Source of the DNA: Lactobacillus sp. ESL0791 | GTDB lineage: Bacteria > Bacillota > Bacilli > Lactobacillales > Lactobacillaceae | Direction of reading: 5' to 3' | NCBI RefSeq assembly: GCF_029433255.1 | Contig: NZ_JAQTHU010000001.1 | Location: 496,001 to 560,000, forward strand | DNA: 64,000 nucleotides | In this document: piece by piece, positions 1 through 64,000 of the stretch | How positions within the stretch are numbered: position 1 is the stretch's first letter | Layout of the letters: every line of letters starts with the position of its first letter | Notes under the pieces: model-generated | What the model was told of the DNA's origin: nothing | Database searches by the model: none | Seen by the model: only the letters and a program-made list of their open reading frames with translations | Made by a program: the position numbers and the translations under genes

Positions 1-857
1 CGATTTCAGGACGGCCTGGAATTGTTCCCGGATTAATCCTTGGGTATGTTTCCACCGATACAAAAGCAGGTTTTCTAGGCGGTATCCTAATAGCATTCAT
101 ACTTGGATACTTTATCAATTTTATGAAAAGCTGGAAAGTTCCCAAGTGGATGGCAGGGTTAATGCCGGTGCTATTTATTCCAGTAATCTCAACTTTCGTT
201 TGTGGAATGGGCTTTTTACTCGTTTTAGTAAAGCCGATGGCGTATTTAATGACGCATTTTCAAAACTGGATTATTAGCTTAAATGGTAGTTCAAGAGGAC
301 TATTGGGCGCGGTAATCGGTGCCTGCATGGGCTTTGACTTAGGTGGACCTGTAAATAAGACAGCCTCACTTGCAGCTAATGCATTAGGTGCACAGGGGGT
401 ATTCGGTCCTTTATCAGCAAAAATTGTTGGTGGTATGACCCCGCCTATCGGTGCTTTTATCGCGGTTATGCTTGCTAAAAAGAAGTTTGCCCGTAGTCAA
501 ATTGAAATGGCAAAAACGGCCTTTCCAATGGGTTTATGTTTTATTACTGAGGGTACGCTCCCATTTGCAGCGGCAGATCCAGTAAGATTCATAATAAGTT
601 CTGTTTTAGGATCTAGTACTGCAGGTGCGATTGTTTTAGCAATGGGTGTTGAATGTCCTGCAACAGCAGGAGGGATTTTCGTAATTCCGCTGATGACGCA
701 CCCGCTTTGGTTTATCGTTGCATTAATTGTCGGTTCGTTAATTACAGGTGTTGTATATGCAATAATTAAAAAACCTGATGCAGATGAAAAAGTAGATGAA
801 AAAGAAAATAATAAAGATGCTGAAGAATCAGTAGATTTTGATATTGAACAATTATAA
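1..857 (+). CDS. PTS fructose-family EIIC permease, 5'-truncated
   Basis: This is the membrane permease domain of a fructose-type PTS. It enters from outside the window: an open frame runs from base 3 without a stop, and its first residues (SGRPGIVPGL) match the internal DRPGIAPGLL segment of the second fructose EIIC at 60601, so the ATG at 123 is internal. Family signatures are FDLGGPVNKTAS, the multiple hydrophobic spans, and the ECPATAGGIFVIPLMTHP stretch near the end. The tail is acidic and hydrophilic (about 35 residues). A class II aldolase follows after 15 bp and a separate EIIA follows further on, so this is a split-component system whose EIIB probably lies upstream. The sugar is not determined by sequence; a ketohexose such as fructose or tagatose is likely. 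Confidence 0.9.
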   Translation, partial: ISGRPGIVPGLILGYVSTDTKAGFLGGILIAFILGYFINFMKSWKVPKWMAGLMPVLFIPVISTFVCGMGFLLVLVKPMAYLMTHFQNWIISLNGSSRGLLGAVIGACMGFDLGGPVNKTASLAANALGAQGVFGPLSAKIVGGMTPPIGAFIAVMLAKKKFARSQIEMAKTAFPMGLCFITEGTLPFAAADPVRFIISSVLGSSTAGAIVLAMGVECPATAGGIFVIPLMTHPLWFIVALIVGSLITGVVYAIIKKPDADEKVDEKENNKDAEESVDFDIEQL

Positions 858-872
858 TTTTAGGAGAAAAAA

Positions 873-1730
873 ATGTTAGTTACGATGAAGTCGATTTTAG
901 ATCACGCTAATAAAAATAATTATGGAATAATGGCAATGAATAGCGTAAATATGGAAATGATTCGCGGTGGAATTGAAGCTGCTGAAGAAAAATCATCACC
1001 GCTTATCATTCAAATAGGGCCTGGTCAAATGAAAAACTTGGGTCATAAAGAAGAAATTGTTCCAATGGTTAAGGAATTAAGTGCAAGAGTAAGGGTCCCA
1101 ATTGCTTTAAACTTGGATCATTGTGGTGATTATAAAATAATTGTTGACTGCATTAAAAGTGGCTTTACAAATGTGATGTATGATGGGTCCAGTTTGCCTT
1201 ATGATGAAAATCTTGAAAGAACAAAGATTGTATGTGCATATGCGCATGAAAATAACTGTTCAGTAGAGGCTGAATTAGGGCACGTTGGTCAAGCTGTTGA
1301 TAATGATGATCATAAGCTTGACTTGTATACGGATCCGCAAAAAGCTAAGGAATTTGTAAACCAAACAGGAGTTGACGCTCTAGCGGTGGCTATTGGAACT
1401 GCTCACGGAAATTACCCTAAAGATAGAACCCCTAAAATTGATTTCGAAAGACTAAAAGAGTTGAAGGAAATGTTGCAGATGCCGCTTGTTCTTCATGGTG
1501 GCTCCGGCTCCGGTGAGGACAACATAAGTAAAGCAGTTAGTTTAGGAATTAATAAGGTTAATGTCGCAACAGATGCTTTTGCAGCAGCTAAAGCTTCAGT
1601 GCTAAAGGCTCTTGAAGAGGATGGCACTTTGGATTATGTTCATATGGAAATGATGGCTGAAAAAGGTGTCAAAGAATTTGTTAAACATTATATTGACCTA
1701 GTTAGATCAAATAATCGTTACACATTTTAA
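873..1730 (+). CDS. Class II (zinc) ketose-bisphosphate aldolase family
   Basis: This 285-aa protein belongs to the fructose/tagatose-bisphosphate class II aldolase family, which cleaves a ketose (bis)phosphate into two triose units. Visible signatures are NLDHCGD (catalytic Asp and first Zn-ligand His), MYDGSSLPYDEN, VEAELGHVG, AIGTAHGNYP (second His) and LVLHGGSGSGEDN (third His), followed by INKVNVATD in the phosphate-binding region. A good Shine-Dalgarno (TAGGAGA) lies 15 bp after the EIIC stop, so it is co-transcribed with the permease. No sugar-phosphate kinase is visible next to it, so either a kinase elsewhere makes the bisphosphate or the enzyme uses a monophosphate. The exact substrate cannot be told from sequence. 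Confidence 0.9.
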   Translation: MLVTMKSILDHANKNNYGIMAMNSVNMEMIRGGIEAAEEKSSPLIIQIGPGQMKNLGHKEEIVPMVKELSARVRVPIALNLDHCGDYKIIVDCIKSGFTNVMYDGSSLPYDENLERTKIVCAYAHENNCSVEAELGHVGQAVDNDDHKLDLYTDPQKAKEFVNQTGVDALAVAIGTAHGNYPKDRTPKIDFERLKELKEMLQMPLVLHGGSGSGEDNISKAVSLGINKVNVATDAFAAAKASVLKALEEDGTLDYVHMEMMAEKGVKEFVKHYIDLVRSNNRYTF

Positions 1731-1860
1731 TAATATTTATTGAATATGCTATTTAATACTGATTTTAAAGATGAATTTTTTATTTAGCTTTAAACTTCAG
1801 TATTTTTTGTAAGAAATTATTTTACCACTAAACTAATGAATATTTGGAGGCAGAGTACTT

Positions 1861-2319
1861 ATGGATATGGATTTATCAAAACTGTTTGATGCTAAAATTA
1901 TTGACCTGAATATGAATGTCAGCACTAAAAAAGATGCGATAAAACATTTAACAGATCTTTTATTCGATGCAGGATATGTTAATGATAAACAGGACTATAT
2001 AGAAGATATATATAGGAGAGAAGAACAAGGAATAACTGGCATGGGGAATGGAATTGCAATTCCTCATGGAAAATCTGGGTCAGTTTTGAAAACAGGGCTT
2101 GCAGTTGGAAAATCAACACAAAAAATCGAATGGGAATCATACGACAACCAACCTGTGGACATTGTTTTTCTTTTTGCGGTACCTGATAAAAAAGAGGGTA
2201 ATATTATTCATTTAAAATTGCTCTCAAAGGTTGCAGGCAAATTGGGTAATGAAGAAATTTTGAAAAAAATACGGGCTGCGAAGACGGCTGAGGATATCAA
2301 AGAGTGTATGTTTGAATAG
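1861..2319 (+). CDS. PTS fructose-family EIIA
   Basis: This 152-aa cytoplasmic phosphocarrier is of the fructose/mannitol EIIA family. The phosphorylated histidine is His69 in GITGMGNGIAIPHGKS. It takes phosphate from HPr and passes it to the EIIB partner. An SD (GGAGG, near 1846) precedes the ATG; a second in-frame ATG lies two codons in. A 130-bp gap with no clear terminator separates it from the aldolase, so it probably belongs to the same operon. It is a paralogue of the EIIA at 59803: both carry the same IPHGKS active site and a WES.DNQPV segment. Confidence 0.92.
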   Translation: MDMDLSKLFDAKIIDLNMNVSTKKDAIKHLTDLLFDAGYVNDKQDYIEDIYRREEQGITGMGNGIAIPHGKSGSVLKTGLAVGKSTQKIEWESYDNQPVDIVFLFAVPDKKEGNIIHLKLLSKVAGKLGNEEILKKIRAAKTAEDIKECMFE

Positions 2320-2360
2320 GAAAGCACTTAAAGCATCATTAATTAGCATTAGGAGAAAAA

Positions 2361-3239
2361 ATGTTTATATTAGAAAATGATAAATTTTTAACTGAGATTA
2401 ATCCCTTAGGAGCGCAAATTAATCGAATATATAATAAGGAAGATAAAATTGAGTATATATGGAATGGTGAAAGGTGGCCTAAGCACGCTCCTGTACTGTT
2501 CCCGGCTATTGGTGCATCTTTTGATAATAGCTATTTCATTGACGGAAAGCAATATTCAATACCAGTTCATGGTTTTGCTAATGTTTCTGATTTCAAATTA
2601 GTGTCAAAAACGAATAATAACTTGACTTTAATGCTTTCTGATTCTGCCGAAACTAGAAAAATTTATCCGTTTAAATTCACACTAATCGCATCATATACGA
2701 TTTTACCTGATGGCATATCACTTAGTTTCCTTGTTCAGAATTTAAGTGATGAAACTATGCCATTTGCGTTAGGCTCACATCCTGCGTTTAATATTCCAAT
2801 GGCGAAAGATGGGCTGCAATATGACGATTATAAGGTTACTTTTGCTGGTGATTTTGAATTGCCGCTAAAAAGTTATGAAATAATTCAAACACCAACTCCA
2901 TTTAGAACCGGCAATATAATTGATTTTTCGCAAAGCAAAGAAGTTAAGTTAAATCATGAAATGTTTCGTAATGGTCTTAAAGTTATCGCCAATGAAAATG
3001 TAAATGAGGTAAAATTATCTTCTGCTAATAAAGATTATTTAAAAATTAAACTCGGTAGTTTTAAAAACTTTTGTCTTTGGACAAAGGAAGATGAGGACCT
3101 AGGATTTTTGTGTATTGAGTTATTTAATGGTTTACCAGACAAAAATGGAAAATCAGTTGATTGGAGAAATAAAGAAGGAAACATCTTACTGGAACCTGGT
3201 CAAAGTAAATTGATGCAGTATGAAATTTCTTTTATGTAG
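2361..3239 (+). CDS. Aldose 1-epimerase-like (galactose mutarotase superfamily)
   Basis: This 292-aa protein of the galactose-mutarotase superfamily resembles the LacX/YeaD-like branch. Family features are the early ILENDKFLTEINPLGAQINRI strand region, the VHGFANVSDF segment carrying a conserved His, ALGSHPAFNIP (second conserved His), and the C-terminal glutamate region in CIELFNGLPD. Such enzymes interconvert sugar anomers, often of phosphorylated sugars in PTS operons. It follows EIIA by 41 bp with its own SD (TAGGAGA) and is the last gene of this operon, ahead of a strong terminator. The sugar specificity is unknown. Confidence 0.85.
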   Translation: MFILENDKFLTEINPLGAQINRIYNKEDKIEYIWNGERWPKHAPVLFPAIGASFDNSYFIDGKQYSIPVHGFANVSDFKLVSKTNNNLTLMLSDSAETRKIYPFKFTLIASYTILPDGISLSFLVQNLSDETMPFALGSHPAFNIPMAKDGLQYDDYKVTFAGDFELPLKSYEIIQTPTPFRTGNIIDFSQSKEVKLNHEMFRNGLKVIANENVNEVKLSSANKDYLKIKLGSFKNFCLWTKEDEDLGFLCIELFNGLPDKNGKSVDWRNKEGNILLEPGQSKLMQYEISFM

Positions 3240-3287
3240 ATAAATAGCAAACAAGTATTGAAGACAGAATAAGATTTTGTCTAAAAC

Positions 3288-3317
3288 AAAAAGATTGGAA
3301 TGAATCCAATCTTTTTT
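3288..3317. terminator. Bidirectional intrinsic terminator
   Basis: A 12-bp stem (AAAAAGATTGGA with TCCAATCTTTTT) and a 5-nt loop carry T-runs in both directions. It ends the mutarotase operon on + and the tRNA-Gly transcript on -. Confidence 0.9.
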
Positions 3318-3325
3318 AGTTATAA

Positions 3326-3396
3326 AGCGGATAGCGTGAATCGAACCCGCATCTTCAGCTTGGGAAGCTAATGTTTTACCATTAAACTATACCCGC
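3326..3396 (-). tRNA. tRNA-Gly (anticodon CCC)
   Basis: The reverse complement folds as a cloverleaf. The 7-bp acceptor is GCGGGTA/TATCCGC with discriminator U73, typical of tRNA-Gly. The D-arm contains AATGGT, and the anticodon loop is TTCCCAA with CCC at 3362-3364 of the + strand. The T-loop is TTCGATT. CCA is not encoded. The T-stem (GCGGG against CACGC) has one G-A mismatch. The 5' end of the gene lies inside the 70-bp target duplication of the adjacent IS, so the gene survived the insertion intact. Confidence 0.93.
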
Positions 3397-3455
3397 GTTA
3401 CTCAATAATTTTACCATGCTTTCTTGATTAAACCAAGTTAATTTTTGGCAACTTT
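3386..3455. repeat. 70-bp target-site duplication, left copy
   Basis: The 70 bp at 3386-3455 recur exactly at 5403-5472, immediately outside the two ends of the IS element. The repeat holds the first 11 bases of tRNA-Gly, its promoter, and the last codons of the SRAP gene. Long target duplications of variable length are characteristic of the IS1634 group. Confidence 0.93.
3408..3436 (-). promoter_or_regulatory. Promoter of tRNA-Gly
   Basis: On the minus strand, TTGGTT (3431-3436) and TAAAAT (3408-3413) are separated by exactly 17 bp, with TGG just before the -10. The tRNA begins 11 bp downstream of the -10. The whole promoter lies in the target duplication, so a second copy at 5425-5453 now faces the IS end. 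Confidence 0.8.
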
Positions 3456-5402
3456 CGGGAGTTTGACAGTTGAAAAGCTCTTAAGAGCCTAAAATCCTTG
3501 TTATTACGCGTTTTATCTTGTCAAATTTTTCTCTTGCTTTCGTGGTACTATTATCGTACTATATAAGTGGAGGAATTTCATGATGCGTATCCGTAAAAAT
3601 ATTTCTACTAATTCTGTTTCCTATTCTGTCATTGAGAGTTACCGCGATCTTAATGGTAAAGCTACTTCCAGAGTTGTCGAAGCTTTAGGCAACGAAGCTG
3701 AAATTTTGAAAAAACATCCTGGGGTTGATCCTGAACAGTGGGCTAGAAACTATGCTAAAGAACTTACTCGTAAAAAGAAGTCTTCTAACCTAGAAATTAT
3801 GGTTAAGTACCGGCCTAATCGGCTAATTACCAAAAATAATCAGCTTTCTTACAATGTTGGCTATTTATTCTTACAAAGTATCTATTATCAGCTTGGTTTA
3901 GGACGAGCGATTGACCAAATTCAACGTAAACATGATTTCAAATTTGATCTGAACGATATTTTTTCTAAATTAATCTATTTACGAGTGCTGGATCCAGCTT
4001 CTAAGCGCGGTTCTTTGCTTAAATCACACGAACTGTTAGAGAACATGACTTGCAGTCAGCACGACCTGTACCGGGCTCTAGATGTTCTCCAGCAAGAAAG
4101 TCATACCTTGCAGACTGCAGCCTATCATAACAGTCAAAAATTGCTCCCTCGACAGAAAAAAATTCTGTATTATGATTGTACTAATTATTACTTTGAAATT
4201 GAGCAAGAAGATGAATTTCGCAGGTATGGGCACTCTAAAGAAAATCGCCCCAATCCAATTGTTCAAATGGGCTTATTCATGGACGGTTCTGGTCTGCCGC
4301 TAGCCTTTTCAACTTTTCCTGGAAACGAAAATGAACAGCCTTCGTTACAAAAACTAGAGAAAAAAGTATTAAAAGATTTCGATTTATCTGAGGTTATAGT
4401 TGTCACTGATGGTGGTTTATCATCTAAAGCCAATCGGCTCTTTAATAGTCGTAGTCAGCGTTCCTTTGTCACTACACAATCAATTAAGAAACTCCCCAAA
4501 TATTTAAAAGACTGGTGCTTAGCCTCTAATGACTGGCACTTAAAGCCTAAAGATCGAGGGTTCAACTTAGAACAAATTAATGAACAAGCTGCCTTAGATA
4601 ATGATCTGATTTATTTTAAAGAGCGCTGGATCAAAGATAATACAGGTTTTGAGCAACATTTAGTTGTGACATTTTCTATAAAATATAAGTTATATGAGCA
4701 AGAGGTGCGTCAAAGACAATTTGAACGAGCAAAACAGAAAGTTAAAACTCCCAGCAAGCTAAAAGCAGTAAATCCGAATGATCCCAAACGCTTTATTAAA
4801 CAAACAGCTACTACCAAAGATGGTGAAGTAGCAGCGCAAAAGCATTTTATGATTGATACAGATAAAGAAGAAGCAGAGGCACAATATGACGGCTTTTATG
4901 CTGTGTGTACCAACTTAGAAGAAGATCCGTTAGCGATAATTAAGGTTAATCGAAGTCGTTGGGAAACTGAGGACAGTTTTCGGGTAATGAAAAGTGAATT
5001 GCGCAGTCGGCCGGTATATTTGCAACGAGAAGCAAGAATCTCGGCCCATTTTTTAATTTGTTTCATGGCATTGTTGGTGCTCAGAATAATAGAAAGAAAA
5101 CTCAAAAAACACGTGTCAATTCATGAATTAATCACTTGTTTGAATGAGATGAAAGTTGTGAAGCTGCCAAGTCAAGGCTACACACCGACATATGAAAGAA
5201 CAGATTTAACGGATGCATTACACGAAGTTTTTGGCTTTAGGACAGACTATGAGCTGATACCAGAAGAAAAATTGAAAAAAATTATCCTCCAAAGCAAAAA
5301 GGGGAGATAGTACCACAAAAATTCAGAAAGAAAAAGCCCTCCAAAAGACTGATATATCAGACTTACAGAGGACTTTTTTCTTTTTCAACTGTCAAACTCC
5401 GG
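3456..5402 (+). mobile_element. IS1634-family insertion sequence
   Basis: This 1947-bp element is bounded by 21-bp terminal inverted repeats (3456-3476 and 5382-5402) that differ at one position; the core is GGAGTTTGACAGTTGAAAA. It carries a single transposase gene. A 12-bp palindrome (GCTCTTAAGAGC, 3477-3488) follows the left repeat. The flanking duplication is 70 bp. The near-perfect ends and intact transposase suggest a recent, possibly active insertion. Confidence 0.92.
3580..5310 (+). CDS. IS1634-family DDE transposase
   Basis: This 576-aa DDE transposase is of the IS1634 (former IS4) type. The acidic triad can be placed in YYDCTNYYFE (first Asp), VVTDGGLSS (second Asp) and SRWETEDSFRVMKSELRSRP (Glu, with the downstream R/K typical of the IS4-like YREK signature). 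The N-terminus is basic. It is full length for this family, with no frameshift. GGAGG at 3569-3573 serves either of two adjacent ATGs (3580 or 3583). It is the only gene of the element and lies fully inside the inverted repeats. Confidence 0.93.
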   Translation: MMRIRKNISTNSVSYSVIESYRDLNGKATSRVVEALGNEAEILKKHPGVDPEQWARNYAKELTRKKKSSNLEIMVKYRPNRLITKNNQLSYNVGYLFLQSIYYQLGLGRAIDQIQRKHDFKFDLNDIFSKLIYLRVLDPASKRGSLLKSHELLENMTCSQHDLYRALDVLQQESHTLQTAAYHNSQKLLPRQKKILYYDCTNYYFEIEQEDEFRRYGHSKENRPNPIVQMGLFMDGSGLPLAFSTFPGNENEQPSLQKLEKKVLKDFDLSEVIVVTDGGLSSKANRLFNSRSQRSFVTTQSIKKLPKYLKDWCLASNDWHLKPKDRGFNLEQINEQAALDNDLIYFKERWIKDNTGFEQHLVVTFSIKYKLYEQEVRQRQFERAKQKVKTPSKLKAVNPNDPKRFIKQTATTKDGEVAAQKHFMIDTDKEEAEAQYDGFYAVCTNLEEDPLAIIKVNRSRWETEDSFRVMKSELRSRPVYLQREARISAHFLICFMALLVLRIIERKLKKHVSIHELITCLNEMKVVKLPSQGYTPTYERTDLTDALHEVFGFRTDYELIPEEKLKKIILQSKKGR

Positions 5403-5472
5403 ACTATACCCGCGTTACTCAATAATTTTACCATGCTTTCTTGATTAAACCAAGTTAATTTTTGGCAACTTT
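5403..5472. repeat. 70-bp target-site duplication, right copy
   Basis: Exact copy of 3386-3455. It holds the native 3' end of the SRAP gene (stop at 5455), a second copy of the tRNA-Gly promoter, and 11 bases of truncated tRNA-Gly ending at the IS. Confidence 0.93.
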
Positions 5473-6057
5473 GGTAACTGTTAGATTAACTTTGCTTCGA
5501 TCAACTAACGCCGTGAAATTTTGAAACAGCCATTGACGTAGTTCTTCAGGCCTGATAACCAGCGGCATACGGTCATGAATTGGTGTCATTGTTGAATTAG
5601 GTTTGGTCGTGACCATGGCAAAATTAGCTTGATCGTAAATTCCAGCAATTAGCGTCACCGGCTGGTCAGGTATTTTAAAACTAAATCGTTCATGGTACTT
5701 TTTACCATTTTCTGCTAAGTAGGTTTTCTTGCCATATTCATAAAAATTGCTGGCAATAATGATGCAGCGCTGCTTGGCAAAAGATTTATCCCACATCGAA
5801 GGCCTTTCTTCGTAGAAGCGCTCAATCCGAGCATTAAACAGCACTTTTCGCTCGTCAACCGGGCTGGGATAACCCCAATTTTTACTTTGCAGTTGTAATT
5901 TTTCATTTTCGTAAAGCAGGATGGGGGCAGCTTGCTTAGGAAAGATGTTTTTAGTTTCTGGAAAGGTGTCTCGAGATACAGTCAGTGGCAAGTTGAGGTC
6001 ACTTTTGAGATAGTGTCGAATTTCCGCTAGACTGGGTATTTTGAATTGATTGCACAT
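5455..6057 (-). CDS. SRAP-domain protein (YedK/HMCES family)
   Basis: This 200-aa single-domain SRAP protein belongs to the family that covalently shields abasic sites in single-stranded DNA and so protects replication forks. The invariant Cys2 is present right after the start Met (MCNQF). Other active-site elements are NARIE (about 75-79), ASNFYEYG with the catalytic Glu near 107, and TPIHDRMP with His161. A GAGGTGA ribosome site precedes the ATG. The last codons lie in the target duplication, and the gene itself is not damaged by the IS. Originally it lay just upstream of tRNA-Gly on the same strand. Confidence 0.92.
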   Translation of the reverse strand: MCNQFKIPSLAEIRHYLKSDLNLPLTVSRDTFPETKNIFPKQAAPILLYENEKLQLQSKNWGYPSPVDERKVLFNARIERFYEERPSMWDKSFAKQRCIIIASNFYEYGKKTYLAENGKKYHERFSFKIPDQPVTLIAGIYDQANFAMVTTKPNSTMTPIHDRMPLVIRPEELRQWLFQNFTALVDRSKVNLTVTKVAKN

Positions 6058-6175
6058 AATAATTCACCTCTGTTCCTATTGTACTATTGTTGCAGGCAGT
6101 TTAATAATTACTTAATTTTTGATAGAATTGATTATAATTATAAAAACAAAGCTTTTTAAGAAAAGAGTTAATAAT

Positions 6176-7195
6176 ATGGAAAAAAAGATTATTCTTACTG
6201 GCGACCGTCCAACGGGCAAATTACACATTGGTCATTATATTGGTTCACTGAAGAACCGGGTTAAACTCCAGAATTCAGGTGAGTATCTGCCCTACATCAT
6301 GATTGCGGATACACAGGCACTGACGGACAATGCACGCAATCCCGAAAAGATCCGCAATAGCTTGATTCAAGTTGCCCTTGATTATTTGGCTGTGGGCCTT
6401 GATCCCGAAAAATCGGTAATTTTTATTCAGTCGCAAATCCCGGCACTGTTTGAATTGACAGCCTATTACATGGATTTAGTAACGGTTGCTCGGCTTGAGC
6501 GCAATCCAACCGTTAAAACCGAAATTAAACAAAAGGGTTTTAATGATTCAATTCCGGTGGGCTTTTTAAATTATCCGGTATCGCAGGCTGCGGATATCAC
6601 TGCTTTTAAGGCGAACCTAGTTCCTGTTGGGGATGACCAAGAGCCGATGATTGAACAGGCGCGGGAAATCGTCCGTACTTTTAACCGAGTTTATGATTGT
6701 GACGTGCTGGTTGAACCGGAAGGTTATTTCCCAGAAGAAGGGCAGGGCCGACTGCCGGGACTTGACGGTAACGCTAAGATGTCCAAGTCGTTGGGGAATG
6801 CAATTTATTTGTCTGACAATGCCAAAACGGTTCAGGAAAAGGTAATGTCAATGTACACCGATCCGGGTCATATTCACGTTGAAGACCCGGGCAAGGTTGA
6901 AGGCAACACTGTTTTTACTTACCTTGACGTGTTTGCTCCTGACCAAGACAAAGTTGCTGAACTTAAAGAACAGTACCAAAAAGGCGGTTTGGGTGACGTT
7001 AAGATTAAGCGCTACCTGAATGAAGTTCTAGAAGAAGAACTTGAACCGATTCGTGCACGGCGGGCAAAGTATGCCCAAGATGAAGATGCAATTTATGAAA
7101 TGCTGCAGGAAGGTTCAAAGAAAGCCAATAAGGCGGCAAATGCTACGCTTGAAGAGGCGCGTGATGCCATTGGCCTGAATTACTTTAAGAGGTAA
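6176..7195 (+). CDS. trpS: Tryptophanyl-tRNA synthetase
   Basis: This 339-aa class I synthetase charges tRNA-Trp. It has [16 protein letters not shown] (HIGH signature) near the N-terminus and AKMSKSLGN (KMSKS loop) near residue 200, both canonical. A longer frame to 6119 adds a lysine/isoleucine-rich stretch without family similarity, so the ATG at 6176 ([12 protein letters not shown]) is chosen, although its ribosome site (AAGAG) is modest. No T-box is evident upstream. The next gene starts 3 bp after the stop, so the two are translated together. Confidence 0.96.
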
Positions 7196-7198
7196 AAA

Positions 7199-7678
7199 AT
7201 GCGTGAACGAATTCCGTGGAAACAATACTTTATGATGCAAGCGCTAGTGATTGCCCAGCGTTCAACCTGTGATCGTGCACTAGTGGGCAATGTTTTGGTC
7301 AAAGATAAGCGCATCATTGGCACCGGCTATAATGGTTCGGTAACAGGAGAGCCGCACTGTGATGATGTCGGGCACCAGTTAGTTGACGGCCACTGCGTAC
7401 GCACAATTCATTCGGAGATGAATTCTTTGATTCAGTGTGCTAGAAATGGCGTTTCGACTGATGACACGGAAATTTATGTTACCCATTTTCCGTGCTACAA
7501 CTGTTCCAAGGCCCTGGTGCAGGCTGGCGTTAAAAAAATCAATTACTATTTTGACTACCACGATAATCCGCTGGCCATAAAATTATTGCATGATTGTGGG
7601 GTGCCCTATGAGCAAATCAAAATTGACCGCAAGTACGTTGAAGATTTGGCACATAAACTTGAAGATGCTGAAAAATAA
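7199..7678 (+). CDS. Deoxycytidylate (dCMP) deaminase, ComEB-like
   Basis: This 159-aa zinc-dependent cytidine/deoxycytidylate deaminase converts dCMP to dUMP for thymidylate synthesis. Zinc and catalytic residues are His71 and Glu73 in TIHSEMNSL, and Cys99 and Cys102 in FPCYNCSKAL. The HCDD/GHQ loop matches the additional metal/effector region of dCMP deaminases. It starts 3 bp after trpS and overlaps the next gene by 14 bp, so trpS, this gene and the TPM gene form a tight unit. Confidence 0.92.
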   Translation: MRERIPWKQYFMMQALVIAQRSTCDRALVGNVLVKDKRIIGTGYNGSVTGEPHCDDVGHQLVDGHCVRTIHSEMNSLIQCARNGVSTDDTEIYVTHFPCYNCSKALVQAGVKKINYYFDYHDNPLAIKLLHDCGVPYEQIKIDRKYVEDLAHKLEDAEK

Positions 7679-8255
7679 ATTCTTTTTACTGCTGGTGCTT
7701 GTTACTGGTTGTTTAATGTTGACGGCATCAACAAATTACAATGTCGAAGATGAAGCTCATCTTTTGGATAAACAGACAATTCAATTAATTGATGAAAAAA
7801 ACGATCGTTACATGCAAACTAGGGAACAACCGCAAATTGTTGTGCAGACGGTGAAGCGGGTTGATAAGCTGACGCCGAAGCATTTGAATAAAACCAAGCG
7901 CATGGTGTTCATCGTTGTGGGTATCAAGGGCAAGAAGCATAACGTGCAGATTTATTCGAGTAAGGACTTACATAGTTCTTTTACTGCTGACACCCGAAAC
8001 AATATTATTCGTGCGGAAACCAATAATTTGCTCAGCACTAACAAAGCAACCTTTAACAAGGGCTTGCGCTTTGTTTTCCGCGCCTGCGCGACAACAATTG
8101 ATAAGCAGTATCAATATGCGCTTGATAAATACGACCTGACAAGTCAGGAGCAGGATAAGATAAGCCATCCTAATCGGGTGGCGTTGCCAATTGCTTTTGC
8201 CCTTGCAATTTTAGTAAGCGGTTTAGTTTACTTTTTTAAAAAAATTCGTAAATAA
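7665..8255 (+). CDS. Membrane-anchored TPM-domain protein
   Basis: This 196-aa protein starts with a signal or anchor segment (MLKNKFFLLLVLVTGC); VTGC could be a lipobox, or the segment may be cut by signal peptidase I. It continues with an extracytoplasmic TPM domain beginning at VEDEAHLLDKQT, the usual YgcG/TPM opening. One C-terminal transmembrane helix (about 168-190) ends in a basic FFKKIRK tail. The ATG at 7665 is preferred because it puts the hydrophobic segment at the N-terminus, although the frame is open from 7590. TPM proteins have been linked to photosystem repair in plants and to envelope functions in bacteria; the role here is unknown. Confidence 0.75.
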   Translation: MLKNKFFLLLVLVTGCLMLTASTNYNVEDEAHLLDKQTIQLIDEKNDRYMQTREQPQIVVQTVKRVDKLTPKHLNKTKRMVFIVVGIKGKKHNVQIYSSKDLHSSFTADTRNNIIRAETNNLLSTNKATFNKGLRFVFRACATTIDKQYQYALDKYDLTSQEQDKISHPNRVALPIAFALAILVSGLVYFFKKIRK

Positions 8256-8268
8256 GAAGTAAATTATG

Positions 8269-8295
8269 TTGACTTAAGTGGAGTTTTCGTATTAC
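8269..8295 (+). promoter_or_regulatory. Probable promoter of the M-box/mgtA transcript
   Basis: TTGACT (8269-8274) is followed by TATTAC/ATTACAC near 8290-8297. The spacing is 15 bp to the first candidate -10 and 17 to TTACAC. It lies about 25 bp upstream of the riboswitch. Confidence 0.5.
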
Positions 8296-8317
8296 ACTTG
8301 CTAACGTAATAAACAAA

Positions 8318-8476
8318 TAAACTGTTAGGTGAGATTCCTACGTGAACACACGCTATCGCCCAGAAACATCCAGAGATGCCAACGGGTCAAGTAGTTGCCG
8401 TCGATCTAAGGCGGCATCCAGATAGCTAGCATGTGCTTACGTCACGTAGAGTTAAAGCTGAACGACGAGTATCCAA
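8318..8476 (+). promoter_or_regulatory. M-box (ykoK leader) Mg2+ riboswitch
   Basis: The leader matches the M-box consensus in order: GTTAGGTGAGATTCCTA, ACACACGCTATCGCCCAGAAA, GAGATGCCAACGGGTCAA, a variable arm, TTACGTCAC and GTTAAAGCTGAACGA. It is followed by an intrinsic terminator and a Mg2+ P-type ATPase gene, the expected context. High Mg2+ should favour the terminator and low Mg2+ should permit readthrough. Confidence 0.94.
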
Positions 8477-8491
8477 AAGTACCTTGTTTGG

Positions 8492-8527
8492 AAAGGGGAT
8501 TGCCTAATTAATGTGCAATTCCCTTTT
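8492..8527 (+). terminator. Riboswitch-controlled terminator before mgtA
   Basis: A 12-bp stem (AAAGGGGATTGC with GCAATTCCCTTT) with an 11-nt loop and a short T-tract sits between the M-box and the mgtA ribosome site. Confidence 0.88.
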
Positions 8528-8565
8528 AGTTTGTTTGTGTTTTTTAAAGAAAAGGAGTGGGAAGG

Positions 8566-11256
8566 ATGCTGAAAAAAACAAGCATGACCGCAAGCAACAA
8601 GGATTTGCAGCTGGTCAAGCAAATTGCTAAAGAAAGCAGAACAGAAACTTTAGCAAGATTGCATGCCAGTGCCAACGGCTTGTCCCAAAAACAGGTTGAA
8701 GAAAACAGAGCAAACTATGGTTCAAATGAAATTGCCTCAAACAAACATGATTCCAAATTGCGCTTTCTGGCGGAGGCATTTTTAACACCATTTACCTTGG
8801 TTTTGCTGATTTTGGCAACGGCTTCGTTATTTACTAACTATATTTTCGTCCCGGCCAGTCAGAAGGATCTAAGTACCGTGATTATTATGATCACTATGGT
8901 GTTCATTTCTGGAATTACCAGTTTTGTGCAAAATATTAAGTCATCTAACGCGGTTAATTCACTTTTAAAAATGGTCTCGGTCACGACGAATATCAGGCGT
9001 GATGGCAAGGATGCAGAAACCCCGACCAGCGAAGTAGTTGTTGGCGATATCATCAAGCTGGGTGCCGGCGACATGGTTCCCGCCGACATGCGTTTACTTT
9101 CCAGCAAAGACCTGTTCTGCTCGGCCAGTTCACTTAACGGTGAATCTAACCCGGTGGAAAAGATGGCAACGGTTGGTCCAAAACCCGATCAGGAAAATGA
9201 TTATCTCAATTATCCAGACATTCTTTACGAAGGGACAACCATTGTTTCTGGATCAGGTGTCGGCGTGGTGTTTGCTACCGGTGAAAAAACCATGTTCGGC
9301 AAGCTGGCACAGGAAATTTCCCGTAAAGATATTAAGCAGACCACCTTTGATGTCGGCATTAAAAATATCTCCAAGCTGCTGATTACAATGACGGTGATCA
9401 TTGCGCCGCTGGTTTTTATAATTAACGGCTTAACTAAGGGGGACTGGGTTAATGCCCTGATCTTTGCGATTGCCACGGCCGTTGGTTTGACACCGGAAAT
9501 GCTGCCGGTAATTGTGACTACTAACCTCGTTAAAGGGTCCGTTGAAATGTCCAAACACGGCACGATTATCAAGAAGATGAATTCAATTCAAAACTTTGGT
9601 TCGGCTGATGTTCTGTGTACCGATAAAACTGGGACGCTAACACAGGATAAGGTTGTTTTAGAGCGGCACTATGACTTGAATCTGCAAGAAACTAGGCACG
9701 TGCTGGAATTGTCTTACCTTAACTCTTACTATCAAACGGGGATGCGAGATTTGATTGACGGTGCAGTGATTGACGCCGCCAATGATGAGCTGGATACAAA
9801 TGAGATTCAGCGTGATTACAATAAAATCGATGAGATTCCCTTTGATTTTACGCGTCGGCGCATGAGCGTCGTTGTGGCCAATTCCGATACGGAGCACGGT
9901 GAGCACTTGCTGGTCACCAAGGGTGCAGCCGAAGAAATGATGGCCGTTTCGACCAAAGTAGAAGTTGACGGAAAGATTTCTCCGTTGACCGAAGACCGTA
10001 AAAAAGATATTTTACAGAAAATTGACCAAATGAACGATGATGGCCTGCGGGTGATCATGGTGGCTTATAAAAAGAATCCGGCACCGGTCGGCGAGTTTTC
10101 GGTTAAGGATGAAACCGAATTAACGTTGTTTGGTTTTTTAGCCTTCCTTGATCCGCCAAAGGAGAGTGCCAAAGATGCTTTGGCTAAGCTGAAGAGTGAC
10201 GGGATTACCGTTAAAATTTTGACGGGTGATAACGAGGCCGTTACCAGAACTGTTGGCTTGCAGGTAGGTTTGAACGTTGATACCGTTTATACAGGTGCCG
10301 ATCTCGAAGGCAAGACTGATGAAGAACTGGCCAAGATGGTTGAGGAATGCAGTATTTTTGTTAAGCTGAATCCGGAAAACAAGACCAGAATCATTCAGCT
10401 GCTGAAGAAAAATGGACACACAGTTGGCTACATGGGTGACGGGATCAACGATGCACCGGCAATGAAGGCAGCTGACGTATCAATTTCTGTCGACACGGCC
10501 GTTGATATTGCCAAGGAATCTGCCGACATTATCCTGCTGCACAAGGACCTGAATGTTCTTGAGCAGGGGGTACGGATCGGGCGCAAGGTTTTTGGCAACA
10601 CGATGAAGTATATCAAGATTACCCTGTCGTCCAATTTTGGTAACATCTTATCGATCTTGGTTGCCTCATCATTCCTGCCATTTCTGCCAATGCTGCCGCT
10701 GCAACTGTTGATTTTGGACTTGCTTTACGGCACAAGCTGCCTGTCTTTACCGTTTGATACCATGTCGGATGAGTATTTGAAGCAGCCGCGGACCTGGTCG
10801 ACAAGAAAATTACCTAAGTTTATGTTTTATTTTGGGCCCACCTCATCTGTGTTTGACGTGATTACCTTTGCCCTGCTTTACTTTGTAATTTGCCCGCAGC
10901 TGGTTGGCGGCAGTTTTACCGCAATCAGTGCGGCGCAGCAGGTTGCCTTTGTTGCTTTGTTCCATACCGGCTGGTTTATTGAATCGCTGTGGACACAGGA
11001 AATGGTTATTCACGCTCTGCGTGATCGCCGGTTGCCGTTTATCAAGCAGCATGCGACCTATGCCGTTATCTTAGCAACTTTTGGGGCTGGAATTATCGGA
11101 ACGCTGCTTCCATTTTCAAGCCTCGCTAAGGTTTTGAAGTTTGGGCCAATGCCGCTCAGCTACATGTGGGTAATCCTAGGAATCTTAATTCTCTACATTA
11201 TGCTGACAACTTTGGTAAAACATTTCTACCTTAAAAATGAAAAATTCTTGATTTAA
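8566..11256 (+). CDS. mgtA: Magnesium-transporting P-type ATPase
   Basis: This 896-aa P3B-type ATPase imports Mg2+ across the cytoplasmic membrane using ATP. It has the TGES-type actuator motif (LNGESNPV), the phosphorylation site CTDKTGTLT (Asp353), LTGDNEAVT, and the hinge GDGINDAPAMKAADVSI, with a C-terminal block of about six helices. The ATG at 8566 is chosen because AAGGAG lies 8 bp upstream; a GTG at 8557 would overlap that ribosome site. Expression is under the M-box and terminator upstream, which supports Mg2+ rather than another cation. It is monocistronic, with a terminator-like hairpin about 65 bp after the stop. Confidence 0.95.
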   Translation: MLKKTSMTASNKDLQLVKQIAKESRTETLARLHASANGLSQKQVEENRANYGSNEIASNKHDSKLRFLAEAFLTPFTLVLLILATASLFTNYIFVPASQKDLSTVIIMITMVFISGITSFVQNIKSSNAVNSLLKMVSVTTNIRRDGKDAETPTSEVVVGDIIKLGAGDMVPADMRLLSSKDLFCSASSLNGESNPVEKMATVGPKPDQENDYLNYPDILYEGTTIVSGSGVGVVFATGEKTMFGKLAQEISRKDIKQTTFDVGIKNISKLLITMTVIIAPLVFIINGLTKGDWVNALIFAIATAVGLTPEMLPVIVTTNLVKGSVEMSKHGTIIKKMNSIQNFGSADVLCTDKTGTLTQDKVVLERHYDLNLQETRHVLELSYLNSYYQTGMRDLIDGAVIDAANDELDTNEIQRDYNKIDEIPFDFTRRRMSVVVANSDTEHGEHLLVTKGAAEEMMAVSTKVEVDGKISPLTEDRKKDILQKIDQMNDDGLRVIMVAYKKNPAPVGEFSVKDETELTLFGFLAFLDPPKESAKDALAKLKSDGITVKILTGDNEAVTRTVGLQVGLNVDTVYTGADLEGKTDEELAKMVEECSIFVKLNPENKTRIIQLLKKNGHTVGYMGDGINDAPAMKAADVSISVDTAVDIAKESADIILLHKDLNVLEQGVRIGRKVFGNTMKYIKITLSSNFGNILSILVASSFLPFLPMLPLQLLILDLLYGTSCLSLPFDTMSDEYLKQPRTWSTRKLPKFMFYFGPTSSVFDVITFALLYFVICPQLVGGSFTAISAAQQVAFVALFHTGWFIESLWTQEMVIHALRDRRLPFIKQHATYAVILATFGAGIIGTLLPFSSLAKVLKFGPMPLSYMWVILGILILYIMLTTLVKHFYLKNEKFLI

Positions 11257-11321
11257 CAAATTAATTCTGTCTGTAGTTATAAAAAAACTATTTGCTAAGG
11301 TTTAACTATAATTTTTATGAA

Positions 11322-11367
11322 GACTTAAAGCTAGTATTCGCTTGTTTACCGGCTTTAAGCCTTTTTT
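11322..11367 (+). terminator. Intrinsic terminator after mgtA
   Basis: CTTAAAGC pairs with GCTTTAAG across a roughly 20-nt loop, followed by TTTTTT at 11362-11367. Confidence 0.65.
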
Positions 11368-11450
11368 GTTGCGTGAATACAATGTTACAAAGACTATTAA
11401 CTTAATTTTATAAAAATATGTGATATACTGTCTTTTAATTTAATACAATA

Positions 11451-11487
11451 ATTTTTATAGTTTTATAATTTTTATAGTTTTATAATT
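11451..11487. repeat. 17-bp tandem repeat in AT-rich leader
   Basis: ATTTTTATAGTTTTATA occurs twice head to tail (11451-11467 and 11468-11484), then a partial third copy begins. It lies just upstream of the metzincin gene in a promoter-like AT-rich stretch. A regulatory role is possible but unproven. Confidence 0.7.
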
Positions 11488-11537
11488 TTTGTTATTTTGA
11501 TAAATTGATCGTTGAATAATTGACGAAAGGTACGGTC

Positions 11538-12614
11538 ATGAAGAAGTTTAAGCTGAAATTGTTAATTATTTTTAGCTCCTTGGTGTTTTTGACAACTGCA
11601 ATTGGCGGCATTTGGCAGGAAACAACCGCGACAACTGCAGCGGCGGTCAGGGTTCATGCTAAGAGACATTCGCATAAAGTAAAAAGATCGAGGCACCATC
11701 ATAAAAGAAGTAAAAAGCGTAAGAATAGGCACGTTAAAAAGTCAAATTCACCAAAATCTTTCGGCTTGAATGGCGATACCAATAGTTCGCAGTCTGGAGC
11801 AGATATTTTATCACCCCCAGAACCGCTTAACTATGCTTTTGTAAGTGGCACATCTAATGATGCACCAGCACAATCATCGCTTTCATCTGCAGCAGATTTC
11901 CTGCCAAATAGCGAAAGCTCTTCACAACCCGCACTAGCAACAAGTTCATCAAGTGGTAACGGCATGGACTCTGCCGGCTTTGCAGTTGCTAATGGAAATT
12001 CAAAATATGCGGCTGAAAATGTTGCGTCGGTTTCTACTTTTAATAGTGGGATAAAGAATAAGTATTCATTAGAGCCTGGCCGCTATAAGTCGTTAGACAT
12101 TAGTTATGATATGAGTGGTGTTTCACTGGCTCACCAAGCTTTATATCAAGAAGTAATTGATAAGGTGAATGATCTTGGGTTGGTGCGTTTGCATGAAAAT
12201 TCAGGTTCCAAGTATGCCGACATTATTATTGCGGAAAAAAATGGGAAAAATGATCCAAGTGTTCCTAAAAAAGAAGTTGGGATAAGCCGCCAAACTTGGT
12301 CGTCTGTCCCCAATAATAAAAATCTGCAGGCACTTTATACAGCCAACGACTATTTGAATCAAAATGATACGGAGGCTGCCGCTGCACCGAAGATTATTAT
12401 TTATGCCGATAAAATCATCAGCAATTTTGATGCTGACGGACTTTTACAAAGGGTATTTGCACATGAACTGGGGCATGCACTCGGGTTGGCCCATCTTCCA
12501 AGCAGCATAGGTTCACGAATTATGTCCCCGTCTGTTTCACCCAGCTATGAGGATCATGGTTTTAAACTTGATGATGATTATATTCGTTCGCTGTCTGTTC
12601 TTTATAAAAATTAA
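11538..12614 (+). CDS. Secreted zinc metalloprotease (M10-like metzincin)
   Basis: This 358-aa secreted protein has three parts: a signal peptide (MKKFKLKLLIIFSSLVFLTT...), a strongly basic His/Lys/Arg-rich segment (about 36-70) followed by a Ser/Asn/Ala-rich linker to about 160, and a C-terminal protease domain. The domain has the metzincin zinc motif HELGHALGLAH (309-319) and a Met-turn candidate (RIMSPSVS) a few residues later. This fits the matrixin/M10 family, whose members cleave extracellular proteins. GAAAGG lies 8 bp before the ATG at 11538; an in-frame TTG at 11520 lacks such a site. The basic region could bind the anionic cell wall. It stands alone, between terminators. Confidence 0.85.
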   Translation: MKKFKLKLLIIFSSLVFLTTAIGGIWQETTATTAAAVRVHAKRHSHKVKRSRHHHKRSKKRKNRHVKKSNSPKSFGLNGDTNSSQSGADILSPPEPLNYAFVSGTSNDAPAQSSLSSAADFLPNSESSSQPALATSSSSGNGMDSAGFAVANGNSKYAAENVASVSTFNSGIKNKYSLEPGRYKSLDISYDMSGVSLAHQALYQEVIDKVNDLGLVRLHENSGSKYADIIIAEKNGKNDPSVPKKEVGISRQTWSSVPNNKNLQALYTANDYLNQNDTEAAAAPKIIIYADKIISNFDADGLLQRVFAHELGHALGLAHLPSSIGSRIMSPSVSPSYEDHGFKLDDDYIRSLSVLYKN

Positions 12615-12640
12615 TTTATTCACTTGATTATGAGGAAAGT

Positions 12641-12685
12641 AAGATCTGCAAAGCTGTTAATAACAGTTTGCAGGTCTTATTTTTA
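12641..12685 (+). terminator. Intrinsic terminator after metzincin gene
   Basis: A long hairpin (AAGATCTGCAAA...TTTGCAGGTCTT, with CTGTT/AACAG inside) ends in TTTTT. Confidence 0.88.
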
Positions 12686-12774
12686 TCGGCAATAATTCAG
12701 TGTAAATTAGTGGGTGACAATATGTTACAATCAGGAAGAACAGAGAAATAGCTTATAAAAGGGGTTAATAACAG

Positions 12775-15015
12775 ATGACAGAAATCAAGACAACCAATGT
12801 TTTGTATGAAAATCAGCCGGTCACGTGGTCGATTCGCCAAATTTTCGATAAAGAAAAATATGATACTTTAGTTGGCGTGACGTATTCTGTGTCACCGAAA
12901 TTTGTTAACCAATATTTGGAAAGCTTCAAGCAAGTTACCTTGGTTGTGGGGATTCCGGAAGGCTCAATTCAGGCAGCAACTAACGAGGAGCTGATCAAGG
13001 CAACGGTTAAGTATGCCAACAAGCAGACCGTGAAAAAAGAATCGTTGAAATTCTTTGGCAATTTGCGTGCACCGGTAAAACAGGAAATTCTGGATCGTAA
13101 ATTTGTGATGAAGGTTCCGCAGCCGGGATATTCGATTCATTCGAAGTTTTATTTGCTGGAAAATAGTCAAACTGGGCAAACGCGGGTGATTGTTGGATCA
13201 GCTAACTTGTCTAATCAGGCTTTTGATAATAACTTTAATCAATTCGAAGAAGTACTGCTCTATGATAATAGCCCTTTGTATGAGGTGATGGAAAAGCATT
13301 ATAAGCAGGACTTAGCCCCGATATTAACGGATTATCTGCCGCAGGAACTGTTTAAGATTGTTAAGAAAAAGAAAAAAGATCTGCAGGATCTGCAGCCAGA
13401 GGATCAGCTTGTTTCGGCCACAATTTTTGATGACCAAGATGTAACGCAAATTCAGCAGGCTGAGGTTGCCGCTACTGTTGATAATTTGAAAAACGGTGTT
13501 TCACTGGGAATCTTGCCGGAAAATACCGGTGAAGTGGTCAATCAGATTCAGGATGAAAAATCGCCGACCAGCAGTGAATACCAAAGAAAACATGAAGACC
13601 AGAATGCTGAAAAATTGTCATATGAACTGGCCAGTGATTTTGTCACCAGTCGTAATAACAAGCATCTAATTGCAGCACAGCCGACTGTGAAGAAACGTGT
13701 GGTTAAACGTCTGCAGGTCAAGCGGATAGAAAAGGTGGCTGATACGGTAGCTGAACGGCCATCACTAGTTTTTGACGAATCCACAATTGATCTGTTAGCC
13801 AAGAAATCGGGTTTATTTGTTCAGGATACGGTTAATAAAAAGAAGTTAATTCCGTTTGGCAAGTATGCGACAACAGAACAAATTAGACGCTCTTTGGCCA
13901 CAATTAACCACTTGTTGAAAAACTATGAGCAGTTTACGATTAAATATGATAGTGACTATGGTGCCCGTGTTTATGAGGCGATTTTATATGCCTTCACTGC
14001 TCCGTTTATTTCGGTTATTCGTCACCACGCTGGCTCCGAGGAAGAGCAGAAGGATGTTCCGCAGTTTTTGTTTATCGGTGGAACGGCGAATTCAGGCAAG
14101 TCGAGTTTGCTGCGGATTATTTCGCGGATGACCGCAATTCACCAAAATGTGACAGACTTTATGGATTATTCGACCATTCTGCCTGAGGGAACGCATAACA
14201 AAAAATCGCAGACTGTGCAGCAGCTATCAAACTGGCTGCAGGAATCAAATGTTTATCCTTTATTAGTCGATGAAATTCCGGGCGAATTTTTCAGTAAATC
14301 CAGTTATGGAGAAAATCTGGTCGTTAATACCACGAATACAGTTGATAGTCAGCAGGAAAATTATCCCGCCTTTATTGGAACGACCAACAGTGACGGTTAT
14401 ACGCTGCCGGAAAGGGCCCGCCGGCGCAGCTATTACCTGAAAAATGATAAGGTTTTTGATGATAAATATAAACAAGAATCGGTGATTGCTTATAATCAGA
14501 TTTTGGCAGAGATTGACAACACCTTGTTTAAGGATTTTGTTTTGCGCTTTGCCGACAGGATTGAGGATGAAAACCAACAGTGGGAATACTATGAAAATGG
14601 TGGAAAGATTGATTTCCTGCATATCACGCGGGACATTTTTGCCAGCTATTATGAGATGGTTGATGAGGCACTCCCGATTTTCTTCCCTGAGCACCGTTAT
14701 GATGATTCACAGGAATCAAGCCAGGAAAAGTGGCGTAAGCTCTATCTTGGTTCAAGCAATGAGTATTTCAAGTACAACAAGGAAACGGATACGCTGATTT
14801 TTAAGATTTCTACCTTGGATGAAAATACAAGCCGCTTTGGTGATAATCGGCCGTCCAAGGTTTACCGGGATGCCTTGTCGCCTAAAGTAGTGAACGGCAA
14901 TCCGGAGGGAGTTGATGTTGAGCTGGATGCACCGGCATTCTTTGAATGGATCAACGTTAAGAATCCGTATATCAGCAGGAATCCGTTTAAAAAATTCTTT
15001 GGCAACAGTAAATAA
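12775..15015 (+). CDS. Single-HKD phospholipase D-type nuclease fused to AAA+ ATPase
   Basis: This 746-aa protein has two recognisable halves. Residues about 1-190 form a PLD-superfamily domain with one HKD-type motif: His122 and Lys124 in IHSKFYLLE, then GSANLSNQAFD (141-151). The usual Asp of HxKx4D is not in place, and a single motif implies dimerisation. A charged linker (about 200-330) leads to an ATPase: Walker A GGTANSGKSS (435-444), Walker B VYPLLVDEIP (Asp499-Glu500), a sensor-like FIGTTNSDGY and an Arg-rich RARRRSYYL that may supply the arginine finger. PLD-type nucleases cut DNA or RNA without metal; joined to an AAA+ motor this suggests nucleic-acid processing or defence. It is a solitary gene with its own terminator-like structure. 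I do not recognise a named family for the fusion. Confidence 0.72.
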   Translation: MTEIKTTNVLYENQPVTWSIRQIFDKEKYDTLVGVTYSVSPKFVNQYLESFKQVTLVVGIPEGSIQAATNEELIKATVKYANKQTVKKESLKFFGNLRAPVKQEILDRKFVMKVPQPGYSIHSKFYLLENSQTGQTRVIVGSANLSNQAFDNNFNQFEEVLLYDNSPLYEVMEKHYKQDLAPILTDYLPQELFKIVKKKKKDLQDLQPEDQLVSATIFDDQDVTQIQQAEVAATVDNLKNGVSLGILPENTGEVVNQIQDEKSPTSSEYQRKHEDQNAEKLSYELASDFVTSRNNKHLIAAQPTVKKRVVKRLQVKRIEKVADTVAERPSLVFDESTIDLLAKKSGLFVQDTVNKKKLIPFGKYATTEQIRRSLATINHLLKNYEQFTIKYDSDYGARVYEAILYAFTAPFISVIRHHAGSEEEQKDVPQFLFIGGTANSGKSSLLRIISRMTAIHQNVTDFMDYSTILPEGTHNKKSQTVQQLSNWLQESNVYPLLVDEIPGEFFSKSSYGENLVVNTTNTVDSQQENYPAFIGTTNSDGYTLPERARRRSYYLKNDKVFDDKYKQESVIAYNQILAEIDNTLFKDFVLRFADRIEDENQQWEYYENGGKIDFLHITRDIFASYYEMVDEALPIFFPEHRYDDSQESSQEKWRKLYLGSSNEYFKYNKETDTLIFKISTLDENTSRFGDNRPSKVYRDALSPKVVNGNPEGVDVELDAPAFFEWINVKNPYISRNPFKKFFGNSK

Positions 15016-15035
15016 TTAATTTGTTTTTTGCATTC

Positions 15036-15114
15036 AAAAAGGACACAAGTACTGATGCAATAGTTTTTGATACTGTTTTTCAAAAACTATTACGACTTAT
15101 TTGCATCCTTTTTA
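15036..15114 (+). terminator. Compound hairpin/terminator
   Basis: Outer arms AAAAAGGA (15036-15043) and TCCTTTTT (15106-15113) enclose a strong inner hairpin, ATAGTTTTTGA/TCAAAAACTAT. It probably ends the HKD-ATPase transcript and may also stop minus-strand transcription. Confidence 0.65.
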
Positions 15115-15117
15115 GTT

Positions 15118-15240
15118 TGTTTTTAAAATGTATTTTGAAGAACGACCACGTCCAATAAGTTCAATCCTGCCGGATTTATTAAGTTTACTTAATGCCCGTT
15201 TAATTTATGATTCATTGTCCCGGTTATCACTAATTTATTT
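15118..15240 (-). pseudogene. Remnant of a winged-helix C-terminal domain
   Basis: The minus strand reads IKRALSKLNKSGRIELIG, then RGRSSKYILK. This pattern closes the winged-helix domains at the C-terminus of AlbA_2/Fic-type ATP-binding regulators (ending ...GLIE.IGKGRSTRYVL). The frame is cut by a stop at about 15200 and further similarity upstream is in another frame, so no intact gene remains. The surrounding stretch 15115-15400 has no other convincing gene; a 64-codon frame on the opposite strand is composition-driven. Confidence 0.4.
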
Positions 15241-15427
15241 AAGGTTTGGTAATCAAAGCTTTTCAAGCTCATTCACCTGCTTTTTGTATCATTTTACCAT
15301 GAATGATACCGCTAAAAAATAATTGCTACCGAAAATTTTGCTAAAAGCGCTGTGATTATCTTGCTCAGGAGCTAAAAATCTTACTGCTGCAATTTTTCTT
15401 TCTTTCTGATGTAGTATAATGAAATGA

Positions 15428-17430
<2,003 letters not shown>

Positions 17431-17431
<1 letters not shown>

Positions 17432-18198
17432 TGGAATTAATTGATAACCACACACACTTGCAGGATGAGCTTTTTCGCGGCAAGGAAGAGTTTTACTTGG
17501 ATCGGGCGCAAAAGCTGGGCGTAACGCGAGTTATCTGCGCCGGTCAGGATCCAGAGTTTAATCGGCGGGCAATTGAACTGAGTCAACGGTTTGCTAATGT
17601 TTCCGCCATGGTGGGGTATTGTCCTGATGTGGCCAAAGATTACGATCAGAAGGCTGAAGACCAGTTAATTGACCAACTTGAGACACCGGGTGTTGTTGCC
17701 ATTGGTGAAGTTGGTCTTGACTATTATTGGGATGAATCACCGCGGCAGGTGCAGCGGGAGATTTTTGCCAGGCAAATTGAGCTTGCCCATGAATTAAAAA
17801 TGCCCGTTGATATTCATACGCGTGATGCTTTTGCTGACTGCTATCAGATCTTGAAAAATAGCAATTTGGAATACGGGGCGATTCTGCATAGTTTTAATGG
17901 TGACGTGCAGTGGCTGAATAAGTTTTTAGACTTAAATGTTTATTTCTCTTACTCAGGTGTGGCCTCGTTTACCAAGGCAACAGAAGTACATGAAGCGGTG
18001 CGGCAGACGCCGCTTGAGCGGCTGCTGGTTGAAACCGATGCGCCATATTTGACGCCCAAGCCTTATCGCGGCAGGCAAAATGAGCCGGGGTATGTTTATT
18101 ATGTTGCCCAAGCAATCAGCAAATTGAAGGGGATACCTTTAGAAGAAGTTGCCAAGGCAACGTACGACAATACAGTGAGCGTTTATGGGCTTAGCTAA
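17431..18198 (+). CDS. tatD: TatD-family deoxyribonuclease
   Basis: This 255-aa TIM-barrel metal-dependent hydrolase is of the TatD family, which acts as a 3'-5' exonuclease in DNA repair. Metal-binding signatures are in order: DNHTHLQDELF (HxH), IGEVGLDYYW (Glu), PVDIHTRDA (His), HSFNG (His) and ETDAPYLTPKPYRG (Asp). The start codon overlaps the metG stop by one base, and the end overlaps rnmV by 14 bp, so translation is coupled throughout. Confidence 0.95.
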
Positions 18199-18751
18199 GA
18201 AAAAATTTAACGCCGTCGTTGTCGTTGAGGGAAAGGATGACACGATTCGGCTGAAGCAATTTTTCCCAGGAATTGAAACGATTGAAACCAATGGCTCCGA
18301 TGTGCCCAAAACGGTTTTGACGGAATTACGGCAACTGGCGCAAACACGCGCGATTATTATTTTTACGGATCCCGATTTAAACGGTGAACGAATTCGCCGC
18401 ATTGTCTCAAAGGCCGTGCCATCGGCTAAACAGGCTTTTATCACGCGTAAGGAAGGTGAGCCGCAAAAGCGGGGCAATTCCTTGGGTGTTGAACACGCAT
18501 CTAAAGCTGCTTTAAGCCGGGCCTTGAGTGATTTACATGAAGTTACAGACACGCCAACCGATTTGACTAAGGAAAATTATCTTAGTTTAGGGCTGGGTGC
18601 AGGTCATAATGCGCGTAAACTGCGGGAACAGGTTGGCATAATCTTAAATATTGGATACGGCAACTCCAAACAATTTTTCCAGCGTTTGAAAACTTTCGGT
18701 ATTACATTTAGCAAGTTACAGGCTGTCGTGAAGGAGGCAAAAAATGAATAG
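18185..18751 (+). CDS. rnmV: Ribonuclease M5 (5S rRNA maturation)
   Basis: This 188-aa Toprim-domain nuclease matures the 5S rRNA precursor, assisted by ribosomal protein uL18. Toprim signatures are [10 protein letters not shown] (Glu) near the start and [15 protein letters not shown] (the DxD-type motif). The C-terminal half ([23 protein letters not shown]) is typical of RNase M5. It overlaps tatD by 14 bp and ksgA by 8 bp. The chosen start ([11 protein letters not shown]) leaves the normal length. Confidence 0.95.
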
Positions 18752-19634
18752 CACGATTCCTATTGGCTCTCCGGTTAGAACGCAGGCCATTATTAACCAG
18801 TATTTTGTGCGAGCAAAAAAGGCTCTGGGCCAAAACTTTTTAGTTGATTTGGATGCCATCTTAGGCATTGTTCGGGCGGCTGATATCCATGAAGGCGATC
18901 AAGTGATTGAGGTTGGCCCGGGGATCGGCTCTTTGACGGAACAACTGCTGCTTGCCGGAGCGAAAGTGTTTGCCTATGAAGTAGACGACAGTTTGGCAGA
19001 TATTCTGGAACAGGAGCTGCCGAGTAAGGTTAATGGGCAGCCGATTAAGCAGCGGTTTGAGCTGATGATGAAAGATATTTTAAAGGCTGACTTTAAAAGT
19101 GACCTAGATGGTTTTTTCGATTTGACGAAACCGATCAAGGTTGTGGCTAATTTACCGTATTACATTACCACCCCAATTATTTTCTTTTTGAATGAGTCCA
19201 GTCTGAAATTTACCAGCTTGACTTTAATGATGCAAAAAGAAGTGGCAGAGCGGCTGGGGGCAGCTCCGGGAAGCAAAGCCTACGGTCCCTTGTCGATTGC
19301 TGTTCAAATTGAGATGAATGTTAAGGTGGCGTTGACGGTTGAGAGCTCATCCTTTATTCCGCGTCCGCATGTTGATTCTGATGTGGTGGTTTTGACACCG
19401 CTAGTGAATAAGCCGGATGTTGGGGATACCAAGCATTTTGACTGGGTGGTTAAGATGTGTTTTGCCCAGAGGCGGAAAACGCTGAATAATAACTTAAAAA
19501 GTTTGGTTCCCGATGCTGCTAAAAGGGCGGCACTGATTACCAGTTTGGGTGTGGATCCGCGAATTCGGCCGGAGCGACTGACAATCGCTCAGTTTATCCA
19601 AATAGCCCAAAGTGTGCCGGTAAAGCATGATTAG
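18744..19634 (+). CDS. ksgA: 16S rRNA dimethyltransferase (A1518/A1519)
   Basis: This 296-aa SAM-dependent enzyme dimethylates two adjacent adenosines in helix 45 of 16S rRNA. It has [10 protein letters not shown], the SAM-binding [12 protein letters not shown], the catalytic [10 protein letters not shown], and the C-terminal [13 protein letters not shown] and [11 protein letters not shown] segments. AAGGAGG lies upstream, within the end of rnmV. It is the last gene of the metG operon, followed by a terminator 10 bp after the stop. Confidence 0.97.
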
Positions 19635-19640
19635 AAAGAT

Positions 19641-19680
19641 TAAGTGCATAGATGTCAGATGATATTTATGCACTTTTTAT
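19641..19680 (+). terminator. Intrinsic terminator after ksgA
   Basis: AAGTGCATA pairs with TATGCACTT, followed by a T-rich tract. Confidence 0.85.
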
Positions 19681-19788
19681 TTTTATAATAATTTTAATAA
19701 ATAATTATTTACTTTTATATTTTTTTCATATATAATTCAATTATAATTTATCGTTTCATAAAGCTAAAAGATAACAGGAGTGGTAATT

Positions 19789-21546
19789 TTGAAGAAAATA
19801 AAAATTATTGGGTCAACAATGACAGTTGGCATGGCAGCAATGGCCTTGGCGGCCTGTGGAAATAATAAAAAGGCAGCCGATGATAATGCGGCCAAAACTG
19901 CAAGTAAATTTCCAATTGCAATGCCTAAAAAGGAAATCAAACAGGGCGGTACTCTTAAATTTGCTTACGAAACAGACACACCGTTTGCCGGAATTTTTTC
20001 GGGTGAATTATCAATGAGTCAGATTGATAGTGACGTTAGTGTGTTTGGATCGGAAAGTCTGTTTGGGACAACCGACAGCTATAAAATTAACGACAGCGGT
20101 CCGGCAACATTGCGTCTGAATGTTAAGCAAAAGACGGCAACGATTGAGGTCAAGCAAGGGGTAAAATGGTCCGATGGTAAGCAGGTAGTTGCCAAGGATT
20201 TGGAGTTTCCTTACGAAATTATTGCTAATAAAGCAACTGCTAGTGAGCGTTATACCAATAGTTTGGCCGACATTGTTGGACTATCTGAATATCATTCTGG
20301 CAAGGCGAAGACGATTTCTGGGATTGAGATGCCGGACGGGGAAAATGGTCGCAAGATCGTGATTCATTTTAAAGAAATGAAACCCGGCATGACCCAATCC
20401 GGCAATGGTTATTACTGGGAATTGGCTGAGCCATACCACTATTTGAAAAATGTTCCGTTTGCTAAGCTGAAGTCTTCAGACCAGATTCGTAAAGCCCCGA
20501 TTTTCTTTGGCCCGTTTAAGATTGGTAAGATTGTCCGGGGGCAATCGATCACCTGGGTACCGAATAAATACTATTGGCGTGGCAAACCAAAACTTGATAA
20601 GATTGTTCTTTCGGTTATTTCGCCAAATACTGCTTCGCAGTCAATTAAGAGTCATAAATTCGATGTTGCAGATGTTGTTCCTGTTCAGTGGGATCAGGTC
20701 AAAGGCACGAAAAATGTGACTTTTGTTGGTAAAATTCCGTTAACTTATCACTATTTAGGCATAAGAGTTGGTAAGTGGGATGCCAAGCAAGGCCGTAATG
20801 TGATGGACCCGAATAGTAAGATGGGCAATAAGGCATTGCGACAGGCGATCGGTTATGCGATGAACGTCGATGAGGTTGATAAGCATTATACCAAGGGCTT
20901 AAGTTTCCGAGTGCCAACTTTGATTCCGGCTCAGTTTGGTTCATATTTTGATAAGAGTCTTACCGGGTACACCTACAATTTAAAGAAGGCCAACGAAATT
21001 TTGGATAAGGCTGGCTATAAGAAGAAGGGTAAGTGGCGCGTCCAGCCAAATGGCAAGCCGCTAACTATTACGATCGCTGCCATGAGCGGTGACGCCACAA
21101 GAGAGCCGATTATTCAAAATTATCTGCAGCAATGGCATAAAATTGGTTTAAATGTTAAACTGTTAGGTGGTCGTTTGACAGAATTTAATTCGTTTTACCA
21201 AAAGATTCAGTCAGATGATCCGAAAATTGATATGTTTATCGCTGGTTGGGCATTGTCGAGCGAACCATCGCCGAATGATCTGTACGGTGAAAAGGCCCCA
21301 TCAAACTATTCACGGTTTGTTAATGCGAAAAATAATCGTCTTTTAGAGGAGATTGATTCGTCTAAGGCCTTTAACCATAAATATCGGGTTGAAAAATTCC
21401 ATGAATGGCAGAAAAATATGCTTGATGAGGCTTATGTAATTCCTGTTGATAATTCATATCAGGTAACTGCAGTTAACGATCAAATCAGTGGCTACTCTAA
21501 GCGGCCATCGTGGACCGGCTGGTATAATGTTGGTTTTATTAAGTAG
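19789..21546 (+). CDS. Peptide ABC transporter substrate-binding lipoprotein (OppA-like)
   Basis: This 585-aa extracellular lipoprotein binds oligopeptides for an ABC importer (SBP_bac_5 family). The signal sequence MKKIKIIGSTMTVGMAAM is followed by the lipobox ALAAC (lipidated Cys23) and an Asn/Lys-rich spacer. Family features include VKWSDGKQVVAKDLEF, RQAIGYAMNVDEV and the EPSPNDLYG region. TTG at 19789 is taken as the start because GGAG lies 8 bp upstream; a GTG at 19780 would overlap that site. No permease or ATPase genes lie nearby, so it is an orphan binding protein that must dock to a transporter encoded elsewhere. Confidence 0.92.
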   Translation: MKKIKIIGSTMTVGMAAMALAACGNNKKAADDNAAKTASKFPIAMPKKEIKQGGTLKFAYETDTPFAGIFSGELSMSQIDSDVSVFGSESLFGTTDSYKINDSGPATLRLNVKQKTATIEVKQGVKWSDGKQVVAKDLEFPYEIIANKATASERYTNSLADIVGLSEYHSGKAKTISGIEMPDGENGRKIVIHFKEMKPGMTQSGNGYYWELAEPYHYLKNVPFAKLKSSDQIRKAPIFFGPFKIGKIVRGQSITWVPNKYYWRGKPKLDKIVLSVISPNTASQSIKSHKFDVADVVPVQWDQVKGTKNVTFVGKIPLTYHYLGIRVGKWDAKQGRNVMDPNSKMGNKALRQAIGYAMNVDEVDKHYTKGLSFRVPTLIPAQFGSYFDKSLTGYTYNLKKANEILDKAGYKKKGKWRVQPNGKPLTITIAAMSGDATREPIIQNYLQQWHKIGLNVKLLGGRLTEFNSFYQKIQSDDPKIDMFIAGWALSSEPSPNDLYGEKAPSNYSRFVNAKNNRLLEEIDSSKAFNHKYRVEKFHEWQKNMLDEAYVIPVDNSYQVTAVNDQISGYSKRPSWTGWYNVGFIK

Positions 21547-21599
21547 AAATTAGTTTTAAAGTAGAAATTGAAATAGTTTTTGAATTTTATCCACATAGC

Positions 21600-21645
21600 A
21601 AAACAGCACGCGGCTCTCAATGAGTTGTGTGCTGTTTTGATTTTA
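21600..21645 (+). terminator. Intrinsic terminator after oppA
   Basis: AAAACAGCAC (21600-21609) pairs with GTGCTGTTTT (21629-21638), followed by a T-rich stretch. Confidence 0.85.
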
Positions 21646-21713
21646 CTTTGTGAAACATATTGAAAAAAGGGCATTTGTATGATAAAATTGTAATCTAAAG
21701 GAGTTGTTATGTA

Positions 21714-21965
21714 GTGCCAACATCAATTATTACCATTAAGCATAAATTAGATTTACATTTGGGTGATCCTTTAACAGTAGTTGCGCGTGCAGGCCGCAAG
21801 AAGATCACGAGACGCCGGGGAATTCTGAAAGGTACCTTTCCTGCGGTATTTGTTGTTGATTTGGATCAAGAACAAAACAACTTTAAACATGTTTCATATA
21901 GCTACACAGATTTGCTGACTAAAAATATCAGTTTAAAGTTTGATGATGATGAAGCTGAAGCCTAA
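21714..21965 (+). CDS. veg: Veg family protein
   Basis: This 83-aa cytoplasmic protein is of the Veg family, small Sm-like-fold proteins conserved in Firmicutes; B. subtilis Veg stimulates biofilm formation. The opening PTSIITIKHKLDLHLGDPL and the RKKITRRRGILKGTFPAVF core are typical. It starts with GTG, 10 bp after AAAGGAG. An ATG five bases earlier reads only ATG-TAG and overlaps the GTG, so it may lower initiation. Its place between ksgA and purR matches the ancestral Firmicutes gene order. Confidence 0.93.
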   Translation: MPTSIITIKHKLDLHLGDPLTVVARAGRKKITRRRGILKGTFPAVFVVDLDQEQNNFKHVSYSYTDLLTKNISLKFDDDEAEA

Positions 21966-21985
21966 GAAATAACTTTAGCTTTTGG

Positions 21986-22018
21986 CGCTGACATTTAAAA
22001 ATGTTAGTGTCTTTTTTT
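21986..22018 (+). terminator. Intrinsic terminator after veg
   Basis: CGCTGACATTT pairs with AAATGTTAGTG (11 bp with G-T wobbles), followed by TTTTTTT at 22012-22018. Confidence 0.85.
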
Positions 22019-22072
22019 GCGCTTTAGTGTATATTATTAACAGGTAAAAGCAAACATTAGAAAGGGAAAACT

Positions 22073-22903
22073 ATGAAACGTTCAGAAAGATTAGTCGATA
22101 TGACCAAGTATTTAATGGGGCAGCCCCATGTCCTGATCCCGTTGCCGTTTTTTGCCAAACGTTACGGTGCGGCAAAATCATCTATTTCGGAGGATCTGAC
22201 GATTTTAAAGCATACGCTTGCCAGCCGCCAGGATGGCATCTTGGAAACAGTTGCTGGTGCAGCCGGTGGTGTACGCTACATTCCGTTTTGGGGTAAAAAA
22301 CACGCTGAGGAATTTTTGACGGATCTGTCATCTCGGCTTGAGGATTCTAATCGCATCTTGGCGGGCGGCTTTATTTATTTGTCGGATATTTTGGGCAATC
22401 CCAACGATTTGCGCAAGTTAGGAAAATTAATTGCCACCCGCTACGCTTACTCAAATATTAATGTGGTAATGACGATTGAAACAAAAGGGATTTCGCTAGC
22501 CCAAGCAGTTGCGTATTATTTAAATGTACCGTTCGTTATTGCCCGCAAACGTTCGAAAGTTACCGAAGGGGCGACGGTGTCTGTTAATTATATTTCGTCA
22601 TCTATTGACCGCGTTTCCAAGATGGAGCTGCCGACACGGGCATTAAAGAAAGATTCAAATGTCTTACTTGTTGATGATTATATGATGGCCGGCGGTACCC
22701 TAACCGGGATGCAAAAATTAGCTAAAGAATTTGACAGCAATATTGCTGGAATTTGCGTTTTATGTGAAGCAGACTTTGATCACGTTAAATTACTTGACAA
22801 TTATTTGTCGCTTATTAAGATTAGTAAAATTGATACTGCAAAGAAGATTATTTTGGCTCGTCCGGGCAGTTTTATCGCACATACCGATTTTGACCGTTTT
22901 TAA
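22073..22903 (+). CDS. purR: Purine operon repressor PurR
   Basis: This 276-aa regulator is of the Gram-positive PurR type. An N-terminal winged helix (about 1-75; KRYGAAKSSISEDLTILK contains the recognition region) precedes a phosphoribosyltransferase-fold effector domain. The PRPP-binding loop is VLLVDDYMMAGGT (about 198-210). In the family it controls purine synthesis genes in response to PRPP. GAAAGGG precedes the ATG. An IS element sits directly at its stop codon, and the duplicated TAAT supplies the TAA stop, so the protein is unchanged. Confidence 0.96.
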   Translation: MKRSERLVDMTKYLMGQPHVLIPLPFFAKRYGAAKSSISEDLTILKHTLASRQDGILETVAGAAGGVRYIPFWGKKHAEEFLTDLSSRLEDSNRILAGGFIYLSDILGNPNDLRKLGKLIATRYAYSNINVVMTIETKGISLAQAVAYYLNVPFVIARKRSKVTEGATVSVNYISSSIDRVSKMELPTRALKKDSNVLLVDDYMMAGGTLTGMQKLAKEFDSNIAGICVLCEADFDHVKLLDNYLSLIKISKIDTAKKIILARPGSFIAHTDFDRF

Positions 22904-22987
22904 TGGACTTCTTCGATAATTAGTAAATTTATTCTAACTAATCTATTTTATTTTGCGATAAAATACTTTCATGGAGTGTGAAGCCTA

Positions 22988-23443
22988 ATGTTGTCCTATC
23001 AAGAAGACTTTAAAAATTTATCCGCTAAGGATTTTAAACAGTTAGTTGGTGTCAAACCTGCTACTTTTTCCGTTATGTGTGACCTGGTTAAGGCAGATTA
23101 TGACCGCAGTCATGCGCATTATGGCCGTAAAAGCAAGGTTTCAATTGAAGACAAAGTCCTAATCATGCTTAAATACTATCGTGAATATATCACAATGAAG
23201 TCTTTAGCTGTCAACTTTCACTTAGCAGAATCAACTGTTCATGACATTATTACTCATACTGAAGAAGTTTTAATTAAAAGCGGCAAGTTCAACTTACCTG
23301 GTCGTAAACAACTGGTTGGCAGCGATATGGAGATTGATTATCTAATCGTTGATGGGACCGACTCACCAATTCAAAGGCCTAAAAAAAGCAAAAAGAATAC
23401 TACACCGGTAAACATAAAAAGCATGCACTCAAAACGCAAATAG
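22988..23443 (+). CDS. IS transposase, N-terminal frame (orfA)
   Basis: This 151-aa frame holds the N-terminal helix-turn-helix (VHDIITHTEEVL region, preceded by MKSLAVNFHLAESTVH) and the first catalytic Asp in YLIVDGTDSPIQRP, typical of IS5-group (IS427-like) transposases. After KKSKK the family pattern YYTGKHKKHALKTQIVI continues in the -1 frame, while the zero frame runs on with unrelated residues to a stop at 23441. The shift point lies in the A-rich stretch 23381-23394 (AAAAAAAGCAAAAAG). This may be a programmed -1 frameshift, as in several IS5-group elements, or an inactivating deletion. Confidence 0.82.
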   Translation: MLSYQEDFKNLSAKDFKQLVGVKPATFSVMCDLVKADYDRSHAHYGRKSKVSIEDKVLIMLKYYREYITMKSLAVNFHLAESTVHDIITHTEEVLIKSGKFNLPGRKQLVGSDMEIDYLIVDGTDSPIQRPKKSKKNTTPVNIKSMHSKRK

Positions 23444-23826
23444 TGATTGCTGCCAAGACGATACAAATTATTGCCATTGCTTTTGCCAAAGGAGCAGTTC
23501 ATGATTTCAAGTTATATCAAACTTCATTAGGTAAGAGAGTAATAGGTAACCACTGTATAATTGCCGACAGTGGGTATCAAGGAATTAAAAAATTACACTT
23601 TAACAGCACAACCCCAATTAAGAAATCAAAGAAACGGCCATTATCCAAGACAGATAAAGAGTTTAACCATGAATTATCAAAAGTCAGGATTAAAGTAGAA
23701 CAAATTAATGCTAAGTTCAAGACATTTAAAATAATGGCAGAAAAGTATCGCAATCGGCGGAGAAGGTTTAAATTAAGAGCAAGCTTAATTTGTGGACTTT
23801 GTAATTATGAATTGTCACAATTCTAA
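23443..23826 (+). CDS. IS transposase, C-terminal frame (orfB)
   Basis: This frame holds the second half of the transposase: KGAVHDFKLYQ, then CIIADSGYQGIKK with the second catalytic Asp, and a basic C-terminal part containing the last acidic residue. A GTG at 23443 overlaps the orfA stop by one base. The natural product is more likely an orfAB fusion made by a -1 shift near 23390, because family sequence (YYTGKHKKH) is readable in this frame upstream of the GTG. Confidence 0.82.
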   Translation: MIAAKTIQIIAIAFAKGAVHDFKLYQTSLGKRVIGNHCIIADSGYQGIKKLHFNSTTPIKKSKKRPLSKTDKEFNHELSKVRIKVEQINAKFKTFKIMAEKYRNRRRRFKLRASLICGLCNYELSQF

Positions 23827-23952
23827 AACAATTTTCGAAGAAGTCTAATATAGCAGTTCACTTCTTCTAAAACGTATCCTCACTATTACTAACGATTTGA
23901 GAACTACAATTATTAAATTTAAATAAGTAAATATATTGAAAAAGGTAATTAA

Positions 23953-24140
23953 ATGGAAAATTTCAAGACAATTTTAAAAATGAAAACTTTCTGGGCATTG
24001 ATTTTTTTGTGCTACTATTTGCTTATGGCATTATAATTCATGATAAAGGGCTAATCCTGTTATCAGTATTTTGGATTGCTATTGGCATATATGTTGTAGT
24101 AAATAAATTTATAAAAATTTTACACACAAAAAGACGGTAG
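23953..24140 (+). pseudogene. Frameshifted small two-TM membrane protein
   Basis: The first frame reads MENFKTILKMKTFWALIF and stops after 27 codons. After the T7 tract (24002-24008) the next frame continues with FAYGIIIHDKGLILLSVFW, then a second hydrophobic span and a basic tail ending KILHTKRR. Adding one T would restore a 62-aa protein with two transmembrane helices. AAAGG lies 9 bp before the ATG. No family is recognised. Elsewhere the purR-glmU gap 23850-24308 holds only AT-rich sequence and an imperfect hairpin near 24125-24160. Confidence 0.5.
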
Positions 24141-24308
24141 CTTTAATTATCGCTTTTTTGTTCAACTTATTTTATAAGAATAAATTGGAAATGGACGAAT
24201 AGCAGATTTAGTTGTAAAAAAATTGAACCAATTAATTCTGGAAGAGATGAAATGTAACTTAAATGTTATACTTGAATTTAGATTAAAATTGAGTAAGAGG
24301 TTGAATTA

Positions 24309-25694
24309 ATGAAAAAATTTGTAGTTGTTCTTGCTGCCGGCAAGGGCACACGCATGAAATCCAAGCTGTATAAGGTTTTGCATGAGGTATGCGGTAAAAC
24401 TATGGTTGAACACGTGGTTGGAGCAGCTCAGGGTGTGCAGCCGGATAAAATTGTCACGGTTGTCGGAATGGGTGCCGAAGAAGTTGAACAGGTGCTCAAA
24501 GGTAAGTCAGACTTTGCCTTTCAGAAAAAGCAGCTTGGTACCGGCGATGCCGTGATGACTGCCAGCAAAAAGCTTGCGGGGCAAGCGGGGGCTACCTTGG
24601 TGATCACGGGTGACACACCTCTGTTTACCAGTGCTACTTTGCAAAATCTATTTGAATATCACCTTAAAAAGGGCAATGCGGCGACGGTTTTGACGGCGGA
24701 GGCGCCCGCCCCTTTGGGTTATGGACGCATTATCCGTGATGATCAGGGCAACGTTTTGCGAATTGTCGAACAAAAAGACGGCAATAGCGAGGAATTAAAA
24801 GTTAAGGAAATTAATACCGGTGTTTTCTGCTTTGATAATGAAAAATTGTTTGCGGCTCTACCTCATGTTGGTAATAGCAATGCTCAAGGCGAGTATTACC
24901 TAACAGACGTTTTGGAAATATTGCGTACTCAAGGTGAGCGTGTTGGTGCTTATAAGATGCCAGACTTCAGTGAGAGCCTTGGTGTTAATGACCGCTTGGC
25001 GCTGGCTCAAGCCACTAAAATTATGCAAAAACGAATTAATGATGAACATATGCGTATGGGTGTTTCCTTTGCTGACCCAGAAACGGCTTACATTGATACT
25101 GATGTCAAAATCGGCAGTGACACAATTATTGAGGGCAACGTTGTGATTAAGGGCAAAACGATGATTGGCAGCAACTGTTACATTACTGCCGGTTCTCGAA
25201 TTGTTGACTCGAAAATCGGTGACAACGTGACGGTTACCTCGTCCACAATTGAACAATCCCAGATGGACAACAACAGTGATGTGGGCCCGAATTCGCACTT
25301 ACGTCCGAATTCACTGATTGGTGACGGTGTCCATATCGGTAATTTTGTTGAAATTAAGAACGCCAAGATTGGTGCCAATACCAAAGTGGGCCATCTGACC
25401 TATGTCGGTGATGCCACTTTAGGTAAGGACATTAATATTGGTTGCGGAACAATTTTTGCCAATTATGACGGTGTAAAAAAAGATCATACGACGGTTGGCG
25501 ACCGTTCCTTTATCGGTTCTGGATCAACTTTGGTTGCACCGGTGAAAATTGCTGATCATGCCTTTATTGCTGCTGATTCAACGATTACTAAGGATGTTGC
25601 CAGATATGACATGGCAATTGCACGCGGCCGTCAGATTAACAAGGCGGATTATTGGCATAAATTACCGCTTTCTCAAAATGATGACTGGAAATAA
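24309..25694 (+). CDS. glmU: Bifunctional GlmU (GlcNAc-1-P uridyltransferase / GlcN-1-P acetyltransferase)
   Basis: This 461-aa enzyme makes UDP-GlcNAc for peptidoglycan and teichoic acid. The N-terminal nucleotidyltransferase has [21 protein letters not shown] and LNTGVF-like (EINTGVF) segments. The C-terminal left-handed beta-helix (from about 250) has hexapeptide repeats and the acetyltransferase region [31 protein letters not shown] precedes the ATG. In B. subtilis and many lactobacilli prs is close by; here prs is 24.5 kb downstream, beyond the sugar-transport block. Confidence 0.97.
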
Positions 25695-25838
25695 TAAATA
25701 AGGTCTAGCTTTAATTATCTAGATTACCTATAATATAAATAACGATTATTAAAAATATTTTATTAATGTGATACATTGATGAAATGTTTTTTGATTATAA
25801 TAGAAATAAACGATGTTAATTTTATGTGAGGTTAATTT

Positions 25839-27353
25839 ATGAAAAAGAAGCGTAAGCTAATCATGTTATCTGTTGCGGCTTTGCTGGCTATTGATCCCGT
25901 GATTACTATAACTAAAAATGTTGGTGTTACCGTGCAGGCAGCAGATGATAAAAAAACGTCTGCAAAGGGAACGATTAAATTGAACCGTAATGCCTATGTT
26001 TATGACAAAAACGGTAAGAGGCTGTCTACCTACATGGGGAGTAAGGAAAATACCTTGATCGGCAAGGGCGTAAGTTTGAAGTATGCCGAGCCGCCGGTGT
26101 CAATTGATGGCACAAGTTTTTATAATATTGGCGGCGGTGCCTATGTGAAAGTAGCTAATGTCGGTTATGTGGACGGCAAAGCGTTTAATTATAAAGCCGC
26201 TACTGCCAAGTTAAAACGTAATTCCTATATTTATGATGGCGACGGCGACACAACCAAGCAGGTTTTGAAAAAGAAACTCACGATTTCTGTTGACCAGCTA
26301 AAATATATTGGCAACAACCTTTACTACCGTATTGCTGACCAAAAGAACCAGTTTGTCAAAGCCAATAATGTTGGTTCTGTCTCGAAAAAATTAAAACCGG
26401 TGAATTCTAAACCAGTGACCATTGCAGTTGCAACGTTGACGCATAATGCCTATATCTATGATGGCAACGGTAAAAGTCTTAATAAAAAAATTGCCAAAAA
26501 TAAGCAGGTGACAGTTGATCAGCTCAAGTACATTGACAGTAAGTTGTATTACCGGATTAAAGACAAAAATTACCCTGGGGACGATCAGTGGATCAAGAAA
26601 AATAATATTGGCGTTGTAACCGGTGATAAAATTGAACCAATTAACAATAAGCCGGTCGTTGATCCCAAGACCACGGTTGTGACGTTAGGCAACAAGGCCA
26701 ATGTTTATTCCGACAAGGGTAGCAAGCAAAAAATAAATACTTTAGCGAAAGGGACACAGACACGTGTGACGGAGTTAAGGTACATTTGGTTGCCAAACAA
26801 GAATGAAGCTGATTTATTCTATAAGATGGCCAATAATAAAAATGGTTATCTCAGAGATATAGATATTAGTGATGTTCAAGGTGTGAGACTGGTTCCGGTA
26901 AATACCCAGGAAGAAGCTAAGAATGATGTTACGATTGCCACAACAGCAGATAAGCAGCCTTTACAAGTAGCACTAGATCATGGTAACGATGTTAAGAAGA
27001 GTGATGCCTATCTGCTGTCTGCTAAATCATTACAAGAACCGTTTGACACTGCCCTGACAGCTGCCAATAGTGCCAACATTGGGGCTAATACAACCTTATC
27101 TGATATCAAGCAAGCGATTGATAATTTGAACGAAGCGGAAAAGGCCTTAGACGGTAAAAAGATTCAGGTTGCTGATTTAAATAATTTGACCGTAGATGAG
27201 GCAAACCAAATTATTAAATTGGCAGCAGCAGTTAATGGCGTTGATGCGAGTGCGGTCAAATTTACCAATAATAACAGCAATTTAACAATTACAAATGCCA
27301 ATGGCTTTGCTAAGGATTTAAATGTTGCTGATTATGCAGTTGCTAAACAATAA
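25839..27353 (+). CDS. Secreted SLAP-repeat surface protein
   Basis: This 504-aa exported protein has a signal peptide (MKKKRKLIMLSVAALLAIDP..., to about residue 35). It carries four SLAP-like cell-wall-binding repeats, each with an N.YVYD-type opening: about 44 (KLNRNAYVYDKNGKRL), 122 (KLKRNSYIYDGDGD), 198 (TLTHNAYIYDGNGK) and 280 (LGNKANVYSDKGSK). The C-terminal 130 residues are helical and Ala/Asn-rich (FIVAR-like: LNEAEKALDGKK). SLAP domains bind wall teichoic acid and hold S-layer and associated proteins non-covalently. Here the repeats precede the other domain, unlike the usual C-terminal position. The role is probably adhesion or wall association. Confidence 0.85.
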   Translation: MKKKRKLIMLSVAALLAIDPVITITKNVGVTVQAADDKKTSAKGTIKLNRNAYVYDKNGKRLSTYMGSKENTLIGKGVSLKYAEPPVSIDGTSFYNIGGGAYVKVANVGYVDGKAFNYKAATAKLKRNSYIYDGDGDTTKQVLKKKLTISVDQLKYIGNNLYYRIADQKNQFVKANNVGSVSKKLKPVNSKPVTIAVATLTHNAYIYDGNGKSLNKKIAKNKQVTVDQLKYIDSKLYYRIKDKNYPGDDQWIKKNNIGVVTGDKIEPINNKPVVDPKTTVVTLGNKANVYSDKGSKQKINTLAKGTQTRVTELRYIWLPNKNEADLFYKMANNKNGYLRDIDISDVQGVRLVPVNTQEEAKNDVTIATTADKQPLQVALDHGNDVKKSDAYLLSAKSLQEPFDTALTAANSANIGANTTLSDIKQAIDNLNEAEKALDGKKIQVADLNNLTVDEANQIIKLAAAVNGVDASAVKFTNNNSNLTITNANGFAKDLNVADYAVAKQ

Positions 27354-27453
27354 TATGCGTGATTGCTAATTTTTTCTTGAGTTTTCTTTACATTATGGTA
27401 ATCGATAAGGGCAAATGGGTGTTAAAAAGAAAACTAAAGTTTTTATAAGATCA

Positions 27454-27482
27454 TTTACAATTTAGTGTAAGCACTTTATAAT
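27454..27482 (+). promoter_or_regulatory. Promoter with overlapping cre-like site, EIIB/EIIA operon
   Basis: TTTACA (27454-27459) and TATAAT (27477-27482) are spaced 17 bp apart. TGTAAGCACTTTAT (27466-27479) matches the CcpA cre consensus at 12 of 14 positions and overlaps the -10, which would give catabolite repression. Confidence 0.7.
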
Positions 27483-27547
27483 TTGACTTATAAATAATTT
27501 ATGTTGTCTTATCTTTGGTGGGATAACGCTTAGGAGGAATTTTTATA

Positions 27548-27883
27548 ATGGCTGAAAAAACAATAATGCTTAATTGTAGTGCGGGAATGAGTACATCACT
27601 TTTGGTAAGTAAGATGCAAAAGGCTGCTGAAGATGAAGGAGCTGACTATAAGATTTTTGCTTGTCCTGCAGCAGACGCTTCTCAGCATATTGAACAGGAA
27701 GAAATTGACTGCGTTCTTTTAGGGCCGCAAGTTAGTTACATGAAAGGCGACTTTGAAAATAAAGTAAAAGGCGCTGGTAAAGACGGTAAGGATATTCCGT
27801 TGGCAGTCATTAATATGCAAGATTACGGCATGATGAAGGGCGACAAGGTCCTTAAGCAAGCTGAAGATCTGATGAACGGCTAA
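27548..27883 (+). CDS. PTS lactose/cellobiose-family EIIB
   Basis: This 111-aa EIIB receives phosphate on Cys10 (MLNCSAGMSTSLL) and donates it to the incoming sugar on the EIIC. The P-loop-like CSAGMSTS is diagnostic. AGGAGG lies upstream of the ATG. An EIIA follows after 19 bp, but no EIIC is adjacent; four EIICs of the matching family lie within the next 17 kb, none with its own EIIB. This protein probably serves several of them. Confidence 0.94.
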   Translation: MAEKTIMLNCSAGMSTSLLVSKMQKAAEDEGADYKIFACPAADASQHIEQEEIDCVLLGPQVSYMKGDFENKVKGAGKDGKDIPLAVINMQDYGMMKGDKVLKQAEDLMNG

Positions 27884-27902
27884 TTTGTAAGAGAGAAATT
27901 TT

Positions 27903-28283
27903 ATGGCAGACGAAAAAAAGACAGATAAAAAAGAAAAGACGCCTGAAGAGCAAGAAGAAGCTACTTTAATGGCCGCGATGGGCTTGATTGCTAATGGTGG
28001 AAATGCTAAAAGTTTAGCATTTGAAGCGATTAGATTAGCTAAAAAGGGTGATATTGAAGGCGCGCGTGCCAAATTAAAGGAGTCCGATGCTTCTTTGCTT
28101 GAGGCGCATAATTCACAAACTGGAATGCTGACTGAAGAAGCGCAGGGCCACCACATGAATGTTACCCTGCTTGTAGTGCACTCACAGGATCACTTGATGA
28201 ATGCAATTACGTTTAGGGATTTAGCTGGTGAGATGGTTGATTTGTATGAAAAATTATACCAATCTGGCAGTTTGAAGAAATAA
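27903..28283 (+). CDS. PTS lactose/cellobiose-family EIIA
   Basis: This 126-aa trimeric-type EIIA has its active His in LVVHSQDHLMNA (His93), and the family helices AFEAIRLAKKGDIEGA and AHNSQTGMLTEEA. An extra acidic/lysine-rich N-terminal tail of about 20 residues precedes the domain. It is co-transcribed with EIIB and followed by a terminator, so EIIB-EIIA is a compact two-gene unit. It is the only EIIA of this family in the window. Confidence 0.94.
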   Translation: MADEKKTDKKEKTPEEQEEATLMAAMGLIANGGNAKSLAFEAIRLAKKGDIEGARAKLKESDASLLEAHNSQTGMLTEEAQGHHMNVTLLVVHSQDHLMNAITFRDLAGEMVDLYEKLYQSGSLKK

Positions 28284-28312
28284 GATATTTTCATTTAAGT
28301 GAAGATATACAT

Positions 28313-28356
28313 AAATAGATTGTTTACGTGAAAATGTGACAATCTATTTTTTTCTA
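28313..28356 (+). terminator. Intrinsic terminator after EIIA
   Basis: AAATAGATTGT pairs with ACAATCTATTT, followed by TTTTTTT. Confidence 0.88.
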
Positions 28357-28385
28357 AAGAAAGAAGTCAAGGAGATAAAATAATT

Positions 28386-29294
28386 ATGACATGGGGAACA
28401 ATTGCAACGTGGCGCATGGCTGCTGAAGGCATTAATGAAGCTAGTAAATTGCTGAAGGGTAAAGGCACAGCAGACGATGCAGTAGAAAAATTAGTTAAGA
28501 CGGTTGAAGCCAATCCGCTCTATAAGTCAGTCGGCTATGGCGGCTTGCCGAACGAAGAAGGCGTGGTGCAGATGGACGCAGCGTTTATGGACGGCGACAC
28601 GATGGCTCAAGGCGCGGTAGCCGCAATTGAAAATGTCTTGCACGCAGTTTCGGTGGCCCGACTGCTCAGTCATCAGCATTATAATAGTTTTCGTGTTGGC
28701 GCTGGGGCAACGAAGTTCGCCCAATTAAGCGGCTGTGAAATGACCAATATGCTGACTGCAAAAGCTAAAACGGAGTGGCAGGAGAAGCTGCAAAAAGAAA
28801 AAAACGAAAAGATGTCTTCTTATAATGGTCATGATACTGTCGGGGCGATTACGCTTGATCAGCAGGGCTCGATGGCCGCAGCGACCTCGACTTCCGGTTT
28901 ATTTATGAAAAAGGACGGCCGTATTGGCGACTCACCTTTGTCTGGATCAGGTCTTTATGTGGACAGCGAAGTAGGCGGAGCTGCTGCAACCGGCTTAGGC
29001 GAAGATATTATGAAGGGCTGTTTATCGTATGAAATAGTACGGAAAATGGCTGAAGGATTATCGCCGCAAGCGGCGTGTGACCAAACGGTTTATCCTTTTG
29101 TGCACAAACTGAAGAAGCGCTATGGTCGAGTAGGCGAAATTTCTTTAATTGCTTTGAACAAGCAGGGACAGTGGGGAATTGCAACTAACGTTGAATTTAC
29201 TTTCTGTGTTGCAACTAGTAATGAGGAAGAAAAGATTTTTATGGCTAATCCTGGAGTTGATGATACAACTGTGATTTCTACGGTAAGGCAATAA
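28386..29294 (+). CDS. Glycosylasparaginase (N4-GlcNAc-asparaginase) family
   Basis: This 302-aa Ntn-hydrolase is of the asparaginase-2 superfamily. It is expected to self-cleave before Thr151 in NGHDTVGAI, giving alpha and beta subunits. The GHDTVG junction, AAATSTSGLFMK, and GSGLYVDSEVGGAAATGLGE fit the glycosylasparaginase branch, which splits GlcNAc-Asn into an aminosugar and aspartate, better than plain isoaspartyl peptidase. There is no signal peptide, so it acts in the cytoplasm on imported or internal substrate. It follows the EIIB-EIIA unit and a terminator. Its neighbours suggest a role in glycoasparagine or amino-sugar use. Confidence 0.85.
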   Translation: MTWGTIATWRMAAEGINEASKLLKGKGTADDAVEKLVKTVEANPLYKSVGYGGLPNEEGVVQMDAAFMDGDTMAQGAVAAIENVLHAVSVARLLSHQHYNSFRVGAGATKFAQLSGCEMTNMLTAKAKTEWQEKLQKEKNEKMSSYNGHDTVGAITLDQQGSMAAATSTSGLFMKKDGRIGDSPLSGSGLYVDSEVGGAAATGLGEDIMKGCLSYEIVRKMAEGLSPQAACDQTVYPFVHKLKKRYGRVGEISLIALNKQGQWGIATNVEFTFCVATSNEEEKIFMANPGVDDTTVISTVRQ

Positions 29295-29371
29295 TCCACA
29301 ACAATTTTTTCTTGAAAGATGATAAATCTTTACGATTGAGACAACAACTTTTGATCAATTTGCTCTAATTA

Positions 29372-29411
29372 TTACAAAAAAGCTAAGTAGTATCGCTTAG
29401 CTTTTTTGTAA
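29372..29411. terminator. Bidirectional terminator
   Basis: TTACAAAAAAGCTAAG pairs with CTTAGCTTTTTTGTAA. It lies between converging genes: the asparaginase on + and the acetyltransferase on -. Confidence 0.92.
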
Positions 29412-29425
29412 TATTATTTATATAT

Positions 29426-30610
29426 TTAAAAATAATCAGTAATTTCAGGTGGGGTTTTTATTAATATTTGTGATAATTCCTGAATAGTTTCTTTTTTTAT
29501 TGAAGTTTTACCAACCTTTGAAATATTACTAATCTTTTCGCTCCCAAATAGCGCCTTGGTTAATTCTTGAATAGAAATTTTTTCAGTCAAATCTGTTGAA
29601 AGATCATTAAGCTTGTTAACTTTTACTGTTCCATTGGTAGAGGATATTTGCCAAATGCCAGAATTTTTTTCTAAATTTTTATCTTCAATTTTTAACCGAA
29701 TAGGGTTAAAGTTTTTCTTCTGGTATGGATATTTTAGTAAAAAGTTTTTAATATTAATAATTCTTACCATCATGTAAGGAACAATTTCAGCCTTTAAGTT
29801 GCTTGGATTAGCTAAAAAATCTCCGTGATAAACGGGATCCGGCGAATCCCAGACAAATTTAAAAACTGTATTTTTATGATTAAAGATAAATGCTAATAAA
29901 TTTTCAAAAGCAGAGTTAGTTAAATAAATAAATTCTTTAACAATTAACTTTGATGAGGTTATTTCATAAATTACGTAACCTTCTGCTTCTTTTTGTTCAT
30001 TAAAATAAAGACATACATACCAATTATTTTTAATGGTTAAATATTCCCACCACCATGATGCACGGATTAATCCGCCTTTTAGGCCTTTTTGAGCATATAA
30101 AGAATAAAAGTTAGAAACTTGTGACAAATAGTTTTTAAGATAGCCTCGTACTAGTTTCCCATTCTTATTATTGGGCTTAAAATTTGGAATATCTTTATTT
30201 GAAAGAGAATACTGAAGGTGATTAAATACTTGCTCATAACCAAGTCGTCGATAATATTCATATGAAAAGGGTGCAAGATATGACAAAGTTATGTTATTTT
30301 TTTCCATATCCTCTAATGCGTTTTGGAGCAATTTGGTTGCACTCCCCATGCCAGCATTCTCTGGTGCAGTTGCAACATCACCAATTCCATTCATTAAATA
30401 TTGCACGCCATGGAAATCAACTTTAAATGGAAGACTATATAACGCACTAATTAATTGCGATTTTTGCTTAATTCCATAAACTAGCCCATGTTTGCAACGA
30501 TCATAAAAAAAACTTTGTCGGATGGGTGTATCTTCTGCATTAAAAGCATAAAGGTAAAGATGATAAAACTTTTCAATATCGGTTGTAGTATTTAAACGGT
30601 AATTAGACAT
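29426..30610 (-). CDS. Eis-like GNAT acetyltransferase with C-terminal SCP2-type domain
   Basis: This 394-aa protein has the Eis-family layout: an N-terminal GNAT domain (MSNYRLNTTTDIEKFYHLYLYAF; acetyl-CoA loop near ATAPENAGMGSATKLL), a second GNAT-like region, and a C-terminal sterol-carrier-like domain (from about 300). Eis enzymes N-acetylate amines, including aminoglycosides and lysines. It is the last gene of the minus-strand operon GntR regulator - EIIC - this gene, 27 bp after the EIIC. That placement suggests a substrate brought in by the PTS, perhaps an amino sugar, but this is inference. Confidence 0.8.
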   Translation of the reverse strand: MSNYRLNTTTDIEKFYHLYLYAFNAEDTPIRQSFFYDRCKHGLVYGIKQKSQLISALYSLPFKVDFHGVQYLMNGIGDVATAPENAGMGSATKLLQNALEDMEKNNITLSYLAPFSYEYYRRLGYEQVFNHLQYSLSNKDIPNFKPNNKNGKLVRGYLKNYLSQVSNFYSLYAQKGLKGGLIRASWWWEYLTIKNNWYVCLYFNEQKEAEGYVIYEITSSKLIVKEFIYLTNSAFENLLAFIFNHKNTVFKFVWDSPDPVYHGDFLANPSNLKAEIVPYMMVRIINIKNFLLKYPYQKKNFNPIRLKIEDKNLEKNSGIWQISSTNGTVKVNKLNDLSTDLTEKISIQELTKALFGSEKISNISKVGKTSIKKETIQELSQILIKTPPEITDYF

Positions 30611-30637
30611 TTATAGTTTCTCCGAATAATAAAAACA

Positions 30638-31882
30638 TCATTTTTCTGGTGCAGTGCTTTCTTTTGCAATCATTTGTTTCTCTGCGACCTTAAAGAAAGG
30701 AAAATACATTACGCCAGCGATAACTAATTCTATTGCAGACCAAACTGCCGCACGCCAATCCCAGCCAGTTGCCATTAATGGGCCAAGAATTGGCGGCATT
30801 GTCCAAGGAACCATTGCTGATGGAGCGGAAACCCAACCAATGCTGATTACGATATATGAAAGGGTAGCTAGAACTAGCGGAACCAATATAAATGGAATCA
30901 TTGTAATTGGGTTCATAACAATTGGAAATCCAAAAATCACTGGTTCATTGATTTCAAAAAGTGCACTTGGGAAAGCCAAGCGGCCTAATTCTTTATAGGT
31001 TTTACTCTTACTGAATAACATTAGAATAACTAATGTGATAGTGGCACCAGTGCCGCCAACATTAACAAATAAACTAGAAAAACCGGATGATGTAATATAA
31101 GGCAGCGGTTGATGATGTGCGTATGCAATTCCATTTGCAGTTAAAAATTGAAGAAATATTGGATCAGCAATTCCTTCTAATGTCATATCACCATGAATAC
31201 CGCAAACCCATAATAGGCTGACAAGTAATGTGTAAACCAGGATTCCTGGTAATGAATTTAAGGCGAACAATAACGGGTGAAAGACAGCTTGAATTACCTG
31301 TTCAACATCAATTCCGAAAGGAACGCGAATTAACCAAAATAAAACTAAGATTACAAACCCAGGTAATAATGCAACAAAGGAATTAGAAACAGCGCTAGGA
31401 ACACCGTCAGGTAATTTAATTACAAAATTTCGCTTGATAAACCAATTAAAAATTGATACAGAAACAAATGCTGTGATAATTGCAGTAAATAGCCCGGATG
31501 AAGAAAAGTTGTTAACGTCAATTTGATATTTATTGTTAAAAGAAAGAATAATAAATGCCATAGTTGACAGTCCAGCACCCGTAATTGGATCAAGTTTCAA
31601 TTCTTTTGCGAGCTCATAGCCAATGCCAATAACGGCTATAAGAGAAATGATACCAAAAGATCCGTTAACTGCTACATTTATCCAATTTTGATATGGCTTG
31701 ATAAAATTTGACCATGCAGGGATTGGAATATTACCCAGTATCAAAAAAATACTCCCACTAATTATTGGTGGCAAAGTTAAAACTAGCCCATTACGAACAG
31801 AAACCAAATACTTGTTATTACCGATCTTAGTCATTGGTGGAATAACATATTTTTGTAGCCAATTCATAAATTTATTCATCAT
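30638..31882 (-). CDS. PTS lactose/cellobiose-family EIIC permease
   Basis: This 414-aa membrane permease resembles CelB/ChbC. It has about ten helices, the motif KLPDGVPSAVSNSFVALLPG, the CGIHGDMTLEGIADPIFL loop, and FEINEPVIFGFPIVMNP with the substrate-site Asn-Glu-Pro. AAGGAG precedes the ATG-ATG start. It lies between its GntR regulator and an acetyltransferase, and lacks its own EIIA/EIIB, so it probably uses the pair at 27.5-28.3 kb. The substrate is likely a beta-linked disaccharide or an amino-sugar derivative. Confidence 0.93.
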   Translation of the reverse strand: MMNKFMNWLQKYVIPPMTKIGNNKYLVSVRNGLVLTLPPIISGSIFLILGNIPIPAWSNFIKPYQNWINVAVNGSFGIISLIAVIGIGYELAKELKLDPITGAGLSTMAFIILSFNNKYQIDVNNFSSSGLFTAIITAFVSVSIFNWFIKRNFVIKLPDGVPSAVSNSFVALLPGFVILVLFWLIRVPFGIDVEQVIQAVFHPLLFALNSLPGILVYTLLVSLLWVCGIHGDMTLEGIADPIFLQFLTANGIAYAHHQPLPYITSSGFSSLFVNVGGTGATITLVILMLFSKSKTYKELGRLAFPSALFEINEPVIFGFPIVMNPITMIPFILVPLVLATLSYIVISIGWVSAPSAMVPWTMPPILGPLMATGWDWRAAVWSAIELVIAGVMYFPFFKVAEKQMIAKESTAPEK

Positions 31883-31933
31883 AATATAATTCTCCTTACT
31901 TTCCTACAAAAATAATTTTAAAAACTAGTACGG

Positions 31934-32644
31934 TTAATTGTTTAAACCAATATTTTTTGTATGATAATATAAAATTAGATCATCATCGGCAAAAAAGGTT
32001 CTTGAAAAGTTGAATACGACACCGCCTGATAAATAATTAATTGCATCTAGGTATAAAACTTTTTCATTTTTGTCCTTTTTTAATAAATTGGTGTAGTACT
32101 CACTTACATTTCCGATTTGAATGTAGTCTTCAGAAGTTTCACCAACAATTTTGTATGTATCATACAAGAAATTAAAGACTGAACCGTAAACACTTTTTTC
32201 TGTTAATAATGGAACAACGCTGCGTGGAAAGTAGGATTCCTCTAGGTCATATAATTGACCTTTGAAATACCGCAAGCGAATTAATCTGTATATTTCAGTT
32301 CCTTCGTCAATATTGCCACGTTGTGCTAATTCATTATTTGCATGAATAATATCAAATTTAATAACTTTTGATTTTAATGCATTTTCCGAATAATCGTCAT
32401 TCTTTTCAAAAATAAGTGATAAGTTCAAAACTTTTTTTGATTTTAACGGACGCTTAATCACATAATAACCACTTCCTCGTACTCTTTTAATCATTCCATG
32501 AGTAAAAACAATATCTAATGCTTTACGCACTGTATGACGACTTACGTGATATTTTTCTCCTAATTCCTTTTCGGTAGGTAATTTATCAGTGTATTTTTCG
32601 TCTAAAATGTTTTTGATAATACTTTCAGCAATTTTTTGGTACAT
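31934..32644 (-). CDS. GntR-family regulator (HutC/UTRA type)
   Basis: This 236-aa regulator has an N-terminal winged helix (residues 1-65: LPTEKELGEKYHVSRHTVRKALD) and a C-terminal UTRA ligand-binding domain (LRYFKGQLYDLEESYFPRSVVP). It heads the minus-strand operon with EIIC and the acetyltransferase and faces a divergent MupG-family gene. Two ATTTGTA-type inverted repeats in the shared promoter region are the likely operators. The ligand is probably the phosphorylated PTS sugar. Confidence 0.92.
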   Translation of the reverse strand: MYQKIAESIIKNILDEKYTDKLPTEKELGEKYHVSRHTVRKALDIVFTHGMIKRVRGSGYYVIKRPLKSKKVLNLSLIFEKNDDYSENALKSKVIKFDIIHANNELAQRGNIDEGTEIYRLIRLRYFKGQLYDLEESYFPRSVVPLLTEKSVYGSVFNFLYDTYKIVGETSEDYIQIGNVSEYYTNLLKKDKNEKVLYLDAINYLSGGVVFNFSRTFFADDDLILYYHTKNIGLNN

Positions 32645-32676
32645 CTTGGGCCCATCCTTTTAGTAAAACGTTTATT

Positions 32677-32725
32677 ATTTGTACCTACAAATAATATTAA
32701 TCCATATAAATTTAAAATGCAATAA
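32677..32725 (-). promoter_or_regulatory. Promoter and operator 1 of the GntR-EIIC-acetyltransferase operon
   Basis: On the minus strand TTGCAT and TAATAT are spaced 17 bp apart. They are followed at once by the inverted repeat ATTTGTAccTACAAAT (32677-32692), two perfect 7-bp arms, placed over the expected transcription start. Confidence 0.8.
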
Positions 32726-32814
32726 AGCGTTTGCCTTTTTTTGACTAAAATTGGCCTAATAAATAGCTTGATTAAATATTCTTGGGAATTCTTTTATAGC
32801 ATAATTATTCGTGG

Positions 32815-32838
32815 TATTATAAATTTGTAGGTACTAAT
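32815..32838 (+). promoter_or_regulatory. Operator 2 and -10 of the divergent mupG-like gene
   Basis: A -10 TATTAT (32815-32820) is followed by ATTTGTAggTACtAAT (32823-32838), which matches operator 1 except for one arm base. The arrangement relative to the -10 is the same as on the opposite strand. Confidence 0.78.
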
Positions 32839-32860
32839 TATTTTGAAAAAGAGAGAAAAC

Positions 32861-33967
32861 ATGAGAGAACTAGGAATATCCATTTATCCAGATCAGAGTG
32901 ATTTCGAGCAAGACCAAAAGTATTTAACTTTAGCTAACAAATATGGTTACAAACGCGTTTTTACGTCGCTTTTGCAGTTAGTTGGCAGCAATGGCGAAAA
33001 TTTACTGGAAAGATTTAAAGAAGACATCAATTATGCCAATATGTTAGGTTTTAAGACCATTGTTGACATTAATCCTAAATTATTTAAAGAACTGAAAATC
33101 AAGTATGATGATCTTAGCTTTTTTGCTGATTTAAAAGTCTGGGGACTGCGTCTAGATGAAGGTTTTAGCGGGATGGAAGAAGCTGCAATGACGCACAATC
33201 CATATGGGTTAAAAATTGAATTGAATATGAGCAGCGGGACAAATTATTTGGATAGCATCATGGCCTTTTCGCCAAATATTGATAATTTGATAGGCTGTCA
33301 CAATTTTTATCCACAAGAATTTACCGGCTTAGCAGAGAACTACTTTTTTGAATATTCACAAAAATACCGCAAGTATGGCTTGCATACCGCTGCATTTATC
33401 ACCGCTAAGGACGCACCTCTTGGTCCGTGGCCTGTTCATGAAGGTCTGCCGACGATGGAAAGTGACCGCAAGCGAAATATTTTTAGTCAAGTGACGCATT
33501 TGCGGTTAAGTAAGATGATTGATGACGTGATTATCGGTAATGCGTTTGCAAGTGAAACGGAACTTGCTGCAGCTGCAGAGGCTTTTAATAGTTCTTATCC
33601 AGTATTAGGAATTAATTTTGCACAAGAAATAACGGACTTAGAGCAGACGATTTGCCTGAAAGAGCCACACCTTTATCGCGGGGATGCCTCGGAATATTTA
33701 CTGCGTGATACTATACCGCGTGTAACTTATGCTGATAAAGAAATTCCAGTCCGTAAGAGCGCTGTTTCCACTTTTCAGCGCGGCGATGTTGTCATAGTTA
33801 ATGAGGAATATCCCCGTTACAAAGGCGAGATGCAGATTGTGTTAAAGCCAATTCCTAACGATGGTCGGCGCAATCTGGTCGGTAAAATTCGACAGGATGA
33901 TCTGGACTTGCTGACTTTAATTAAGCCTTGGTCCACGTTTATTCTGAAAGAAAATAAAATTAAATAA
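32861..33967 (+). CDS. MupG-family protein (DUF871), paralogue 1
   Basis: This 368-aa protein is of the MupG/DUF871 family: an N-terminal TIM-barrel (MRELGISIYPDQSDFE onward) and a C-terminal small beta domain (from about 250). S. aureus MupG is a 6-phospho-N-acetylmuramidase that splits MurNAc-6P-GlcNAc in the cytoplasm. Family signatures are the opening GISIYP, GLRLDEGFSG, NFYPQEFTGL and the middle GPWPVHEGLPTMESDR. The ATG at 32861 aligns with the family start; an in-frame TTG at 32843 does not. It is divergent from the GntR-EIIC-acetyltransferase operon and shares its operators, so it probably hydrolyses that EIIC's phosphorylated product. The exact glycoside is unknown. Confidence 0.85.
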   Translation: MRELGISIYPDQSDFEQDQKYLTLANKYGYKRVFTSLLQLVGSNGENLLERFKEDINYANMLGFKTIVDINPKLFKELKIKYDDLSFFADLKVWGLRLDEGFSGMEEAAMTHNPYGLKIELNMSSGTNYLDSIMAFSPNIDNLIGCHNFYPQEFTGLAENYFFEYSQKYRKYGLHTAAFITAKDAPLGPWPVHEGLPTMESDRKRNIFSQVTHLRLSKMIDDVIIGNAFASETELAAAAEAFNSSYPVLGINFAQEITDLEQTICLKEPHLYRGDASEYLLRDTIPRVTYADKEIPVRKSAVSTFQRGDVVIVNEEYPRYKGEMQIVLKPIPNDGRRNLVGKIRQDDLDLLTLIKPWSTFILKENKIK

Positions 33968-33970
33968 ACC

Positions 33971-34016
33971 AATCAAAAAAGTTGCTGAATTCTATCTTGA
34001 AGTCAGCAGCTTTTTT
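33971..34016 (+). terminator. Intrinsic terminator after mupG-like gene
   Basis: AAAAAAGTTGCTGA pairs with TCAGCAGCTTTTTT around a 14-nt loop. A near-identical sequence is found at 38242-38289. Confidence 0.92.
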
Positions 34017-34054
34017 GGTGCGTCCAATGTAAATTGCTCCTTGCCAGATTTATA

Positions 34055-34144
34055 AATGGTAATAACCAATTATTTTTCGTAATTTCTTATTTTTAAGTTG
34101 ACATTTATTTTGAAAGCGCTAAACTAAAATTGGTTATAACCAAT
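34055..34144 (+). promoter_or_regulatory. Promoter, cre site and paired operators of the EIIC/MBL operon
   Basis: TTGACA (34098-34103) pairs with TAAACT (34120-34125) at 16 bp. TGAAAGCGCTAAAC (34111-34124) is a cre-like site with a perfect central core, lying between them. The perfect 16-bp palindrome ATTGGTTATAACCAAT is at 34129-34144, just below the -10. An imperfect copy, AATGGTAATAACCAAT (14 of 16), lies at 34055-34070. The form fits a HutC-type GntR operator, so the GntR protein at 37481 is the likely ligand. Confidence 0.78.
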
Positions 34145-34183
34145 TTAGAAATAATTTTAGATTATTAAAGAAGGAATAGACTT

Positions 34184-35140
34184 ATGAAAAGACTGTTAGA
34201 TTTAGCAGGACAAGATTTTATTAATTTATCTAAAATAGAATTAAAGCAGGCGATTTTGGCTTCTGAAGGACGGGTAATTTGCGCTGAAAATGTCCCTACG
34301 AGTCAGCCATATTTAGGGGCAACCGTGTCGAATGCGGAAATTGAAAAAGCTGCCGGAGCGGACTTATTATTGTTTAATGCATTCGATATTTTTAATCCCA
34401 AAATCCAAGGGATTCCGCAAGCTGAAAAGATTCAGACGCATCCCATTCAGTGGCTTAAAAAAGCATTGTGTCGGCCGATGGGACTTAACTTAGAGCCGAT
34501 TGATAATCAAGCATCAATGCTTGAAAGTCGTTTTGAAATTCCATTGGGCCGAAGATTATCGGTTGAAACTTTAAAACAAGCTGAAAAGTTAGGTTTTGAC
34601 TTTATTTGTCTCACAGGTAATCCTGCAACTGGTGTTTCTAATAAATCTATCTTAGCGAGCATCAAGTTATGCAAGGAAAACTATAACGGCTTGATTTTTG
34701 CAGGAAAAATGCATGGTGCCGGTATCTCTGAGGAGATTATGAATCTTGATATTGCTAAACAGTTTGTGAAAGCAGGCGTTGATGTCTTGCTTGTTCCAGC
34801 ACCGTATACTGTTCCAGGATTTATGGTCGAAGATTTACGAGAAATTGTTCGCTGGATCCGTAATTACAACCAAGGAAAAACGATTGAAGAAAAGGTCTTA
34901 GTGATGGCTGCTAACGGTACTAGTCAGGATTCAAGTGATCCGTTGACAATCAAAAAGATTGCCTTAACGGCTAAAGAATGCGGTGTGGACATTCAGCATA
35001 TCGGTGATTCGATGACCGGGATAGCTTTGCCACAAAATATTTATGCCTTAGGAGAAGCAATTCGGGGTTACCGACACCAGATAACGATGATGTCACGTTC
35101 AAATTATAGAGGGGTAGAGTATGATGGCGAAGAAAAGTAA
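34184..35140 (+). CDS. TIM-barrel protein of uncertain function (DUF7916 / 'PEP phosphonomutase-like')
   Basis: This 318-aa soluble protein has repeated beta-alpha units and resembles proteins usually labelled PEP phosphonomutase-like (DUF7916) found in PTS operons. Notable segments are ILASEGRVICAENV, GADLLLFNAFD, GFDFICLTGNPATGVSNKS, and GVDVLLVPAPYTVPGF. No classical phosphonomutase or isocitrate-lyase active site is evident. It overlaps the following EIIC by 20 bp, so the two are tightly linked. Its spacing downstream of the paired operators makes it the first gene of the operon. The likely role is in metabolism of the sugar phosphate delivered by that EIIC; the reaction is unknown. Confidence 0.65.
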   Translation: MKRLLDLAGQDFINLSKIELKQAILASEGRVICAENVPTSQPYLGATVSNAEIEKAAGADLLLFNAFDIFNPKIQGIPQAEKIQTHPIQWLKKALCRPMGLNLEPIDNQASMLESRFEIPLGRRLSVETLKQAEKLGFDFICLTGNPATGVSNKSILASIKLCKENYNGLIFAGKMHGAGISEEIMNLDIAKQFVKAGVDVLLVPAPYTVPGFMVEDLREIVRWIRNYNQGKTIEEKVLVMAANGTSQDSSDPLTIKKIALTAKECGVDIQHIGDSMTGIALPQNIYALGEAIRGYRHQITMMSRSNYRGVEYDGEEK

Positions 35141-36431
35141 ATTTTCAGATATTATAAACAACAAGATTATTCCTTTTGCTATGAAAATAGCTAATTTTAA
35201 ATTTGTCGGTGCCATTCGTGATGGCTTTGGGTCCATTCTACCGCTGATTTTAACAGGTTCCATTTTCTTAATAGTTATTAACTTCCCGGTATTACTGCAT
35301 TTCGATGGTACGATGGCTCATATTTTTGGGCCGGAATGGTCAGTTAAACTTAATTATGCAGTTAACGGAACGTTTAACTTGATGGGCCTAGTAGCGGCAA
35401 TGTCGATTGCGTATTTTTATGCGAAGTCTTGGAAGCTGGATCCAGTCGGCCCAGCGATCGCCAACTTGGCAGCTTTTGTGGTAACGATTCCTGCCACCAA
35501 GGATTTGGGCATCCCGTTATCTGAAACGGGCAGTTTAGGCTTATTCGTGGCGATGATTTTTGCTTACATTAGTGTTCGCATTTTCAAGTTTATGAGCGAT
35601 CACCACGTAGAAATTAAAATGCCAGAAACGGTTCCGCCCGCAGTTGCTAAATCCTTTTCTGCAATGTTTCCGACGATCGTTGTAATTATTATTACTTGGC
35701 TTGTCAGACTATTTGTTGAGGCCATGAACTGGGGCAGTATCAATGCCATCATTCAAAAGGTTCTGGGAATTCCGTTAATGAAGGTTACTGGCGGCTACTT
35801 GGGTGGCTTAGTCTATGTCTTGACCGTTCATTTGTTATGGTGTGTCGGAATTCACGGCGGCAATGTTGCCAACTCCATTATGAGCCCAATCTTTCTTGCA
35901 CAATTAGACCAAAACCGTAAGGCTTTTGCTGCACACATGGCTTTACCGAATATCATTACTGATTCATTTTGGGTATTTGTTCATATTGGCGGTTCTGGCA
36001 TGCTTTTAGCCCTTGCATTATTAATGCTATGGAAATCAAAGAGTGCCCAAAATAAAGAAGTTGCTAAATTAGGAATTGTGCCCACCATCTTCTCTGTCAA
36101 CGAACCAATTATGTTTGGTTTACCGGTGATAATGAATCCAATCATGCTGATTCCTTACGTGCTTTCCGTTGTAGTTGCCTTTACAATTGCCTACTTTTCA
36201 ATGAAATTCGGCATTGTTCCGAAAACTAATGGGATCGTTATTCACTGGACTACACCTATTTTTGTGAGCGGTTATCTGGCGACCGGTAGTTTCCGCGGTG
36301 TCTTATTACAGTTAGTTAATCTCTTAGTATCAATGGGCATTTACTTCCCGTTCTTTAGAAAATATGACCAGACGCTTTATGAACAAGAGCAGGCAAAAGC
36401 CATGGAAAAGGATATGGCGACAACTGAGTAG
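35121..36431 (+). CDS. PTS lactose/cellobiose-family EIIC permease
   Basis: This 436-aa permease has the same family marks as its paralogues: KMPETVPPAVAKSFSAMFP, CVGIHGGNVANSIMSPIFL and FSVNEPIMFGLPVIMNP. GAGGGG lies before the ATG-ATG start, inside the end of the upstream gene. No EIIA or EIIB is in the operon. The following gene is a frameshifted metallo-hydrolase and then a GntR regulator, so the full unit is TIM-barrel protein - EIIC - MBL hydrolase - GntR. The substrate is not evident. Confidence 0.93.
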   Translation: MMAKKSKFSDIINNKIIPFAMKIANFKFVGAIRDGFGSILPLILTGSIFLIVINFPVLLHFDGTMAHIFGPEWSVKLNYAVNGTFNLMGLVAAMSIAYFYAKSWKLDPVGPAIANLAAFVVTIPATKDLGIPLSETGSLGLFVAMIFAYISVRIFKFMSDHHVEIKMPETVPPAVAKSFSAMFPTIVVIIITWLVRLFVEAMNWGSINAIIQKVLGIPLMKVTGGYLGGLVYVLTVHLLWCVGIHGGNVANSIMSPIFLAQLDQNRKAFAAHMALPNIITDSFWVFVHIGGSGMLLALALLMLWKSKSAQNKEVAKLGIVPTIFSVNEPIMFGLPVIMNPIMLIPYVLSVVVAFTIAYFSMKFGIVPKTNGIVIHWTTPIFVSGYLATGSFRGVLLQLVNLLVSMGIYFPFFRKYDQTLYEQEQAKAMEKDMATTE

Positions 36432-36442
36432 GTTTTAAATAA

Positions 36443-37283
36443 ATGAAATTTAAGTATTTGGGTACAGGGGCAGCCGAGAGAGTTCCGGCAATATTTTGTA
36501 ATTGTTCGATCTGCAGAAATGCGCAGCTTAAAAAGGGACGTGAAATTAGAACCCAAGCACAAGCTGTGCTTGATGATGGTCAAATATTACTGGACTTTCC
36601 TGGTGATAGCTATTTACACAAATTGACTGAAGGAATTAATTTTAATGAAATTGAACATTTGCTGATCACGCATTGGCACTCTGACCATTTTTATGGTGAA
36701 GATCTTGCCTATCGCATGTCAGAATACGGGCAAAATCTTTCAAAGAAACTAACCATTTATGGAAGTGTCTTTGTTAAGCAGTTTTTTGACCGGGCTTTGA
36801 ATTTGGAAAAGATGAATGAACCAGACCGGCTTGAGTTTCAAGTGGTTAAGCCCTACCAGAAATTTTTAATTTCTCAATTATGAGGTTTACCCGCTTCCGG
36901 CTGTTCATGGGCATAATCAAGCTGATTGCTTAGTCTATGCAATTAAAGATATAATCTCTGCTAAGACAATTTTTTATGGTCATGATACGGGATATCCGAT
37001 GCAGGAAGTAATTAATTATTTAAAAAGTGAAAAGTTAAAATTTTCTTTAGTGTCAATGGACTGCACGGTTCAAGTTAGGCCAACAATCAAGGTTCATATG
37101 AATTGGTTTGAAGATCTGAAATTTAAAAGCGAATTGATCGAAAATAAGTTAGCAGATGAAAAAACGATTTTTGTTGCGAATCATTTCTCTCATAATGGTG
37201 GGAAAACTTATCAGGAAATGAGCGAATTAAGTTCGCGTTATCAGATAGTCACTTCTTATGATGGCTTGGAATTAAATTTTTGA
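36443..37283 (+). pseudogene. Frameshifted metallo-beta-lactamase-fold hydrolase (PhnP-like)
   Basis: The first frame (36443-36883, 146 aa) begins MKFKYLGTGAAERVPAIFCNC and has the zinc motif THWHSDHFYGED. It stops soon after KPYQKFLISQL. Shifting one base near 36872-36876 restores the family continuation EVYPLPAVHGHNQADCLVYA, FYGHDTGYP, and on to the zinc-ligand ANHFSHNGG and the end at 37283. The full protein would be about 280 aa, the usual length for PhnP-like phosphodiesterases. Either the gene is inactivated, two fragments are made, or the base is an assembly error. It follows EIIC by 12 bp in the same operon. Confidence 0.85.
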
Positions 37284-37480
37284 TTGAAGACAGAATGGAA
37301 AAATATGCTAAGATAATTGCAATAGTTTTGATTATTTGCTGCTGTCAATTGAATATTTAGAAAGAAGAAACATAGAGGTTTTTGATTGATATTAGCGACT
37401 TTTAATTTAAACGAAAAACAATTTGCGAAAGGTGAAAGTTTCTTTCTAGTCAACTTCTATGTTTAATATTGTGAATAAAC

Positions 37481-38230
37481 TTGGTTAAATTTGTTGATAA
37501 TAATTCGGATAAACCGCTGTATGATCAATTGAAAAATTTGTTGGAAGAAAAGATCATCACCGATTATCACTGTGGTGAATTACTACCCACCGAAAGAAAA
37601 TTAGCTTTATCTTATGATGTCAGCCGGACAACTGTGCGGATTGCCCTGCAAAAGTTAGCACAAGAGGGCTTGGTTGAGCGAATCCAGGGCAAGGGGACAG
37701 TCGTTTCCAATTTTAAAAAAATTCAAAAAATCAATGCAACGCAGAGTAATTTTGCTAAACAGATGCTTGAACAGCAGAAAAAGCCTAGGATGAAGCTGCT
37801 TAAAGTAGAACTTGCAAAATATACTAAAGAGCTGGAACATGATTTCTATATGAATTCTGAAAACGAGCTGCTTAAGGTGGAACAGCTGTATTGCGGCGAT
37901 GATATTCCAGTTTTATTTGAGAAGACCTATTTTGCATATGACAAATTTAAGAAAATTGATCTTACAGTCTTTGAAAAAAAGTCTACTGAAGAAGTAATCA
38001 CTGAAGGATACAGTTCGGAAGCAATCTTTGTGTATGATAAACTGGATATTGTTTCTGCGCCTTCAACTAGGCTGATTAGGAAACTGCAGCTAAAAAAGAG
38101 CTGTCCTTTGCTTAAGATTGAACGCAAATATCTAAATCAGATGAATGAACTGATCAGTTTGATTTACAGTTGGGCACGCCCAGATATGTACAGTTACAAT
38201 GTGATGTATCGTAAATATAATAATGAATAA
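37481..38230 (+). CDS. GntR-family regulator (HutC/UTRA type)
   Basis: This 249-aa regulator has a winged helix (LLPTERKLALSYDVSRTTVRIALQKLAQEGLVERIQGKGT) in the first 75 residues and a UTRA domain after it. The apparent start is a TTG with a weak ribosome site, so the true start is uncertain by a few codons. It is the last gene of the operon that begins at 34184 and is the best candidate for binding the ATTGGTTATAACCAAT palindromes upstream of that operon. A terminator shared with the convergent GH1 gene follows. Confidence 0.9.
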   Translation: MVKFVDNNSDKPLYDQLKNLLEEKIITDYHCGELLPTERKLALSYDVSRTTVRIALQKLAQEGLVERIQGKGTVVSNFKKIQKINATQSNFAKQMLEQQKKPRMKLLKVELAKYTKELEHDFYMNSENELLKVEQLYCGDDIPVLFEKTYFAYDKFKKIDLTVFEKKSTEEVITEGYSSEAIFVYDKLDIVSAPSTRLIRKLQLKKSCPLLKIERKYLNQMNELISLIYSWARPDMYSYNVMYRKYNNE

Positions 38231-38241
38231 TTAAATAAACC

Positions 38242-38289
38242 GGTCAAAAAAAGCTGCTGAACTTCTATCTTGAAGTCAGCAACTTTTTT
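38242..38289. terminator. Bidirectional terminator, copy of the one at 33971
   Basis: AAAAAAAGCTGCTGA pairs with TCAGCAACTTTTTT. It lies between the GntR gene (+) and the GH1 gene (-). Both stem and loop (TCTATCTTGAAG) are shared with 33971-34016. Confidence 0.9.
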
Positions 38290-38303
38290 ACTGTTCAATT
38301 ATT

Positions 38304-39915
<1,612 letters not shown>

Positions 39916-39953
39916 ATGTTCGTAATTGTAAATTTATAGATGGGGGTATTTAG

Positions 39954-41255
39954 ATGAAAAAGAAAAAAGGAAGCAGCTTCCTTAATGAAAAGCTAATACC
40001 GTTTTTCAACAAAGTCTCTAGTGCCAGACACATGGTTGCATTAAGAGACGGAATGACGGCAGCCGTACCGATGATTATCATTGGTTCAATTTTCATGATC
40101 ATTGGTCAATTTCCATGGCCATGGTATTTGAATTTAATGTCACATACATTTAATCCTCATTGGACTGAAGTGGTGCAATATATTACTAACGCGTCATTTA
40201 GTATTATGGGCTTAATAGCTGTTGCTGGTATTTCATACAGCTTGGCGAAAAGTTATAAGGATATTGATGCTTTTTCAGCAATGATTGTGGCAATAGCAGC
40301 CTATATTTTGACGATTCCAATGCAAAAGGTCGGCGAGGCTGGTCAATTAACGATACCTTTAGGGCAACTTGGTTCAGCAGGTCTTTTTACAGCAATGTTA
40401 GTTGGCTTGTTTGTAACTGATTTGTATGTTTGGATGATGCATAAAAATTTGGTATTTAAAATGCCAGATTCAGTACCGCCGGCAGTCAGCAATTCATTTG
40501 CTGCACTGTTTCCGGGCGCAATTTCGTTATTTGTCGTTTGGCTAATACGTATAGGTGTTGAAGCAACGCCGATGAAGAGTATCCCTAACGTGATTACTTT
40601 CTTCTTACAGGAGCCGATGAGTAAGATCACTAATACATTAGGTGGTGCGATCATCATTGAATTAGTCGTATGTATTCTTTGGTTCTGTGGTATCCATGGT
40701 GCTAATGCGATAGCTGGAATTATTGATCCAATTATGTATGCCGCGTTAGCAGCTAATTATACTGCTTTTAAAGCTCATCAAGCTGTTCCTAATATTGTTA
40801 CTAAGACATTTTTTGATAATTTTGTTCGAATCGGTGGCTGTGGCGCAACCTTAGGTTTTGTTATCTTAATGGCATTCTTTGCAAAAGATAAAGAAATGAA
40901 GGCAATTGGTAGATTGTCGATTGGACCAGCAATTTTTAATATCAATGAACCAGTTATTTTTGGTGTGCCAATTGTCTTGAACTACAGAATCGCGATTCCT
41001 TTTGTTGTAGCTCCTGTGGCTAATATCATCACGACTTATACGGCAATGAAGATGGGCTGGGTTGCAAAAACGATTGGAATTTACCCGCCATGGACAACAC
41101 CGGCGCTTTTGTCTGGTTTTCTGGCCACTGGGCATATTTCTGGTAGCGTTATGCAGCTGTTTAATATTATAATGGATACATTAATTTATTATGGTTTCTT
41201 CAAGAGCATGGATCGTGCTAAACTAAAGGAAGAAATGGAAGCTGAAAAGCCATAA
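39954..41255 (+). CDS. PTS lactose/cellobiose-family EIIC permease
   Basis: This 433-aa permease carries KMPDSVPPAVSNSFAALFPG, CGIHGANAIAGIIDPIMY and FNINEPVIFGVPIVLNY. It diverges from a GH1 phospho-beta-glucosidase and is followed by an RpiR-type regulator 30 bp on, so the substrate is most likely a beta-glucoside or beta-galactoside such as cellobiose. Like the other EIICs here it has no EIIA or EIIB beside it. It ends with the acidic, Lys-rich tail common to the family. Confidence 0.94.
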   Translation: MKKKKGSSFLNEKLIPFFNKVSSARHMVALRDGMTAAVPMIIIGSIFMIIGQFPWPWYLNLMSHTFNPHWTEVVQYITNASFSIMGLIAVAGISYSLAKSYKDIDAFSAMIVAIAAYILTIPMQKVGEAGQLTIPLGQLGSAGLFTAMLVGLFVTDLYVWMMHKNLVFKMPDSVPPAVSNSFAALFPGAISLFVVWLIRIGVEATPMKSIPNVITFFLQEPMSKITNTLGGAIIIELVVCILWFCGIHGANAIAGIIDPIMYAALAANYTAFKAHQAVPNIVTKTFFDNFVRIGGCGATLGFVILMAFFAKDKEMKAIGRLSIGPAIFNINEPVIFGVPIVLNYRIAIPFVVAPVANIITTYTAMKMGWVAKTIGIYPPWTTPALLSGFLATGHISGSVMQLFNIIMDTLIYYGFFKSMDRAKLKEEMEAEKP

Positions 41256-41284
41256 ATTATAATATTGAACTAAAGGACTAAGTA

Positions 41285-41998
41285 TTGCGAATGAAGCAGA
41301 AATTAACGGCAACCCAATTACGAATTTATAACTATATTGTAGCTAATAAAGATAAAGTTAAGGATATAACTTTGCGCAATTTGGCCGGTATTTTACAGGT
41401 TTCGCCCGCTTCTGTTGTTCGCACACTGAAAACTTTGGGTTACAAACACTATTTTGATTTGCAAAATGAAATCAAAATCGAGCTTAAAAGAAATAAAGTG
41501 GTTGACGATATTACTTATCAGGCACAATATTATTTTGACCAGGATTTCTTGATAGATTATGACCAAAAAATCGCGAGTTTTAAAAAGATTGCTGACCAGA
41601 CTAAAGATTTTATCTTTTTTGGTATTGGTACATCTGGTGACTTGTGCGACTATGGTGCGCGTCAATTTGTTAACAACGGACGCAATGCGTTTGCAATTGA
41701 TGATCCATATTATCCGATTATTTTAAGTCGCGATTCTTACCAGAATAAAACGGTGATTGTGTTATCGGTCAGCGGTGAAGGCCAACCAACAATCGAACAA
41801 GTGAAAAATTTTCGGAAGCAAGGTGCTCAAATTGTTAGTATTACTAATGAAGAAGACAATACCATTGCCAAGCTTTCAGACTTAAATTTTTCTTATCATT
41901 TGGAGTATAAGATTATCGGACAGACGATTAATTTAACGACACAAATTCCAGTCGTCTATTTGCTGGAGCGATTGTCACGTGCTTTGCAGTATAAGTAA
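41285..41998 (+). CDS. RpiR-family regulator (HTH + SIS)
   Basis: This 237-aa regulator has an N-terminal RpiR helix-turn-helix (about 1-70: TLRNLAGILQVSPASVVRTLKTLG) and a SIS sugar-phosphate-binding domain (FFGIGTSGDLCDYGARQF, VIVLSVSGEGQPT). A TTG start at 41285 sits 7 bp after AAAGGA; an ATG two codons later is 13 bp away, so TTG is preferred. It follows the EIIC and is followed by a terminator. It probably controls the GH1-EIIC divergon. Confidence 0.9.
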   Translation: MRMKQKLTATQLRIYNYIVANKDKVKDITLRNLAGILQVSPASVVRTLKTLGYKHYFDLQNEIKIELKRNKVVDDITYQAQYYFDQDFLIDYDQKIASFKKIADQTKDFIFFGIGTSGDLCDYGARQFVNNGRNAFAIDDPYYPIILSRDSYQNKTVIVLSVSGEGQPTIEQVKNFRKQGAQIVSITNEEDNTIAKLSDLNFSYHLEYKIIGQTINLTTQIPVVYLLERLSRALQYK

Positions 41999-42009
41999 GA
42001 ATAAAATAG

Positions 42010-42045
42010 AAAATGCCATAGGGATTAGGTTCTCTATGGCATTTT
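42010..42045 (+). terminator. Intrinsic terminator after rpiR-type gene
   Basis: AAATGCCATAG pairs with CTATGGCATTT around a 12-nt loop. Confidence 0.9.
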
Positions 42046-42090
42046 GCTGGTATAGTAAAATTAATTAGGTTAGATATTAGGGACTTTTAT

Positions 42091-42900
42091 ATGGCAGAGA
42101 TAAAATTAATTGGCATTGATGTAGATAATACTTTAGTTAATGCGAAGAAAAAGATAGCGCCTCAAGTCAAAGACGCAATTTTTGCGGCTCAGCAGCGGGG
42201 CATCAAGGTGGTTATTTGTACTGGCCGCTCACTTTCTGGTACGCAGCAGTATTTGAAAGAGTTGGGAATGACCGAAAAAGAGGATCAGTACATCGTCGGT
42301 TTTAACGGCGCAGTGGTTGAAACAACTAATGGAAATGAAATTTTTGCGCAGCAGTTAAGTTATGAAAATTATCTTGATTTGGAACGAATTGCACGTGAAG
42401 CCAAGCTGCATTTTCAGGCGGTGGGCGCAAATCGAATTTACACTGCTAATCGTGATTTGGGTTATTATACGGTTTATAATTCGCGAGTTGTGAAGATGGG
42501 CATTTCTTACCGGACTAAAGAAGAGATGGCAAATTTGCCGATTTATAAGTGTATGTATCTTGATCCCCCGGAACATTTAGATAAATTTGTCAAAAGCTCT
42601 TTGTTTAAAGACGCGATGGATAAGGCTGATTTGACTAGAACTGAGCCGATTTATTTAGAGGCGGTGACAAAGGGCATTAATAAGGGCACAGGTTTAGCAG
42701 CATTATGTTCGCATTTAGGCTTAAGTGCTGAAAACGTCATGACGATTGGCGACGAAAGCAATGATATTTCCATGCTTAAATATGCTGGCTGTGGTGTTGC
42801 GATGGGCAATGCTGTACCTGATGTTAAAAAAGTAGCTGATATGGTGACGGCTGACTGTGAGCATGCCGGTGTAGCAAAAGCAATCAAAGAAATATTATGA
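42091..42900 (+). CDS. Cof-type HAD-IIB sugar phosphatase
   Basis: This 269-aa HAD-superfamily phosphatase is of the Cof subfamily, which usually dephosphorylates sugar phosphates. Motif I is GIDVDNTLV (nucleophile Asp near 10, with Asn replacing the usual Gly of DxDGT), motif II is VVICTGRSL, and motifs III/IV are KGINKGTGL and MTIGDESNDISMLKYAG. It has its own transcript start region after a terminator. It may relieve sugar-phosphate build-up from the neighbouring PTS systems. Confidence 0.92.
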   Translation: MAEIKLIGIDVDNTLVNAKKKIAPQVKDAIFAAQQRGIKVVICTGRSLSGTQQYLKELGMTEKEDQYIVGFNGAVVETTNGNEIFAQQLSYENYLDLERIAREAKLHFQAVGANRIYTANRDLGYYTVYNSRVVKMGISYRTKEEMANLPIYKCMYLDPPEHLDKFVKSSLFKDAMDKADLTRTEPIYLEAVTKGINKGTGLAALCSHLGLSAENVMTIGDESNDISMLKYAGCGVAMGNAVPDVKKVADMVTADCEHAGVAKAIKEIL

Positions 42901-42978
42901 TTTGAAAACGCTATATTTACTTTGCCTGTTTTTGAAGTTAGAATTTATTAGGATTAAGATTAATGAATTGGAATAATT

Positions 42979-43503
42979 ATGAAGGACAGAAGAAAAATGA
43001 GCAAAACGCACGAAGCGCAACTAAAAGAGGTTGAACGTAAAAAACATGAAGACAGCGTCAAATATCTGTATTTTAGCAGGTATCTTTTCCTAAGATATAT
43101 GGTGGTTCTATTTTTATTTACGAATTTGTTTTGGCTGTTTATTTCTTTAGGATATAACTGCTTGCTAGGAGATATTGTCGCGGGCAGTATGACCATTTAT
43201 TCTGGTGTTGCAGCGATTGAACAGTTAAGCAAGATGCATAACCATAAACTTGATGTGCCGATTACGAGAATATATTTTTGGGTGCAGATAGTTGTGAATG
43301 TTATTTTACTTTTGCTTACTGTGTCACCGTTAAAATTGAAGCTCTTTCCGTTCTTAAATAATAAGAACGCCACATTCTTGTTAATCGGCTTTTTGCTGAT
43401 CGGAATAATAATATGTGTCTTATGTGAGCTTAAGATTCGTAAGATTAACAAAAATATTGATCGGTATGCCCACGTAATAAAAACCTTCGAAAACGCAAAA
43501 TAA
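42979..43503 (+). CDS. Unknown membrane protein, four predicted TM helices
   Basis: This 174-aa protein starts with a charged segment (KMSKTHEAQLKEVERKKHED) that may be coiled. Four hydrophobic spans follow, at roughly 37-57, 60-80, 96-116 and 129-152, with a basic tail. No family is recognised. The start may be the ATG at 42979 or the one at 42997. It ends 78 bp before an EIIC gene, and the EIIC has its own cre-containing promoter between them, so co-transcription is not needed. Confidence 0.6.
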   Translation: MKDRRKMSKTHEAQLKEVERKKHEDSVKYLYFSRYLFLRYMVVLFLFTNLFWLFISLGYNCLLGDIVAGSMTIYSGVAAIEQLSKMHNHKLDVPITRIYFWVQIVVNVILLLLTVSPLKLKLFPFLNNKNATFLLIGFLLIGIIICVLCELKIRKINKNIDRYAHVIKTFENAK

Positions 43504-43505
43504 AC

Positions 43506-43534
43506 TTTAATTTGTAAGCGTTTCGATGTATAAT
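43506..43534 (+). promoter_or_regulatory. EIIC promoter with cre site
   Basis: TGTAAGCGTTTCGA (43513-43526) fits the cre consensus at 13 of 14 positions. It lies between a weak -35 (TTTAAT) and TATAAT (43529-43534), 17 bp apart. CcpA binding there would block the promoter. Confidence 0.8.
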
Positions 43535-43580
43535 CTTATTATTAAGTTATTATTTGTTATTTTTGTTGTGGGAGGTTAAT

Positions 43581-44954
43581 ATGTCAAAGGCAGAAGGAAA
43601 GCCAATGAAAGATCGAATTGCTGAAATAGCGGGAAGGTTTGCGGCTACGCGTTTTGTACGTGCAATTATGGACGCGGGCTATAGCGTTATTACATTTTCG
43701 ATTGTCGGGGCTATATTTTTAATTTTGACGGTTTTGCCATCAGCATTTCCAATACCAGGATTTGCCGCATGGTATGCAGGTACTATTGGTCGTTTTACTA
43801 ATTTATTTCAGGCTGTTTATAACGCAACAATGGGAATCTTAGCATTAGTCTTTTCAGGAACGTTTGCGTATTCATACACGAGAATTTATCGAACTGAGGA
43901 GCACCTTGATTTAATTCCTGTTAATGGTTTAATGATGTTCTTAATGGCATTCTTCATTACAGTTCCTGAATTAGTCTGGAAGAATGGCTCAATCCAATTT
44001 GTTACGCTGTTTACGAAGGATAAGCTGCTTGCTGGTGGTTACCAATCAGCGGCGATTGGCGGAATTTATCGGATTGGCGCTGTAGGAATTTTTACTGGAT
44101 TAGTTATTGCGTGGTTAACAGTGCAAATTTATCGTTATACAGTTAAACATAACTGGCGCATTAAGATGCCTGAATCGGTACCGTCAGGTGTTGCTAACTC
44201 TTTTAGTGCATTGATTCCAGGATTTTTAATTGCTGCAATTGTTGCTGCGATAAATTTAATATTGGTAATGATGGGGACAGATCTATTTAAGGTTTTGTTT
44301 ATTCCATTTTCGTTTATTAGTAATATTACAGATACCTGGTGGGGCTTCTTAATCATTATTTTCTTGATTCACTTTTTATGGTGGTTTGGAATCCATGGGG
44401 CGACGATTATTAGTTCCTTCTATACACCAATTGTTATGGCAAATATGCAGGCTAATGCTAATGTACAGATAAGAGCTCACCACTTTTTTGCCGGTGAAAT
44501 TATGAATGCTTTTATTACAATTGGTGGTTCTGGTGCTACGCTTGGCTTGGCAATTTGGTTGTTGCTGCGTGCTCGCTCGGTTCAGTTGAAAGAAATTGGT
44601 AAGGTAGAGATTGTACCGGCAATTTTTAACATTAACGAGCCAATTCTGTTTGGGTTGCCGATTGTTTATAATATTGATTTGTTAGTTCCGTTTATTGGTG
44701 CACCGCTTGCATCAGGAATTGTTACTTTTTTAGGTATTTCCTCGGGCTTAGTTCCAATAATCAAAGTACAACAACCATGGCCGACGCCAGTTGGTCTTAA
44801 TGGGTTCATTGCCACCACTAGTTGGCAAGGGGCAGTACTTTCTGTTGTTTGTGCAGTTGTGGCATTCATAGTTTGGTATCCGTTTATCAAACATTACGAC
44901 AACGTATTATTGAAGAAAGAACAAGCAGCTGAGGCTGAAATTAAAGCTGAATAA
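43581..44954 (+). CDS. PTS lactose/cellobiose-family EIIC permease
   Basis: This 457-aa permease has KMPESVPSGVANSFSALIPG, WFGIHGATIISSFYTPIVM and FNINEPILFGLPIVYNI. It is longer near the N-terminus than its paralogues. GGGAGG lies 5 bp before the ATG at 43581; the frame is open further upstream but without a ribosome site. It stands as a single gene with a cre promoter and a terminator, with no enzyme or regulator attached, so its substrate must be processed by enzymes elsewhere. Confidence 0.93.
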   Translation: MSKAEGKPMKDRIAEIAGRFAATRFVRAIMDAGYSVITFSIVGAIFLILTVLPSAFPIPGFAAWYAGTIGRFTNLFQAVYNATMGILALVFSGTFAYSYTRIYRTEEHLDLIPVNGLMMFLMAFFITVPELVWKNGSIQFVTLFTKDKLLAGGYQSAAIGGIYRIGAVGIFTGLVIAWLTVQIYRYTVKHNWRIKMPESVPSGVANSFSALIPGFLIAAIVAAINLILVMMGTDLFKVLFIPFSFISNITDTWWGFLIIIFLIHFLWWFGIHGATIISSFYTPIVMANMQANANVQIRAHHFFAGEIMNAFITIGGSGATLGLAIWLLLRARSVQLKEIGKVEIVPAIFNINEPILFGLPIVYNIDLLVPFIGAPLASGIVTFLGISSGLVPIIKVQQPWPTPVGLNGFIATTSWQGAVLSVVCAVVAFIVWYPFIKHYDNVLLKKEQAAEAEIKAE

Positions 44955-44980
44955 TATGGATAAAAATCCATCGTAATTAA

Positions 44981-45023
44981 AAAAATCCTGTTTATAAGTA
45001 TTAAAACTCATAGCAGGATTTTT
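44981..45023. terminator. Bidirectional terminator
   Basis: AAAAATCCTG pairs with CAGGATTTTT. It separates the EIIC (+) from the small membrane gene (-). Confidence 0.85.
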
Positions 45024-45038
45024 AATTTGCAAAAAATA

Positions 45039-45233
45039 TTAATATCCGTGAAAGATGAGTGTTATTCCACCCATAAAGAATATAAAACCTAAGAATAAAC
45101 CGCTCCAAAGTGCCACTAAGATAAAATTACTATTTGTTCCGTGCTTTTGCAGGCCTTTAAATGCTTTGTAAGTTGCATAAAATTCCCAAATACCTAGTAA
45201 CATAGCGACAATTCCAGCAATTGTTTCCCACAT
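45039..45233 (-). CDS. Small two-TM membrane protein
   Basis: This 64-aa protein has two hydrophobic helices (about 3-21 and 38-60) joined by a polar loop (KGLQKHGTNSN). AGAAGG lies 8 bp before the ATG, and a bidirectional terminator follows, which supports a real gene. No family is recognised. It is transcribed away from the MurNAc cluster and towards the EIIC terminator. Confidence 0.65.
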   Translation of the reverse strand: MWETIAGIVAMLLGIWEFYATYKAFKGLQKHGTNSNFILVALWSGLFLGFIFFMGGITLIFHGY

Positions 45234-45313
45234 AAAATGGACCTTCTTTCTTGCTAACGATTTTGAGAATGATTATATAGCCAAAATTATTATTTGTAAA
45301 GAAAATATTTCAA

Positions 45314-45380
45314 AATTGGTATAAACCTATTTTTACTTATAAAAAAAGAATAATTTAAATTTAATTTGAATTGGTATAGT
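45314..45380. promoter_or_regulatory. Two NagR-like boxes in the 45.2-45.5 kb intergenic region
   Basis: AATTGGTATAAACC (45314-45327) and AATTGGTATAGTAA (45369-45382) resemble the TTGGTATAGA/TTGGTCTAGACCAA boxes bound by NagR/YvoA GntR repressors. Similar boxes flank murP. The 314-bp region holds no gene; besides these it contains the mupG promoter near 45480-45540. Confidence 0.5.
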
Positions 45381-45500
45381 AAATTAACTATAATAAATTT
45401 GTTCAACAAAAATAAGTTATGAGTTGAACATGATTTCTCACTTATGAAAAAATAAATCTAATTTTTTATAAAAATATTGAAAAATTTTTTCTAATAAGAT

Positions 45501-45537
45501 ATAATGTAAGCGAATTCATAAATTAGAATATGAATTA
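45501..45537 (+). promoter_or_regulatory. mupG promoter -10, cre-like site and inverted repeat
   Basis: TATAAT (45501-45506) overlaps the cre-like TGTAAGCGAATTCA (45506-45519, 12 of 14). An inverted repeat AATTCATA...TATGAATT (45514-45521 and 45530-45537, 8-bp spacer) lies just before AAGGAGG and the start codon, a likely site for the MurR regulator. Confidence 0.65.
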
Positions 45538-45547
45538 AGGAGGTAAT

Positions 45548-46588
45548 ATGTTAGGCTTTTCTGTATATCTTAACAGGACTTTGACAGCTGCAGATTATGA
45601 TTACCTGCTCATGATGCGTAATGCCGGATTTACAACTGTGTTTACGTCGCTTCACATTCCCGAAAACGATCCTAATTTAGTTCTGCAATATTTGGCGCAG
45701 TTAACCAAGTGGTGTAAGGAGCTCGATCTAGCAGTTGTGGCGGATGTGTCTGAAGCTGGATTGAATAATTTAGGTGTGGCTATTGAAAATTCAGAGCAAG
45801 TTGCATCCTTAGGATTAACGGGATTGCGCATTGATGCTGGGGTTGACTATCAAACTGTGGTGAAGCTATCGCGGATGATGCCGATTGCTTTGAATGCCAG
45901 CACGATTACTGAAGAAAATATTAATGCTTTGAAAACTTTTAATGCTGATTTTGCTAATCTTCAGGCTTGGCACAATTATTATCCTCGTCCTGAAACCGGC
46001 TTAGACGCTGCTTGGCTGAAGGACAAAAATGCTTGGCTTCATCATTTTGGATTGCAGACAATGGCTTTTATTGCAGGTGATGCTGAAAAACGGGGTCCAA
46101 TTTATGCGGGCCTGCCAACACTAGAAAAACATCGTTATTTCAATCCGCTAGCGGCAATGCTGGAACTAAAGGCTTGGGGCTGTGACCACGTATTTGTGGG
46201 AGATGGCGCGTTAACGAGTAAAGCAGCAGCTAATTTCACAGATTATCTTGAAAAGGGAGCGTTGACACTACATCTTGAAAACGATCTGCCGAAATTATCT
46301 GCCAATACCTGGCATAATCGACCGGATGTTGCTCGGGATGTGGTGCGACTTGAAGAGGGTCGAGCTAGACAGCTTTTTTCTACCATGCCGCAAGAAGACC
46401 CACAGCCGCGACCGCGGGGAACCGTGACTTGTGACAATAAAAAGTATTTACGTTATCAGGGTGAACTACAGATTGCCAAGTACGCTCTTCCTCCAGATGA
46501 AAAAGTCAATGTTATCGGTCATGTGGTTAAAAAAGATTTACCCCTGCTAGATTTCATTGACGCTGGAACAGAGGTGATTTTCAAGTAA
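45548..46588 (+). CDS. mupG: 6-phospho-N-acetylmuramidase MupG (DUF871)
   Basis: This 346-aa MupG-family protein has a TIM barrel (GFSVYLNRTLTAADYDYLL, TSLHIPEN, GLTGLRIDAGVDY, NYYPRPETGLD) and a C-terminal small domain (RGTVTCDNKKYLRYQGELQI). The family enzyme splits MurNAc-6P-GlcNAc after uptake. AAGGAGG lies just before the ATG. The following genes are murR, murP and murQ, the same gene set as the S. aureus mupG-murQ-murP-murR cluster, which makes this the functional MupG of the two in the window. Confidence 0.92.
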   Translation: MLGFSVYLNRTLTAADYDYLLMMRNAGFTTVFTSLHIPENDPNLVLQYLAQLTKWCKELDLAVVADVSEAGLNNLGVAIENSEQVASLGLTGLRIDAGVDYQTVVKLSRMMPIALNASTITEENINALKTFNADFANLQAWHNYYPRPETGLDAAWLKDKNAWLHHFGLQTMAFIAGDAEKRGPIYAGLPTLEKHRYFNPLAAMLELKAWGCDHVFVGDGALTSKAAANFTDYLEKGALTLHLENDLPKLSANTWHNRPDVARDVVRLEEGRARQLFSTMPQEDPQPRPRGTVTCDNKKYLRYQGELQIAKYALPPDEKVNVIGHVVKKDLPLLDFIDAGTEVIFK

Positions 46589-46655
46589 AAAAGCAAATAA
46601 AAGTGAAAGAAACATTAAAAAAGAGGTGGGTAAGCTAATTGGGTGTAAACTAACA

Positions 46656-46680
46656 TATAAGTAAAATATTTTAACTTATA
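46656..46680 (+). promoter_or_regulatory. 25-bp near-palindrome before murR
   Basis: TATAAGT (46656-46662) and ACTTATA (46674-46680) flank AAAATATTTT, giving a nearly perfect 25-bp palindrome directly ahead of AGGAG and the murR start. It suggests autoregulation. Confidence 0.65.
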
Positions 46681-46694
46681 GGAGCTGTTTACAA

Positions 46695-47558
46695 ATGGAT
46701 TTTAAAAATAGAGTTATTGCGGAAAAAAGTAGCTTAACTGCGGCTGAATTGAAGGTTGCAGATTACATCTTAAAAAATCCACGAGTTGCGATGGCTTCTA
46801 GTATTAGTCAATTGGCTGTCAGAGCTGGCGTAAGTGCTGCAACGGTCACACGGATGATTAAAAAACTTGATATTGATTCATATACGGCAATGAAAGTGAT
46901 GCTGTCTGGCGACTTAGCCAGTGAAGATAAGCACCTAGAAAGTCAACTTGATATTCGGGCGAATGAATCATTTACTTCGATTTGCAATAAACTGATTGAA
47001 AATGAGATGACGAATATCAAGCAAACAAAAGATCTGCTCAAGCATAAAAATTGCAATTTGGTCATTAACCGTTTGCTTGAAACTAGAACAATTTATGTTT
47101 TCGGAGTTGGGGCATCGGCGCTGGCTGCCCAAAATATTTATCAGAAGTGGTCAAGAATTGGTGCAAATGTAGTATTAGGACAAGATATTAATATTTTTCT
47201 TGCTCAGTTAATCAATGCTACTAAGGAAGATACATTGTGGCTGATTTCTAATTCGGGCGAAACACCAGAAGTTTTATACTTAGCAAATTATGCAAAAAAA
47301 AACAGTATTCTGACAGTTACTTTGACAAAATTTGGGCATAACAGCCTCTATAAATTAGCAGACCTTCCACTGACTACTTGCAAGCCGATTGAACCCGATG
47401 TTCGTGTTGGGGCGACAAACTCGATTACGGGTCAATTTTACGTAATTGATGTCCTGTTTTACTTGTATTTTAGTCGTGATTTTGACCGGTGCTATGAAGC
47501 AATTAAAAATTCACAATCATCGGTTAAAGACTATAAGGCACATTTTAAAAATAAATAA
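46695..47558 (+). CDS. murR: RpiR-family MurNAc regulator MurR
   Basis: This 287-aa regulator has an RpiR helix-turn-helix in the first 75 residues (MASSISQLAVRAGVSAATVTRMIKKL) and a SIS domain (IYVFGVGASALAAQNIYQKW; LISNSGETPEVLYLANYA) expected to bind MurNAc-6-phosphate. It lies between mupG and murP, and a near-palindrome sits 15 bp upstream of its start. In the family, MurR represses MurNAc uptake and cleavage genes until MurNAc-6P accumulates. Confidence 0.9.
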   Translation: MDFKNRVIAEKSSLTAAELKVADYILKNPRVAMASSISQLAVRAGVSAATVTRMIKKLDIDSYTAMKVMLSGDLASEDKHLESQLDIRANESFTSICNKLIENEMTNIKQTKDLLKHKNCNLVINRLLETRTIYVFGVGASALAAQNIYQKWSRIGANVVLGQDINIFLAQLINATKEDTLWLISNSGETPEVLYLANYAKKNSILTVTLTKFGHNSLYKLADLPLTTCKPIEPDVRVGATNSITGQFYVIDVLFYLYFSRDFDRCYEAIKNSQSSVKDYKAHFKNK

Positions 47559-47560
47559 TA

Positions 47561-47632
47561 TTTGGTATAGATAGTTCTTTGAGCAAATAAAGTTGTTATT
47601 TGCGCTTTACTTGAATTGGTCTAGAGACAATT
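47561..47632 (+). promoter_or_regulatory. Two NagR-like boxes before murP
   Basis: TTTGGTATAGATAG (47561-47574) and AATTGGTCTAGAGACAATT (47614-47632) resemble NagR/YvoA sites, the second containing the TTGGTCTAGA core. They lie in the 99-bp gap between murR and murP. Confidence 0.55.
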
Positions 47633-47657
47633 ATGATAAATCTAAAAGGAGAAAATA

Positions 47658-49127
47658 ATGAGCGAAGATAAATACACTAAGTTGGGTGACAAAATTTATG
47701 CCCATATTGGTGGAATGGAAAATGTCCAATCATTATATCATTGTATGACAAGAATTCGAATTAAGATTAAGGACAATGACAAAGTTGATGTTGATGGCTT
47801 AAAGAAAATTGATGGCGTCCTTGGAGTTGTTGAGGGTGACACACTAGAAGTTGTTGTTGGCCCTGGCGTTAATACTAAAGTTGCAGCCTATATGGTAGAT
47901 TTAGCAGGCGTTAAAGAAAATGACGAGTTCCCAACTACGGTTAATCAAACAAGCTCTTATCAATCTGGAAAAGACGAAGTAACTGCAAAGGCTGACGAAG
48001 TTCATGCAGCTCATAAAGCAGCATTGAAAAAAACTTGGTGGCGTGCAGCCTTACAACATATTTCTGCAATTTTTGTTCCATTGATTCCAGCCTTTGTTGG
48101 TGCTGGTTTAATTTCCGGTGTTGCTGGCATTTTTCGGAATATGATGACTGCAAAAATGTTGCCGGTAAGCTGGGCATTAGCAATAAATGTTTTAGGCGTA
48201 ATTGCTAATGGAATGTACGGCTATTTAAACATTTTTGCAGGTATTAATGCAGCGAAAGAATTTGGTGCAACACCAGGTTTTGGTGGAATTATCGGTGGTA
48301 TTGTAATGTTCAACTTGGCCCCGCCTGCTACAATTCCTAATTTGTTCAGTGGTCAGCCGCTCGCACCAAATCAAGGTGGATTAATTGGTGTTTTGATTAG
48401 TGTATGGCTGCTATCATATGTAGAAAAATTCTTCCACAAACATATTCCAGACTCCATTGATATTATTTTTACGCCATTACTGACTGTCTTAATTATGGGA
48501 TTAGTGACACTCTTCCTGATCATGCCGTTTGCTGGTTGGGTATCAAATGGCTTAATCGGAGCAATCAACTGGATACTAAAAGTTGGTGGTGCATTTTCTG
48601 GCTTCATTTTAGGTGCAGCATTCTTACCAATGGTTATGTTTGGTTTGCACCAAATCCTGACACCTATTCATGTTCAAATGATTCAAAAGACAGGCAGCAC
48701 GCCTTTACTGCCAGTTTTGGCAATGGCAGGCGCCGGTCAAGTTGGAACAGCGATTGCACTTTGGGTTAAGTGCAGAAAGAACAAACATTTAACTAAAATG
48801 ATTAAAGGAGCTTTACCCGTTGGTTTCTTAGGTGTTGGTGAGCCGTTAATTTATGGTATTTCACTTCCTTTAGGACGTCCATTTATTACCGCATGTATTG
48901 GCGGTGGTATCGGCGGAGCTGTTATCGGTGCCTTGGGCGGCGTCGGTGCCTCAGCAATTGGTACTTCAGGTATTCCGCTAATTCCGTTGATTGTAAACGG
49001 AAGAGCTTGGGCATACTGTTTAGGTTTGCTTGCTGCATACGCTGGCGGTTTTGTAGTTACTTATTTCTTTGGCGTTCCAAAATCAGCAATGGTTGCCACT
49101 AATGAAGATGGTTCACCTGCTGAATAA
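47658..49127 (+). CDS. murP: PTS N-acetylmuramic acid EIIBC
   Basis: This 489-aa fused EIIB-EIIC of the glucose/sucrose superfamily has EIIB at 1-85 with phospho-Cys29 in LYHCMTRIRIK (His-Cys-Met variant) and EIIC from about 125 to 480 with ten helices, GVGEPLIYGISLPLGRPF and AGGFVVTYFFGVP. No EIIA domain is fused; a glucose-type EIIA elsewhere must supply phosphate. MurQ follows after 16 bp and MurR precedes, so the substrate is MurNAc or the MurNAc-GlcNAc disaccharide, delivered as the 6-phosphate. Confidence 0.93.
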   Translation: MSEDKYTKLGDKIYAHIGGMENVQSLYHCMTRIRIKIKDNDKVDVDGLKKIDGVLGVVEGDTLEVVVGPGVNTKVAAYMVDLAGVKENDEFPTTVNQTSSYQSGKDEVTAKADEVHAAHKAALKKTWWRAALQHISAIFVPLIPAFVGAGLISGVAGIFRNMMTAKMLPVSWALAINVLGVIANGMYGYLNIFAGINAAKEFGATPGFGGIIGGIVMFNLAPPATIPNLFSGQPLAPNQGGLIGVLISVWLLSYVEKFFHKHIPDSIDIIFTPLLTVLIMGLVTLFLIMPFAGWVSNGLIGAINWILKVGGAFSGFILGAAFLPMVMFGLHQILTPIHVQMIQKTGSTPLLPVLAMAGAGQVGTAIALWVKCRKNKHLTKMIKGALPVGFLGVGEPLIYGISLPLGRPFITACIGGGIGGAVIGALGGVGASAIGTSGIPLIPLIVNGRAWAYCLGLLAAYAGGFVVTYFFGVPKSAMVATNEDGSPAE

Positions 49128-49143
49128 GCTATAGAAGGTAATT

Positions 49144-50040
49144 ATGGAAATTAAAAATTTAGTAACCGAAACCCGCAATCCCAAGACAATGCACATTGAC
49201 ACTATGTCGACTCTTGAAATGGTTAAGACAATTAATGCCGAAGACCAAAAAGTGGCACAGGCAGTTGGCAGTCAGGATGAGCAAATTGCCAGGGTAATTG
49301 ACCGGGCCGCAAAGCTTTACGCGCAGGGCGGCCGTCTAATTTACGTGGGTGCTGGCACCAGCGGCCGTTTAGGTGTGCTTGATGCGGCGGAATTAGTTCC
49401 AACGTATGGCATTAAGCCTGAACGGGCGGTCGGCTTGATTGCCGGCGGTAAAAGTGCCATGTATCGTGCAGTTGAAGGCGCGGAAGATTCACCCGAACTT
49501 GGGGAAAAGGATCTGCGTGAACTCAATTTAAACGCGCAAGACACGGTTTTAGGTCTGGCTGCTAGTGGTCGCACTCCATATGTTATTGGTTGTCTTGATT
49601 ATGCAAAACAGGTGGGCGCCTTTCCGGTTGCTATTGCCTGTGTTGCAGATTCGGAAATCGGCAAGCATGCGAAGGTGGCAGTTGAAGCCGTGGTTGGTCC
49701 CGAGGTTGTCACCGGTTCTACGCGGATGAAGTCGGGAACTGCCCAAAAAATGATTTTAAACATGATTTCAACCGGAGTGATGATTAGGCAAGGCAAAGTT
49801 TATCAAAACGTGATGATTGACGTGCAGCCAACTAATGCCAAGCTGGTTGATCGCGCCTGCCGCATTATCAGCGCTACAACTGGTGCAAGTAAAGAAAAAG
49901 CACTGGCAGCATTGAAAGACACGGCTAACGATGTTGCTTTGGCGATTGTCATGATCAAAACTGGTAAGGACAGGGACGCTGCGAAGCAATTGCTTCAGGT
50001 TAACCATGGCCGTGTTGGGCAAGTTTTAGATAGAAAATAA
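49144..50040 (+). CDS. murQ: N-acetylmuramic acid 6-phosphate etherase
   Basis: This 298-aa SIS-domain lyase removes D-lactate from MurNAc-6P to give GlcNAc-6P, which then joins the GlcNAc pathway. Signatures are ETRNPKTMHIDTMSTLEMV, YVGAGTSGRLGVLDAAELVPTYG, ACVADSEIGKHAKVAVE and GPEVVTGSTRMKSGTAQKMILNM. AGAAGG precedes the ATG. It is the last gene of the mur cluster, with a terminator 4 bp after the stop. It confirms that the cluster is for MurNAc recycling or scavenging. Confidence 0.97.
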   Translation: MEIKNLVTETRNPKTMHIDTMSTLEMVKTINAEDQKVAQAVGSQDEQIARVIDRAAKLYAQGGRLIYVGAGTSGRLGVLDAAELVPTYGIKPERAVGLIAGGKSAMYRAVEGAEDSPELGEKDLRELNLNAQDTVLGLAASGRTPYVIGCLDYAKQVGAFPVAIACVADSEIGKHAKVAVEAVVGPEVVTGSTRMKSGTAQKMILNMISTGVMIRQGKVYQNVMIDVQPTNAKLVDRACRIISATTGASKEKALAALKDTANDVALAIVMIKTGKDRDAAKQLLQVNHGRVGQVLDRK

Positions 50041-50043
50041 TGG

Positions 50044-50078
50044 AAAAGGCAAATGTTACAAAAAGCATTTGCTTTTTT
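50044..50078 (+). terminator. Intrinsic terminator after murQ
   Basis: AAAGGCAAATG pairs with CATTTGCTTTT, followed by TTTTTT. Confidence 0.9.
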
Positions 50079-50202
50079 GTATCTTAATATACAGTTGAGG
50101 CTTGAATGTCGGACAATAAAGTTGAATAATAGTTATTGATAGTGCTTTTTCTGCAACTTTTGTTAAAATATAAGTTGTTAACATGTTTTGATGGAGGAAA
50201 TT

Positions 50203-51174
50203 ATGTCTTATAAAGACAAGATGATGTTGTTTGCCCTTAATTCGAATGTTCCCTTGGCGAAAAAGATTGCCGCGCGTATCGGCATTCCGCTCAGTAAGTC
50301 GAGTGTTGAACGCTTTAGTGATGGTGAGATTCAAATTAACATTGATGATTCTGTTCGTGGTAAGGATGTTTATTTGATTCAGTCTACTAGTGCACCTGTC
50401 AATGATTGCCTGATGGAGCTGCTGATCATGATTGATGCGGTGCGGCGTGCTAGTGCGCATAGCGTTAATATCGTGATGCCGTATTACGGTTATGCTCGCC
50501 AGGACAGGAAAACTAGGCCGCGTGAACCGATCACAGCAAAGTTAGTTGCCGATATGCTGCAAACGGCAGGAGCTGATCGCGTTCTTTCGCTGGATTTGCA
50601 TGCACCGCAAATTCAAGGCTTCTTTGATATTCCGGTTGATAATTTAATGGGCGCTCCTTTATTAGCTGATTATTTTTTAACCAAGCACTTGGAAAAAGGC
50701 GCTGTGGTTGTTTCACCTGATCATGGTGGTGTAACCCGGGCTAGAAAGTTAGCAGAATTTTTGGGTACGCCGATTGCAATTGTTGATAAGCGTCGGCCGA
50801 AAGCCAATGTCGCCGAAGTCATGAATATCATTGGTGATGTCAAAGGCAAGCGTGCGATTATTATTGACGACATGATTGACACGGCTGGAACAATTACGCT
50901 GGCTGCGCAAGCTTTGATTGATGCCGGAGCGACAGAGGTTTATGCGAGCGCAACCCACGCGGTTTTGTCAGGGCCTGCCATTAAGCGGTTGAATGACTCA
51001 CCGATTAAAAATCTTGTGCTGACAGATTCGATTAACCAACCGATTGAAAATAAGCTGGACAAGATGCTGCTCGTGTCTGTTGGCCCGTTAATTGGGGATG
51101 CAATTAAGTGTATTCAAAAGAATGAGCCGCTCAGCCCGCTGTTTAATACACGTTATGAAAAAGATAAGCATTAA
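50203..51174 (+). CDS. prs: Ribose-phosphate pyrophosphokinase
   Basis: This 323-aa PRPP synthetase makes PRPP from ribose-5-P and ATP for nucleotide, His and Trp synthesis. Signatures are [56 protein letters not shown] and the PRPP loop [21 protein letters not shown] lies before the ATG at 50203; the frame is open to 50188 but that would cover the ribosome site. Its ancestral neighbour glmU is 24.5 kb upstream. Confidence 0.97.
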
Positions 51175-51193
51175 TTAGAATCATTTTCAGAAA

Positions 51194-51237
51194 TTAAAAT
51201 ACCGGTGGAAAAATTATTTTTCATCGGTATTTTAAAT
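51194..51237 (+). terminator. Intrinsic terminator after prs
   Basis: AAAATACCGGTG pairs with CATCGGTATTTT, with further A/T pairing in the stem, then T-rich sequence. It lies about 20 bp after the stop. Confidence 0.85.
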
Positions 51238-51395
51238 GCTGCTGTTACTGTCAAATATGAATTTTCGCCAATATCTTTTTTATTTTGGCAGCAAACAAGG
51301 ATATTATTTCGATTAACTTCCAAATATATTTTAGATTATGCTAAAATATTAGTCATAATATTTTAATAATAAGCTAAACTTAGGAGGATGAACGC

Positions 51396-51857
51396 ATGTC
51401 ATTTACGGATGTTGAAGACTATTTTAAAAAGTACCACATGGAAGATCGAATACATGTTTTTGATGAAACAACAGCAACGGTACAGGAGGCAGCAAATGTC
51501 CTGCAGGTTGATCCCAACCAAATTGCCAAAACGATGGCGTTTCAACTGAAGGAAGCACCGATTGTGATCGTTACCGAGGGCGGTGCTAAAATTGCCAACA
51601 GCAAATACAAGGGGAAGTTTGGGCAAAAAGCAAAGATGGTCAAGTTCGATGAACTGGAAGAGAAGATCGGGCATCCCGCAGGCGGTGTCTGCCCGTTTGG
51701 CTTGAAACCTGGGGTCAAGGTTTATCTAGACGAGAGCCTTAAGAAACACCAAATTATTTATCCGGCTGCTGGCTTGCCCAATTCGGCCATTAAATTGACT
51801 TTGGAAGAACTGGAAAAATTTACGACACCATTTGAATGGGTTGATGTAACTAAATAG
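51396..51857 (+). CDS. YbaK/EbsC-family aminoacyl-tRNA deacylase
   Basis: This 153-aa protein is of the YbaK/ProX editing family, which hydrolyses mischarged aminoacyl-tRNAs such as Cys-tRNA-Pro. It has FDETTATVQEAANVLQVDPNQIAKTMAF, GGAKIANSKYKG, and GHPAGGVCPFGLKPGVKVYLD, the last being the GxxPG/CPFG core of the deacylase. AGGAGG lies before the ATG. It is a free-standing gene with AT-rich sequence upstream. Confidence 0.92.
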   Translation: MSFTDVEDYFKKYHMEDRIHVFDETTATVQEAANVLQVDPNQIAKTMAFQLKEAPIVIVTEGGAKIANSKYKGKFGQKAKMVKFDELEEKIGHPAGGVCPFGLKPGVKVYLDESLKKHQIIYPAAGLPNSAIKLTLEELEKFTTPFEWVDVTK

Positions 51858-51871
51858 GAATTAACGGAAGT

Positions 51872-51925
51872 TCTTTTGCTTGGAAGGCAGGAGTGCTTTT
51901 TATTTTGGTTAGAAAAATTGACCAC
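51872..51925. repeat. Leader segment repeated at 55315-55367
   Basis: TCTTTTGCTTG...GGCAGGAG..CTTTTTATTTTG...GACCA occurs before the first ABC pair and again before the second, at about 44 of 53 positions by eye. It shows that the promoter region was copied with the genes. Confidence 0.7.
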
Positions 51926-52016
51926 TTAGCGCGTTGCAGCAACTACTTAGTCAGATGGTATTGCTTTTGGGGTAAGATTAAAGTTTAATAAAATTATGAG
52001 GAGAAGGGAGCTAGAA

Positions 52017-53615
52017 ATGAATCTTAAAGGACTGATTAAAACTAACTGGCTAAGAGCAATTCTGGTGTTAGGAATTTACGTTGTTTATTCTTATGCTGGA
52101 ACGATGCAGGAGTATGTTTTTAAATATGTCACTAATGAATTAGCGGGCGGCAAATTACCGCAATTTTTCTTTTGGCTGCTTGTTCAGATAGGTATGGGGT
52201 TATTAACGGTTTTGCTATTGCCGCTTGCCACCTGCCTGTTTACCAAACAGATTCAAGAATATGTTCACCAACTTCGGAGTAAATTGCTGCAGTACTATTA
52301 TTTTGCGGGTTCAGAAAAAGTTGCGGATATGCAAAATGATTTGGTTAACAACATGAAGGTTTTGACCGATGACTATGCCACGCCCTGGATCAGCATTTGG
52401 AGCAATCTTATCATTATGGCAATGTCAATTGGCGTTTTGTTTTCGCTGCATTGGAGCCTGATTTTGGCAACGATTGTTGCTGGCATAATTGTCATGCTGC
52501 TGCCCAAAATTATGGAAAAGAAAACTGCCACTGCCACTTCCGTTGCCGCTAAAAAGAATGCGACCTTTCTGAATACCGTTGCAAATTGGTTTGGCGGCCT
52601 GAATGAATTGCGGCGCTACAGTGCTTCCAGTCGCCTTAACCGGGAGCTTAGGCAAAGCAGTAAAAATTTGGCAGATGCGAATGTTAAGCGGGCACAAGAG
52701 AACTCAATTGCTCAGGCTTTTAACGGTTTAGGTAACGCAATTGGGCAAGCCGGTATTAGCTTTTGTGCGGGTCTACTATTTTTTGCCCGTCAGATAGACT
52801 TCGGCAGTTTTATGATTGCAGGGAGTTTTGCCTTTTCAATTTTTGCGGGGTTGTGGCAAATTACCAGTGCGGTGACGCAGATTAAATCCACTAAAAAATT
52901 GCGTGCAGAAACAAGCAGGCTTCTACAATCGGTAAAAGTTACACACAATTCTGCTCTTGTTACTGGGGTCAGCGGTAAAAATTTGTTTGTGAAGTATGAC
53001 AATGGTGAGCAAATTGCCTATCCGGATTTTACCATAAAAGGCGGCGATAAAGTTTTGCTAACCGGCGATTCGGGCAGCGGTAAATCCACCTTGTTTAAGC
53101 TGTTATTAGGACAACTCAAACCGGCGCATGGCGAGATTATATATACCGGCCAGGATGGACAGGTGGTTAAACCTGATATAGCCCGGATTGGCTATATTGC
53201 ACAAGATTCGAGTCTCTTTCCCGATACGATTGCCAATAATATCACCATGTTCAACCAAAAATTGCAGACTGGTGTCAAACGGGTGGCGGCCAAAGTGCAG
53301 TTACAAACGGATTTGGCACAATTTCCCAATGGCGCGGAGACAGTGGTTGATTTGGATCAGGATAATTTATCTGGTGGGCAGAAGCAAAAGGTTGTTTTGG
53401 CGCGTGCGGAGCTTCACCCTGCCAATCTAATTTTGTGTGATGAGGCGACCAGTGCGATTGATAGAGCTACAACTGCCAAGATTATTCATGAGCTGTTAAA
53501 TTCCGACCAGACGGTCATAATGATTGCTCATAATTTTAGTCCTGAATTACGTAAAATGTTTGATTATGAAATCCGTTTACAGGCTAAGGAAAGGAGACAG
53601 GACAATGACAATTAA
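52017..53615 (+). CDS. ABC exporter half-transporter, pair 1 subunit A
   Basis: This 532-aa protein has six N-terminal transmembrane helices (to about 320) and a C-terminal ATPase: Walker A LTGDSGSGKSTLF, signature LSGGQKQKVVLARAE, Walker B LILCDEATSAID, and switch His in MIAHNFSPE. GGGAG lies 7-8 bp before the ATG at 52017. Its stop overlaps the next half-transporter by 11 bp, so the two probably form a heterodimer. The family is multidrug/lipid/peptide-type exporters; the substrate is unknown. A close paralogue is at 55455. Confidence 0.9.
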   Translation: MNLKGLIKTNWLRAILVLGIYVVYSYAGTMQEYVFKYVTNELAGGKLPQFFFWLLVQIGMGLLTVLLLPLATCLFTKQIQEYVHQLRSKLLQYYYFAGSEKVADMQNDLVNNMKVLTDDYATPWISIWSNLIIMAMSIGVLFSLHWSLILATIVAGIIVMLLPKIMEKKTATATSVAAKKNATFLNTVANWFGGLNELRRYSASSRLNRELRQSSKNLADANVKRAQENSIAQAFNGLGNAIGQAGISFCAGLLFFARQIDFGSFMIAGSFAFSIFAGLWQITSAVTQIKSTKKLRAETSRLLQSVKVTHNSALVTGVSGKNLFVKYDNGEQIAYPDFTIKGGDKVLLTGDSGSGKSTLFKLLLGQLKPAHGEIIYTGQDGQVVKPDIARIGYIAQDSSLFPDTIANNITMFNQKLQTGVKRVAAKVQLQTDLAQFPNGAETVVDLDQDNLSGGQKQKVVLARAELHPANLILCDEATSAIDRATTAKIIHELLNSDQTVIMIAHNFSPELRKMFDYEIRLQAKERRQDNDN

Positions 53616-55194
53616 GGCTTTTTACCGAGCAAATCCCATGCGCTTTTGTCTGCTGATTATGATAACCATTATTCGGCCGTGGTTCACCATTTTTAATACC
53701 ATGCTGGTTATGTATGAAACTACCGCAATTAAAGACCGGCATTTTAAAATTTGGCTGTTATTAGAAATTGTTTCTTTTGTCATTCTTGCTGGTGACTATG
53801 CAATTGAATCGTTTGCAGATTATCTGTCTGCTAAACAAGTGGAACAGTATAATTTTAGCTTGCGTGCAGAAATTGTCGCGCATTTTTATGCGGATGGACA
53901 AAACCACCAGATTGGGCAGGTACAAAATCGCTTAACTAATGATTTAAAACAAAATGCCCAAAATTATTTGTTACAATTTTTACAGCTGGTCAATAAAGGC
54001 AGCATGTTATTAGCAGTTTTTACTTTTTTGCTGACTTTGCACTGGAGTCTGCTACTGACGATCATCCTAATGACAGCCATTTCATTAACGCTGCCGAAAT
54101 TAATTGAGAAGCCGTTGCAGAAAGCAATGATGCAGATTTCTGACAGTAATCAAAAATATCTTGATAGTCTTGAAAAATGGCTCTCAGGTCTAGATGAGCT
54201 TCGCCGCTACTTAGCTAGTGATAAGCTGTTTCACGTAATGGCTAGATCTTCTAAAGAATTGGAAGATGCTAATGTTAAACAAACAACAATTAGCCAAAGC
54301 TTAACGATCGTTACCGGTCTTGTTTCGGAAATTTCTTCGGGGCTCTTATATGCTTTAGCCGGAATATTGATTGTGCAGCACGTTGCTATCTTTGGTGTAA
54401 TCACCGCTGTTGGCAATTGCGAGTACTACTTGACCAATTCAATTAACCGTCTGGTTACTGCACAGGGACAGATGAAGGGCGCGAAAGCACTTAATCATGA
54501 GATTGCCGCTACGGCTGCGAGGATCCCGCCTGTTAAGCAAGAAAAACTGCAGATACCGGTTGCCTTGACAACATCTGATTTAAGCTTAAAGTTTCCTAAT
54601 GGTGCGAGCCTGGCTTTTCCTGATATTGATGTGAAAAAGGGCGAAAAGATCCTATTGACTGGTGATTCTGGTGCGGGCAAAACAACCCTGTTTAAATTAC
54701 TGTTAGGTGAAATCAAACCGGCAACGGGCAAGGTGGTTTATAAGGATGAATTAGGAAGAGCAATTAACCCCGATATGAGTAAAATCGGTTATATTCCACA
54801 GGCACCGATCCTGTTTCCTGCAACAATTGCCGACAATATGACGATGTTTAACGTCAAGCTGAAGAATCGGCTTGAACCACTGGTTGAAAAAGTGCAATTT
54901 GCCGGAGATGTTGCTATGTTTAACGATGGCCTGGATGAAGAAATTGATCTGGATAAGCTGAATGTTTCGGGCGGTCAAAGGCAAAAAATTGTGTTGGTGC
55001 GGGCTCTGGTTCACCAAAGTGAAATTATCTTGATTGATGAAGGAACCAGCGCAATTGATCAGAAGGCGACAATGGAAATCTTACGCCACGTAACAAGTAG
55101 TGACGCAACGGTGCTGTTTATTGCCCACAGTTTCAACGATGAGATGAAGAAATTGTTTGATCGGGAAATTCATCTGGTGAAGAATAAAAAGTAG
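53605..55194 (+). CDS. ABC exporter half-transporter, pair 1 subunit B
   Basis: This 529-aa half-transporter opens MTIKAFYRANPMRF, has six helices, then a nucleotide-binding domain with GDSGAGKTTLF (Walker A), VSGGQRQKIVLVRALV (signature) and IILIDEGTSAID (Walker B). AGGAGA lies before the ATG at 53605; the longer upstream frame only overlaps subunit A. Its ATPase domain is almost identical to that of the gene at 57038, while the membrane domains differ strongly. Confidence 0.9.
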   Translation: MTIKAFYRANPMRFCLLIMITIIRPWFTIFNTMLVMYETTAIKDRHFKIWLLLEIVSFVILAGDYAIESFADYLSAKQVEQYNFSLRAEIVAHFYADGQNHQIGQVQNRLTNDLKQNAQNYLLQFLQLVNKGSMLLAVFTFLLTLHWSLLLTIILMTAISLTLPKLIEKPLQKAMMQISDSNQKYLDSLEKWLSGLDELRRYLASDKLFHVMARSSKELEDANVKQTTISQSLTIVTGLVSEISSGLLYALAGILIVQHVAIFGVITAVGNCEYYLTNSINRLVTAQGQMKGAKALNHEIAATAARIPPVKQEKLQIPVALTTSDLSLKFPNGASLAFPDIDVKKGEKILLTGDSGAGKTTLFKLLLGEIKPATGKVVYKDELGRAINPDMSKIGYIPQAPILFPATIADNMTMFNVKLKNRLEPLVEKVQFAGDVAMFNDGLDEEIDLDKLNVSGGQRQKIVLVRALVHQSEIILIDEGTSAIDQKATMEILRHVTSSDATVLFIAHSFNDEMKKLFDREIHLVKNKK

Positions 55195-55314
55195 GATAAA
55201 AATTTTACGTGAATAGAAATGAATCCGGGGGGAAAAAACTCAGCTCAAAAAAATAACATTCTTTTTGAAGATAAATAATTTAGTTGGATTGAGCCATAAT
55301 AATTTTATATAGGC

Positions 55315-55367
55315 TCTTTTGCTTGAGCGGCAGGAGAACTTTTTATTTTGCTTGGTAAAATGGACCA
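55315..55367. repeat. Second copy of the ABC leader segment
   Basis: Matches 51872-51925. In this copy GACCATTTGGTC (55363-55374) forms a short palindrome. The 260-bp gap 55195-55454 has no gene. Confidence 0.7.
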
Positions 55368-55454
55368 TTTGGTCAAATAACATTACTTTTGTAAAAAATT
55401 AGGGTTTAATGAATATCAATTAAAGTATATTACTGAGTTAGAAAGGAAGAATTA

Positions 55455-57041
55455 ATGAACATTAAAGAGATTATCAAAAGCAATTGGCCGCGGGCTTTGT
55501 TCATTATGGTTGTTTATTTCATTTATTCATTCTCGGGGACTGTGACGGAATATGTGTTGAAGTTTGCCACAAATAGTCTCAAAGTTGCAAATTTTAGCAG
55601 TTTTCTTTTCTGGATGGTTATTCAAGTAATCGCCGGAATTTTAAGTACAGCTTTTTATTCGCTCGCTGTCTATAGTTCCAGCCGGCAAGTTCAGGATTAT
55701 TTGCACCAGGTGCGCGACGAATTAATGCACCATTATTATGGCAGTGGCAAAAGTAAACTTTCAGAAATGGAAAATGAGCTTGGCAATAACATGAAAATCT
55801 TGGCTGATAATTATGCTCAGCCTTGGTTCAGTATTTTTGAAAATGTACTGATAGTTGCAATGTCAATCGGCGTTTTGGTTTCATTACATTGGATCTTGAT
55901 TTTAGCAACCGTTATAGTTGCGATAATTGTTATGTTGTTACCTAAAATAATGAAAAAGCCGATGGCAAAAGCTACTGCCGATGCGTCTAGGCAAAATTCC
56001 CGTTTTCTAGATACGATTGAACACTGGCTTAGTGGATTAAGTGAATTGCGGCGTTATCGTGCTTTTCCTAGGATGAACAAGGAATTAGACCGTGATAGCC
56101 AAAAATTAGCACAGGCTAATATCAAAAAGGAAAACTTGCACGGGATAGCGATTGGCATTAACGGAATTGGCAATGTTTTGGGGCAAATAGGAATCTCGGG
56201 TCTAGCGCTAGTCTTGTTTTTTAATCACCAAATTGACCTAGGCGGCTGGATAATTGCTACTGGTTTTTGTTCTAGTGTTTTCAACGGACTGTGGGAGATA
56301 GTTGATGCAATTACAGCAATTAATTCAACCAAAGAATTACGGAATGAAACTGTAAAATTGCGTGTGCCTGAATCATTACCAGCAACTGTTCCTGTTAACA
56401 GTCTTCAGGTAAAAGATTTGGTTGTGAAATATCAAAATGGCGAAAAAATTAGTTATCCCGATTTTACGATCAAGCCAGGCGACAAAGTGCTTTTGACGGG
56501 GGATTCGGGTAGCGGCAAATCAACTTTGTTTAAAGTATTGTTAGGCGAGCTTGAACCGCAGCAAGGGCAAGTGTCTTACTTGACTGCTAAAGGGAAAGCC
56601 ATAACTCCTAAGAAAGCCCAAGTTAGCTATATTGCCCAAGATGGCAGCCTATTTCCGAGCAATATTACTGACAACATTACGATGTTTGCAAATAAATTAA
56701 AGGCAAAAGTGCCGCAAGTTGCGCAGCAAATGCAGCTGGTACCGGATTTAGCTAATTTTCCCGCTGGCTTAGAAACGCAGGTCGATTTAATTCAAAATAA
56801 TTTATCGGGTGGACAGAAGCAAAAGGTGGTTTTAGCAAGAGCAAAAATTCATGAAGTACCAATGGTATTGCTGGATGAGGCAACGAGTGCAATTGACAGC
56901 AGGGCAACTGCCAAAATTGTCCATGAATTACTTCAGTCAAAGCAAACGTTGCTGATGATTGCCCACAATTTTAGCCCAGAATTAATCGCTCAGTTTGATT
57001 ACCAAATTCATTTAGAGAAAATCACAGGAGGCAGCAAATGA
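55455..57041 (+). CDS. ABC exporter half-transporter, pair 2 subunit A
   Basis: This 528-aa paralogue of the gene at 52017 opens MNIKEIIKSNWPRALFIMVVY. It has six helices, then GDSGSGKSTLF (Walker A), LSGGQKQKVVLARAK (signature), MVLLDEATSAID (Walker B) and MIAHNFSPE. GAAAGGAAGA precedes the ATG. It overlaps the next gene by 4 bp. Conservation with pair 1 spans the whole length, so the two are a tandem duplication that has since diverged, especially in the membrane part. Confidence 0.9.
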   Translation: MNIKEIIKSNWPRALFIMVVYFIYSFSGTVTEYVLKFATNSLKVANFSSFLFWMVIQVIAGILSTAFYSLAVYSSSRQVQDYLHQVRDELMHHYYGSGKSKLSEMENELGNNMKILADNYAQPWFSIFENVLIVAMSIGVLVSLHWILILATVIVAIIVMLLPKIMKKPMAKATADASRQNSRFLDTIEHWLSGLSELRRYRAFPRMNKELDRDSQKLAQANIKKENLHGIAIGINGIGNVLGQIGISGLALVLFFNHQIDLGGWIIATGFCSSVFNGLWEIVDAITAINSTKELRNETVKLRVPESLPATVPVNSLQVKDLVVKYQNGEKISYPDFTIKPGDKVLLTGDSGSGKSTLFKVLLGELEPQQGQVSYLTAKGKAITPKKAQVSYIAQDGSLFPSNITDNITMFANKLKAKVPQVAQQMQLVPDLANFPAGLETQVDLIQNNLSGGQKQKVVLARAKIHEVPMVLLDEATSAIDSRATAKIVHELLQSKQTLLMIAHNFSPELIAQFDYQIHLEKITGGSK

Positions 57042-58627
57042 CGATTAAAGACTTTTTCAAAGAGAATCCACTACGCTGTATGCTCTTGATTTTCACTGCG
57101 GCATTTTTTCCTGCAACTCATATTGCCTTAACTGGCTTGATGGCTCTAATGACAACAGCCGCGCAGAAATGGCAGATTGCGTCTGCTTTTTGGCTGCTTG
57201 CTGCTAGTTTTGTACTTTCTTTAGCTGATTATTTTGTTCAAGGCTGGTTTAACTCCTTGTTTACTAAACAGTCTGAGCAGTACAACGTAACATTGCGTCG
57301 AAAAATTAATTACCATTATTTCTATGATCAGGCTGACCATCAAGCCTCACAGGCACAAAATCGTTTGACCAACGATCTGGTTCAGGCAACTTGGGATTAT
57401 TTTGCATCGTGGAGCAATATCGTTATGGACATTAGTTTTTTCATTTCTGCCTTTGTCTTGCTTCTCAGTTTTCATTGGCTTTTACTTGTGACCGTTTTGC
57501 TAATGACGTTTGTTTCGCTTTTGCTGCCCAACTTATTAGCAAAGCGGCTCGAAAAAGCAACTACGCATATTTCTGTTGCTAATCAGGCATATCTTGATAA
57601 TTTGGAAAAATGGTTGTCGGGGTTAGCCGAAATTCGCCGCTATTTATCCGGAGCTAAACTTTTTAAGGTGATGCAGGCGAGTTCGAAAAAATTAGAGGAT
57701 GCAAACGTTAAGCAAGTTGGTGTTAGGCGAATTCTACGGGTGCTTACCAGCGCTGTTTCTGAAATCTTCAGCTTTTTGCTTTTCGTGCTAGCTGGCTGGC
57801 TGATTACGCATAATCAGCTTCAATTCGGGGCATTGATAGCTGTCAGCAATTGTCGTTACTATCTTTCTAGTTCAATTGAGCAAATGATTGATTCATATGG
57901 CCGAATTAAGGGGATTAGGCCTTTGAATAAGCAGATTGCGGAATCGGCTAGTCCAGTTGCTGAAACTGAGCCGGTAAAGGTGCAGACACCAGTTGCACTA
58001 ACAATTTCTAATTTAAGTTTGCAGTTTCCTAATGGTGAAAAACTGACCTTTCCTGATATTGATGTGAAAAAGGGCGAAAAAATCCTGTTGACCGGTGATT
58101 CTGGAGCTGGTAAAACCACTCTGTTCAAATTATTGTTGGGCGAAATCAAACCGGCAACGGGTAGGGTGATTTATAAGGACGAATTAGGAAGAGCAATTAA
58201 CCCCGATATGAGTAAAATTGGTTATATTCCGCAAGAACCAGTGCTATTCCCGGCAACTATTGCCGATAACATGACGATGTTTAACGCTAAATTGAAACAA
58301 AATTTGGTACCACTGGTTGAAAAAGTGCAATTTGCTGGGGATGTTGCTAAGTTTCACGATGGTTTGAATGAGGAAATTAATCTGGATAAGCTGAATATTT
58401 CCGGCGGTCAAAGACAAAAAATTGTCTTAGTGCGGGCTCTGGTTCACCAAAGTGAAATTATCCTGATTGATGAAGGAACGAGTGCAATTGATCAGAAGGC
58501 GACAATGGAAATCTTACGTCAGGTAACAAAGAGTGATGCAACGGTGCTGTTTATTGCCCACAGTTTTAACGATGAAATGAAGAAATTGTTTGACCGCGAG
58601 ATTCATCTGGTGAAGAACAAAAAATAA
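57038..58627 (+). CDS. ABC exporter half-transporter, pair 2 subunit B
   Basis: This 529-aa paralogue of the gene at 53605 opens MTIKDFFKENPLRC. The membrane domain is clearly different from pair 1 subunit B, but the ATPase domain (from about FPDIDVKKGEKILL to the shared end HLVKNKK) is nearly the same. Motifs are GDSGAGKTTLF, ISGGQRQKIVLVRALV and IILIDEGTSAID. It overlaps the upstream subunit by 4 bp (ATGA). A terminator follows about 45 bp on. Confidence 0.9.
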   Translation: MTIKDFFKENPLRCMLLIFTAAFFPATHIALTGLMALMTTAAQKWQIASAFWLLAASFVLSLADYFVQGWFNSLFTKQSEQYNVTLRRKINYHYFYDQADHQASQAQNRLTNDLVQATWDYFASWSNIVMDISFFISAFVLLLSFHWLLLVTVLLMTFVSLLLPNLLAKRLEKATTHISVANQAYLDNLEKWLSGLAEIRRYLSGAKLFKVMQASSKKLEDANVKQVGVRRILRVLTSAVSEIFSFLLFVLAGWLITHNQLQFGALIAVSNCRYYLSSSIEQMIDSYGRIKGIRPLNKQIAESASPVAETEPVKVQTPVALTISNLSLQFPNGEKLTFPDIDVKKGEKILLTGDSGAGKTTLFKLLLGEIKPATGRVIYKDELGRAINPDMSKIGYIPQEPVLFPATIADNMTMFNAKLKQNLVPLVEKVQFAGDVAKFHDGLNEEINLDKLNISGGQRQKIVLVRALVHQSEIILIDEGTSAIDQKATMEILRQVTKSDATVLFIAHSFNDEMKKLFDREIHLVKNKK

Positions 58628-58672
58628 GTTGGTGGAAAAATGCGGACGAATTATTAAATTGAAACTTAAAAG

Positions 58673-58712
58673 CTAGAAATTACGCAGAAAAAGCGTGATT
58701 TCTAATTTTTTT
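58673..58712 (+). terminator. Intrinsic terminator after ABC pair 2
   Basis: TAGAAATTACGC pairs with GCGTGATTTCTA, then TTTTTTT. Confidence 0.9.
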
Positions 58713-58805
58713 AGCTCAAAAATAGAAGTTCGCAGTCGAAACTCTGACTAAAACTAAAGATTTATCCAACCTGTATAAACCATATATTTTGCGAGTGGTC
58801 ATAGT

Positions 58806-59561
58806 CTATGTTAAAGCTTTTGCTCTTATTACTTTTGTTTGTTTTCCTAAAATAGATTTTTGATAACTATTTAATTTAGAATCTACAATTATCCCGTCTA
58901 CATTTTTAATATTAGAAAAAATATAGGGATTAGGTTTGCCTATTTTACTACTATCAATTGCTATAAACGTTTCTTTTGAATGTGCTAAAACAGTTTTTTT
59001 AATATTAACATCAGAAAAATTTGAAGTTACTGCTTCATCATGAAATATTCCATTAATTCCTATAAAGGCTTTATCAAAGAAAAAGTTCTGTATGCATTGA
59101 ACGGTTACAGATCCTATAAATTGATTGGAAGATTTATTATATGTACCACCTGTAAGAGTAACGTAAGCATTTTTATCAACAAGATAACGAAAAACAAGGT
59201 CAGAATTAGTTATATACTGTACGCCAATATTTAATGGAAGAAATTGACATGCTGCTGCAACTGTAGTTCCAGCGTCTAAATATACAGTTGTATTTTCTTC
59301 AATTAGTGAAGCTATGGCAACTCCTATCTCTATTTTTGCTTTTTTTTGAATATGATTTTTTTCATTAGTCGACTGCTCTACGATCAATGAAGCGCCGCCA
59401 TATGTTCTAGAAAGTAATTTTTTTTCTGATAATTCATTTAAATCTCTTCTGATTGTCATTGAACTTACATTAAGTGCCTTGGCAATTTTTTCTGTTGATA
59501 ATGTCTTATTTTCAGAATTATTAAGTAAAGAAAGAATGCGATTTTGTCTAGTTATTTTCAT
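58806..59561 (-). CDS. DeoR-family sugar-phosphate regulator
   Basis: This 251-aa DeoR-type regulator has an N-terminal helix-turn-helix (LSTEKIAKALNVSSMTIRRDLNELSEKKLLSRTYGGASL) and the DeoRC sensor domain (YLDAGTTVAAACQFLP; KAFIGINGI). It diverges from the EIIA-EIIB-EIIC-aldolase operon, and the repeats upstream of that operon are its likely sites. The inducer is probably a ketose phosphate. Confidence 0.93.
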   Translation of the reverse strand: MKITRQNRILSLLNNSENKTLSTEKIAKALNVSSMTIRRDLNELSEKKLLSRTYGGASLIVEQSTNEKNHIQKKAKIEIGVAIASLIEENTTVYLDAGTTVAAACQFLPLNIGVQYITNSDLVFRYLVDKNAYVTLTGGTYNKSSNQFIGSVTVQCIQNFFFDKAFIGINGIFHDEAVTSNFSDVNIKKTVLAHSKETFIAIDSSKIGKPNPYIFSNIKNVDGIIVDSKLNSYQKSILGKQTKVIRAKALT

Positions 59562-59720
59562 ATTTGCCCTTAATTATTTTTAAATGATTAATATTATAAA
59601 CAGTTACTTGTTTTTTTCTTAAAATAAAATTCAACTTAATTTATATAATATAACTAATGTATGTGTTTGACAATGTTTAACTTCTAAAAAGTCTAATAAT
59701 AATAATTTTTCAAAATAGCT

Positions 59721-59793
59721 TTACATCAGTAATTAAATCGTTTACAATACATTTGTAAACAAAGTTAAACAAAAAAAGTAAGTTAAACAAAAA
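59721..59793 (+). promoter_or_regulatory. Promoter, inverted repeat and GTTAAAC direct repeats of the ketose PTS operon
   Basis: TTTACA (59721-59726) and TACAAT (59743-59748) are 16 bp apart. GTTTACAA...TTGTAAAC (59740-59760, 5-bp spacer) overlaps the -10. GTTAAACAAAAA then occurs twice, at 59764-59775 and 59782-59793, and an inverted GTTTAAC lies upstream near 59675. The DeoR protein probably binds these. Confidence 0.75.
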
Positions 59794-59802
59794 GGAGACA
59801 AA

Positions 59803-60258
59803 GTGAATGCAATAAATATTTCCAAAGTGTTAGATGAAAATACTGTTACTTTAAATTTGAAATCTCGTACCAAGGAAGGGGTAATAAATGAGTTAGCACA
59901 ATTGCTGAAGGAAAATGGAAAATTAGAAAGCCAAAAAGAATTTGTTAAGGATGTTTTTTATCGTGAAACTGAAGGTATTACAGGATTGGGGCAAGGCATT
60001 GCAATTCCACACGGAAAATCAAAAGCTGTGTTAGAAACTTCTCTTGCAATCGGAATCTCTAATCAACCAATAAAATGGGAGAGCTTAGATAATCAACCAG
60101 TAACTGTAATAATATTGTTTGCAGTACGAGATGAAGATGCTAATGTATTGCATTTAAAATTATTGCAACATGTGGCTATTTTGTTAGCAGATGATGATTT
60201 TGTTAAAAAATTACATGAAGTAAAATCCAAAACAGAATTAATTAACATGTTTAAGTAA
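59803..60258 (+). CDS. PTS fructose-family EIIA
   Basis: This 151-aa EIIA has the phospho-His at His70 in GQGIAIPHGKS. It starts with GTG, 5 bp after AAAGGAG. It leads the operon EIIA-EIIB-EIIC-aldolase-aldolase, a split version of the fructose PTS. It is paralogous to the EIIA at 1861; the similarity covers the whole length. The substrate is probably a ketose, not resolved. Confidence 0.93.
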   Translation: MNAINISKVLDENTVTLNLKSRTKEGVINELAQLLKENGKLESQKEFVKDVFYRETEGITGLGQGIAIPHGKSKAVLETSLAIGISNQPIKWESLDNQPVTVIILFAVRDEDANVLHLKLLQHVAILLADDDFVKKLHEVKSKTELINMFK

Positions 60259-60273
60259 AGAAGAGGCGAAAAA

Positions 60274-60594
60274 ATGAAAATTGTAGGTGTTGCTGCGTGT
60301 ACTTCTGGAATAGCTCATACATATATTGCAAGAGAGAAAATAATTCAGGCTGCTACTAAATTGGGACATGAGGTACATATTGAAACTCAAGGAACTATTG
60401 GAACTGAAAATGCATTAACTCCTAAGGAGATCGAAGAAGCTGATTTTGTTATTTTAGCAGTTGATATAAAAATAGGCGGTAAAGAAAGATTTAAGGGAAA
60501 GAAAGTGTTTGAAGTTCCGACTAATGTAGTTATAAAATCACCTATTAAGTTAATTGAATTATTAGTAGAAAAAGTAAAAAATGAAAGAGGATGA
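60274..60594 (+). CDS. PTS fructose-family EIIB
   Basis: This 106-aa EIIB has phospho-Cys9 in GVAACTSGIAHTYIARE, matching the fructose-type CPTGIAHT motif. The segment HIETQGTIGTENALTPKEIEEADFVILAVD is typical. It starts 15 bp after EIIA, and EIIC follows 6 bp after its stop. Confidence 0.94.
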   Translation: MKIVGVAACTSGIAHTYIAREKIIQAATKLGHEVHIETQGTIGTENALTPKEIEEADFVILAVDIKIGGKERFKGKKVFEVPTNVVIKSPIKLIELLVEKVKNERG

Positions 60595-60600
60595 TTAGTT

Positions 60601-61695
60601 ATGTTTAAAAAATTACAGTTGAAAAAGCATGCAATGACGGCTATATCATATATGCTTCCGCTGGTTGTATCTGCTGGATTATTAATTGCAATTGGCAATT
60701 TAAGTGGTGGCTCGAATATTACGAATATGAATCAAATTAAAAATGGGCTGAGCATACCAGATGCATTTACCACTCTGGGGGTATGGGGCATGATGTTGTT
60801 AGCCCCAGTTATTTCAGCAGCTATTGCATATTCGATTGCAGATAGACCAGGAATAGCTCCCGGGTTGCTTTCAGGAATTATTTCTTATTATATTGGAGCC
60901 GGATTCTTAGGTGGTCTACTTGGTGGCTTTGTTATTGGTTGGATAGTACTGTTTTTAGTGAAATATATTAAAGTTCCTAAGTGGGCTGAGGGATTGAAGC
61001 CAATGTTAATTGTCCCTTTGCTTGCTTCGATAGCAGCTTTGTTCTTAATGTTTTTTATCCTTGGAAAACCAATCGTTTGGTTGACTGACTGGTTAACAGA
61101 ATTTCTACAAAGTATGCAAGGTTCAGCTAAATTCTTATTTGGTGGAATTTTAGGAGGAATGGCTGCTTTTGATTTTGGTGGTCCTGTTAATAAGGTTGCA
61201 TCATTATTCTGTGATGGACTGCTTTTGCAAGGAATAAAAGGACCAGAAGCCGTAAAAATTTTAGCTTCAATGGTTCCACCTTTTGGAATTACTTTGTCAT
61301 GGGTATTATCACTACTTTTCAAGCACCCAATTTATGGGAAAAAGGAAGAAGATAATATCAAAATTGCCTTTCCGATGGGAATATGCATGATTACAGAAGG
61401 ATGTATTCCAATTGCAATGGCAGATTTAGTTAGAGTTGTTGCTGCTTGTACGATAGGTGCTGCTATTGGGGGCGGAATGAATTTATCATTTGGAGTGGAA
61501 AGTCCAGTCCCGTCAGGAGGCATGTTTATTGTTCCTGCAATGACCCATCCTTGGATCTTTTGTTTAGATTTGTTTGTGGGAAGCTTAATAACCGCACTCA
61601 TCTTACTCCTTTTAAAGAGAAATCCAGTAAAAGAAAAAGAGGATACAGCACAGACTGAAAATGACATTGATTTAAGTGATATTAAAGAAAATTAA
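60601..61695 (+). CDS. PTS fructose-family EIIC permease
   Basis: This 364-aa permease has about nine helices, the conserved DRPGIAPGLLSGIISYYIGAG, FDFGGPVNKVASLF, and GVESPVPSGGMFIVPAMTHP. It is closely similar to the truncated EIIC at the start of the window. The stop is 28 bp before the next start. The C-terminal tail is acidic. It forms the membrane part of the EIIA/EIIB/EIIC set of this operon. Confidence 0.94.
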   Translation: MFKKLQLKKHAMTAISYMLPLVVSAGLLIAIGNLSGGSNITNMNQIKNGLSIPDAFTTLGVWGMMLLAPVISAAIAYSIADRPGIAPGLLSGIISYYIGAGFLGGLLGGFVIGWIVLFLVKYIKVPKWAEGLKPMLIVPLLASIAALFLMFFILGKPIVWLTDWLTEFLQSMQGSAKFLFGGILGGMAAFDFGGPVNKVASLFCDGLLLQGIKGPEAVKILASMVPPFGITLSWVLSLLFKHPIYGKKEEDNIKIAFPMGICMITEGCIPIAMADLVRVVAACTIGAAIGGGMNLSFGVESPVPSGGMFIVPAMTHPWIFCLDLFVGSLITALILLLLKRNPVKEKEDTAQTENDIDLSDIKEN

Positions 61696-61723
61696 TTATT
61701 ATATTGGAGGAATAAAGAGACAT

Positions 61724-62575
61724 ATGTATGTATCAATGACTAATATGTTAGCAAAGGCTAACAAAGAAAATTATGCAGTTGCAGCAATTAATTGTTTTAA
61801 TTTAGAAAGCGCTTATGCAGTAATTACCGCGGCGGAAGAGATGAACTCACCAATTATTATTGATCTTTTGATGGAACACTTACAAAAACACCTTGGTATG
61901 GAAACAGTCCTTCCGTGTGTTATTGACTTAGCTAGAAAAGCAAAGGTTCATGTTGCAATAAATTTAGATCATGGTAAGTCTAAGGATTATGTTGTCAAAG
62001 CGATCCATGCTGGATTTTCTAGTGTAATGATGGATTCTTCAGAGCTCACGTTTGAACAAAATATAAAAAACTGCCAAGAAATATGTGAAATAGCACAAAA
62101 AAATGATGTTTCTGTTGAAGCGGAAGTGGGAGCTATGGGTGCTGTGAAGAATAGTCAATACACTAATCAAAAGATGTATACTGATCCAGCTCAAGCAATA
62201 GAATTTGTGAGGTTAGTTCCAGTAACAGCATTAGCTATTTCTTTTGGTTCTTCGCATGGCATAATGCCTAAAGATTATGTACCAAAATTTAATTTTGATA
62301 TTTTAAAAGAAATAAAAAAGGCTACAAATATGCCATTAGTTTTGCACGGAAGTTCTGGATGTGGACCTGAAAATATCTCTAAATCTGTTGAATTTGGAAT
62401 AAATAAAGTAAACATTGGCTCTGATGTAATGAAAGCACAATCAGATTCACTATGTGAACAATATAAAAACAATCCAGATCGCGATTTTGTAGAAATTGTT
62501 GAAACGACTATTCAGCCTGCTATAGATACTGTAAAAAAATATATTAAAATTGTCGGCTCAAGTAATAAAGAATAA
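61724..62575 (+). CDS. Class II aldolase family, divergent active-site loop
   Basis: This 283-aa class II aldolase-type protein has INLDHGKSKDY (catalytic Asp and Zn His), VMMDSSELTFEQN, SFGSSHGIMP (in place of GTAHG, His retained) and LVLHGSSGCGPEN (third His). The usual G(R/H)(V/I)GG after VEAEVG reads AMG, so the Zn/phosphate loop differs from its paralogues. GGAGG lies upstream of the ATG at 61724; the frame runs on to 61676 but without a better start. It lies between the EIIC and a second aldolase. Confidence 0.87.
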   Translation: MYVSMTNMLAKANKENYAVAAINCFNLESAYAVITAAEEMNSPIIIDLLMEHLQKHLGMETVLPCVIDLARKAKVHVAINLDHGKSKDYVVKAIHAGFSSVMMDSSELTFEQNIKNCQEICEIAQKNDVSVEAEVGAMGAVKNSQYTNQKMYTDPAQAIEFVRLVPVTALAISFGSSHGIMPKDYVPKFNFDILKEIKKATNMPLVLHGSSGCGPENISKSVEFGINKVNIGSDVMKAQSDSLCEQYKNNPDRDFVEIVETTIQPAIDTVKKYIKIVGSSNKE

Positions 62576-62602
62576 TAAAGTTTAATACTAAGGAGAAAAA
62601 AT

Positions 62603-63496
62603 ATGTTAATAAATATGAATCAGTTGCTTCCAATAGCTAAAAAGAATCACTTTGCAGTTGGAGCATATAATGTTTCTAATTCGGAACTTTTAAAAGCAGC
62701 AGTTGAACAATGTGAAGATGACAATGCACCTGGAATAATTGCAGTACATCCTTCCGAACTTGAGTATGCAAAAGACGACTTTTTTGCTTATGTACTTCAA
62801 AGAATAAAAAATAGTAAGGTACCTTTTGTCTTGCATCTAGATCATGGTGATACAATACAAAATGTTGCTAGAGCTATTCATGATGGATTTAGTTCTGTAA
62901 TGATTGATGGCTCTCTAAGTACTTGGGAAGATAATGTTGCAATTACTAAAAAGACAGTTGAAATGTGTCATCTTGTTGGAGTTACAGTCGAAGGCGAAAT
63001 TGGAACCATAGGTCAGACTGGTAACCATATCAAAGAGCATTTACAGAATGGAATTTATACTCAGCCTGATGACGCAAAAAAGTTTGTTGATGAAACTGGC
63101 GTTGACACTTTGGCTGTTGGAATTGGGACTGCACATGGTATCTATCCTTCAGATGTTACTCCTAAAATTAGAATTGATATTTTAAAAGAAATATTAGCTA
63201 AAGTTGATGTTCCTTTAGTACTGCATGGTGGCTCTTCTAATCCTGATGATCAGATTGCTGATGCTGTTAAAACAGGTATAACTAAAGTTAATATTTCCTC
63301 AGATTATAAATATGCGTTCTTTGCAGAAGCGCGTAAAGTGCTTTCGGAAAATGATGGATGGGATCCTAATCATCTTTTCCCGAGTTGTATTGTAGCTGCT
63401 AAAAAGGTTGTTCACCATAAGAATAAATTATTTAATGCGATTAATAAGGCTGATCTGTACAAAGATACTGAGCCTTGGAGAAGAGATTTACTTTAG
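62603..63496 (+). CDS. Class II aldolase family
   Basis: This 297-aa class II aldolase has LHLDHGDTIQN (catalytic Asp, Zn His), VMIDGSLSTWEDN, VEGEIGTIGQTG, GIGTAHGIYP (second His), and LVLHGGSSNPDDQ (third His), then KVNISSDYKYAFF. AAGGAGA precedes the ATG. Two aldolases follow one PTS in this operon, and no sugar-phosphate kinase lies near, so they may act on different (mono- or bis-) phosphates. It is the last gene before the shared terminator. Confidence 0.88.
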   Translation: MLINMNQLLPIAKKNHFAVGAYNVSNSELLKAAVEQCEDDNAPGIIAVHPSELEYAKDDFFAYVLQRIKNSKVPFVLHLDHGDTIQNVARAIHDGFSSVMIDGSLSTWEDNVAITKKTVEMCHLVGVTVEGEIGTIGQTGNHIKEHLQNGIYTQPDDAKKFVDETGVDTLAVGIGTAHGIYPSDVTPKIRIDILKEILAKVDVPLVLHGGSSNPDDQIADAVKTGITKVNISSDYKYAFFAEARKVLSENDGWDPNHLFPSCIVAAKKVVHHKNKLFNAINKADLYKDTEPWRRDLL

Positions 63497-63641
63497 AATT
63501 ATTAATAATATGAATCATGTAGAAGCATATAAGATTTTGTTTGCTTATTTTACTGGTAACTAAGAATTATTTTTATGTATTTAAGTCGTATTGCAGAAAG
63601 TGGTATTTTTTAATTAAGCCAATTAGAAAAATTTAACTTAA

Positions 63642-63680
63642 AAAAAGAGCGTTAGAATAAAAAACTAACGTTCTTTTTAA
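63642..63680. terminator. Bidirectional terminator
   Basis: AAAAAGAGCGTTAG pairs with CTAACGTTCTTTTT. It ends the ketose PTS operon on + and the peptidase gene on -. Confidence 0.9.
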
Positions 63681-63720
63681 ATGGTATTTACTTAATCTCG
63701 CAGTATTTCCTACGATTTTT

Positions 63721-64000
63721 CTATTCACCCTTAAATGTTCCGGCTTCTACTTCCCTAATGAAATCGGCCAAGTGCTTGTAATAAACAGTCGGATTGTCGA
63801 CCATGTGGTGGTGGCCGCCTTCTGGGGTGGTTACCAATCTTGAATTAGGGATTTCCTTCTGCATGGTTTTGGCAGTTGCAATCGGCATGGTTTCATGTTC
63901 ACCAAAGGTTAGTAAGGTCGGCACCTTGATGTTCTTCAGTTGCTTTCTGAAGTGCCAATTTTTTAACTTGCCCGTGATGACGAATTCATTATCGCCCTGA
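63721..64000 (-). CDS. Proline iminopeptidase-like alpha/beta hydrolase, C-terminal part
   Basis: The frame is open to the right edge; the visible 92 residues include QGDNEFVITGKLKNW, VPTLLTFGEHETMP (region of the catalytic Asp/His loop) and PEGGHHHMVDNP with the catalytic His. This is the C-terminal end of an S33 alpha/beta hydrolase, most like PepI, which removes N-terminal proline. The start and the nucleophile Ser lie outside the window. Confidence 0.85.
   Translation of the reverse strand, partial: QGDNEFVITGKLKNWHFRKQLKNIKVPTLLTFGEHETMPIATAKTMQKEIPNSRLVTTPEGGHHHMVDNPTVYYKHLADFIREVEAGTFKGE

Follow-up and report, generated by a model that had tools for sequence, protein, structure and literature searches.

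In the window, a 64,000-nucleotide stretch of the genome of Lactobacillus sp. ESL0791, the genes reported in the preliminary description, which had placed a PTS permease in one operon with an Eis-like acetyltransferase and divergent from a MupG paralogue, are present as described. The operon GntR-EIIC-Eis lies on the minus strand and begins with the gene of a ChbR-like GntR/UTRA repressor (31934-32644, -; Pfam), which that description had left unmentioned. After 51 bp follows the gene of a PTS EIIC of the lactose/cellobiose family ("PTS_A"; 30638-31882, -; 414 aa; PTS_EIIC, TIGR00410), and after another 27 bp the last gene, which encodes an Eis-like GNAT acetyltransferase of 394 aa (29426-30610, -; Acetyltransf_9, Acetyltransf_17, and SCP2_2 in Pfam). 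On the plus strand, the divergent GH170 gene encodes MupG1, a ChbE-type 6-phospho-glycosidase by similarity (32861-33967, +; MupG_N and MupG_C in Pfam). Its longest open reading frame runs from a TTG at 32843 to 33967, but the ATG at 32861 is likely to be the true start, since the alignment of many homologues begins only at residue 6 or 7.

Downstream of the operon, a terminator-like hairpin of 19 pairs (29370-29413), listed for the plus strand only, separates it from a convergent gene; such sites are no more numerous than in shuffled sequence (3 observed, 3.1 expected), so that the hairpin is not significant alone. The convergent gene (28386-29294, +) lies 3' of a IIB-IIA pair and its product resembles a glycosylasparaginase-like Ntn hydrolase (best PDB scores of 193 bits for glycosylasparaginase versus 120 bits for isoaspartyl peptidases). 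An N-glycan reading, with chitobiosyl-Asn as substrate and this enzyme as partner, was considered and not adopted, because acetylation of the Asn amine should block an enzyme of the glycosylasparaginase type and because the gene is rarely near Eis (in the neighbourhoods displayed, only in two Companilactobacillus loci, L070 and L185). A defence reading was likewise dropped, as PADLOC gave no match for the two proteins tried, the Eis-like protein and MupG1. The IIB (27548-27883, +; PF02302) and IIA (27903-28283, +; PF02255) of the lactose/cellobiose class, together spanning 27548-28283, are probably the partner proteins of the EIIC; no operator was found upstream of the IIB gene. Among 20 neighbouring proteins, the Pfam scan gave no match to DUF3284, the mark of a ChbD-type protein.

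Between the divergent units lie operator 1, TTTGTACCTACAAA (32678-32691), upstream of the GntR-EIIC-Eis operon, and operator 2, TTTGTAGGTACTAA (32824-32837; motif search), 23 bp 5' of the GH170 ATG. They form a matching pair, which bears out the earlier suggestion of shared operators. The perfect TTTGTANNTACAAA site occurs once in the whole genome, at 32678. With one mismatch allowed, the genome contains 14 sites of the TTTGTANNTACAAA type compared to 10 for the reversed control pattern, and with two mismatches the window contains 12 compared to 9.4 expected. Since such loose matches are at background, it is the shared GTAGGTAC core and the related genomes that carry the case for the operator. 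In seven Lactiplantibacillus genomes that hold the EIIC, its gene is situated 84 kb away from the GH170-Eis genes or on a different contig, and the operator TTTGTWGGTACMAA occurs in total 16 times: seven times before EIIC, seven times before GH170-Eis, once between a GntR gene and IIB-IIA, and once within an unrelated ORF. A single match to the reversed control pattern was found in the same genomes. In three chb-like clusters (L131, L132, and L137) an operator that differs by one base from that of the window lies upstream of the GntR gene, and the regulators of these clusters are 50-51% identical to the GntR protein, which thus resembles the repressor of a chb-type GH170 system in both sequence and operator; its PDB relatives are YydK, YvoA, and DasR. 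Three other chb-like clusters (L041, L129, and L130) contain sites with 2-3 mismatches only, and upstream of EIIC in 6/6 Companilactobacillus loci, as well as upstream of EIIC-Eis pairs outside the window, a search allowing one mismatch gave no operator. We propose that a ChbR-type GntR repressor may control both the GntR-EIIC-Eis operon and the divergent GH170 gene.

The genome contains two GH170 genes. MupG1 shares 61-66% identity with the GH170 of three chb-like clusters of the published chb layout, which makes it ChbE-type, and 26-29% with the canonical MupG2 of the window (45548-46588, +). The latter, which serves as contrast and stands outside the system, lies 11.6 kb from MupG1 and adjoins genes for RpiR (46695-47558), a MurP-like protein (47658-49127), and MurQ (49144-50040), so that the linkage to MurP and MurQ typical of MupG is found for MupG2 and not for MupG1. 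Because MupG1 is ChbE-type, diacetylchitobiose chemistry fits it better than muropeptides do.

The EIIC belongs to another subfamily than the EIIC of the three chb-like clusters, to which it is 32-33% identical; it has separate clade-specific residues and is thus not of the ChbC type. At E<=1e-130 it was found in 31 of 397 family genomes. GH170-Eis is present in 21 Lactiplantibacillus genomes, of which 14 do not appear among these 31. Two acidic residues distinguish the clade: D232 is present in 23/23 members, with an acidic residue in 2/47 other EIICs, and E310 in 23/23, compared to 0/47. Both adjoin the His and Glu presumed to contact the sugar, which in the ChbC site we take to be His250 and Glu334. 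As the clade also lacks one conserved acid (bc D290 is S270 here) and has 30 clade-specific positions, the argument from charge for an amine-bearing sugar is weak.

The acetyltransferase has the GNAT-GNAT-SCP2 three-domain architecture of Eis (Pfam), with 2hv2, 2i00, and 3n7z as PDB relatives. The C-terminal Phe (Phe394) is found in 84/84 aligned Eis rows and the Tyr125 column is Tyr in 70/84, and thus both the C-terminal aromatic carboxylate and the GNAT tyrosine of Eis are present; we take the carboxylate of Phe394 and Tyr125 to be catalytic, as in Eis of M. tuberculosis. Matches occur in 134/397 family genomes (E<=1e-30) and 96/295 order genomes (E<=1e-40), and database names of these proteins go no further than acetyltransferase or hypothetical protein. 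Three genomes in which the chb-like layout was seen (G049, G232, and G290) have weak Eis matches only, at about 1e-33, and are absent from the EIIC list.

A related-locus search of genome contigs gave no match, and the surveys of linkage rest on genome-wide protein searches. In the 397 family genomes, at least 52 of 88 close Eis relatives have a MupG1-type GH170 or a window-type EIIC within 1.5 kb, compared to 1/62 of the weaker Eis rows among the matches listed. GH170 accounts for at least 39 of the 88 (at least 38 on the same strand, with a gap of 10-80 bp in at least 36), counts that are lower bounds since GH170 matches were listed down to E 1.2e-105. The EIIC accounts for 13/88, and at most 36/88 have neither partner within 1.5 kb. 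Pairing of Eis with GH170 or EIIC extends to eight genera. These counts and the Lactiplantibacillus regulon show that the association is more than chance. The Eis tree over-represents linked genes, because its loci were picked where GH170 already adjoined Eis; the linkage counts were drawn from a separate survey. Outside the family, Eis ends a cellobiose-class PTS operon in 15 of 20 loci fetched (15/16 in family f3, 0/4 in f2), and in those 15 its gene comes 3' of genes for an EIIC of that class and a protein of DUF3284 type, with GH1 as a frequent companion. A DUF3284-containing cluster of E. faecalis has been reported for cellodextrins (cited in PMC12791066), so that the partner sugar could be one that lacks an amine.

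The sequence itself shows the genes, the operator common to the two units, and the regulon and linkage that relatives display. The operators, conserved linkage, and co-occurrence make us highly confident that EIIC, the Eis-like enzyme, and GH170 act in one pathway, as the preliminary description had supposed. From these we infer what the substrate is, in which order the steps run, what their chemistry is, and that cleavage requires acetylation. EIIC, IIA, and IIB would import and 6-phosphorylate a chitobiose-type disaccharide with at least one glucosamine, and the Eis-like enzyme would N-acetylate that glucosamine with acetyl-CoA. The product would be a GlcNAc-6P-containing chitobiose phosphate that ChbE-type GH170 could cleave to GlcNAc-6P and GlcNAc for NagA, the gene of which is present in the genome; the order of steps would be the reverse of ChbG and ChbF in E. 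coli. For this whole proposal of repressor-controlled import, N-acetylation, and subsequent cleavage we see about even chances. A broader claim is more tentative and in our view somewhat doubtful, namely an acetylate-before-cut PTS pathway with an EIIC dedicated to glucosamine disaccharides, an Eis-fold enzyme whose substrate is the 6-phosphorylated disaccharide, and a GH170 dependent on the N-acetyl group, in which sugar N-acetylation would be the original job of Eis-like proteins.

Several other roles of the acetyltransferase have to be weighed. It may take no part in catabolism and, like E. coli lacA, the precedent for a clean-up acetyltransferase, mark for expulsion amino-sugar analogues that slip in through the PTS and are toxic or resist hydrolysis. 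A general clean-up enzyme would be expected behind PTS operons of various kinds, and across Lactobacillales Eis homologues do follow several such operons, with GH170 or with GH1; the 15 of 20 loci outside the family are in keeping with this. However, 14 of the 16 operator sites in the seven Lactiplantibacillus genomes are at EIIC and GH170-Eis, and the GH170-Eis gap is 10-80 bp for at least 36 of the 88 close Eis relatives, which suggests a core step, and we hold the clean-up role to be rather improbable. That the enzyme modifies an aminoglycoside, a polyamine, or protein lysines, its linkage being regulatory hitch-hiking, would agree with mycobacterial Eis, which acts on aminoglycosides and lysines, and with the many Eis relatives that lack such a neighbour, but is very unlikely given the pairing in eight genera and the operator common to separate loci.

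Acetylation might also come after cleavage, on GlcN or GlcN-6P released by GH170, thereby feeding GlcNAc to the cell wall or preventing its loss. The same gene set and regulon would be expected, but GlcN-6P enters glycolysis via NagB without acetylation, so acetyl-CoA would be wasted. The characterized (MupG) and genetically inferred (ChbE) GH170 substrates are both N-acetylated on the released sugar, and although RmNag accepts free GlcN (PMC4680927), we regard this order as unlikely. In the preliminary description, the imported sugar was exemplified by a de-N-acetylated peptidoglycan sugar, with GlcN next to MurNAc. Whereas acetylation after import followed by splitting of an amino disaccharide is still the best reading, the muropeptide part is not supported and is quite unlikely to be right: MupG belongs to GH170 and a clostridial glucosaminide N-acetyltransferase acts on peptidoglycan fragments (cited in PMC4680927), but MupG1 is ChbE-type, the separate MupG2 with MurP-like and MurQ is present, the EIIC is of the lactose/cellobiose and not the MurP class, and a search of the genome for a PF01522 polysaccharide deacetylase gave no match, though sugars of other bacteria could be used.

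If the acetylate-then-cut route is correct, it would mirror E. coli chb, would account for a possible use, by some lactobacilli, of chitosan-like sugars that L. paracasei BL23 leaves unused, and would make sugar N-acetylation the original role of the widespread Lactobacillales Eis-like proteins, with drug and protein acetylation arising later and elsewhere. The regulon ties these proteins to a sugar transporter and a glycosidase of a new family, which provides a concrete and testable substrate class and points to an additional GH170 function.

The full set was not found in the open-licence literature, in agreement with the earlier remark that no such pathway was described, but close precedents exist in L. 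paracasei chb, the Clostridium acetobutylicum glucosamine/glucosaminide N-acetyltransferase, and fungal RmNag. The clostridial enzyme, known as GlmA, was reportedly described by Reith and Mayer in 2011. By acetylating glucosaminides it enables a glycosidase to cut, a role suggested by linkage for Eis here, but its substrates are peptidoglycan fragments and its partner is a beta-N-acetylglucosaminidase (cited in PMC4680927). In RmNag of Rhizomucor miehei the acetyltransferase half is similarly required to cut (GlcN)2, but this is a single fungal fusion with GH3, has a tandem GNAT, and acts on an unphosphorylated substrate (PMC4680927). MupG/MurP recycling in S. aureus also combines GH170 with a PTS, but its substrate is MurNAc-6P-GlcNAc (PMC6262408), and by gene content it is resembled instead by the MupG2/MurP-like/MurQ set. 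The chb system of Lacticaseibacillus paracasei BL23 (ChbR, ChbABC, ChbD, and ChbE) shares the GntR repressor, the ChbE-type GH170, and a cellobiose-class PTS; the three fetched clusters of the same layout, with an operator one base from that of the window, served as its stand-in. The BL23 study reports that chbE and chbC mutants do not grow on N,N'-diacetylchitobiose and that deacetylated chitobiose is not used (PMC12791066). The window differs in the EIIC subfamily, in the presence of an Eis-like acetyltransferase, and in that no DUF3284 gene was found at the locus. The chb system of E. coli, with the deacetylase ChbG and the GH4 enzyme ChbF, likewise joins chitobiose import by a PTS to N-acetyl adjustment before cleavage, but there the acetyl group is removed before GH4 cleavage (PMC9402603, PMC12791066), whereas here it would be added before cleavage by GH170.

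The window genome measures 2.43 Mb, and within the family searched its relatives are lactobacilli. The gene set named in the preliminary description (PTS permease, Eis-like acetyltransferase and divergent GH170 gene) was confirmed at its coordinates. Three minus-strand genes, for a GntR/UTRA regulator (32644-31934), an EIIC of the lactose/cellobiose family (31882-30638) and an Eis-like acetyltransferase of three domains (Eis; 30610-29426), follow one another with gaps of 51 bp (GntR-EIIC) and 27 bp (EIIC-Eis), with a terminator-like hairpin 3' of the Eis gene, and the GH170 gene MupG1 (likely start ATG 32861) is divergent to all three. The shared operators also claimed there correspond to two copies of one operator between GntR and GH170, namely TTTGTACCTACAAA at 32678, the genome's only perfect TTTGTANNTACAAA, and TTTGTAGGTACTAA at 32824 in the same intergenic stretch. 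Looser matches are background in this genome (14 one-mismatch sites vs 10 for the reversed pattern).

The Eis-like, GH170 and EIIC proteins were each searched over the same 397 family genomes and their coordinates compared. At E ≤ 1e-70 there were 88 close Eis rows, the window's own included. In at least 39 of them a MupG1-type GH170 lies no more than 1.5 kb away, on the same strand in 38 and separated by 10-80 bp in 36; of these 39, 21 are from Lactiplantibacillus, 13 from Companilactobacillus and five from three other genera. This EIIC lies equally near in 13/88 (four genera), so that at least 52/88, from eight genera in total, have one or the other partner; among the matches listed, this holds for 1/62 weaker Eis, and 36 close Eis genes stand without a GH170 or EIIC nearby. 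Of the 31 genomes with this EIIC, 28 contain a close Eis, vs 82 of all 397 (Fisher p 2.7e-18, without correction for relatedness), and at least 27 a MupG1-type GH170. Among the matches listed, the window is the only one of the 88 rows in which GH170, EIIC and Eis all lie within 12 kb, and in one genome (G320) GH170-Eis sits inside a chb-like operon with a different EIIC. In a tree whose sampling was biased to linked loci, every GH170- or EIIC-linked Eis fell in one 63-row group whose support (86/74) is not strong; among the 22 rows that fell elsewhere, 4 adjoin other PTS or GH1 genes. In the family's more distant Eis clades (L156, L157; L159, L170), Eis sits after GH1 or a different EIIC, and the pairing of Eis with PTS operons may therefore have more than one origin.

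The strongest evidence for a shared regulon comes from Lactiplantibacillus, where the EIIC is separate from GH170-Eis (84 kb away in G071, on different contigs in the remaining genomes). When one mismatch to TTTGTWGGTACAAA was allowed, the operator was found 5' of the EIIC in 7/7 genomes of this genus with this EIIC and 5' of GH170-Eis in 15/16 loci examined, as compared to 12/1666 other genes, some being divergent neighbours of the same sites, and 41/4000 random 250-base stretches from such loci, true sites counted in. Searched in full, the seven genomes contain 16 copies of TTTGTWGGTACMAA (EIIC 7, GH170-Eis 7, elsewhere 2) and one of the reversed control pattern. Of the two extra sites, one lies within an unrelated ORF (G300) and the other, in G071, between IIB-IIA and a GntR gene (40% to the window GntR). 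This placement indicates that one operator is common to the EIIC, GH170 and Eis genes and, in G071, to those for IIB, IIA and the repressor as well. At the same tolerance, no operator was found 5' of the EIIC at any of six Companilactobacillus loci or at any of the EIIC-Eis pairs outside the window.

Judged by sequence, MupG1 is not a peptidoglycan-type GH170. It shares 61-66% identity with the GH170 proteins encoded in three clusters (L131, L132, L137) in which IIA-IIB is divergent to GntR-EIIC-139-aa protein-GH170 (Pfam checks covered IIA and IIB in L131 and, in L041, the 139-aa protein, which is DUF3284). The L. paracasei chb genes are reported to have the same arrangement, and there ChbE and ChbC are required for growth on N,N'-diacetylchitobiose (available text of PMC12791066). 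The GntR of these clusters is 50-51% identical to that of the window and their operator is one base off; the similar clusters L041, L129 and L130 have operator sites only with 2-3 mismatches. The muropeptide sugar of the preliminary description is accordingly disfavoured, as the RpiR, MurP-like and MurQ genes adjoin the second GH170, MupG2 (45548-46588, +; 26% identity to MupG1), and a search of the window genome for a PF01522 polysaccharide deacetylase found none; nagA is present in this genome.

GH170 relatives from the same genus (72-74%; L114, L115) occupy the same GlmU-...-Prs stretch, where Eis is missing. G+C is 32% across GntR-EIIC-Eis, compared with 39% both in the window and in GH170, and within the searched genomes the nearest kin of this operon belong to another genus (EIIC 85% in G186, Eis 54% in G320). 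The operon was probably acquired beside a resident chbE-like gene.

Several neighbouring features were also observed. An Asparaginase_2 (Pfam) Ntn hydrolase (28386-29294) follows IIB-IIA (27548-27883 and 27903-28283, +); glycosylasparaginases are its best match (193 bits vs 120), and its match and position give a hint of N-glycan use. In the window, a gene for DUF7916 overlaps the adjacent EIIC gene (34184-36431), and DUF7916 (43-44% identity) also stands directly 3' of EIIC-Eis in G198 and G216; besides the window, L048 and L052 are the loci concerned. Its structure model is confident (pLDDT 90.7), and its placement where a hydrolase could stand suggests that it may be another glycosidase. 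Past the DUF7916-EIIC pair, an MBL-fold, PhnP-like gene appears as two short ORFs (36443-36883 and 36999-37283), perhaps a broken gene, and an M-box magnesium riboswitch (8314-8477) lies 5' of an ORF at 8557.

The Eis-like enzyme could act on the imported sugar or have a LacA-like clean-up role. Outside the family, a PTS EIIC or GH1 lies within 1.5 kb in 12/21 Eis loci among the matches listed, and in 15 of 20 loci fetched wider a DUF3284-type protein (one checked by Pfam) and an EIIC precede Eis (15/16 for family f3, 0/4 for f2). In these 15 (L224-L228, L230, L231, L233-L235, L237-L241; Eis homologues 32-36%) the preceding operon comprises GH1 or other genes, IIB, IIA, EIIC, the DUF3284-type protein and at times a second EIIC. 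Clean-up gains weight if the E. faecalis DUF3284-containing cluster reported for cellodextrins (as cited in the available text of PMC12791066) is the same operon, since the enzyme would then accompany amine-free sugars as well. The 36/88 close Eis genes without either partner also speak against acetylation before cleavage, as does the absence from the EIIC list of 14/21 Lactiplantibacillus genomes that have GH170-Eis.

For acetylation before cleavage, the EIIC provides a hint. Asp232 and Glu310 occur in the window EIIC and 22 orthologs, these positions being acidic in 2/47 and 0/47 other EIICs, respectively; aligned to B. cereus ChbC, Asp232 lies two residues past a His and Glu310 three ahead of a Glu that we take to be sugar contacts. 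Such additional carboxylates would suit an ammonium group, only a hint because the EIIC clade has also lost one conserved Asp and shows 30 positions specific to it. Within GH170, the cut-off sugar is N-acetylated both in the substrate characterized for MupG and in the one inferred genetically for ChbE, and deacetylated chitobiose is reported not to be used by L. paracasei BL23 (available text of PMC12791066). Three genomes with a chb-like layout (G049, G232, G290) have only weak Eis matches (about 1e-33) and are absent from the EIIC list in the search of 397 family genomes. Together with precedents for acetylation, these observations suggest that the EIIC would import a sugar with phosphorylation, the Eis-like enzyme would acetylate it, and GH170 would cleave it thereafter. 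No description of GH170, PTS and Eis-like acetyltransferase as one pathway was found in the open-licence literature searched, within which the earlier statement to this effect holds. Two precedents for acetylating a glucosaminide to make it cleavable appear in the available text of PMC4680927: fungal RmNag, whose acetyltransferase half is required for cutting (GlcN)2, and, as cited there, a clostridial enzyme by which acetylation renders a glucosaminide cleavable. The components are of known kinds, and their combination is new.
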